From Butyrivibrio sp. (lineage in GTDB: Bacteria > Bacillota > Clostridia > Lachnospirales > Lachnospiraceae): a stretch of DNA of 41,967 nucleotides. A program made the position numbers and the translations under genes. Positions 1-41,967 of the stretch are shown here, in pieces; position 1 is the stretch's first letter, and each line of letters begins with the position of its first letter. Location: contig JAILEJ010000151.1 in NCBI GenBank assembly GCA_024688095.1, positions 1 through 41,967 on the forward strand. Direction: 5' to 3'. The notes beneath the pieces were generated by a model. The model ran no database searches and was not told the DNA's origin. It worked only from the letters and a program-made list of their open reading frames with translations.

Positions 1-363
1 CTTGGCGAGAGTATGCAGAAGATGGGATTCATTCCTGAAGCTCAGAATGATATGATTTTTTCTATTATATGTGAAGAACTTGGACTTTTTGGCGCTATTT
101 CCATTATGGCAATGTTTATTCTTCTTATATGGAGGCTTGTAGGCATTGCAGGTAAGGCTAAGGATTTATTTGGATCACTTATAGTAGTAGGCGTTATTGC
201 TCATATTTCAATTCAGGTAATCCTTAATATTTGCGTTGTAACCAATACAATTCCTAATACCGGTATTACATTACCATTTATAAGCTATGGAGGATCTGCG
301 GTTGTTTTCCAGTTGCTTGAACTTGGTCTTGTACTAGCTGTTGCAAGAGAATCAGAAGGATAA
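1..363 (+). CDS. ftsW: FtsW/RodA/SpoVE-family cell division protein, C-terminal part (5' truncated by window)
   Basis: Open from base 1; C-terminal SEDS-family sequence QNDMIFSIICEELGLFG...NTIPNTGITLPFISYGGSA; followed by ftsQ and ftsZ. Confidence 0.9.
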   Translation, partial: LGESMQKMGFIPEAQNDMIFSIICEELGLFGAISIMAMFILLIWRLVGIAGKAKDLFGSLIVVGVIAHISIQVILNICVVTNTIPNTGITLPFISYGGSAVVFQLLELGLVLAVARESEG

Positions 364-367
364 AATA

Positions 368-1219
368 TTGGCAAGACGAAGGATAAGGATTAGACGAAGA
401 CCGCGTATTAAAGAAAAGAAGCAGTTTGAAACTGAAGAGCAGGCTGTTTTTCCAAAGAAAAATAAAAATTTTAATATTTTGGAGTTTTCTAAGAGGCATA
501 AAAGAGTTACAATAGGTTTTGTAATTTTGTTTTTGGTATTGATGATAGCCATGATTGGTGCCGGATATGTGTATAATACGTATACAGTCACGAACATTTA
601 TGTAGAGGGAAATACGCATTATACCGATGAAGAGATCATTAACATGGTAATGACAGATGGATTTAGTCATAATTCTGTTTACCTGGCATTTCAATACAGA
701 GATAAGAGTATAGAGAACATTCCTTTTATAGAAAAAATGGATGTTACGATCATGTCTCCTGATACAATTAAGATAAATGTGTATGAGAAGGCAATAGCAG
801 GATATATAGAGTATCTTGGAAGATACATGTATTTTGACAGAGAAGGAATTATAGTAGAAAGTTCTCAGACACCTCTTAGTGATGTACCTAAGGTTATGGG
901 ACTTGAGTTTGATTATGTTGTATTACATGAAAAACTTCCCGTAGAAAATGAAAATGTATTTGAAGAAATACTGGATATTACTCAGTTATTATCAAAATAT
1001 AACCTAAATGCAGAAAAGATTTTTTTTGATAGTGATTATAATCTATATCTTTATTTTGGGGATGTTGAGGTAAATATTGGTACTGATGAAAATATTGATG
1101 AGAAAATCATTGATTTACAATATATTTTACCAAAACTCGAAGGGAAAAAAGGTATTTTGAATATGCAGGAATATACTGGTTCAAAGGATAATATCACTTT
1201 TAAAGAAAAAAACAAATAA
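368..1219 (+). CDS. ftsQ: FtsQ/DivIB-family cell division protein
   Basis: Basic cytoplasmic N-terminus, single TM, POTRA-like VTNIYVEGNTHYTDEEIINMV; position between ftsW and ftsZ. No usable ATG before the TM segment; TTG at 368 has GAAGGA upstream (TTG at 341 is the alternative in the track). Confidence 0.85.
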   Translation: MARRRIRIRRRPRIKEKKQFETEEQAVFPKKNKNFNILEFSKRHKRVTIGFVILFLVLMIAMIGAGYVYNTYTVTNIYVEGNTHYTDEEIINMVMTDGFSHNSVYLAFQYRDKSIENIPFIEKMDVTIMSPDTIKINVYEKAIAGYIEYLGRYMYFDREGIIVESSQTPLSDVPKVMGLEFDYVVLHEKLPVENENVFEEILDITQLLSKYNLNAEKIFFDSDYNLYLYFGDVEVNIGTDENIDEKIIDLQYILPKLEGKKGILNMQEYTGSKDNITFKEKNK

Positions 1220-1227
1220 AAAATTTG

Positions 1228-1256
1228 TTGATAAATTATAAAAAAAATCGTATTAT
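1228..1256 (+). promoter_or_regulatory. Candidate sigma-70-type promoter for ftsZ (TTGATA-17 bp-TATTAT)
   Basis: -35 TTGATA 1228-1233, 17-bp spacer, -10 TATTAT 1251-1256; 39 bp before the ftsZ start. Confidence 0.5.
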
Positions 1257-1295
1257 AGCATATAGGAGTTTTAAAGTTATGAAGGAGGAGCTATC

Positions 1296-2615
1296 TTGCT
1301 GGAGATAAAGTCAAATGATGCTGAATCTGCTTGCAAAATCATCGTCGTTGGGGTCGGTGGAGCAGGTAATAATGCTGTAAATAGAATGGTAGATGAAAAT
1401 ATAACCGGTGTTGAATTTATTGGAATTAACACTGATAAGCAGGCACTGCAGTTGTGTAAGGCACCAAAGCTTTTACAGATTGGTGAGAAACTTACAAAAG
1501 GTCTTGGCGCAGGAGCTAAACCAGAAGTAGGTATGAAAGCTGCAGAAGAGAGTGCAGAAGAAATTGCTGCATCTATTAAGGGAGCTGATATGGTATTCGT
1601 TACCTGTGGTATGGGTGGCGGAACTGGTACAGGTGCTGCTCCTGTTGTTGCAAAGCTTGCTAAGGAAATGGGAATTCTTACTGTTGGAGTTGTTACAAAG
1701 CCATTTAGCTTTGAAGCAAGAGTTCGTATGAAGAACGCTCTTTCAGGTATAGAAAATATAAAATCAAATGTAGATACACTTATCGTAATCCCTAATGATA
1801 AGCTTTTACAGATTGTTGACAGAAAGACATCAATGCCGGATGCACTTAAGAAGGCAGATGAAGTTCTTCAGCAGGCTGTACAGGGAATTACTGATCTTAT
1901 CAATGTACCTGCAGTTATTAACCTTGACTTTGCCGATGTACAGACTGTTATGAAAGAAAAAGGTCTTGCACATATTGGTATTGGTTCAGGTAAGGGCGAG
2001 AATAAGGCACTTGAAGCAGTTAAGATGGCTGTAGAGAGTCCACTTCTTGAAACTCAGATTGATGGTGCTACAGATGTTATCATCAATGTATCAGGTGACA
2101 TTACACTTACAGATGCATCAGATGCTTCTAACTATGTTCAGGAGCTTGCAGGAGATGATGTTAATATTATCTTTGGTGCTATGTATGATGATAATATGAC
2201 AGATACATGTAATATTACAGTTATTGCTACTGGTATTGAAGAAAAGGCAAATATGAAGCAGGCTACACAGCAGCAGACAGCTAATGCTACAGCAGCACAG
2301 ATGCCAAAAGCAGGTGTTGGTATGAATAACCTCAATGCAACTGTAAAGCCAGTTACTCCTATACAGCAGATTAATCCTGCACAGAGACAGGCGACTGTTC
2401 ATCCAAATCAGACTACATCAGCACAGTTACAGCAGATGCAGAATTTACAGATGCAGCAGTTACAGCAATTGCATCAGGTACAACAGCAGCAGGTTCAGAC
2501 ACCTGATATATCTGCAGCTCCTAAGCCACAGGTTGGACTTACAAGACCAGCTGAGGTTCGTAGTACAATAGAACCTAAGTCTTTAAAGATACCTGATTTC
2601 CTTCAGAGAAAATAA
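1296..2615 (+). CDS. ftsZ: Cell division protein FtsZ
   Basis: [33 protein letters not shown] tubulin signature, C-terminal peptide [14 protein letters not shown] start preceded by AAGGAGGAG. Confidence 0.98.
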
Positions 2616-2631
2616 ATACAATGTAATTATT

Positions 2632-2660
2632 GGGAAAGCGGAAACGCTTTCCCTTTTTTA
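2632..2660 (+). terminator. Intrinsic terminator after ftsZ
   Basis: GGGAAAGCG-gaaa-CGCTTTCCC followed by TTTTTTTA. Confidence 0.9.
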
Positions 2661-2818
2661 TTTCAAATAATTTGTGCCGAAGCACCAAATATATTTAAAA
2701 GATGTAGAATAATTCACGTAATGATGATACAATAATTAGTGTATGTGTATTTTGTGTGTACAAAATGAAGTATTCTATAACAGTAGTCTTTTTGCGGAGG
2801 ACAGAAAGAGGTGAAAAA

Positions 2819-3331
2819 ATGAAATGCCCATTTTGTGGTAAAGATGATACCAGAGTTATTGATTCAAGACCAGCTGATGATAATACTTCCATCAGAAGAA
2901 GAAGAGTTTGTGATAATTGTGGAAAGAGATTCACCACATATGAAAAGGTTGAGACTATTCCGCTTATTGTTATAAAGAAGGATAATGTTAGAGAACCGTA
3001 TAACAGAGCCAAAATTGAAGCCGGTGTTTTAAGAGCATGTCATAAAAGACCTGTCAGTGCGGAACAGATTACAAAGATTGTTGATAGTGTAGAGACAGAA
3101 ATCTTCAATCTTGAACACAAGGAAATTCCAAGCAGAATTATAGGTGAGCTTGTAATGGATAAGATAAAGAATCTTGATCCTGTTGCTTATGTAAGATTTG
3201 CTTCTGTATACCGCGAATTTAAAGATGTAAATACGTTTATGGATGAACTTAAGAGCGTACTTAAGAAAGAGGAAGAAGGAATAATCACAGATTCAACTGA
3301 CAAAACAACACCTCTTTTGAAGAAAGAATAA
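2819..3331 (+). CDS. nrdR: Transcriptional repressor NrdR (zinc ribbon + ATP-cone)
   Basis: MKCPFCGKDDTRVIDSRPADDNTSIRRRRVCDNCGKRFTTYE; start at 2819 rather than the longer ORF start at 2756. Confidence 0.95.
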   Translation: MKCPFCGKDDTRVIDSRPADDNTSIRRRRVCDNCGKRFTTYEKVETIPLIVIKKDNVREPYNRAKIEAGVLRACHKRPVSAEQITKIVDSVETEIFNLEHKEIPSRIIGELVMDKIKNLDPVAYVRFASVYREFKDVNTFMDELKSVLKKEEEGIITDSTDKTTPLLKKE

Positions 3332-3389
3332 AATACACAGCTTTTTTATGAAAAAATTTAATATCGTGAACGAAGGGAAGGATTGTAAC

Positions 3390-5000
3390 ATGATGAAAAA
3401 GATTTATGGTGGTAGGAAATCTCTATCACTGATACTTGTCTTGTTATCGACACTGACTATTACATTGAGCGGATGTTCAAGTAAAAAGGCAGAGGATTCT
3501 GTAACTCAGGATAGCAATGTGGAGAGTACAAGTGCAGAAAGCACAGATGCATCTCAGGACGAGGCTGGAATAGAGGAGACAGATGATCTTTCAAAGATTA
3601 CTGTTGGTATTCCTCAGGACCTCGATAGTATGGATCCACATACTGCAAATGGTGCAGGTACTAAAGAGATATTGTTTAATATCTACGAAGGACTTGTTAA
3701 GCCTGATGAAAATGGTAATCTTGTTCCTGCTGTAGCTAGTGAGTATACAATTTCCGAAGATGGAACTGTCTATAGTTTTACACTTAGGGATGGAATAAAA
3801 TTCCATGATGGTAATCCGGTTACAGTAGAAGACATTAAGTATTCTATAGAACGTAATGCAGGTACAGATGGAAGTGAGCCACTTGTATCAGCATTTTCTA
3901 ACATATCAAGTGTGAATATAATTGATGATTCACATATAGATATTGTATTAGATCAGGCTAACACAGAGTTTCTTGCTTATCTGGATATTGCCATTATTCC
4001 AGCTTCTAATAGTGATACTGAGGGAAATCCAATTGGAACTGGTCCTTATAAGTTTGTTTCCCGTTCTCCACAGGAGAATCTGATTCTTACAAGATTTGAT
4101 GATTATTGGGGAGATGCAGCATATATCAAAGATGTTACTATCAAGATTGAAGCAAATGCTGATGCAGTAGTAATGGATCTTGAGGGTGGCTCAATTGATA
4201 TGTATGCCAGACTTACTTCAACACAGGTATCACAGCTTTCAGATACCTTCGAAGTATATGAGGGAACAATGAATCTTGTTCAGGCACTTTTCCTTAATAA
4301 TGCAGTAAAACCTTTCGATGATGTAAGGGTAAGGCAGGCACTTTGCTATGCAATTGATCCTCAGACAATAATGGATTTTGTATCTGATGGAAAGGGAACT
4401 GAAATTGGAAGTAATGTCTTTCCTGCATTTACAAAGTATTTTATGCCAGAACTTACAGATACTTATAATCAGGATATAGATAAAGCAAAAGAGCTTCTTT
4501 CTGAAGCAGGCTATCCTGATGGCTTTGAATTTACAATAACAGTTGCATCAAACTATACTCAGCATGTTGATACAGCACAGGTTATTTCAGAACAATTAAA
4601 GGAGATAGGTGTAACTGCCAATATTCAGGAAGTTGAATGGAATTCATGGCTTAGTGATGTTTATACAGACAGAAACTATGAAAGTACAGTAGTTGGTGTT
4701 GATGCATCCACGCTTACAGGTTATGCACTGTTTTCAAGATTTGCATCAGATGCACATAATAACTTTACAAATTATAATAATTCAGATTATGATGCAGCTT
4801 TTGCAAATGCTGTAGCAACAGCTGATGATGACGAAAAGACAAAATATTATAAAGAATGTGAAACTATTCTTGCTGAAGATGCTGCAAATGTTTATATTCA
4901 GGATTTACCTGAGTTTGTAGCTCTTAACAAGAAATATACCGGATATGTTTTTTATCCGCTTTATGTTCAGGACCTTTCTAAAATCCGTCCTGCAGAATGA
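3390..5000 (+). CDS. Peptide ABC transporter substrate-binding lipoprotein (SBP_bac_5 family)
   Basis: Lipobox LSGC, family 5 SBP sequence (ITVGIPQDLDSMDPHTANGAGTKEILFNIYEGLV...IGTGPYKF); followed by permease and ATPase genes. Confidence 0.92.
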   Translation: MMKKIYGGRKSLSLILVLLSTLTITLSGCSSKKAEDSVTQDSNVESTSAESTDASQDEAGIEETDDLSKITVGIPQDLDSMDPHTANGAGTKEILFNIYEGLVKPDENGNLVPAVASEYTISEDGTVYSFTLRDGIKFHDGNPVTVEDIKYSIERNAGTDGSEPLVSAFSNISSVNIIDDSHIDIVLDQANTEFLAYLDIAIIPASNSDTEGNPIGTGPYKFVSRSPQENLILTRFDDYWGDAAYIKDVTIKIEANADAVVMDLEGGSIDMYARLTSTQVSQLSDTFEVYEGTMNLVQALFLNNAVKPFDDVRVRQALCYAIDPQTIMDFVSDGKGTEIGSNVFPAFTKYFMPELTDTYNQDIDKAKELLSEAGYPDGFEFTITVASNYTQHVDTAQVISEQLKEIGVTANIQEVEWNSWLSDVYTDRNYESTVVGVDASTLTGYALFSRFASDAHNNFTNYNNSDYDAAFANAVATADDDEKTKYYKECETILAEDAANVYIQDLPEFVALNKKYTGYVFYPLYVQDLSKIRPAE

Positions 5001-5086
5001 TTTGTTACCGGGGAAAACAAATTAAAAATAAAAAATGTTTATAGGTACAAATCGATAAATTTTTAGATTGTGCGAGGAATAAACAA

Positions 5087-6031
5087 ATGAAATATATTAT
5101 CAAAAAGATTCTAATGATGATTCTAACTTTGGTGGTGGTTTCGTTTTGTGTATTCCTCGCTTTTTCATTAATACCGGGAGACCCTGCAACGCGTAAGCTT
5201 GGTACTGAAGCAACACCTGAACTTATAATGCAATACAGGGAAAAGATGGGATTAAATGATCCACTTCTTGTAAGATATTTCAGATGGCTTATTTCTTTTA
5301 TAAAGGGTGATATGGGAACATCCTATTCATATAGCGTTCCGGTAAGTTCAATGCTTATGAATAAGCTTCCTATTACTTTAACGCTTGGAATAATGTCTTT
5401 TGTAATGATGATAGTTATATCTATTCCACTCGGAATATATACAGCAAAGCATGAAAATGGTTATATAGATAAAGTTATAGTGGTTATAAATCAGATTATA
5501 ATGGCTGTTCCGCCATTCTTTTCAGGAATACTTCTTACGTTTCTTTTTGGAATGATATTTAAACTTTTTACTCCCGGAGGATTTGTTTCTTATACTCAGG
5601 ATATGGGAGCATTCTTGAAATATCTTATATTACCGGCTATATCTATTGCACTTCCAAAGGCTGCAATGTCAACTAAACTTCTTAGAGGTTCAGTTATTGC
5701 AGAAGCAGAAAAAGATTATACAAGAACGGCATATAGCAGAGGTAATTCTACAACTGAAGTTTTATACAGGCATGTATTAAAAAATGCAATGATTCCTGTA
5801 ATTACATTTATGGGGATGGCCTTGGCAGATATGATAGCAGGAAGTATTGTAATAGAGCAGGTTTTTAGTATTCCGGGTATAAGCAGGATACTTCTTACAT
5901 CTATAAGTAACAGAGATTATCCTGTTGTTGAAGCTATAATAATGGGAATTGCGATTTTGGTAATAGTTACAAACCTTTTGGTAGATATAATTTACAGAAT
6001 AATTGATCCAAGAATCGAGACAATGGAATGA
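5087..6031 (+). CDS. Peptide ABC transporter permease (DppB/OppB-like)
   Basis: Six-TM permease, N-terminal GDPATRKLG and EAA-loop region SRGNSTTEVLYRHVLKNAMIPVITFMG. Confidence 0.93.
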   Translation: MKYIIKKILMMILTLVVVSFCVFLAFSLIPGDPATRKLGTEATPELIMQYREKMGLNDPLLVRYFRWLISFIKGDMGTSYSYSVPVSSMLMNKLPITLTLGIMSFVMMIVISIPLGIYTAKHENGYIDKVIVVINQIIMAVPPFFSGILLTFLFGMIFKLFTPGGFVSYTQDMGAFLKYLILPAISIALPKAAMSTKLLRGSVIAEAEKDYTRTAYSRGNSTTEVLYRHVLKNAMIPVITFMGMALADMIAGSIVIEQVFSIPGISRILLTSISNRDYPVVEAIIMGIAILVIVTNLLVDIIYRIIDPRIETME

Positions 6032-6867
6032 AAAAGTTTTTTGATAATATTTTCAGATATAAATCAAATAAGAAAATTAATGGTTATATGGTGGCAGGAA
6101 GTATAATTACAGGTTTAATTATTCTAATGGTCATTGTAGGACTTTTTTATATGCCATATGATCCAACTAAGATGGATTCATCCTGCAAATTACAGGGAAT
6201 ATCTCTTAAACATATCATGGGTACAGATAATATGGGAAGAGATGTATTTAGCAGGGTTATGTATGGCAGCAGAGTAACACTTTTAATTGCTATAGGAACT
6301 GTTACGATGGGCGTTGTAATAGGCAGTATAATAGGTGCTTTTACCGGATACTATGGCGGAATGCTTGATGAAGTATTAATGAGAATAATTGATGCACTGT
6401 TTGCCTTTCCAAGTATACTGCTTGCGCTTGTGTTTGTAAGCCTTTTTGGAACCGGAACATATCAGGTTATTATTTCTCTTGGGATTGCTTTTGTTCCAAG
6501 CTTTGCCAGAATAGTCAGAAGTGAAGTATTAAGATGTAGAAATATGGACTATATTGAGAGTGCCAGACTTCAGGGTGTACCTGATCTACGAATCATATTT
6601 GTGCATATCATTCCAAATACAAAGGATACAATGATTCCTTCAATTCTTATAGGCTTTAATAATGCAGTGCTGGCAGAGGCAGGACTTAGTTATCTGGGTA
6701 TAGGATCGCAGCCGCCATATGCAAGCCTTGGTAAGATGTTGTCTGATGCACAGTCTTATATGTTTACAACTCCAAGTTATGTTCTAAGTATTGGTATGAC
6801 AATTGTTCTTATGATACTTGGGTTTGCATTTCTCGGAGAAGGACTTGGTAAGGACAAACGCGGGTAA
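6028..6867 (+). CDS. Peptide ABC transporter permease (DppC/OppC-like)
   Basis: HIMGTDNMGRDVFSRVMYGSRVTLLIA signature; overlaps preceding stop by 4 bp. Confidence 0.93.
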   Translation: MKKFFDNIFRYKSNKKINGYMVAGSIITGLIILMVIVGLFYMPYDPTKMDSSCKLQGISLKHIMGTDNMGRDVFSRVMYGSRVTLLIAIGTVTMGVVIGSIIGAFTGYYGGMLDEVLMRIIDALFAFPSILLALVFVSLFGTGTYQVIISLGIAFVPSFARIVRSEVLRCRNMDYIESARLQGVPDLRIIFVHIIPNTKDTMIPSILIGFNNAVLAEAGLSYLGIGSQPPYASLGKMLSDAQSYMFTTPSYVLSIGMTIVLMILGFAFLGEGLGKDKRG

Positions 6868-6882
6868 ACAGAGAGGTTAAAT

Positions 6883-7680
6883 ATGGCTGATATTATTTTA
6901 GATGTTTCAGATTTGAATATAGAGTTTCATGATCATGATAAGCCGGAAACAGTTGTTTTTGATTTTGACCTGACTCTTGAAAAAGGAGAGATAGTAGGTA
7001 TAGTAGGTGAATCCGGATCGGGAAAGAGCATGAGCGCACTTGCAATTGCAGGTCTTTTAAAAAGACATGCACTTACCAAAACAGGAAGAATAATGTTTGA
7101 TGGTCATGATCTTCTTACCTGCGACAGAGATACTCTCAGAAGTTATCAGGGTGATGAAATAGCAATTATTTTCCAGGAGCCTATGACAAGCCTTAACCCG
7201 GTAAAAAAGATTGGTTGGCAGGTGGAAGAATGTCTTAGGATCCATCATAAGGATATGTCAAAACAGGAACGTAAAGAAAAAGCTGTAAATATGCTTGATT
7301 CTGTAGGAATTCATGAGCCTGAAAAGGTATATAATATGTATCCGCATGAACTCTCAGGGGGAATGAGGCAGAGGGTAATGATAGCTGCAGCAATGATCGC
7401 AGACCCTCAGATACTCATTGCTGATGAGCCTACTACAGCTCTTGATGTAACGGTTCAGGAACAAATCGTTGAACTATTGAGAAAACTCAACAGGGAAAAA
7501 CAAACCTCAATTATTTTTATTTCTCATGATCTTAGCCTTGTTAGCAGACTTTGCCAGAGAGTCCTTGTTATGAACAAGGGATATGTTGTGGAAACCGGAA
7601 AGACTGAGGATGTTTTTAAGAGGCCAAGAGAAGAATATACAAAACGGCTGATTGCAGCTATTCCAAAGATTGATATATAA
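6883..7680 (+). CDS. Peptide ABC transporter ATP-binding protein (DppD/OppD-like)
   Basis: Walker A GESGSGKS, LSGGMRQR signature, Walker B ILIADEPTTALD. Confidence 0.93.
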   Translation: MADIILDVSDLNIEFHDHDKPETVVFDFDLTLEKGEIVGIVGESGSGKSMSALAIAGLLKRHALTKTGRIMFDGHDLLTCDRDTLRSYQGDEIAIIFQEPMTSLNPVKKIGWQVEECLRIHHKDMSKQERKEKAVNMLDSVGIHEPEKVYNMYPHELSGGMRQRVMIAAAMIADPQILIADEPTTALDVTVQEQIVELLRKLNREKQTSIIFISHDLSLVSRLCQRVLVMNKGYVVETGKTEDVFKRPREEYTKRLIAAIPKIDI

Positions 7681-7703
7681 AATTTGACTGAAATGGGTGT
7701 GCT

Positions 7704-8462
7704 ATGGAAGATCAGGTACTAAGCGTAAAAAAACTAAATGTTTTTTATAAAAACAGGGATGGTAAATTCATAAAAAAGCAGACAAGAAAACAGGTTTTGT
7801 TTGATATTTCTTTTGACCTTAAAGAAGGTGAAGTTCTTGGAATTGCTGGTGAATCAGGTTGTGGAAAATCTACTCTTGTTAAGACTATAGTGGGGATAAA
7901 TAAGGATTATGATGGGGAAATAATTCAAAAGTATCCGGATCCACAAATGGTTTTCCAGGATCCATACGGGTCGCTTAATCCTGCCAAAACGGTTGGATGG
8001 CTTTTAAAGGAACCGCTTAGGGTTGATAAAAACCGTAAATGGACTGAGGAAGAAATGAATGAAAGAGCAAAAACGATTCTTGACAGTGTTGAACTTCCGG
8101 AAAATATGATGGAAAGATATCCTTCGCAGCTTTCTGGAGGACAAAGACAGAGAGTTTGTATTGCAGTTGCGCTAATGAGAAATCCTAAAATTCTTATATG
8201 TGACGAACCTGTGTCAGCACTGGATGTAACCATACAGGCACAGATAATGAATCTGCTTAGAAATTTGCATGATAAACTAAATATATCAATTATATTTATT
8301 TCTCATGATTTAAGAGTCGTATATCAGATAAGCGACAATGTAATGATCATGAAGAATGGACGTATTCAGGAATATGGGGAAACAAAAGAATTATACAGGC
8401 ATCCAAAAGCTGAGTATACTAAGCAGCTTTTGAAGGCTGCAGGAATACGTGGCAGTATCTAA
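7704..8462 (+). CDS. Peptide ABC transporter ATP-binding protein (DppF/OppF-like)
   Basis: Walker A GESGCGKST, LSGGQRQR, Walker B ILICDEPVSALD. Confidence 0.93.
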   Translation: MEDQVLSVKKLNVFYKNRDGKFIKKQTRKQVLFDISFDLKEGEVLGIAGESGCGKSTLVKTIVGINKDYDGEIIQKYPDPQMVFQDPYGSLNPAKTVGWLLKEPLRVDKNRKWTEEEMNERAKTILDSVELPENMMERYPSQLSGGQRQRVCIAVALMRNPKILICDEPVSALDVTIQAQIMNLLRNLHDKLNISIIFISHDLRVVYQISDNVMIMKNGRIQEYGETKELYRHPKAEYTKQLLKAAGIRGSI

Positions 8463-8495
8463 AGTATGAAAAATGTAAAAAAATTATAAATGGAC

Positions 8496-8522
8496 TAAAC
8501 TTTATGATTTTTCTTCCGATAT
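8496..8522 (+). promoter_or_regulatory. Candidate sigma-28/sigma-D (motility sigma) promoter
   Basis: TAAA-N15-TCCGATAT (TAAACTTT at 8496, TCCGATAT at 8515-8522) against TAAAGTTT/GCCGATAT-type consensus; 53 bp upstream of start codon. Confidence 0.55.
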
Positions 8523-8575
8523 AAATACTGAAAACAATGATGTTTTTAGTAATTTTCGGAAAGGAGGCCGGGGTT

Positions 8576-9016
8576 ATGGATATAGAGAAAGCTAATAGCT
8601 ACTCAACCTATATACAAAATTTTAATCTTAGGAATAAATCAGTACCTGGAGTTACATCACCAGACTCAATTCAAAAATCTCCAGAAAAACCGGCTGAGCA
8701 GGTTAATCCTAATCCAAAAGAAGAAGCACAGAGCACTCAAAGCGTAAAACCAAGAGGAAATGCATCTCTTGCAGATATATCAGTTTCATTTGGTAACAAG
8801 GACAGTTCTTTATTAGGTTTTGGTACTTCCATAAATAATATGGAGGGTGCAGACCTCATTAGAAAAGAAATATCGTCTATGCAAAAGGATCAGGTTCTTA
8901 AAGAGTATCAATATTTTGTAGGAAGTAAGGTTAAAGAAAACCAGAGTCAGAATAGTGATCAGATTAATGGTAATGTACTTACATCAGATCAGGACGGTAC
9001 AGTTATAAAGCTCTAA
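8576..9016 (+). CDS. Uncharacterised 146-aa protein
   Basis: ATG at 8576 with AAAGGAGG upstream; Pro/Gln/Ser-rich middle and C-terminal IRKEISSMQKDQVLKEYQYFVG; flanked by candidate promoter and strong terminator. Confidence 0.8.
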   Translation: MDIEKANSYSTYIQNFNLRNKSVPGVTSPDSIQKSPEKPAEQVNPNPKEEAQSTQSVKPRGNASLADISVSFGNKDSSLLGFGTSINNMEGADLIRKEISSMQKDQVLKEYQYFVGSKVKENQSQNSDQINGNVLTSDQDGTVIKL

Positions 9017-9058
9017 ACAAATCTCGGATGAATATAGGTAGGAGTACCTATTTTATAT

Positions 9059-9114
9059 ATGAACTCTTCATAGCTAATAAATACGCTATGGAGAGTTCAT
9101 TTTTTGTTTTTTTT
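9059..9114 (+). terminator. Intrinsic terminator
   Basis: ATGAACTCTTCATAGC / GCTATGGAGAGTTCAT 16-bp stem (one G.U) followed by T-rich tract. Confidence 0.9.
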
Positions 9115-9161
9115 AGTGTATTATGAGAAAGTAACTGAAAAACACGTGGGGAAATATACAT

Positions 9162-9686
9162 ATGAAGCATTATTTATATCCAGATGCAACAGCAGATTCT
9201 GCGTATCTGGTTCCATATAGGGCGTTATATGAGCGCGGCTATAGAGGAATTATTTATGACATAGACAATACACTGGTCCCTCATGGAGCACCGGCAGATG
9301 AACGCGCTATTAAGCTGTTTAAGGAATTAAAAGAAATAGGTTATAAGATGGTTCTGTTATCCAATAACAAGGAGCCAAGAGTAAAATCTTTCAATGATCA
9401 GGTGGGAGCTGAATATATTTTTAAAGCTGGAAAACCAGGAATTTCTGGCTATTTAAAGGCAATGGAAATGATGGGAACCGATACTTCTAATACATTTTTT
9501 GTTGGCGATCAGCTTTTTACAGATGTATGGGGAGCCAAAAGAGCAGGAATACGTTCATATCTGGTAAAACAGATAGACAAGAAGGAAGAGATACAGATTG
9601 TTTTAAAGAGAAGACTTGAATGGATAGTTCTTCTTTCTTATCGCAGATATGTTAAAAGAAATGGCCATGAATGGCCAGGAATTTAA
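9162..9686 (+). CDS. YqeG family HAD-type phosphatase
   Basis: HAD motif IIYDIDNTLVPHGAPAD, MVLLSNNKEPRV, FVGDQLFTDVWGAKRAG. Confidence 0.9.
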   Translation: MKHYLYPDATADSAYLVPYRALYERGYRGIIYDIDNTLVPHGAPADERAIKLFKELKEIGYKMVLLSNNKEPRVKSFNDQVGAEYIFKAGKPGISGYLKAMEMMGTDTSNTFFVGDQLFTDVWGAKRAGIRSYLVKQIDKKEEIQIVLKRRLEWIVLLSYRRYVKRNGHEWPGI

Positions 9687-9697
9687 GCGGGGAAAAA

Positions 9698-11086
9698 ATG
9701 GGAAATTATACTGATGGAAATACAAAAACATGTGGCTTGTTTGGATATCCGGTAAAACATACAATGTCACCTTTTATTCACAATATGCTTGCAGAACTTT
9801 CTGGAATTAATATGGTTTATGTTCCATTTGAAGTTGAGCCAAAGAATCTTGGAGACGCAGTAAAAGGTATAGATGCAGTTGGGATTCAGGGCGTTAATGT
9901 GACGATTCCGCATAAAAGCGAAGTGATAAAATATCTGGCAGAGGTTGATGAACTTGCAGGAAAAATAGGTGCTGTAAATACACTTGTAAAGACTAAGGAT
10001 GGAAATGGTTTTAAGGGGTACAACACCGATATGACTGGTATTCTCAGGTCGCTTAAAAAGTCCGGAGTTACCTTTAAAGATGCTTCGGTAATAATTCTTG
10101 GAGCTGGTGGTGTTTCAAGACCTGTAGCATATCTTTGCGCAGATGGAGGGGCAAAAGAAGTATTTATTCTTAATCGTACCTATCAAAGAGCTGTGGATGT
10201 GGCAGAAGAAGTTAACAGTTCTTTTGGCAGGGAGCTTGTAAAGCCAATGGATATTGCTGATTATAAGAATATTCCATCAGACAGAAAGTATTTGGTATTT
10301 CAGTGTACCAGTGTGGGACTATATCCTGCATCTGAAGAAGCTGTGATTATGGATGAGAATTTTTATAAGCTTATAGATACAGCTTTTGATGCAGTTTACA
10401 GACCTGTAAAAACTAAGTTCTTAAGACTTGCACAGGAAAATGGAGCCAAAGCCTTATCAGGTCTTGAAATGTTATTATTCCAGGCAGTGGATGCATTTGA
10501 ATTATGGAATAATGTGAAAATTTCAGATGAACAGTCAGATATTGTATATAAAGCTCTTGAGCGTAAGATTTCTGATAAGGGGAATATCATACTTACAGGT
10601 TTTATGGGATGCGGAAAGAGCACCGTTTCTAAAGCACTTTCAACCAAGACAGGTGCAATGTTGCTTGATACAGACGATATGATCGTTGAAAAAAATGGAT
10701 GCAGTATTAATGAAATTTTTGCTAATAAGGGCGAAAATGCATTTAGAGATATGGAGACAGACTGTATAAAAAATCTTATAAATGAAGGCTGTAATAATAG
10801 TGTGGTAGCTGTTGGAGGTGGACTTCCGGTCAGATTCGAAAACAGAGAATTTTTGAAAAATCTTGGTAAAGTTGTATATCTTAAAACATCAGTTTCTGAA
10901 GCATACAAGCGACTTGAGGGCGATACTACAAGACCTCTTCTTAAGGGTGATGATCTTATAAATAAAATCAGAAATATGCTTTCAGACAGAGAGATGTTTT
11001 ATATAGACGGGGCAGACATTACGGTGATAACAGATGGTAAAACACCGGAAGAAATAGCAGATGAGATAATCAGGAGGCTGAAATGA
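9698..11086 (+). CDS. aroE: Bifunctional shikimate dehydrogenase / shikimate kinase (AroE-AroK fusion)
   Basis: N-terminal AroE (CGLFGYPVKHTMSPFIHN, GVNVTIPHKSEV, ILGAGGVSRPVAYL) continuous with AroK (IILTGFMGCGKSTVSKAL, LLDTDDMIV, FRDMETDCI, VVAVGGGLP). Confidence 0.93.
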   Translation: MGNYTDGNTKTCGLFGYPVKHTMSPFIHNMLAELSGINMVYVPFEVEPKNLGDAVKGIDAVGIQGVNVTIPHKSEVIKYLAEVDELAGKIGAVNTLVKTKDGNGFKGYNTDMTGILRSLKKSGVTFKDASVIILGAGGVSRPVAYLCADGGAKEVFILNRTYQRAVDVAEEVNSSFGRELVKPMDIADYKNIPSDRKYLVFQCTSVGLYPASEEAVIMDENFYKLIDTAFDAVYRPVKTKFLRLAQENGAKALSGLEMLLFQAVDAFELWNNVKISDEQSDIVYKALERKISDKGNIILTGFMGCGKSTVSKALSTKTGAMLLDTDDMIVEKNGCSINEIFANKGENAFRDMETDCIKNLINEGCNNSVVAVGGGLPVRFENREFLKNLGKVVYLKTSVSEAYKRLEGDTTRPLLKGDDLINKIRNMLSDREMFYIDGADITVITDGKTPEEIADEIIRRLK

Positions 11087-11529
11087 AAATTCTTGTAATA
11101 AACGGACCAAATTTAAATTTTCTTGGTATAAGAGAAAAGACTATATATGGTAAAGAGGATTATAATTATTTAATTAACATGATAACTGAAAAATGTAATG
11201 AAGATGGTATTGATGTAGAGTGCTGGCAGTCAAATCATGAGGGCGCTATAATTGATAAGCTTCAGGAAGCATATGGAAATGGAACAGATGGAATAGTTAT
11301 AAATCCAGGCGCTTATACACATTACAGTTATGCTATTCATGATGCACTTAAAAGTCTTGAGGATATTGTAAAAGTAGAAATTCATATATCAGATATTCAG
11401 TCAAGAGAAGAGTTTAGAAAAGTATCTGTGACAGCTCCTGCTTGCGATAAGCAAATATATGGTCATGGACTGAATGGATACCTTGAAGCAATAGATTACA
11501 TAAAAAAGTACTTGAAAAATGGTGATTAA
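11083..11529 (+). CDS. aroQ: 3-dehydroquinate dehydratase, type II
   Basis: ILVINGPNLNFLGIRE, WQSNHEGAIIDKL, VINPGAYTHYSYAIHDAL. Confidence 0.94.
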   Translation: MKILVINGPNLNFLGIREKTIYGKEDYNYLINMITEKCNEDGIDVECWQSNHEGAIIDKLQEAYGNGTDGIVINPGAYTHYSYAIHDALKSLEDIVKVEIHISDIQSREEFRKVSVTAPACDKQIYGHGLNGYLEAIDYIKKYLKNGD

Positions 11530-11582
11530 TAATGTAAAATTACACAAGTGTTTTGATGTATTTAATTTAGGAGGATTTTTTT

Positions 11583-12140
11583 ATGATTTCTGCTAGTGAT
11601 TTCAGAAATGGTATTACTATTGAGATTGAAGGCAATGTTTGCCAGATAATCGAATTCCAGCACGTAAAACCTGGTAAGGGTGCTGCTTTCGTTAGAACAA
11701 AGCTTAAGGATATTATTAACGGTGGTGTTACTGAGAAGACTTTCAGACCTACAGAGAAGTTCCCTCAGGCACGTATTGATAGAAAAGATATGCAGTATCT
11801 GTATAGTGATGGAGATTTATACAACTTCATGGATACAGAGACATATGAGCAGATTGCTCTTAATCAGGATGTTATCGGTGATGCTCTTAAGTTCGTTAAA
11901 GAGAACGAGATGGTTAAGATCAACTCATATAACGGAAACGTATTTGCAGTTGAGCCACCTATGTTCGTAGAACTTGAGATTACAGATACTGAGCCTGGAT
12001 TCAAGGGAGATACAGCTACTGGTGCTACAAAGCCTGCTACAGTTGAAACAGGTGCACAGGTTGCAGTTCCTCTTTTCATTGAACAGGGTGAGAAGATTAA
12101 GATTGATACTAGAACAGGTGAATATCTTAGCCGTGCTTAA
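11583..12140 (+). CDS. efp: Translation elongation factor P
   Basis: [42 protein letters not shown]...GEYLSRA; upstream AGGAGG. Confidence 0.97.
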
Positions 12141-12176
12141 TTGATAGTAATACATCTGAATTAAAATAGAACTTGT

Positions 12177-12214
12177 AAGGCAATAGGAAATTTTATTTCT
12201 TATTGCCTTTTTTG
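12177..12214 (+). terminator. Intrinsic terminator after efp
   Basis: AAGGCAATAGGAAA-tttta-TTTCTTATTGCCTT then T-rich tract. Confidence 0.9.
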
Positions 12215-12297
12215 CGTGCAAAAATAGGACTTCCTGAGTGAAATTGTATCTGTATATCGGAAGTCATGAATTATTGAAGAAAGAGAGAGTTTAAATT

Positions 12298-13224
12298 ATG
12301 GATTTTAATGAATTTACAAAAGTAGTAAGAGATGCAGTAGAGGAATTTATGGGAGCAGAATACGATATAAAGCTACATGAAGTTGCCAAAAATAATGGAA
12401 GAAAACTTCATGGCCTTGTGATCATGAAAAGAGGAAGTAATTGTTCACCGAACATTTATCTTGAGGATTTTTATGAGGATTTCATAAAAGGGACACAAAT
12501 TGGCGATATAGTAAGAAAAATAAGTGAGCTTTATTATAGTCAGTCGAAGGCTGATTCTATAGATGTAAGCTTTTTTGATGACTATGAGCAGGTAAAAAAC
12601 AGACTTGGAATGAAGGTAATAAATTATGACAGGAATATAGATATGTTAAGAGAAATGCCATTTATTCCATTTGAAGATCTGGCCATTGTTTTTTATTGCG
12701 TTGCTTTTAATGATAATCTTGGGAATGGTATTATAATGATCCGCAAAGAACATATGGAAAAATGGGGAGTAAATACAGTTGAGTTATATCAGGATGCAAT
12801 TACCAGTAGCTGTAAGCATTTCCCTGCTAATATTAAGAGCCTTGCGGGTATGGTTTTATCTCTTATGGGAGAAGAGGCTGAAGGAGAAAAAAATGAAAGT
12901 ATAAATGACATTCTTGTTATTACTAATGATGAGAAGGTTAATGGAGCCAGTTGTATTTTTTATCCAGAGCTTTTGGCTAATATAGGTAGAAGACTATCTA
13001 AAAACTATTATATATTACCATCATCAATTCATGAAACTCTTGTAGTTCCTGAACAGGGAGATTATCAGGAAGTTAAGATACTTCAGGAAATGGTTAGACA
13101 GGTAAACAAAGAAAGTGTTAATGAGAATGATTTTTTGAGTGATAATATTTATTATTTTGACAGAAGAACAAACATTCTGAAAATGTGTGAATGCAGTGAT
13201 AATACTATGGTTAAGTGCGTTTAA
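12298..13224 (+). CDS. DUF5688 family protein (function unknown)
   Basis: Resembles DUF5688 as I recall it (DILVITNDEKVNGASCIFYPELL...YYILPSSIHETLVVP); recognition by eye only. Confidence 0.75.
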   Translation: MDFNEFTKVVRDAVEEFMGAEYDIKLHEVAKNNGRKLHGLVIMKRGSNCSPNIYLEDFYEDFIKGTQIGDIVRKISELYYSQSKADSIDVSFFDDYEQVKNRLGMKVINYDRNIDMLREMPFIPFEDLAIVFYCVAFNDNLGNGIIMIRKEHMEKWGVNTVELYQDAITSSCKHFPANIKSLAGMVLSLMGEEAEGEKNESINDILVITNDEKVNGASCIFYPELLANIGRRLSKNYYILPSSIHETLVVPEQGDYQEVKILQEMVRQVNKESVNENDFLSDNIYYFDRRTNILKMCECSDNTMVKCV

Positions 13225-13336
13225 AAATATGGACACAAGTTTGCGTGTATGGTAATATATTGTGGTGCGTAATAAAATCGTAATAATTATGGAAATTTTT
13301 TATTTTCTATATGCGATTCGTATACTTATGCACCTT

Positions 13337-13408
13337 GCGCCCGTAGTCTAATGGATAGAACGAAGGCCTCCGACGCCTTTAATGCAGGTTCGATTCCTGT
13401 CGGGCGCA
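13337..13408 (+). tRNA. tRNA-Arg, anticodon CCG (13370-13372)
   Basis: Acceptor stem GCGCCCG/CGGGCGC, anticodon stem AAGGC-CTCCGAC-GCCTT, T-arm GCAGGTTCGATTCCTGT. Confidence 0.96.
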
Positions 13409-13531
13409 TTACAGGATATTGATAATATGATTTTGTAATAATAAATTTTATTGCAAAATTGATATGAGAATATAAGAGTATTGAGATTCTTAGATTTAAA
13501 TATAAAAATAAAAGGTTGGGTTTTATATCAA

Positions 13532-14929
13532 ATGAAAAGAAATAAAAGAAATGAATTCAGAAAGCAGGATCGTAAAACTATTGCAGAGTATATACTTGAT
13601 AATAAGAAAATAGTAATGCCCTTGATTCTTGTTGTTGCTGTTATTGCAACAGTTGGAATTGCGATTAATGCTAATAAGAGAACAGGGGAAGATGTAGCAA
13701 GTACAGAATCTTCTGCAACGGAGGCATCAAGTGGATTTGTAATACCTGAACAGGATTTGGAGCTTAATGCATATGAAGATGTTAATCAGCTAATGAGTAC
13801 ATATTTTAATGCTTATGCTAATGGCGATATGGATACGATCAAGTCTATTTATGTGGGACTTGATGAATCAGAGGAACTTAAACTTCAACAGGTTTCAAAT
13901 TATATTGATTCGTTTACTACTATTGATACATATACTAAGCCTGGACCTGTCGATGGTACATATGTAGCTTATGTATATACTGAAGTTAAGTTTAATGATT
14001 ATGAAAATAGCGTTCCAGGACTTCAGACAATGTATGTATGTACTAATGATGATGGAAGCCTTTATATTAATGGTGATGTCGTTGAAGATGATATTGCAAA
14101 TTATATTAGTGCTATTTCATTACAGGATGATGTGGTTGATTTAAATAACAGTGTTGCTGCTCAGTATAATGAGATGGTTTCTGGAGATGAAAATCTTTCA
14201 GCTTTCCTTGATGCTCTATCTGGTAATATTACAGTAGAAGTTGGCGAGGCACTTGCTGCAAATGAAGCTTCAAGTGGAGCCTCTGATGAAGCAGCTACGG
14301 ATGCATCTACAGAAGAAGCTTCAGCAGAAGATGCTGCTACTGAAGAAGCATCTGTTCAAACAGTAACAACTACAATTATCAGAGCTATAGATGTTGTTAA
14401 TATCAGATCTTCTGACAGTGAAACTGCTGATAAGCTTGGAAAAACAGAAGCTGGGCAGGAATTCACACAGGTTGAAGCACTTCCTAATGGATGGAGTAAG
14501 ATTGAATATAATGGCGATTATGCCTATGTTAAAACAGAGTTCTTTGAAGTAGTGTCTGAGGAAACAACTGAGGTTGAGACAACAGAAGAAGCTACTGAAG
14601 AGACAACAGAAGAAACTACTGAAGAGACAGCAGAAGAGGAAACAACAGAAGAAGAAACAACAGAAGAAACTACTGAAGAGACAATAGAGGAAGAAACAAC
14701 AGAAGAATCTGAGACAACTGTAGATGGTACTGCTACTGGTAAAATGCAGGTCTCTGATGCTATTAAACTCCGTAAATCACAGAGCACAGATTCTGAAGCA
14801 CTTACAACAATTTATAAGTATGATATTGTAGATGTAATAGAGCAGTATGCAAATGGCTGGGCTAAGGTAAAATATAATGGTGAGACTGGTTATATTAAAC
14901 GTGAATTTCTTATGTCTGGTGACAATTAA
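13532..14929 (+). CDS. Membrane-anchored extracytoplasmic protein with two SH3b domains
   Basis: N-terminal TM (VMPLILVVAVIATVGIAI), SH3b-like VVNIRSSDSETADKLGKTEAGQEF...GWSKIEYNGDYAYVKTEFF and IKLRKSQSTDSEALTTI...GWAKVKYNGETGYIKREFL; start at 13532 rather than TTG 13481. Confidence 0.85.
   Translation: MKRNKRNEFRKQDRKTIAEYILDNKKIVMPLILVVAVIATVGIAINANKRTGEDVASTESSATEASSGFVIPEQDLELNAYEDVNQLMSTYFNAYANGDMDTIKSIYVGLDESEELKLQQVSNYIDSFTTIDTYTKPGPVDGTYVAYVYTEVKFNDYENSVPGLQTMYVCTNDDGSLYINGDVVEDDIANYISAISLQDDVVDLNNSVAAQYNEMVSGDENLSAFLDALSGNITVEVGEALAANEASSGASDEAATDASTEEASAEDAATEEASVQTVTTTIIRAIDVVNIRSSDSETADKLGKTEAGQEFTQVEALPNGWSKIEYNGDYAYVKTEFFEVVSEETTEVETTEEATEETTEETTEETAEEETTEEETTEETTEETIEEETTEESETTVDGTATGKMQVSDAIKLRKSQSTDSEALTTIYKYDIVDVIEQYANGWAKVKYNGETGYIKREFLMSGDN
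14561..14720 (+). repeat. Low-complexity coding repeat (GAA/ACA-rich, TEETTEE) in SH3b protein linker
   Basis: Repeated GAAACTACTGAAGAGACAACAGAA-type units encoding Thr/Glu runs. Confidence 0.9.
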
Positions 14930-14953
14930 ATAATAATTGAACAAGCTTTTTCA

Positions 14954-14992
14954 AATCACTCCACACTTCAATTGTGATGGAGTGATTTTTTT
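14954..14992 (+). terminator. Intrinsic terminator
   Basis: AATCACTCCA / TGGAGTGATT stem followed by TTTTTTT. Confidence 0.85.
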
Positions 14993-15013
14993 GTGAAAAA
15001 TAAAAATTTACTC

Positions 15014-15042
15014 TTGCACTTTAATGTGACGTAGTATATAAT
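15014..15042 (+). promoter_or_regulatory. Candidate sigma-70-type promoter of gdhA (TTGCAC-17 bp-TATAAT)
   Basis: -35 TTGCAC 15014-15019; 17-bp spacer; perfect -10 TATAAT 15037-15042. Confidence 0.7.
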
Positions 15043-15072
15043 TTCTTCTTGGAACATAGGTGTTCGCGCAAT

Positions 15073-15110
15073 GGGGCGTAAAGACCATTAGTCTTTTACG
15101 CTCTTTTTTT
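15073..15110 (+). terminator. Intrinsic terminator inside the gdhA 5' leader (candidate attenuator)
   Basis: GCGTAAAGAC-catta-GTCTTTTACGC-TCTTTTTTT, between candidate promoter and gdhA RBS. Confidence 0.75.
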
Positions 15111-15141
15111 GTACCAAAAAGCAAAAATAAGGAGGACATAA

Positions 15142-16491
<1,350 letters not shown>

Positions 16492-16501
16492 TTATTGGTA
16501 C

Positions 16502-16709
16502 GGTGACTTTTTACACATTTAATATGTGTTTATAATTATATAATCGTTCGAAACACGCTTTCGCTCCGATTTTGGCGTAAGCGTACTAAATAAAAAAGAC
16601 AATTAACAGGAAAACTGTTAATTGTCTTTTTTATTTAGTATGCACGCCTCAAAAGGGTTTCTCTCTGATTATATAATAATAAACACATACAAAAATTATT
16701 AAAGTCACC
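16502..16709. repeat. Long imperfect palindrome (~208 bp) with a perfect 26-bp core hairpin
   Basis: Nested complementary blocks: GGTGACTTT 16502-16510 with AAAGTCACC 16701-16709; 16523-16545 with 16667-16689 (23 bp, 1 mismatch); GGCGT 16574-16578 with ACGCC 16644-16648; 16584-16609 with 16615-16640 (26/26), loop GAAAA. Confidence 0.9.
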
Positions 16710-16774
16710 TATTTATTATAAACTGAATATACATAGTTCTTAATTGAAACAGGTATTTTTATATTCAAAAATGG

Positions 16775-17140
16775 TTATGATATGCGGTAACCTGCATTTT
16801 CCAAAAGAGAGAGTGCCTGTTCGTATTTTTCTTTTTTTACAAGAATGTAGTCTGTATTGTAGGTGGACACTACAAAGATTCCAATGCTGTTATCAGCAAG
16901 GAGCTTTGCAATTGGAGAAAGTATCCCAATAAGACTAAAGTCGAGCTCACCCTGAATCTTAAAGCCTTTCCAGCCGTCCTCACGTTTTATGGTCTCTGTA
17001 GGAGCATTTTCAGTTTTACATACAAGTGATATTTCATCTGCTGTTTTTGTTAATGAATAGAAATCCATATTTAAATCAATAGCAGAAGAGTTATTTATTT
17101 TGCAGACAGTTAGATTTTCATCGATTTTCTTTAATCTCAT
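16775..17140 (-). CDS. ACT domain-containing protein
   Basis: ELDFSLIGILSPIAKLLADNSIGIFVVSTYNTDYILVKKEKYEQALSLLENAGY, typical of the small COG3603-like ACT proteins. Confidence 0.85.
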   Translation of the reverse strand: MRLKKIDENLTVCKINNSSAIDLNMDFYSLTKTADEISLVCKTENAPTETIKREDGWKGFKIQGELDFSLIGILSPIAKLLADNSIGIFVVSTYNTDYILVKKEKYEQALSLLENAGYRIS

Positions 17141-17495
17141 AAAAAACCTCCATTGTTTTGATATTTATATTATAAATCATTTTGAGGTTAATAAACAGAA
17201 ATACGTGCTTTATCATGGTTTTGAGCATTATGTTTTTTGTGTGTTTGTTTTTTCTATATTAAATATAAAAAAAATCTATAATTTATATAAAATCAATTTT
17301 ATTTTAAACACAAAATGACAAAATAGCGCTAAAATATATATGTATATACACTTTACTGCGAATTATATTTTAAACTGAATAAACGACGGTTATCTAGCAT
17401 TTGAGGGGTGTTGAAAACTGTTTGAGGAGAGGCTTAAATTATTTGATACAAGCGCATTAAAGTGATAAGTTTTCCGATTGGAGGGTCATTTTCTT

Positions 17496-19196
17496 ATGAG
17501 AAGGAATCAAAAACTGATAGTTCATTTGATGAGTATTTTTCTAGGTGCACTTGTAATTGTAAGTATTCTGCTTGTAATTGTTGGAGCAATTGAAGTGTCA
17601 AATGCTTACACTGTAATGTTTGAAGCTCAGCTCCAAACTGCTTCAGAGCATATAGCCAGTCAGTTTACATATGAGTGGGAAGGAGACTGGTTCATTTCAG
17701 AAAGTGGTGAGCTTGGAAAAGGTGAGATAATTGTAGGAGATCAGATATTAACTCTTAGCAAAGATTTAAAAGCAAAAACAGAGCTGGATTATACTATTTG
17801 TTATGAAACTACCAGAATGGTATCAACTCTGTCAGGTGCTGAAGGGACAAAAGTAGATGATATTGTTGCACAGACTGTTTATCAGCAAAAAGAAGAATAT
17901 CTGGATGATAATGTTATTATCAATGGTGAAAGATATTTTGCATATTATACGCCAATGTATAATGATGATGGCAGTATAGCTGGTATGATTGCTGCAAACA
18001 GGAAAGCAAATGTACTTACGTCAGCAGTTAATAAAGCAATTATTATAATGGTAGTAATTGCGATTATATTTGTTGCAATTGTTCTTGGAATAGGAATCAG
18101 TATTTCATTATCAACAACAAAAGTAATGACAAATATTGTTGATTCACTTAAGACTCTTTCTGAAGGAAAGCTTTCAATTCATATTGATCCGTCAGCGCTT
18201 GCAAGAAAGGATGAACTTGGTACAATAGCACAGAGTACAAAAAATCTTGATGATGAATTGTGTGATGTAATACGAGTTACAAAAGGTCTTTCTAATGACG
18301 TTACTAAGTCAGGGGATGAGCTCTCCAGTTCTTCAGAGCAGGCATCACAGGCATCCGGTCAGGTTACAATTGCAGTTGATGAAATCAGTAGAGGTGCAGT
18401 AAGCCAGGCTGAGAGTATCCAGTCATCTGCTGGAAATACAAATGACATTGGCTTTGACATTGACAGTATTTCTGATAATATAGAAGAGCTTACTGAATAT
18501 ACTAATAATATGAAGGCAGCATGTAATAATGCTATGCAGGCTCTTAATCAGGTACTTGATCAGAATGCAACAGTAATAGATCAGATGAGAGAAATTGATG
18601 AGCAGATTAAATCAACAAATGAAGCTGTACAGGATATTTCTGAAGCATCAGATATTATTACATCTATTTCAAGTCAGACAAATCTTCTTTCACTAAATGC
18701 ATCTATTGAGGCTGCACGTGCAGGTGATGCGGGTAAAGGATTTGCAGTTGTTGCCACAGAAATTGGACAGCTTGCTGAACAGAGTAGAGTTGCGGCAGTT
18801 AAGATTAACAAGATAGTAGAAAATCTTGTAGTTGAATCTCAGAAGAGTGTTGATACTCTTGATGAACTCAATAAGGGAATTGAAGAACAGAACAGACAGC
18901 TTGATTCAACCAGAACAGATATGGATACAATGGTTGTAGATGTGGACAATGTTGCTACAAGTTCTGCCAGCATTTCAGAAAGAATCAATACACTTAATGG
19001 ATCAAAGAATAGCCTTATTGATATTATTCAGGATCTGTCAGCTATTTCTGAAGAGAACGCTGCATCAACCGAAGAAACAAATGCATCCATGGAAGAACTG
19101 AATGCTACATTTGATGTAATTAGTAATTCAGCACATGAACTTAAAAATCTGGCTAAACAGCTTGATGAAAAGATTAATTTCTTCCATTTTGATTAA
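17496..19196 (+). CDS. Methyl-accepting chemotaxis protein
   Basis: Two TM segments, HAMP-like region, signalling hairpin [41 protein letters not shown] at 17496 with GGAGGG upstream. Confidence 0.95.
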
Positions 19197-19216
19197 ACTT
19201 TATCTATTTCAGAAAC

Positions 19217-19258
19217 ATATAGATTATTGATTTTCATCTAAAAATCAATAATCTATAT
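19217..19258. repeat. Perfect 18-bp inverted repeat downstream of MCP gene
   Basis: ATATAGATTATTGATTTT-catcta-AAAATCAATAATCTATAT; no T-tract follows on +. Confidence 0.8.
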
Positions 19259-19340
19259 TATATAAATGTTTATGATACAGTAATTTGTAAATTAAAAAAT
19301 TGAATATGTAGAGCAAAAAGGCTCTTGGTGGGGATCAGAT

Positions 19341-21110
19341 ATGATTATGTTTATTGTTATTATGTTTTTTTATTTTGTTATTCTCTGGCTTTCTAAATGT
19401 AGTCAAATCGGATGGCTGCTAGGGGCCTTTTTGTTTGTAATTTTCTTTGCAGGTTTTATATCTAAGGGTGGGAAATTTGCTAAATTAACAGGCATATTAA
19501 AGATTTGTCCATGGATTGGACTTATAGTATTTCTTGTAATATTTACAATGATTTCGCAGCCTCCGGTAAAGAGAGTACCGGCAGTAAGCGTAAAAAATCC
19601 TGTTGAAACAGGAGTGATAAGTGTCTCAGAGGGTGATATTTCAGGTGTATATAACGAGGATCAGACAGTTGAGGTATATGCAGGAATACCATATGCCAAG
19701 CCTCCTGTTGGAGAGCTAAGATGGAAAGAAACTCAGCCTGCAGAGAGTTGGGACGGAGTTCTTAAATGTGATGAATTTGGCCCTATGTCTATGCAGTCAA
19801 GAAGTGGAACTATTTATAATTCTCTGGTAGATCTTGTTATATATAAAAGACTAAATTTTGGCTTTGATGATAATTATATTGAGGAAATGAGTGAAGACAG
19901 TCTTTATCTTAACGTTTGGAAACCAGCTGGAGATGTTTCAGGGCTTCCTGTTGTTTTTTTTGTACATGGTGGTTCACTTATGACAGGACAGAGTTCATAC
20001 GGAGATTACAATGGGGAGACCTTTGCCAAAGAAGGAGTAATTTTTGTAAATTTTGCATACAGGTTAAACATATTTGGATATATGGCAGAAGAGGGACTTG
20101 CAGCAGAATCTGCAAATGGAACAACTGGTAATTATGGGCTACTTGATCAGATTCAGGCATTAAAATGGGTAAAGGAAAATATAAGTGCTTTTGGAGGTGA
20201 CCCTAATAATATTACTATAGCAGGTGAATCAGCAGGCTCATCAAGTGTTAATGCATTATGTGTTTCTCCGCTTACAGAAGGGCTATTTAGGCGTGCAATT
20301 GCAGAAAGTAGTGGAATTACTGCAAAGAAACCATATCATACCTTCAGGGACCTCACAGACGCATTATCGATGGGCAAAGATATAATGTTTGAATTTGGAG
20401 TATCAGATGTTACTGAGTTAAGAAATCTTAGCGCGGAGGAACTGTTAAATACATCATACTCTAACAGTGCAATGACTGTTGATGGATATGCAATTACAGA
20501 ACAGCCTTATCTTACATATGAAAAGGGCAATAATCATGAAGAAGCTTTATTAAATGGCTATAATGCCAATGAAGCAGAAGTATTTAATTATTTTGTAGGA
20601 AAAATAACTCCTGATAATCTAAGCGAAAGATTGCAGACAGTTCTTGGAGATTATACTGATGAAGCTATAGACTTGTATAAACCAAAGACTAATGCTGATG
20701 CGAAGGCAGCATTTAACAGTATCTTAAGCGCAGCCTGGTTTGAATATAGTCACCATACCTGGTCAGATTATATGGCAGATCAGGAAAAACCAGTTTATCT
20801 TTATTATTTCTCTAAAGAAAACAGTGGATTATCTAATAAACATGCAGGTGAGATGCCTTATGCTTATGGAAATATTGATACAAGTCAGCTTGCATTTGAT
20901 GAGTCTGATAAGGAGCTTTCGGATATAATGGTAACCTACTGGATTAATTTTGCTAAAACAGGTGATCCAAATGGAGAAGGTGTTCCGGAATGGATTGATT
21001 ATAAGGAAAACAGGGATCAGCTTATTGAATTTAATAATGAAATTCAGATGATAAATAATCCTTTTAATAAGATGAATGAATTTCTTGACAGTTATCAAAA
21101 CGGTTTATAA
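19341..21110 (+). CDS. Type-B carboxylesterase/lipase family protein with N-terminal membrane segments
   Basis: YAGIPYAKPPVGELRWKETQP, EDSLYLNVWKP, nucleophile elbow GESAGSSS; hydrophobic N-terminal ~70 aa. Confidence 0.9.
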   Translation: MIMFIVIMFFYFVILWLSKCSQIGWLLGAFLFVIFFAGFISKGGKFAKLTGILKICPWIGLIVFLVIFTMISQPPVKRVPAVSVKNPVETGVISVSEGDISGVYNEDQTVEVYAGIPYAKPPVGELRWKETQPAESWDGVLKCDEFGPMSMQSRSGTIYNSLVDLVIYKRLNFGFDDNYIEEMSEDSLYLNVWKPAGDVSGLPVVFFVHGGSLMTGQSSYGDYNGETFAKEGVIFVNFAYRLNIFGYMAEEGLAAESANGTTGNYGLLDQIQALKWVKENISAFGGDPNNITIAGESAGSSSVNALCVSPLTEGLFRRAIAESSGITAKKPYHTFRDLTDALSMGKDIMFEFGVSDVTELRNLSAEELLNTSYSNSAMTVDGYAITEQPYLTYEKGNNHEEALLNGYNANEAEVFNYFVGKITPDNLSERLQTVLGDYTDEAIDLYKPKTNADAKAAFNSILSAAWFEYSHHTWSDYMADQEKPVYLYYFSKENSGLSNKHAGEMPYAYGNIDTSQLAFDESDKELSDIMVTYWINFAKTGDPNGEGVPEWIDYKENRDQLIEFNNEIQMINNPFNKMNEFLDSYQNGL

Positions 21111-21149
21111 TCAATATGTTATATTAAGAAACATTTAATGCTTTCTTAA

Positions 21150-21178
21150 TTGAATTAGGAAGATGGATGATTTATATT
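21150..21178 (+). promoter_or_regulatory. Candidate promoter (TTGAAT-17 bp-TATATT) for the 51-aa ORF
   Basis: -35 21150-21155, -10 21173-21178, upstream of RBS-equipped ORF at 21228. Confidence 0.45.
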
Positions 21179-21227
21179 TACTATGCTACTTGAAACAGGT
21201 GTTTTTTGAAAAAGGAGCGTATAAATC

Positions 21228-21383
21228 ATGGAAGAGTGCATGAAAGTTTTAGATCGTATTATGGATCAGGTTTATAATCATCCTGAAGAAATGAGAAAAA
21301 GAATTCTTAAAAACTCTACTGCTTATATTTCTAATCAAGAGAATAAATCTCAAAACAACTCAGAAATGTTAACAACCGTATAA
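21228..21383 (+). CDS. Short ORF, 51-aa protein of unknown function (not in ORF track)
   Basis: MEECMKVLDRIMDQVYNHPEEMRKRILKNSTAYISNQENKSQNNSEMLTTV*; AAAGGAG upstream; promoter-like sequence before and terminator directly after. Confidence 0.65.
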   Translation: MEECMKVLDRIMDQVYNHPEEMRKRILKNSTAYISNQENKSQNNSEMLTTV

Positions 21384-21390
21384 AAATATA

Positions 21391-21428
21391 AAAGAGGTGT
21401 GGCAAAGATGTCACACCTCTTTCTTTGA
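21391..21428 (+). terminator. Intrinsic (likely bidirectional) terminator between short ORF and ptsI
   Basis: AAAGAGGTGTG..CACACCTCTTT stem followed by CTTTG; T-rich on the minus side too. Confidence 0.75.
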
Positions 21429-21475
21429 TTACAGACACACATTTTATATGCGTGTGCCTGTTTATAATTTGTAAA

Positions 21476-23182
21476 TTAGTCTTTTGCAGCAGCCTTTAAT
21501 GCAGCTACAATTTCTGATTCTGTCTTAAGTGAGAGTACCTTTGCAGCGAGTTCGTCTGCTTCAGCTTTACTCCATTTTGATATAATGCATCTTGCTGTTA
21601 ATACAAGAACCGGATTCACACTATATTCAGTAAGACCAAAGGATATTAAAAGTGGAATCATCAGAGGATCAGCAGCAGCTTCTCCACACATACCAACAGG
21701 TATTCCTGCTTTTACACCACACTCAATTATGTGCTTTATAGACCTGAGAACTGATGGCTGGAAAGTTGAATATAGATAAGCTACATCAGCATTTCCACGG
21801 TCTACACTCATTGTATACTGTGTAAGGTCATTTGTTCCGATTGAGAAGAAATCACTTTCTTCTGCAAGCATATCTGCAATGAGAGAAGCAGAAGGTGTTT
21901 CTATCATGCACCCAACTTCAATGTTTTTGTCGTAGTCGATATTATTAGAATCAAAATCTTTCTTTATTTCCTCGACCATTGCTTTGACACTTCTGATTTC
22001 ATCAACACAGGTTACAAGCGGAACCATTATTTTTACCTTACCAAAAGCACTGGCTCTCATAATTGCACGAAGCTGGATAGTGTATTTATCTTTGTTTCCA
22101 AGACAGTATCTTACAGCTCTGTAACCAAGAAACGGATTATCTTCCTTTTTCATTTCGAGATAAGGGATGTCTTTATCGCCGCCAATGTCCAGTGTCCTGA
22201 TAATTACATCTTTGCCATTCATGGTTTCAACAGCTTCCTTGTATGCAGCAAACTGTTCTTCCTCAGTTGGAAGATGATTGTTGTCCATAAACAGAAATTC
22301 TGAACGGAAAAGACCAATTCCTTCGCCATCGCATTCAACAGCTTTTTTGGCATCCTTAGGAGTTCCTATATTACAGAAGAGTTCAACCTTTGTGCCATCT
22401 GCTGTGACAGTTTCTTTACCTTTAAACTTATCAAGCTCTGCCTGTTTACGAATGAATTCTTCTCGTTTTATCACATACTGCGAAAGAATGTCGCCGTCAG
22501 GATTAATATATACATCACCTTCTGTACCATCTATAATTGCGCTGTCTTTGTCCTTTACCAGTTCAGTTATATTAGGAACACTTAGTACTGCAGGTATTTC
22601 CAGTGCTCTTGCAAGGATAGCAGAGTGAGATGTCTTACCGCCTATTTCTGTAATGATTCCAGCCACATTTTCCTTAACTATCTGAGAAGTCATGGAAGGA
22701 GTGAGATCCTTGGCAACCAGTACAGTTCCCTTTGGAACTTTGCTGATATCTATATCTTCAATTCCAAGCAGAATTTTGAGAAGACTGACCTTTATATCAG
22801 CAATATCAGAAGCTCTTTGTCTCATCATTTCATCATCCATTTTGGAAAACATACCATAGAACATATCACAAACGGCTTCAACAGCGCTTTCTGCACATTG
22901 TCCGGCATCAATCATTTTAGACATTTCACCTGACATTGTCGGATCTGAAATCATGAAAAGATGTCCCTCTAGAATTTCAGCTTCCTTTGGACCGATTCTC
23001 TTACGTATATCGTCAGCCATTTCCTTGGTTTCAGTTTTGAATTTTTCGATAGCAGCTTCAAATCTTTGCTTTTCAGCTGCAGTATCTTCAATTTTTTTAT
23101 TATCATATTTGAGTTCATGTTCTACAATCAGAACAATGCTTCCAATTCCGATTCCGCGAGATGCGGCTATTCCTTTATACAT
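21476..23182 (-). CDS. ptsI: Phosphoenolpyruvate-protein phosphotransferase (PTS Enzyme I)
   Basis: GGKTSHSAILARALEIPAVLSV, DGEGIGLFRSEFLFMD, FFSIGTNDLTQYTMSVDRGN. Confidence 0.97.
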   Translation of the reverse strand: MYKGIAASRGIGIGSIVLIVEHELKYDNKKIEDTAAEKQRFEAAIEKFKTETKEMADDIRKRIGPKEAEILEGHLFMISDPTMSGEMSKMIDAGQCAESAVEAVCDMFYGMFSKMDDEMMRQRASDIADIKVSLLKILLGIEDIDISKVPKGTVLVAKDLTPSMTSQIVKENVAGIITEIGGKTSHSAILARALEIPAVLSVPNITELVKDKDSAIIDGTEGDVYINPDGDILSQYVIKREEFIRKQAELDKFKGKETVTADGTKVELFCNIGTPKDAKKAVECDGEGIGLFRSEFLFMDNNHLPTEEEQFAAYKEAVETMNGKDVIIRTLDIGGDKDIPYLEMKKEDNPFLGYRAVRYCLGNKDKYTIQLRAIMRASAFGKVKIMVPLVTCVDEIRSVKAMVEEIKKDFDSNNIDYDKNIEVGCMIETPSASLIADMLAEESDFFSIGTNDLTQYTMSVDRGNADVAYLYSTFQPSVLRSIKHIIECGVKAGIPVGMCGEAAADPLMIPLLISFGLTEYSVNPVLVLTARCIISKWSKAEADELAAKVLSLKTESEIVAALKAAAKD

Positions 23183-23240
23183 AGAAATCCTCCAATATTA
23201 TTAAAGCTTTAATTCTTTATTATTATTTTAGAAGGAGAAT

Positions 23241-23504
23241 TTAGTCACCTAAACCACTTTCTACCATTTCTACAGCAGCCTTAAGTGCTTCAGCTTCATC
23301 TGGTCCGTCACACTGAATTTCTATTTCAGCACCGCATTTAATGCAGGCAGACATAAGCATCATTACACTTTTACAATCGTATGTATTTCCGTTAAATACA
23401 ATTTTTACATCACTTGTAAAAGTTGTCATTTTCTGACTCATAACGCTTGCTGGACGCATGTGCATTCCCTGTTCATTAGTTACTGTTACTTTCTGAGATA
23501 CCAT
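23241..23504 (-). CDS. ptsH: HPr family phosphocarrier protein
   Basis: GMHMRPASVMSQKM (active-site His), DCKSVMMLMSACIKCGAEIEIQCDGPDE (Ser46 region). Confidence 0.92.
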   Translation of the reverse strand: MVSQKVTVTNEQGMHMRPASVMSQKMTTFTSDVKIVFNGNTYDCKSVMMLMSACIKCGAEIEIQCDGPDEAEALKAAVEMVESGLGD

Positions 23505-23545
23505 AATTAATTCCTTTCATATATAAAACTATTTTTATTAAAAGC

Positions 23546-25612
23546 TTATTCGGCGTCTTTTTTCAAGAAACCAAGCATTACAGCTGTAATGATTGAACCA
23601 ATTAGCCATGCTACGATGTAAAGTAATGGATTACCTACTGTTGCGAATACGAATATTCCACCGTGAGGAGCCATAAGTGTACATCCAAAGAGTGCTGAAA
23701 GAAGACCAGCTACTGCTGAACCAACGAATGTGCAAGGGATAACGTGTGCAGGATCTGCTGCAGCAAATGGGATAGCACCTTCTGTAATGAATGAACAACC
23801 CATAACTACGTTAGAAATCCATGTTTCCTGTTCAGCCTTTGTAAACTTCTTAGGGAAAACCTTACATGCAATTGCAATACCAACTGGAGGAACCATACCA
23901 CCAACCATGATTGCTGCCATTGCGATGTAGCAAGCCTTTACTGCTGGATCTGAAGCAGATGCTCCACCAGCCATAAGGTCAGCAGCTGTTCCGAGCATAC
24001 CTGTACCGAATACATAAGCAGCCTTGTTTATTGGACCACCCATATCAATTGCCATCATACCACCAAGGATAAGACCAAGGAGAGCAATAAGTCCGGCATC
24101 TGAAAGAGCTGTAAGCATTGTGCTAAGTCCTGTATTGATAAGAGCAATAATCGGGTTCAGTATGAAGCACATAAGAACACCAATAATGAAGATACCGCAA
24201 AGTGGATAGATAAGTATTGGCTTGATTCCTTCGAGTGATTTTGGGAAGCCTGAAGTGATTTTCTTAAGCCAGAGTACAATTGCACCTGCAAGGAAACCTG
24301 CAGCTATACCACCAAGGAAACCGGAAACAGTACTTCCACCTGTCTGGAATGCAAAACCACCAATGAATTTCTGGAAGCCTGAAAGGTTATCTGCAAGAAC
24401 ATTATCTGCACCCCAAATATATGAAGTTATTGCTGCGTTACCATTTGCAGCAAGAAGACCTCCGGTAAAACCGACTGCAAGACCAGGTCTGTCAGCAATT
24501 GACTCAGCAATAAATCCGGCAAGTACTGGAACCATAAGACCCATTGCAAGACCGCCAACATATTTAAAGAATGCTGAAAGTGGAGTCATTGTACCAAAGT
24601 TTCCACCACCGGTTGTACCATAGCCACAAATTGTATCTATAAGGAATGCTATAGCAACTAAAATACCGCCGCCAACAACGAATGGGAGCATATGTGAAAC
24701 ACCATTCATAAGGTGCTTATAGAATTTACGGCCCATTGTTTCATTTCCGTCAAAGCTTTCTTTCTTGGAAGAACCGCCGGAATGATGATAAACGGATACA
24801 TTTCCGGATACAGCTTTGTCAAGAAGGTCAGATGCTTTATGAATTGCATCAGCAGTAGACGCCATTATTACCTTCTTTCCATCAAAACGTGACATTTCAA
24901 CGTTCTTATCAGCAGCTACGATTACTACCTCAGCATCTGCAATTTCTTTATCTGTAAGAACATTTTTGGCTCCGCCTGATCCGTTTGTCTCAACCTTCAT
25001 GGAAATGCCTCTTTCCTGAGCCTTTTGCTCAAGGGATTCGGCTGCCATATATGTGTGAGCAATACCGGTAGGGCATGCTGTAATACCTACAAATCTGTAG
25101 GAAGAAGATTTTGGAGCAGAAGCAGCAGCCTCTACAGGTTTTGAAGCGGCATCTTTTTCTGCTTCCTTTGCATCTATAATATTAAGAAATTCGTCGGGAC
25201 TCTTTGCGGCAATAAGGTCAGATGCAAATTTCTGATCCATAAGAAGAGTCATAAGTTTGGATAAAACTTCCAGATGAGTATCTGCTGCTGTGTCTGGAGC
25301 TGCAATCATAAAGAACAGTTTTGATGGTGCGTTATCAAGTGCCTTATAATCAACGCCTCCAGGTACTGTCATAGCAGACAGACCGGCTTTAACAACAGAA
25401 GAGGACTTTGCGTGTGGAACAGCAATTCCCATTCCAACAGCTGTTGACCCCTTAGCCTCTCTTGCTAAAATTGCTTCCTTGTAGGCTGCAGCATCGGAAA
25501 TATTTCCGCATTTATTTTGAAGAGCAACAAGCTCATCAATGGCTGCATCCCTGTTTGGAACTGAAACACCAAGTTTAATTCCATCAGCCTTTAGTAAGTC
25601 TCTGATTTTCAT
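23546..25612 (-). CDS. fruA: PTS fructose transporter subunit IIABC
   Basis: IIA (GMGIAVPHAKSSSV), IIB (GITACPTGIAHTYMAAESLEQKA), IIC (GGGILVAIAFLID...GFLGGIAAGFLAG). Confidence 0.96.
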   Translation of the reverse strand: MKIRDLLKADGIKLGVSVPNRDAAIDELVALQNKCGNISDAAAYKEAILAREAKGSTAVGMGIAVPHAKSSSVVKAGLSAMTVPGGVDYKALDNAPSKLFFMIAAPDTAADTHLEVLSKLMTLLMDQKFASDLIAAKSPDEFLNIIDAKEAEKDAASKPVEAAASAPKSSSYRFVGITACPTGIAHTYMAAESLEQKAQERGISMKVETNGSGGAKNVLTDKEIADAEVVIVAADKNVEMSRFDGKKVIMASTADAIHKASDLLDKAVSGNVSVYHHSGGSSKKESFDGNETMGRKFYKHLMNGVSHMLPFVVGGGILVAIAFLIDTICGYGTTGGGNFGTMTPLSAFFKYVGGLAMGLMVPVLAGFIAESIADRPGLAVGFTGGLLAANGNAAITSYIWGADNVLADNLSGFQKFIGGFAFQTGGSTVSGFLGGIAAGFLAGAIVLWLKKITSGFPKSLEGIKPILIYPLCGIFIIGVLMCFILNPIIALINTGLSTMLTALSDAGLIALLGLILGGMMAIDMGGPINKAAYVFGTGMLGTAADLMAGGASASDPAVKACYIAMAAIMVGGMVPPVGIAIACKVFPKKFTKAEQETWISNVVMGCSFITEGAIPFAAADPAHVIPCTFVGSAVAGLLSALFGCTLMAPHGGIFVFATVGNPLLYIVAWLIGSIITAVMLGFLKKDAE

Positions 25613-25735
25613 ATCTTCTCCATTTCCGTATCAGTTAAACTGATACTAACCCATATACATATAATTTTTATATCCAAAATGTATCTATATATGCATCTAT
25701 AGATACATAATGTTCAAAATAAATTTTGCTATAGA

Positions 25736-26641
25736 TCAAAGCTTTTCATATAGCTCCATAATAGCTTCGCCTGTTGCAAGATCATCTGAAAAAGCAGTGG
25801 CACTTCCTGCAGCAGTTCCCATTTTTAATGCTGATTCATAACTGCCTGTCTTTAAGTAACCTGCTACAAATCCGGCTACCATAGAATCACCGGCTCCAAC
25901 AGAATTTTTTACTGTTCCCTTTGGTACACCTATTCTGAACTTTTCACCATTTTCAGTTATAAGCATTGAACCTGCACCAGCCATAGATATGAGAACATTT
26001 CTTGCTCCGATTTCCTGAAGCTTTTTTGCATGTTCTTCAATTTCTTCATCAGTTTTTAAAACAGTATCAAACATTTCCCCAAGCTCATGATTATTTGGCT
26101 TTATGAGGAATGGATGATATTTTAATACATTTCTTAAAAGATCCTTGGTGGCATCTACAACAAAAAGAACTTTTTTGTTTTCAAGTCTTCCAAGAATTGT
26201 TTCATAAACATCGCTTGGAAGAGAAGATGGAATACTTCCTGCAAGTATCAGGATGTCGCCTTCAGTAAGAAGATCAAGTTTTTCATAGAGGCTGTTTAGT
26301 GATTCGCTGTCAATCTTTGGCCCCTGAGAATTGATTTCTGTTTCTTCTTCAGATTTAATCTTTACATTTACCCTGGTAATACCTTCTTTTAATTTAATAA
26401 AGTCAGCCTTGATACCTTTTTCATTTAAACCTCTAATTATTTCATCTCCGGTAAAGCCTGCAACGAAACCAAGAGCAGTATTATCAAGGCCAAGATTTTT
26501 TAATATAGTAGAAACATTGATGCCTTTTCCGCCAACATAGTATTCTTCACTTGTTGATCTGTTGGTCATTCCGGGATCGAGTGGACTATCCATATGGATT
26601 ACATAGTCGATGGCCGGATTAAATGTTACTGTATATATCAT
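25736..26641 (-). CDS. fruK: 1-phosphofructokinase
   Basis: MIYTVTFNPAIDYVIH, GGKGINVSTILKNLG, VGAGDSMVAGFVAG. Confidence 0.96.
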   Translation of the reverse strand: MIYTVTFNPAIDYVIHMDSPLDPGMTNRSTSEEYYVGGKGINVSTILKNLGLDNTALGFVAGFTGDEIIRGLNEKGIKADFIKLKEGITRVNVKIKSEEETEINSQGPKIDSESLNSLYEKLDLLTEGDILILAGSIPSSLPSDVYETILGRLENKKVLFVVDATKDLLRNVLKYHPFLIKPNNHELGEMFDTVLKTDEEIEEHAKKLQEIGARNVLISMAGAGSMLITENGEKFRIGVPKGTVKNSVGAGDSMVAGFVAGYLKTGSYESALKMGTAAGSATAFSDDLATGEAIMELYEKL

Positions 26642-26667
26642 TACTGACCTCCTATAAAATAAATATA

Positions 26668-27426
26668 TTAAAAGTTATTTGAAACTACTTTTACGATTGA
26701 TTTTTCAAGGTATCTCTTAGCAGGTTCTTTATCTGTAATGATGCAGCATTTTGAAATATCAGCAAAGGTTACAGCATTTACCTGGCCAAATTTAGTGTGA
26801 TCAGCAAGAATATAAGTAATGTAAGCCTGCTTAATCGCAACTGATTTTACTAAAGCTTCGTCTACATCCGGAGTAGTACATCCTGCATCAATAGCTATGC
26901 CGTTTGTACCCATAAATGCTTTTGTAAAATGGTACTTTGAAATGCTTTCTACACAATCAGGGCCTATAATTGCTTCTGTTGGAGTTTTGATACGACCTCC
27001 AAGAATTGAAGTTTCACATCCTTTATCTATAAGCTTTTTGGCATGTCTTATACCGTTTGTAATATACTTGGCATTTGTATTTGTAATATAGTCAATAAGC
27101 TTGAGAGTAGTAGTACCTGAATCAATAAATACAAAGTCCTGATCGTTTATGAGCGTTGCTGCGTATTTGCTGATCGAATCTTTTTCTTCTATGTTTATTC
27201 TTGCCTTTTCCTGCATGGATTCTTCAGTTGTTTTAATATTGCTTGAATCTAAAGATGTTGCACCGCCAAAAACCTTGTTGATCAGAGAAGCCTTACTAAG
27301 TGCATTAAGGTCTCTTCTGATAGTTGCTTCTGATGAATCCAAAAGCTCAGTCAGTTCAGCAACTGTAACTGCTTTTTTTTCATTTACGATGCTAACAATC
27401 TGCTTTCGTCGTTCTTCAGTTAACAT
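26668..27426 (-). CDS. fruR: DeoR-family transcriptional regulator (FruR-like)
   Basis: MLTEERRKQIVSIVNEKKAVTVAELTELLDSSEATIRRDLNAL DeoR HTH; DeoR C-terminal domain; first gene of fru cluster; ATG at 27426 has AAAGGA upstream. Confidence 0.92.
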   Translation of the reverse strand: MLTEERRKQIVSIVNEKKAVTVAELTELLDSSEATIRRDLNALSKASLINKVFGGATSLDSSNIKTTEESMQEKARINIEEKDSISKYAATLINDQDFVFIDSGTTTLKLIDYITNTNAKYITNGIRHAKKLIDKGCETSILGGRIKTPTEAIIGPDCVESISKYHFTKAFMGTNGIAIDAGCTTPDVDEALVKSVAIKQAYITYILADHTKFGQVNAVTFADISKCCIITDKEPAKRYLEKSIVKVVSNNF

Positions 27427-27462
27427 ATCAAACGGTCCTTTCATAAAACTGTCTACATATAA

Positions 27463-27491
27463 ATAGTAGCATTAATAATGAGCATGGTCAA
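27463..27491 (-). promoter_or_regulatory. Candidate fru operon promoter (TTGACC-17 bp-TACTAT on minus strand)
   Basis: -35 27486-27491, -10 27463-27468, spacer 17 bp, ~37 bp before fruR start. Confidence 0.6.
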
Positions 27492-27779
27492 TCATAAATA
27501 ATCAAAAACAGTCACAAAATGAACATAAAAAATCAACAAATAACAATAACAATTACAAAAATTCAAATTTAATCAAGAAAAATAATCATCAAAGAGTGCT
27601 AAAACGATAATTTCTAAATGTAAATCAAAAATAAAATTATGATAAAAATACAGGAACCTTTATTTATAAGGCTTTCAGGTATATATACCAATTATTAAAA
27701 ACTTGAACTTAAGATGTATAACAATTAAAATAGAATTATATGAGCGGGAAATTGCCCTGCGGAATCTGGAGGAATAAAA

Positions 27780-28397
27780 GTGGATAATTTTTTAACTACA
27801 GAACAGATAGATATAATAGGTGAGATTGCCAATATCAGTATGGGCAATTCAGCAACTACACTCAGTATGATGGTTAATAAGAAGGTTGACATCACGACAC
27901 CAAATGTTCAGGTTGTAAACAGAAGTGCAACGCTTGATGACTATCACAACACTTGTATTTTTGTTCAAATTCATTATGTTAAGGGCCTTGAAGGAAATAA
28001 TGTTCTCATTTTAAAGGACCATGATGTTATGGTTATGACCGATTTGATGATGGGCGGCGATGGAACAAATACATCTGGAGAGATATCAGAACTTCATTTG
28101 TCTGCGGCATCAGAGGCAATGAATCAGATGATGGGAACCAGTGCGACATCTCTGTCTTCTATGCTTGGCGTTGGAACTGATATCAGTACGCCTGTTGTTA
28201 ATCAGATTGACGTTGAAAGTGTTAAACTATTTGAGAAAATGTTTGAGACTCCATATGAGAAGTTTGTAAAAATCTCGTTCAGAATGACCATAGGTGATCT
28301 TATTGATTCAGTTATGGTACAGCTGTATCCTATTGAGTTTGCAGTTGATATGTGTAAAAAGTTTTCAGAAAGGAAAGAAGTCGAAAAGAAAGACTAA
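27780..28397 (+). CDS. CheC/FliY-N-like CheY-P phosphatase-family protein without SpoA domain
   Basis: EIANISMGNSATTLS and EAMNQMMGTSATSLS (two ExxN-type motifs); GTG start with GGAGG upstream; no C-terminal SpoA domain. Confidence 0.85.
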   Translation: MDNFLTTEQIDIIGEIANISMGNSATTLSMMVNKKVDITTPNVQVVNRSATLDDYHNTCIFVQIHYVKGLEGNNVLILKDHDVMVMTDLMMGGDGTNTSGEISELHLSAASEAMNQMMGTSATSLSSMLGVGTDISTPVVNQIDVESVKLFEKMFETPYEKFVKISFRMTIGDLIDSVMVQLYPIEFAVDMCKKFSERKEVEKKD

Positions 28398-28415
28398 AAG
28401 TTTTGGTAAAGGGAA

Positions 28416-29549
28416 ATGAATAAAGCAGAAGTATTAGAAATAAAAAAACAATTTACACCTGACAGATGTACGATAGATAAAATCTGCGGATGTTATGTTG
28501 ATCATGAGAAAAATAAACGCCTGGTTTCTAAACAGGCGTTTATGTCTATTCCGGAGGAGGAAATGTTCAAGTATCTGGATATATTCCAGCATACTTTAAT
28601 GGGGACATTTGGAAAAAATCTAATTGATCTGGAGTTCCCAATTGATCAGGAGGCCGAAGGTGGCACACAGGAATTTTTGCTCAGGCTTCGTGATTCACAT
28701 CTTGAAGATGATGAGCTTATTGAGGAATTCTACGATAAGATAATTGGTAATTATATTAACGGTGAAAACTATTATATTATTCTTGTGCATGCAGTTTATG
28801 ATATTCCTGGAATAACAGCAGATGGAATTGAAATGGATGATGCATCAGAAAATATTTATGATTATATTTTATGCAGTATATGTCCTGTTAAGCTTTCAAA
28901 AGCTGCACTTGGATATAATGAATCCAAAAATGTGATTGAAGACAGATTCCGTGACTGGGTAGTAGAAGGACCGGCCAAGGGATTTCTTTTTCCGGCATTT
29001 ATTGAAAGAAATGCTGACATTCATAATATGCTGTATTTCAGTAAAAAACCTGATGACATTCAGCCTGAGTTTATACAGGCTATGTTTGGAGGCATAGCAC
29101 CTACATCAGCACCTGATCAGAAAAATTTCTTTAATAATGTAGTAAGCGATACGATTGGCGATGATGCAGATTACGATATTATGAGAAATATTCATGAGAA
29201 TCTTAAGGAAATGATTGATAATCATGAGGGTGATGATGAGCCACTTGAACTTGGCAAAAATGAGCTTAGAAATTTATTGCAGGATAGTGGTGTTTCTGAA
29301 GAAAAAATGGATTATTTCAATAAAAATTATGAGACTTACGCAGGAGAAGAGGATTATCCGCTTCTTGCCAGTAATGTAGCAACAAGCAAGTTTGACATTG
29401 CAACACCTGATGTTGTTATAAAGGTTAAGCCTGACAGAGCAGACCTTGTTGAGACTAAATACATTGATGGAAGACAATGTATAGTAATTGCAGTTGATGA
29501 TCATATTGAAGTAAATGGTATTAATGTTCGTACATTTGTAAAAAAGTGA
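28416..29549 (+). CDS. DUF4317 family protein
   Basis: Resembles DUF4317 as I recall it (MNKAEVLEIKKQFTPDRCTIDKICGCYVDHEKNK...). Confidence 0.8.
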   Translation: MNKAEVLEIKKQFTPDRCTIDKICGCYVDHEKNKRLVSKQAFMSIPEEEMFKYLDIFQHTLMGTFGKNLIDLEFPIDQEAEGGTQEFLLRLRDSHLEDDELIEEFYDKIIGNYINGENYYIILVHAVYDIPGITADGIEMDDASENIYDYILCSICPVKLSKAALGYNESKNVIEDRFRDWVVEGPAKGFLFPAFIERNADIHNMLYFSKKPDDIQPEFIQAMFGGIAPTSAPDQKNFFNNVVSDTIGDDADYDIMRNIHENLKEMIDNHEGDDEPLELGKNELRNLLQDSGVSEEKMDYFNKNYETYAGEEDYPLLASNVATSKFDIATPDVVIKVKPDRADLVETKYIDGRQCIVIAVDDHIEVNGINVRTFVKK

Positions 29550-29606
29550 TTTGAAATATTATGGGGTTTTTTTGTGGGGAAATATGATGTATCGGAGGGT
29601 GCATAT

Positions 29607-30884
29607 ATGTCTAGAGATCCATTGACCGGACTATATGACTTTAAAGATTTTATTGAACTTACAACAAAGTATGTGGCAGAGAATGAGGGGTCTTATGCCA
29701 TAGTCACTAATGATGTAAGTAATTTTAAATATATAAATAAGTTTTACAGTGTTGAAACCGGGAATTTATTTATATCAGAGATGGCAAAATTTTTCTTCAC
29801 GGATAATCCGCATACAGTATATGCATGCAGAATAGATTCGGAGCAGTTTACCATGCTTGCAAGAATTGATGGGATTTCAAGAGAAGATGAAGTTGCGCGC
29901 ATAGAAAATTATAATATCAAATTTGAAGAAATAATGAATTCCAGATATCCAGATATCTACATTCATGTATATACAGGGGTATATTTTCTGGAGAACTCAA
30001 ATGAAAATATGAGACAGGCTTTTGATAAATCAAAGATGTCCAAAAGCAAGATGAAGGGCAGATATGATATCAGCTGCCAGGTATATGATCCCAAGGATTA
30101 CATAATCAAAGAAAGTGTAATGGGAGCATCTAATCTTTTTAGAAAAGCAGTTTCTGATGATCGAATACTTGTTTATCTTCAGCCAAAGATTTCTTCAAAA
30201 AAGTCATCTCTTACCGGAGCAGAAGCACTTGTAAGAATTATAGATGAAGGCGGAAGAATTGTTCCTCCGGCTGAATTTATACCGGCTCTTGAGCAGATAG
30301 GTATAATAGGAATGCTTGACAGAATAATGGTTGAAAAAGTATTTGCGCTTCAGAAGAAATGGAAGAGTGAAGGTAGAGAGCTTTTTGTTATATCTGTTAA
30401 TATATCAAGGCAGGAATATATTAAATCCGATTTTTCTGACAGGATGATTGAACTCTCCAGAAAATATAAGGTGCCACCGGAATATATTGAATTTGAAATT
30501 CTTGAGAATATGTTTATCACAAATAGCAATGCAATTATTACAAGTACAAATGAACTCAGGGAATTTGGATTCAGAGTGAGTATAGATGATTTTGGTTCTG
30601 GATATTCAAGTTTAAATCAGGTTGCCAATCTTCCTGCTGATACAGTTAAGATGGATATTACTTTTGCAAGAGTATGCCTTAAAACCAAAAAAGGAAGAAC
30701 AGTTGTAAAATCTCTTATTCACATGTTAAATGACATTGATTTTGATGTTGTATTTGAAGGTATTGAAACAGAAGAGCAGAAAGACCTTGTAAATTCATAT
30801 GGATGTGATGTTATTCAAGGATACTATTACAGCATGCCGATACCGGTGGAGGAATTTGAAAAGAAGTTTCTTGGTAAAATGTGA
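29607..30884 (+). CDS. Degenerate-GGDEF / EAL domain protein (probable c-di-GMP phosphodiesterase)
   Basis: GGDEF site replaced by IDSEQF; EAL domain with GAEALVRI, SVNISRQ, FEILEN, IDDFGSGYSSL, VKMDITFA, EGIETEEQ, IQGYYYSMP; ATG 29607 has GGAGG upstream. Confidence 0.9.
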   Translation: MSRDPLTGLYDFKDFIELTTKYVAENEGSYAIVTNDVSNFKYINKFYSVETGNLFISEMAKFFFTDNPHTVYACRIDSEQFTMLARIDGISREDEVARIENYNIKFEEIMNSRYPDIYIHVYTGVYFLENSNENMRQAFDKSKMSKSKMKGRYDISCQVYDPKDYIIKESVMGASNLFRKAVSDDRILVYLQPKISSKKSSLTGAEALVRIIDEGGRIVPPAEFIPALEQIGIIGMLDRIMVEKVFALQKKWKSEGRELFVISVNISRQEYIKSDFSDRMIELSRKYKVPPEYIEFEILENMFITNSNAIITSTNELREFGFRVSIDDFGSGYSSLNQVANLPADTVKMDITFARVCLKTKKGRTVVKSLIHMLNDIDFDVVFEGIETEEQKDLVNSYGCDVIQGYYYSMPIPVEEFEKKFLGKM

Positions 30885-30911
30885 AAAAAATATGAATTCA
30901 TAAAAGTAGTC

Positions 30912-30940
30912 TTGACTTTATGTAGCAAGCTACTTATCAT
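30912..30940 (+). promoter_or_regulatory. Candidate marR promoter (TTGACT-17 bp-TATCAT)
   Basis: -35 30912-30917 and -10 30935-30940; overlaps the left arm of an inverted repeat. Confidence 0.45.
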
Positions 30941-30989
30941 GTATAATATGTACTAAGCTACATATTGTATTTGATAAGTAGCTTTTTTT
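30927..30989 (+). terminator. Long-stem hairpin with T-tract between EAL gene and marR (terminator and/or operator)
   Basis: AAGCTACTTATCA 30927-30939 / TGATAAGTAGCTT 30972-30984 perfect 13-bp arms, inner arms also complementary (ATATGTA/TACATAT), then TTTTT. Confidence 0.75.
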
Positions 30990-31034
30990 ATGCAAAAAAT
31001 TTTGCTTTATAAATAGTGGGGAATGGAGGTGCAG

Positions 31035-31484
31035 ATGAATTGCAAAGAACGTGATAAAGAAAATGAACCGCTTGGATTTAAATTTAAGATTATTAATGAT
31101 AAGTTTGCTCAAAATTTTAACAATGAACTTAAAATTCATGATATTACTTTTTCACAGATGGGTATTTTATGGTATTTAGAGCATAATCAGGATCATAAAA
31201 TCACACAGAAGGAATTATCTGAAGCTATGCATATTAAACATCCGACAACCATAGGTCTTCTTAAGCGGCTGGAAGAAAAAAGTATGATTGAAATTAAGGT
31301 TGATGCGGAAAACCGGAAATATAAAAATATTGCAATGACAGATAAAGCAAAAGATTTTCTTAATAAGCACAGGCAGCACAGAAAGGAACTGGATAATGTG
31401 CTGATTAAGGGAATGAGTGAAGATGAAGTAAGAGAATTAAGAATGCTTCTTGATAAGGTTTATGACAACATGAAGGATTTTTAA
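31035..31484 (+). CDS. MarR-family transcriptional regulator
   Basis: Winged HTH: ITFSQMGILWYLEHNQDHKITQKELSEAMHIKHPTTIGLLKRLEEKSMIE; ATG at 31035 with GGAGGT upstream; precedes ABC exporter pair. Confidence 0.92.
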   Translation: MNCKERDKENEPLGFKFKIINDKFAQNFNNELKIHDITFSQMGILWYLEHNQDHKITQKELSEAMHIKHPTTIGLLKRLEEKSMIEIKVDAENRKYKNIAMTDKAKDFLNKHRQHRKELDNVLIKGMSEDEVRELRMLLDKVYDNMKDF

Positions 31485-31518
31485 AGCAGAACAAAAATGA
31501 TTATGGAGGTTTTTGGAA

Positions 31519-33267
31519 ATGATAAAAACTTTAGCAGCACAGCTAAAAGAATTTAAGCTTCCTTCGATACTTACCCCGTTTTGTATGATCGGAGAAGTTG
31601 TTTGTGAAATGATTATTCCTGTGCTCATGGGTAATATCGTTGATTACGGTATTAACGGAGGCGATATGGGATATATCCTTAAAACGGGAATTGTAATGAT
31701 ACTGGTTGCTATTCTGGGACTTATAAGCGGGTGCCTGGGTGCATATTTTGGCTCAAAGGCATCTACAGGATTTGCTAGAAATCTTCGTAAAGCAATGTTT
31801 GACAATATTCAAAAGTATTCATTTGCTAATATTGATAAGTTTTCTACATCAGGTCTTGTAACACGTCTTACTACTGATGTTACAAATATCCAGAATGCTT
31901 ATATGATGATGCTTCGTATGGCTATGAGAGCTCCTGCATCAATGATAATAGCAATGGTGATGTCTTTTATTATCAGCCCAAGACTTGCTACAATTTATCT
32001 TTGCGCGGTTATTTTCCTTGGACTGATCATTGTTCTTCTTATGGGAACAACAACAAAATATTTTAAACAGGTATTTGAAAAGTATGATGCTTTAAATGAA
32101 AGCGTACAGGAAAATGTATCAGCAATCAGAGTTGTAAAAAGTTATGTTCGTGAAGAACATGAAAATACAAAGTTTGCAAAGGCAGCAGAGAATATTTACA
32201 TGATGTTTGTAAAGGCTGAAAAGAGAATGAGTTATATGATGCCAATTAATATGGCAACTGTATATGCATGTATCCTTCTTATCAGCTGGATGGGTGCACA
32301 TATGATAGTATCAGATACTCTTACTACAGGTAATCTGATGAGTCTTCTTACTTATTGTATGAATATTCTGATGAGTCTTATGATGCTTTCAATGATCTTT
32401 GTAATGATCACAATGTCTCAGGCATCAGCAAAGCGTATAGCTGAAGTTATTGAAGAAAAGAGTACTCTTAGTAATCCGGAAAATCCTGTTATGGAAGTTA
32501 AGGATGGTAGTATTAAATTTAATAATGCATATTTTGCTTACAATAAAGATTCAAAAGAGCCGGTTCTTAAAAATATAAATCTGGATATTAAATCTGGTGA
32601 AACGATAGGTATTATAGGTGGAACAGGTTCTGCAAAATCCTCACTTGTTAATCTTATAAGCAGATTATATGACGTAACAGATGGTTCTGTAGAGGTTGGC
32701 GGAATTGATGTAAGAAAATATGATATGGAAGTACTTCGTAATCAGGTTTCTGTTGTACTTCAAAAAAATGTCCTTTTTAGCGGTACAATTCTTGAAAATT
32801 TAAGATGGGGTGATAAAGAGGCTACAGATGAAGAATGTAAAAGGGCTTGTCAGCTTGCCTGTGCGGATGAATTTATAGACAGAATGCCTGATGGATATGA
32901 CACTTATATCGAACAGGGAGGTAATAATGTTTCCGGTGGTCAGAAACAGCGTCTTTGTATTGCAAGAGCTCTTCTTAAAAAGCCTAAGATACTTATTCTT
33001 GATGATAGTACCAGTGCGGTAGATACAGCAACTGATGCCAAGATCAGAAAAGCTTTTGCAGAAGAAATTCCTGATACAACAAAGCTTATAATTGCTCAGC
33101 GTATTTCAAGTGTACAGAACTGTGATCGAATTATTGTTATGGATAATGGTCAGATAAATGGTTTTGATACACATGAGAATCTTCTTAATAATAATGATAT
33201 TTATAGAGAAGTATATGAATCACAGACCGGTAGCAGCGGAGATGCTGATTTTGATGAAAAAGTATAA
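31519..33267 (+). CDS. ABC exporter (TMD-NBD), degenerate-site subunit
   Basis: Walker A GGTGSAKSS (nonstandard), VSGGQKQR, Walker B ILILDDSTSAVD (Asp in place of catalytic Glu). Confidence 0.93.
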   Translation: MIKTLAAQLKEFKLPSILTPFCMIGEVVCEMIIPVLMGNIVDYGINGGDMGYILKTGIVMILVAILGLISGCLGAYFGSKASTGFARNLRKAMFDNIQKYSFANIDKFSTSGLVTRLTTDVTNIQNAYMMMLRMAMRAPASMIIAMVMSFIISPRLATIYLCAVIFLGLIIVLLMGTTTKYFKQVFEKYDALNESVQENVSAIRVVKSYVREEHENTKFAKAAENIYMMFVKAEKRMSYMMPINMATVYACILLISWMGAHMIVSDTLTTGNLMSLLTYCMNILMSLMMLSMIFVMITMSQASAKRIAEVIEEKSTLSNPENPVMEVKDGSIKFNNAYFAYNKDSKEPVLKNINLDIKSGETIGIIGGTGSAKSSLVNLISRLYDVTDGSVEVGGIDVRKYDMEVLRNQVSVVLQKNVLFSGTILENLRWGDKEATDEECKRACQLACADEFIDRMPDGYDTYIEQGGNNVSGGQKQRLCIARALLKKPKILILDDSTSAVDTATDAKIRKAFAEEIPDTTKLIIAQRISSVQNCDRIIVMDNGQINGFDTHENLLNNNDIYREVYESQTGSSGDADFDEKV

Positions 33268-33282
33268 GAAAGGACAAATCCA

Positions 33283-35220
33283 ATGGCAGAAAAAGTTAAA
33301 GAGATAAAGGGACCCGGTAATGGACCAAGACGTGGAATGCCAAGACCAAAGGTAGAAAATCCCATGAAGCTTTTTAAAAGAATAATGGGCTATGTTTTTA
33401 AATATTATGCAGTTCATATGGTAATAATAGTTGCCTGTATATTTATCAGTGTACTGGCTAATGTACAGGGAACACTGTTTACCAAGACTCTTATTGACAG
33501 TTATATAACACCACTTATAGGTGTGGCTGATCCTGACTATGGACCACTAAAAAATGCTATTTTCAGAGTTGCAGTATTTTATGGAATAGGAGCTTTTTCT
33601 TCTTTCCTTCAGAGCAGACTAATGGTAAATGTCAGCCAGGGTACACTTATGAGAATGAGAAAAGATCTTTTCACTCACATGGAAAGTCTTCCTATTAAAT
33701 ATTTTGATACAAATTCTCATGGTGATATCATGTCAATCTATACTAACGATATTGACACACTCAGACAGATGATAAGCCAGAGTATTCCTCAGCTTTTAAA
33801 CAGTGCAATTACTATTGTAAGTATCTTTATATCAATGGTAATGCTGAGTATTCCTCTTACTATTGTTACTCTTATTATGGTAGGAGTAATTCTGTTCTGC
33901 TCAGCAAAGGCAACAGCAGCATCAGGTAAAAACTTCATTGCACAGCAAAAGAACCTTGGTGCAGTAAATGGGTATATTGAAGAAATGGTTACAGGACAGA
34001 AGGTAGTTAAGGTGTTCTGTCATGAGGAAGAAGCTGTAAAGAAATTTGATGAACTTAACGAAGAACTTTATCAAAGTGCTTTTAAGGCAAATACCTATTC
34101 AGGAATCCTCGGACCTATAAATACACAGCTTGGTAATACAAGTTATGTTGTATGTGCTATATTTGGTGGTGCTCTTGCACTTAACAGTGTTGCAGGATTT
34201 ACAGTTGGTGGACTTGCAAGTTTCCTTACATTTAATAAGAATTTCAGTATGCCTATAAACCAGGTATCAATGCAGTTTAACAGTATAATTATGGCTCTTG
34301 CAGGTGCAGATCGTATATTTAAGCTCCTTGATGAACAGCCTGAGACAGATGATGGCTATGTTATGCTTGTTAATAGCGAGATGAAAGACGGACAGATTGT
34401 AGAAGCTGATCATCATACAGGACACTGGGCATGGAAACATTATCATAAGGCAGATAATACAACAACCTATCAGCCAATGGAAGGTGATGTAACCTTCAAT
34501 GGAGTAGACTTTGGCTATACCGATGAGAAGATGGTACTTCATGATATTGTTCTTCACGCAAAGCCCGGACAGAAGATTGCTCTCGTAGGTTCTACAGGTG
34601 CAGGTAAGACAACAATCACAAATCTTATAAACAGATTTTATGATATTCAGGATGGTAAGATAAGATACGACAATATTAATATTAATAAGATTAAGAAAAA
34701 AGATCTTCGCCTTTCACTTGGCGTTGTTTTGCAGGATACACATTTGTTTACAGGAACAGTTAAGGAAAACATTATGTATGGTAAGCTGAATGCCACAGAT
34801 GAAGAAGTCGTAGCCGCTGCAAAGCTTGCAAATGCTGACGGATTTATCAGAAGACTTCCTGATGGATACGATACAATGCTCACAGGAGATGGAGCTAATT
34901 TATCTCAGGGACAGAGACAGCTCCTTGCTATAGCCAGAGCAGCTATTGCAGATCCACCTGTTTTGATTCTTGATGAAGCTACATCATCAATTGATACCAG
35001 AACTGAAAAAATTGTTCAGGAAGGTATGGATAAGCTGATGCATGGAAGAACTACCTTCGTAATTGCTCACAGACTCAGTACAGTAAAGAATTCTGATTGT
35101 ATCATTGTTCTTGAACAGGGACGAATAGTAGAGATGGGAAATCATGATGAGCTGATTGCAAAGAAACAACGTTATTATCAGCTTTATACAGGTAACAAAC
35201 CTGAAATGGTTACAGCTTAA
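33283..35220 (+). CDS. ABC exporter (TMD-NBD), partner subunit
   Basis: Walker A GSTGAGKTT, signature LSQGQRQ, Walker B VLILDEATSSID. Confidence 0.94.
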   Translation: MAEKVKEIKGPGNGPRRGMPRPKVENPMKLFKRIMGYVFKYYAVHMVIIVACIFISVLANVQGTLFTKTLIDSYITPLIGVADPDYGPLKNAIFRVAVFYGIGAFSSFLQSRLMVNVSQGTLMRMRKDLFTHMESLPIKYFDTNSHGDIMSIYTNDIDTLRQMISQSIPQLLNSAITIVSIFISMVMLSIPLTIVTLIMVGVILFCSAKATAASGKNFIAQQKNLGAVNGYIEEMVTGQKVVKVFCHEEEAVKKFDELNEELYQSAFKANTYSGILGPINTQLGNTSYVVCAIFGGALALNSVAGFTVGGLASFLTFNKNFSMPINQVSMQFNSIIMALAGADRIFKLLDEQPETDDGYVMLVNSEMKDGQIVEADHHTGHWAWKHYHKADNTTTYQPMEGDVTFNGVDFGYTDEKMVLHDIVLHAKPGQKIALVGSTGAGKTTITNLINRFYDIQDGKIRYDNININKIKKKDLRLSLGVVLQDTHLFTGTVKENIMYGKLNATDEEVVAAAKLANADGFIRRLPDGYDTMLTGDGANLSQGQRQLLAIARAAIADPPVLILDEATSSIDTRTEKIVQEGMDKLMHGRTTFVIAHRLSTVKNSDCIIVLEQGRIVEMGNHDELIAKKQRYYQLYTGNKPEMVTA

Positions 35221-35232
35221 TAATTAGTTTAT

Positions 35233-35277
35233 AAAAAAAAGGTTATCGGTTTATAAATATTCGATAACCTTTTTTTT
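35233..35277 (+). terminator. Intrinsic terminator after ABC exporter operon
   Basis: AAAAAAAAGGTTATCG / CGATAACCTTTTTTTT. Confidence 0.9.
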
Positions 35278-35431
35278 ATTCGCTTGAAGTGTAAATATGG
35301 CACGATATATAATAAAAATATAATTTTGATTTCAATTAATAATGATAACTTTTATAGTGTTATTTTATTAAATGAATTTATTATTTTGGCTAAAAAACTA
35401 TCATAAAAATCAGAAATTGACGGAGGGATAT

Positions 35432-36214
35432 ATGGCTTACGATTACGAGTATTTCAAAAAAGAAGTTTATGCAATGTCAAAGATTGATCTGAGTTCTTAT
35501 AAAGAGAAACAGATGAAGCGTAGAATCGATACACTTATTGGAAAATATGAAGTCAATGGCTATGATAAATTTGTTGAACTTCTTAAGAAGGATAAGTCTG
35601 TTTATGAAACATTTGTAACCTATTTAACCATAAATGTATCTGAGTTTTTCCGTAATATTGATCAGTGGAATCTTATGGATAAAGATATGGTTCCGGAACT
35701 TATGAGCAAATTCGGTAAGAACCTTAAGATATGGTCAGCTGCATGTTCTACAGGTGATGAGCCATATACTATTGTTATGATGCTTTCAAAGCATGTACCT
35801 CTTAATCAGATAAATGTTCTTGCAACAGACCTTGATGCTGTAGCAATTGCCAAGGCAAAAATTGGAAGCTATGATGCCAAAGAAGTTAAGGCTGTTCCTG
35901 CAGATCTTAAAGCAAAATATCTTAAAGAAGAAGATGGTAAGTGGAAAGTAAGTAATGATATAAAATCCAGAGTAACATTTAAGCAGGCGGATCTTCTAAG
36001 GGATCCTTATCCTAGTAATTATCATCTGATAGTATGCAGAAATGTTCTTATCTATTTTACAGAGGAAGCTAAGGATGATATTTTCCGTAAATATTATAAT
36101 GCCCTTGCTCCAGGTGGAATTCTTTTCATTGGAAGCACAGAGCAGATTATAAATTATAAAGACATTGGTTTTATTAGAAAGAATTCATTCTATTATGAGA
36201 AACCAGCAAATTAA
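35432..36214 (+). CDS. cheR: CheR-type protein-glutamate methyltransferase
   Basis: VTYLTINVSEFFRN, KIWSAACSTGDEPYTIVM, YHLIVCRNVLIYFTEEAK; ATG 35432 preceded by GGAGGG. Confidence 0.93.
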   Translation: MAYDYEYFKKEVYAMSKIDLSSYKEKQMKRRIDTLIGKYEVNGYDKFVELLKKDKSVYETFVTYLTINVSEFFRNIDQWNLMDKDMVPELMSKFGKNLKIWSAACSTGDEPYTIVMMLSKHVPLNQINVLATDLDAVAIAKAKIGSYDAKEVKAVPADLKAKYLKEEDGKWKVSNDIKSRVTFKQADLLRDPYPSNYHLIVCRNVLIYFTEEAKDDIFRKYYNALAPGGILFIGSTEQIINYKDIGFIRKNSFYYEKPAN

Positions 36215-36239
36215 TATGTAAATATTATTTTGAATGTGT

Positions 36240-36291
36240 ATGCCGGGGTGGTTATGTAAGACGGTTAGCTTATATACATCCCGGCATTTTT
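36240..36291 (+). terminator. GC-rich hairpin, probable terminator after cheR
   Basis: ATGCCGGG / CCCGGCAT with inner TATGTAAG/CTTATATA, followed by a short TTTT. Confidence 0.6.
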
Positions 36292-36344
36292 AGAATTTGT
36301 TTTTTGGCAGTTTTTTATGAGGTAGTGTATCATCGGGGAGATAT

Positions 36345-38933
36345 ATGAATAACGAAAACTATCGAAATAATAAAATGACTGAGGGTGCGCATTTGCTCAT
36401 CCTGGTATCATTTACCGTAACTGCATGTATTTTATTTGGAGAGATATTGATAAGAGGGTGGGATAAAAGCACAATACCTATTATTATAGGTCTTGTTGTT
36501 TACTCCTGGTCAATATATTTACTTCAAAAATATAATACTGTAGTCAGGGTTTATTTGTATGCAGTTTTCATGATGATCTGCTATTTCATATATGGAATAC
36601 ATCAGACAAGCCTTACAATTTTGCCATTGTCCATGGTAGTTATTATTTTGATTTTTTATATCGCAAGGGTTCAGGCAATCATCTGGTGTGCAGAATTTAC
36701 GTATCTTTTTACAGTACTTTTAAATATTGTGAAAGAAGGAAGTGATTGGAAAGAAAATTATAATATCACTTTGGAAGAAGCGTTTCTTCAATACTTTTTG
36801 GTTTTACTTGCAGGCTTTGTTGCAAGCACATTTATCATAGAAAGAAAAAAAGAACAAGAACTTCGTTTGCATGAAGAAGCTGAAATGGAAACAAATGAAG
36901 ATTATGCAAGAGAGCAGATCAGAGTAATCGCAAAAGAACTTGGAAAATATGCCAGAGATATTGAAGGTGACCTTTTAATATTTCGTGATGCACTTACTAA
37001 AGGGCAGAGTATTGAAGATATAAATTCAAAATTATCAGCTATTCATACAAAGAGTCTGGAATTTGAGACAGAGCTTACAGATTTGAAAGATTTTTCTGAT
37101 TTGTTATCAGGAAAATCAGAAAATCATGAAGAAGGTTATGAAGTGCTCGATCTAATGAGCCAGCTGAGAAATATACGTCATATATTTAACGATGAAAATG
37201 ATGTTGATCTTATAATCGACTTGGATCCAATGGTTCCAAAAGCAATGGTTGGCGATTGGGACAAAATATTAAAGATTATGAGACATCTGATTAATAACGG
37301 ACTTCGATTTACAAAAAATGGTGGTGTTCAGGTAAAGATATATACATATTCACATGCCGGAGATTTTAATTTATGTATAGAAATCAATGACACAGGAATA
37401 GGAATGGAGAGAACTGCTCTTGAACGTCTTCTTGAACAGATAAACGACAGAAAAACGGCAATGTACAGACCGGGTGGACTTGGACTTGGACTATTTCTTG
37501 TTACCGGTTTTGTAGAAAAAATGGGCGGTTTTTTTCGCATGGAAAGTGAGTGGGGAAAAGGAACTACTGTATGCGTAAGTATACCACAGAGAGTAACAGA
37601 TGCAGCTCCCTGTATGTCCTTTGATAATAAGGCAGAAATATGTCTTGCTTATGAGGACTATGAATATTTTTATGGCAGATTAAATGATTTTTATGAAGAT
37701 TTATTTAGAAACTTTTCGGAAAAGATAGGTATTCCTGCATATGCGGTAAAAAATAAAGAGGAGCTTTCAGAACTTGTTCATGCATATAAAAAAGTCTGTC
37801 TTTTAGTTGATTCAAGCTTTTACGAAAAAAAGACGGAGTATTATGAAAGCTTAGACGAGATATATGTCTTAGTTTTGTGCAACGTAGGATATGTTCTGCC
37901 AGAAGATTCTCATGTGCATTTATTGTATAAGCCGATCGAATCACTTGATATTCTATATAATATTGAATGGGCAAAAAAGACGATAGACAGGCGTAGAAGA
38001 GACGATAATTTTGAAATTTCAGACTCACAGATTCACATTCACGCTGAAAGCCTGAAAGAAAGAGATATACGTCAACGCGGCGGACGCGAAATCATGATAG
38101 TAACTGATAGTATGTCAGACCTTTCACAGGAAACCTCCAAGAAAAGAGGTATTCCAATTATTCCTTTCAGGGTGTATACAGAACAGGCAAGCTTTCTTGA
38201 TGGACTTGAACTATCGCAGGAATGCGCACTTGATTATCTAAAGAGAAATTGCAGAAAAAATTCTATTTATTCAATGGCACCCGAGGAAAATGAATTTAAG
38301 CTGTTTTTTGAAGAAAATCTTCGTTATGCAAAGCATCTTATATATATTTGTAGTTCAAAGGGTGTAAGTGTGGCGTATAATCGCGCCAAGAAAGCTGCAG
38401 AAAATATGAATAATGTAACGGTCATCAATTCAGGCCAGATATCTGGCGGAGTGGCGCTTATGGCTGTGGCTGCAGATGAAATGGTTAAAGAAGGAAAGAG
38501 CATGCCGGAAATTCTTTCGTATTTGTCGGTGCTACGCTCAAAGATTAAAACATCTTTTCTTATAGAGAATCTTGATTACATGATATATATCGGGAAAGTC
38601 AGTAAGGGTGTTGGAAGGCTTGCCCGTGCGTTAATGTTTCATCCTGTTATAGTAATGAAAAGAGATGTTCTTACTATAGGCGGTGCAAAATTTGGAAATC
38701 TTAACAGCTCTAAAAAATCCTATATTCAAAAGATTCTTAAAAACAAAAATAAGATTGATACATCAAAGGTATTTGTAGGATATGTCGGACTAAAGGAGAG
38801 AGAACTGGCGGGACTTGAATATGCGCTAAAAACTGAAGGCGGTTTTGAGGATATAGTGCTTAGAAGAGCTTCAGCAGCAATTTCTATAAACTGTGGAGTA
38901 GGTACATTTGGAATTATTTATATTCAAAAATAA
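36345..38933 (+). CDS. Membrane-bound histidine-kinase-like ATPase fused to C-terminal DegV domain
   Basis: Several N-terminal TM segments; HATPase_c N-box MRHLINNGLRFT, G1 INDTGIGM, G2 GGLGLGLFLV; C-terminal DegV-like IMIVTDSMSDLSQETSKKRGIPIIPFRVY...VTVINSGQISGGVALMAVAADEMVKEGKS...FLIENLDYMIYIGKVSKGVGRLARAL. Confidence 0.88.
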   Translation: MNNENYRNNKMTEGAHLLILVSFTVTACILFGEILIRGWDKSTIPIIIGLVVYSWSIYLLQKYNTVVRVYLYAVFMMICYFIYGIHQTSLTILPLSMVVIILIFYIARVQAIIWCAEFTYLFTVLLNIVKEGSDWKENYNITLEEAFLQYFLVLLAGFVASTFIIERKKEQELRLHEEAEMETNEDYAREQIRVIAKELGKYARDIEGDLLIFRDALTKGQSIEDINSKLSAIHTKSLEFETELTDLKDFSDLLSGKSENHEEGYEVLDLMSQLRNIRHIFNDENDVDLIIDLDPMVPKAMVGDWDKILKIMRHLINNGLRFTKNGGVQVKIYTYSHAGDFNLCIEINDTGIGMERTALERLLEQINDRKTAMYRPGGLGLGLFLVTGFVEKMGGFFRMESEWGKGTTVCVSIPQRVTDAAPCMSFDNKAEICLAYEDYEYFYGRLNDFYEDLFRNFSEKIGIPAYAVKNKEELSELVHAYKKVCLLVDSSFYEKKTEYYESLDEIYVLVLCNVGYVLPEDSHVHLLYKPIESLDILYNIEWAKKTIDRRRRDDNFEISDSQIHIHAESLKERDIRQRGGREIMIVTDSMSDLSQETSKKRGIPIIPFRVYTEQASFLDGLELSQECALDYLKRNCRKNSIYSMAPEENEFKLFFEENLRYAKHLIYICSSKGVSVAYNRAKKAAENMNNVTVINSGQISGGVALMAVAADEMVKEGKSMPEILSYLSVLRSKIKTSFLIENLDYMIYIGKVSKGVGRLARALMFHPVIVMKRDVLTIGGAKFGNLNSSKKSYIQKILKNKNKIDTSKVFVGYVGLKERELAGLEYALKTEGGFEDIVLRRASAAISINCGVGTFGIIYIQK

Positions 38934-38945
38934 TGGAGAAAATGA

Positions 38946-40325
38946 ATGAGAAAATATTCATTCAAGTGGATAGCAGCGGCTTTAATATTTGCTGCAGTCC
39001 TGTTATCTACAATTGCATATGTATTTGTGGGAGTTGATCATGAGGATGATCAGATTAATAATATTCTGATTGCGGAAATGATAGATAGTTCTGTAAGAGA
39101 AGAGCTTTCAGAGGTAATTACTGTTTCAAGAATGATGAGTCAGGATTCAACTCTCAGGATTCTACTTGAAAATGAGTCTGATTATAATGTGGAAGATATG
39201 GTTCTTAAGATGCGCAATTATCTTAATTCTATTCAGAAAAAGTTTGGGTTTACATCGGTTTACGTTATTTCTGATTTTAGCAAGAATTATTATAGCTATG
39301 TTGGACTTAATAAGACCATTGATCCTGAAAATGATTCTTTTGATACCTGGTATACAATTTTTCTTCAGAATGGAAAAAACTATGAACTTGAATCATCTAC
39401 AGACCAGGTTAACAGAGACAGGCTTACAATATTTGTTGATGGAAGAGTTGAAGATGATAAAGGAAATCTTCTGGGGGTATCCGGGGTCGGTCTTGAGACA
39501 GAAGAAATAAGAAAACTTCTTGCAAGATTTGAAAAAGTTTATGGTGTAAGAACTGATTATGTATCTGAAGATGGTCTTGTACAGATGAGTAGCCGACTGG
39601 AAGCAGTTCATACATCGTATGTTTCAGGTATAACTCTTCCGGACAAAATGGAAGAGGATTATCTATATGACACCTATGGAATGGATGGATTTGTGGTAAC
39701 AAAATACATAGAAGAACTTGGATGGTACCTTGTAGTTAGAAGTGATACTTCTTATGGTCATGTAACATATAATTATGTTTTCTTTTTTGCAGAAGTTCTG
39801 ATTGTTGTTTCTTTGATTGCAATCCTGTTTTTTGTATCTAAAAATTCACAGACGGAGTTTTCGGTTGGAACTATTAAAAAGCAGAATATTGACGATCTTA
39901 CAGGACTTCCAAACAGGGACTATTTTATAAAAATTTACGGTGAAAATGGTAATCTGAATACAACACAATATAAATGCATAGCTGAGTTTAGTATAGATGA
40001 TTTTGATAGAATAAAGAAACTTACAAGTTACGATAGAATTATACTTTCTGTTGCAAGAACTGCGAAGGAAATTCTTGGACAGCAGGGACAGATTATCCGA
40101 TGGAATAATAATTCCTTTGTTGTACTTCTTGAAACTTCCATAGATGAGGCTGATGAGGCATGCAGACAGTTTTGCAGGGCTGTTGAAGATATTGGAGAGG
40201 TAACTGTTTCAGTTGGACTTACAGAGATAGATTTAAATGATACATTAAAGAAAAATTATTACAGAGCCATACAATATTTATACTTGGTTAAAGAGCTTGG
40301 CGGAAATAACGTGAAGAGGGGGTAA
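38946..40325 (+). CDS. Membrane sensor (dCache-like extracellular domain) with degenerate GGDEF domain
   Basis: Two TM segments flanking ~250-aa periplasmic-type domain; DDLTGLPNRDYF GGDEF start but active site RWNNNSF instead of RxGGDEF. Confidence 0.88.
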   Translation: MRKYSFKWIAAALIFAAVLLSTIAYVFVGVDHEDDQINNILIAEMIDSSVREELSEVITVSRMMSQDSTLRILLENESDYNVEDMVLKMRNYLNSIQKKFGFTSVYVISDFSKNYYSYVGLNKTIDPENDSFDTWYTIFLQNGKNYELESSTDQVNRDRLTIFVDGRVEDDKGNLLGVSGVGLETEEIRKLLARFEKVYGVRTDYVSEDGLVQMSSRLEAVHTSYVSGITLPDKMEEDYLYDTYGMDGFVVTKYIEELGWYLVVRSDTSYGHVTYNYVFFFAEVLIVVSLIAILFFVSKNSQTEFSVGTIKKQNIDDLTGLPNRDYFIKIYGENGNLNTTQYKCIAEFSIDDFDRIKKLTSYDRIILSVARTAKEILGQQGQIIRWNNNSFVVLLETSIDEADEACRQFCRAVEDIGEVTVSVGLTEIDLNDTLKKNYYRAIQYLYLVKELGGNNVKRG

Positions 40326-40329
40326 TGCT

Positions 40330-41967
40330 ATGAAGTCAATCCGTACAAGACTTATTGGTGCCTTCCTCGGAACTATTTTATTAGTCTTTTTTGCACTGGC
40401 ATCAATTGGTATTTATTATCTGGCTGCGGCTATAGAAGTTCATTCTACTCAGGCGATGGAAGTTCTTAATGAAGAAAAAGTAATGGAGCTTAACAACTAC
40501 TTTGATGATGTAGAAAAATCTGTTAATGTGCTTCAGGAATATCTTATTGAAAATGTTACAGTTAATAAATATAAAGTAGGAGAAGCTTATCGTCAGAGAA
40601 TATTTGATGAACTAAAAGGCAGAGCCAAAAGCATAGCATATATAATTGATAATGTTCAGGCAATATATTTTAGACCTGATCCGGAATTATATGGTGGGAC
40701 AGCAGGGTTTTTCCTGTCAAAATCATCAGATGGAGAATTAAAAAGCTTAACTCCGACAGATATTCTTCAATATGATAAGAATGATTTTGAGCATGTAGGA
40801 TGGTATTATGAGCCTTTAAAGACAGGTGCTCCTACATGGCTTGAACCGTATTCTAATGAAAATATCAATATTTATATGATCTCATATGTTGTTCCGGTAT
40901 ATCTTGGAAATGAGTTTCTTGGAGTGCTTGGCATGGACATTGATATGACACTGGTTCATCAGACTATTGATAAAATAAATTATCAGGGAAGTACAGGTGC
41001 ATTATTTAGTAAAGGCAGAACTCTTTTATACCATATAAATTATCCGGGAGGATTGGACAGAGATAATTTTACTGAAGAAATATCTGCAATAACTGATTTT
41101 TGTACAGATGAATATATAAACACAAAAAAGAATTATCAATATTTTATAGGTGCATCAAAATACAGAATAATGGTCAATAGACTTGAAAATGGGATGATTT
41201 TTACTATTTCTACTCCTGAATCTGAACTTTTCAGATTTAGAAATGCAATGATAGTACAGCTCTCTATGATTCTTTTGGCAGCACTTATTCTTATGGTTAT
41301 TGTATCTATACGTATGACCAGAAAAATTGTTGATCCTATACAGGAGCTTACTGATGTTTCATCGCGTATAGCAAAGGGAGAGCTTGGTCAGACAATTGAA
41401 TACTATTCACAGGATGAAATAGGCTCTCTTGCTGACAGTATTAGAAAAATGAGTGTAGAGCTTGGAAAATATATAGATTATATTCATGGACAGGCGTATC
41501 TGGATGCTATGACGGGTGTTAAAAATAAGGGTGCATATCTTGCTGAGCAGACTAGACAGGAAAGACTTATCAGGGAAAATATGGCAGAGTTTACACTCTA
41601 TGTATTTGATGTTAATGGTTTAAAGAAAATGAATGATACAAAGGGACATGAATATGGAGATATGATGATTAAGGATGCAGCTCTAAATATAAGAACTATT
41701 TTTGGAGCTGATCAGGTTTACCGTGTTGGCGGAGATGAGTTTGTAGCTTTTTCTGATGATGATTCTGAGGAAGAGATATTAAGACAGTTTGCCCGTTTTG
41801 ATGAGCAGCTTCGTAATTTTAATAAAGATAATGAAAGATATGAAGAAGAGCTTGCTATTTCCAAGGGTGCAGCTGTTTATAGTCCTAGACTAGACTCAGA
41901 GTTTGCAGATGTATTTGGACGGGCAGACGAAGAAATGTACAAATGTAAGGCTGAGTATTATAAGACT
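40330..41967 (+). CDS. Membrane sensor diguanylate cyclase (dCache-like, HAMP, GGDEF), 3' truncated by window
   Basis: Own translation from ATG 40330 open to the window end (546 codons); N-terminal TM, HAMP MTRKIVDPIQELTDVSSRIAKGEL, intact YRVGGDEFVAF; not in ORF track because it has no stop in the window. Confidence 0.9.
   Translation, partial: MKSIRTRLIGAFLGTILLVFFALASIGIYYLAAAIEVHSTQAMEVLNEEKVMELNNYFDDVEKSVNVLQEYLIENVTVNKYKVGEAYRQRIFDELKGRAKSIAYIIDNVQAIYFRPDPELYGGTAGFFLSKSSDGELKSLTPTDILQYDKNDFEHVGWYYEPLKTGAPTWLEPYSNENINIYMISYVVPVYLGNEFLGVLGMDIDMTLVHQTIDKINYQGSTGALFSKGRTLLYHINYPGGLDRDNFTEEISAITDFCTDEYINTKKNYQYFIGASKYRIMVNRLENGMIFTISTPESELFRFRNAMIVQLSMILLAALILMVIVSIRMTRKIVDPIQELTDVSSRIAKGELGQTIEYYSQDEIGSLADSIRKMSVELGKYIDYIHGQAYLDAMTGVKNKGAYLAEQTRQERLIRENMAEFTLYVFDVNGLKKMNDTKGHEYGDMMIKDAALNIRTIFGADQVYRVGGDEFVAFSDDDSEEEILRQFARFDEQLRNFNKDNERYEEELAISKGAAVYSPRLDSEFADVFGRADEEMYKCKAEYYKT

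Follow-up and report, generated by a model that had tools for sequence, protein, structure and literature searches.

A histidine kinase-like protein lacking its phospho-acceptor histidine, fused to a DegV domain and encoded beside two GGDEF genes in Butyrivibrio

The window (a 41,967-nucleotide stretch of a contig from Butyrivibrio sp.) encodes an 862-residue membrane protein that joins a histidine kinase core without its phospho-acceptor histidine, via a likely pseudo-receiver, to a C-terminal DegV domain. The parts of this protein are known; their combination is new. We tentatively propose, with a confidence falling a little short of an even chance, that it is a non-phosphorylating, ATP-binding pseudokinase, the DegV domain of which senses an acyl ligand, and which regulates c-di-GMP output by protein contact. 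An initial annotation, made from the sequence alone, had envisaged a fatty-acid-responsive membrane ATPase or pseudokinase coupling lipid status to signaling; as a whole this interpretation is partly supported, but it missed both the probable derivation of the protein from a tandem kinase pair, and the operon of GGDEF genes in which it lies. It also knew of no functional description of similar proteins, and our literature search likewise found none, nor any description of a DegV/FakB domain built into a histidine kinase. DegV-bearing sensor kinases occur in many Lachnospiraceae, most visibly in rumen Butyrivibrio (416 related stretches; the best 80 were examined). If their DegV domains sense acyl ligands, then they would constitute a large, unrecognized class of two-component systems that respond to lipids and are linked to c-di-GMP. 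By separating the lipid domain from the phosphorelay, the collapsed fusion makes the question of lipid sensing directly testable.

The fusion gene is a single ATG-started open reading frame (ORF) running from 36345 to 38933 on the forward strand with no break (Table 1), and the uninterrupted frame and N-terminal hydrophobic segments noted initially, of which there are six, are both confirmed. The source assembly is a draft (83% complete, with 4.5% contamination). A frameshift or assembly error merging two genes, a refuting possibility that the annotation had named in the case of a frameshift, was considered and rejected, as three full-length orthologues (L085, L188, and L189) and a copy on another contig of the same assembly (C51, locus L057) all read through in one frame. 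Pfam identified HATPase_c at residues 304-415 (E 3.5e-17) and DegV at residues 583-861 (E 4.5e-39), and the protein passes the NCBIfam DegV domain model TIGR00762 (150.8 bits, against a cut-off of 99.7). These searches returned no HisKA, Response_reg or Hpt match in the fusion, unlike in the related kinases described below.

Table 1. Positions of the fusion gene, its component features and the neighboring operon genes within the window.
Feature	Positions	Strand	Basis
Probable ribosome-binding site GGGGAG, 4 bases 5' of the ATG at 36345	36335..36340	+	sequence
Fusion gene, 862 aa: 6TM - His-less DHp - HATPase_c - likely pseudo-receiver - DegV	36345..38933	+	
Six hydrophobic (TM) segments, aa 18-159; homologous to the A-protein N-terminus	36396..36821	+	
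DHp-like helical region, aa 171-260; without a conserved His	36855..37124	+	alignment
Lys197 codon, at the position of the A-protein phospho-accepting His; E198 of the H box retained	36933..36935	+	alignment
HATPase_c, aa 304-415; N, G1 and G2 boxes retained, F box/ATP lid altered	37254..37589	+	Pfam, alignment
Likely pseudo-receiver, aa ~430-556, beta-alpha fold; E437/D438, D489 and K529 at receiver-like positions	37632..38012	+	model, alignment
DegV/FakB-like domain, aa 583-861	38091..38927	+	Pfam, model
Ser643, FakB1 Thr62 position	38271..38273	+	
Ser671, FakB1 Ser95 position	38355..38357	+	
Lys751, FakB Arg173 position (Arg173 required for FakA phosphorylation)	38595..38597	+	
Asn849, FakB1 His270 position	38889..38891	+	
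Operon gene 2: 459-aa membrane protein, Cache/PDC-like sensor region, degenerate GGDEF (RWNNNSF)	38946..40325	+	
Operon gene 3, cut by the window end: dCache-HAMP-GGDEF, VGGDEF motif intact	40330..41967	+	

Counting the window's own protein, there are four full fusion orthologues in three genera, which bears out the expectation that similar proteins occur in related Lachnospiraceae. Identity to the fusion is 54% in a congener, and 52 and 50% in two species from other Lachnospiraceae genera; the C51 fragment is 84% identical. In nearly every other match, the A-like and DegV-like parts sit in neighboring genes, which encode what we term the A and B proteins. In representatives analyzed with Pfam, A comprises six transmembrane segments, HisKA, HATPase, an unassigned segment of ~130 residues (the likely pseudo-receiver) and a receiver (REC), plus Hpt in one subgroup, and B comprises six transmembrane segments, HisKA, HATPase, REC and DegV, plus Hpt in its long form. 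The genes are directly adjacent, A then B, in Butyrivibrio and other Lachnospiraceae. A scan of contigs with the fusion protein alone as query returned no matches, and a genome scan with an alignment of the DegV subfamily recovered 416 relatives, the best 80 of which are almost all labeled Lachnospiraceae, mostly from the rumen and including several Butyrivibrio. Among these best 80, an ORF lies at most 120 bp upstream of 70 complete B genes; that ORF matched kinases in 69 cases, and overlaps B by 4 bp in 53 of the 70. At six further loci inspected, an A-type gene adjoins B in five, and the reading frames are split in the sixth (L179). In an order-wide sample, frames with a fused DegV occurred in several Lachnospiraceae genera and in one other family, and a search with PF02645 located DegV in three other frames of at least 550 residues within the fusion's own genome, which also carries an intact A-B pair on contig C407, beside HD-GYP and REC genes. 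The tandem pair is widespread and, apparently, undescribed. It shares the six transmembrane segments, DHp/HATPase core, likely pseudo-receiver and DegV modules with the fusion, but consists of two proteins with the phospho-accepting His, REC and usually Hpt, all three of which the fusion lacks.

Residues ~1-540 of the fusion match A, and residues 580-862 match the DegV domain of B. In a tree of the HATPase and middle segment, the window, C51 and G091 sequences fall inside the short/Hpt subgroup of A proteins, with which they occupy one side of a 100/100 branch, and in a separate tree of the DegV domain the same three group, with 94/91 support, among the B proteins of the short form; neither tree includes the orthologues from G399 and G459, and the exact sister of the fusion clade is unsure because its branches are long. 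As both halves belong to the same A/B subgroup, an in-order deletion-fusion of an A-B pair is, from these sequence relationships, most simply the origin of the gene: one deletion, extending from the REC of A to the end of the REC of B in A-then-B order, would yield the observed arrangement.

Alignment with more than 50 homologues places the SHELRTP motif of the intact kinases against AKELGKY in the fusion, such that Lys197 occupies the phospho-His position. The initial annotation was therefore correct that no phospho-acceptor histidine is present, but its chosen H-box site, YARDIEGD, lies a few residues too far downstream and is rejected by the alignment. The position is Lys in the window, L188 and L189, and Arg in L085; the following Glu198 is retained in all four full orthologues. 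A displaced phospho-His was considered and rejected, since no His in the DHp is conserved among the fusion orthologues. Nor does the fusion typify an A family without the His: all 101 A proteins longer than 600 residues carry the H box, as do 111 of 113 B-type ORFs longer than 860 residues, in two locus sets that share some genomes and so are not independent, and the two exceptions are one ORF cut by a contig end, and the fusion-type orthologue L085. The N (N317), G1 (DTGIGM at 349) and G2 (GGLGLG at 377) boxes are all present, as first reported, and the F box is changed. From these sequences we infer that the HATPase domain binds ATP without autophosphorylation or phosphate relay, because the DHp lacks its His and there is no canonical REC or Hpt. 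The "membrane ATPase" of the annotation gains no support beyond the intact nucleotide-binding core.

The dN/dS ratio between the fusion and the C51 copy is ~0.11 (dS 0.80, 549 codons), on which ground a pseudogene was rejected; a ratio of 0.17 relative to L085 is merely indicative, as dS is saturated in that comparison. Loss of the His, the receivers and Hpt might be expected of a decaying, functionless relic of an A-B pair, but this ratio, the orthologues in three genera and the invariant operon structure render such decay barely credible. Having lost its His while under purifying selection, the fusion instead ranks as a pseudo-histidine kinase. DivL carries a Tyr at the phospho-His position, together with PAS domains, whereas the fusion has Lys or Arg at that position, six transmembrane segments, a likely pseudo-receiver and DegV. 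What the fusion shares with DivL and other pseudo-histidine kinases is replacement of the phospho-His in a histidine kinase-like core that is retained under selection (PMC4211667, PMC5361649, PMC9491836).

The segment of ~130 residues between HATPase and DegV was left unassigned initially, with the suggestion that it be checked for a receiver fold. Neither Pfam nor profile searches of solved structures yielded a sequence-level match for it, and only fold comparison was productive. An AlphaFold model of residues 415-575 (mean pLDDT 70) has the strand-helix order of a receiver, with the fourth helix absent; in Foldseek comparisons with the PDB, receivers ranked top (best E 7e-4), and the CikA pseudo-receiver was among the matches (E 6e-3). 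As other, non-receiver alpha/beta folds also appear, we consider a pseudo-receiver likely, on the strength of the model, rather than proven. Fusion sequences are mostly acidic at E437/D438 and D489 and carry Lys529, and A proteins have Gly or Ala where the fusions have the receiver-like Asp. This acidic pair, the acidic residue ending the third strand and the beta5 Lys are what one would expect if the domain were a working receiver, phosphorylated by some other kinase or Hpt protein, with HATPase and DegV in modulatory roles. We think such a phospho-input protein decidedly unlikely, given that the beta4 Thr/Ser is not conserved (Cys or Ala in the window and G091), that D489 is replaced by Glu in L189 and D438 by Gln in L188, that Pfam Response_reg did not match, and that confidence in the model is modest. 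Among known hybrid kinases, ShkA, GacS/BarA and RcsC bear a pseudo-receiver between HATPase and REC (PMC7010744). That order is found in the A proteins, and not in the fusion, which has no REC. The fusion resembles ShkA-type kinases in its likely degenerate, receiver-like domain after HATPase and its suggested link to c-di-GMP, but differs in lacking the His and the terminal REC, and in having DegV instead.

DegV/FakB proteins are fatty-acid carriers for phospholipid synthesis. The initial call of a C-terminal DegV region is upheld by Pfam, TIGR00762 and a predicted FakB fold: DegV/FakB structures, some of them solved with bound lipid, match the AlphaFold model of residues 579-862 (pLDDT 87) with E-values from ~1e-26 to 1e-18 (Foldseek best 2e-26) and TM-scores of about 0.76-0.87, ~0.85 for FakB. 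FakB1 holds the fatty-acid carboxylate via Thr62, Ser95, Ser171 and His270 (PMC8892158), and the FakA reaction requires Arg173 of FakB (PMC9136124). The equivalent residues in the fusion are Ser643, Ser671, Ile749, Asn849 and Lys751, respectively, such that the hydroxyls at the Thr62 and Ser95 positions are retained in the window; the Ser95 position is Ala, and the Arg173 position is Arg, in G091, and fusion sequences have Asn at the His270 position. The departures from TSxPS and SSxLSGT that had been read as atypical DegV motifs are partly an effect of alignment register, the real departures being those at His270 and Arg173. Relative to FakB1, FakB2 and other DegV proteins (PDB 5uto, 4x9x, 2dt8, 1mgp), the domain therefore shares the overall fold and the hydroxyls at carboxylate-holding positions, but not His270 or Arg173; and whereas FakB is a free carrier, this DegV domain is part of a membrane signaling protein. 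On the model, acyl binding is plausible, and with it lipid sensing; on sequence grounds, the substitution of His270 by Asn849 and of Arg173 by Lys751 makes FakA-type acyl phosphorylation unlikely. These two replacements could also mean that the ligand is not a fatty acid, or that there is none.

The same residues bear on whether the DegV domain simply presents a fatty acid to FakA in the manner of FakB, with the kinase remnant a mere membrane anchor. The FakB fold, the retained hydroxyls and the presence of a FakA gene in the fusion's own genome fit an enzyme-coupled carrier of this kind, but we hold it to be very improbable in light of Asn at the His270 position in fusion sequences, of Lys at the Arg173 position in the window, and of Leu, Phe or Tyr there in most long B proteins; moreover, there are separate, standalone DegV relatives in which both His and Arg are retained (L001, and one DegV ORF at L114). 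Asn occupies the His270 position in 97 of 103 long B proteins, where a near-invariant Asn-Cys-Gly replaces the His-x-Gly of FakB and, together with loss of Arg173, defines a signaling DegV subfamily. Short B proteins retain the Arg, and mostly have Ile or Asn at the His position.

The fusion gene is followed after 12 bp by gene 2, and this after 4 bp by gene 3, in identical order and with identical spacings in all four species, which represent three genera. In each of them gene 2 encodes a 459-aa protein with a degenerate GGDEF, and gene 3 a dCache-HAMP-GGDEF protein whose GGDEF motif is intact. What lies upstream varies, from CheR in the window to a two-component pair at L085 and opposite-strand ORFs at L188 and L189, so the fusion gene probably starts the operon; a shared upstream promoter was rejected, as the upstream regions are only weakly similar and contain no more promoter-like sites than do shuffled sequences. 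The conserved pair of GGDEF genes suggests a connection to c-di-GMP, and operon and fusion together suggest an unrecognized link between lipids and this messenger. Intact A-B pairs also lie beside GGDEF or HD-GYP genes, at 18 of 70 named loci and 17 of 37 genus loci, and always on the same strand; these are raw counts that include related loci, against a background of 47-51 GGDEF domains per genome. That the constant genetic partner of the fusion is the GGDEF pair, and not an A-B pair, weighs against a scheme in which the fusion works as a modulator in the manner of DivL or RetS, docking on or heterodimerizing with A/B kinases encoded elsewhere (for example on C407) and switching their kinase/phosphatase balance by lipid status, with the GGDEF genes as outputs of separate signals. 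Its DHp-HATPase core does derive from A, its genome retains the intact pair on C407, its sequence matches to solved structures included RetS and DivL, and DivL offers a precedent (PMC4211667, PMC5361649). Nevertheless, the DHp is the fastest-diverging part of the fusion (37% identity to the G091 orthologue), which makes a preserved A/B dimer interface improbable, and we rate modulation of this kind as unlikely.

Under the pseudokinase reading that we tentatively favor, the DegV domain would bind an acyl-type ligand, and ligand and nucleotide state would together alter the conformation of the fusion dimer, which, through protein contacts, would influence the two GGDEF proteins encoded alongside it and thereby couple lipid status to c-di-GMP. 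The pseudo-receiver may be a docking or small-ligand module, by analogy with ShkA, and feedback of c-di-GMP on the fusion is conceivable. Precedent exists for both halves of this mechanism, in that c-di-GMP binds the pseudo-receiver of ShkA, which is located after HATPase (PMC7010744), and DivL is a repurposed histidine kinase core (PMC4211667); for the combination of such parts with DegV, our literature search found no precedent. Ligand, partner, output and direction of effect are ones that we infer. Against this explanation, operon linkage is no proof of physical coupling, genes 2 and 3 carry sensor domains of their own and could act independently, and E437/D438, D489 and K529 could let the middle domain still accept phosphate. 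Unsaturated fatty acids, which B. fibrisolvens hydrogenates, are also compounds to which it is sensitive (PMC2836310). A bolder version of the proposal, to which we give a low probability, is that the fusion is a new lipid-to-second-messenger receptor: DegV would read the free fatty-acid pool and, with the degenerate GGDEF protein, control how active a dedicated diguanylate cyclase is; its ancestors would be lineage-expanded, paired fatty-acid-sensing hybrid kinases of rumen bacteria, among which are Butyrivibrio that hydrogenate PUFA and are sensitive to fatty acids.

Several variants of these systems were observed in passing. The degenerate GGDEF of gene 2 (RWNxxxFVVL) recurs in the window, L057, L085, L188 and L189, and represents a second pseudo-enzyme of the operon. 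The three-gene cassette recurs at positions 2-4688 of C51 (genome G000, locus L057), with 84-89% protein identity; this second copy is either a paralogue or a congeneric contaminant. In the same genome, contig C463 (L056) encodes a permuted protein on the reverse strand (3220-6375), with an N-terminal DegV followed by TM-HisKA-HATPase-REC-Hpt, and directly upstream of it an A-like gene (HATPase-pseudo-receiver-REC; 6394-7473, reverse strand). Another reduced A-B pair lies on contig C64 of genome G030 (L072; 2271-4721 and 4718-6400, both reverse strand), in which B is HisKA-HATPase-DegV, retaining SHE but without TM segments and REC, and A is without the middle pseudo-receiver. Lastly, REC-GGDEF response regulators directly adjoin A-B pairs at L048, L047, L094 and other loci, and are the probable phosphorelay output of the intact systems to c-di-GMP.
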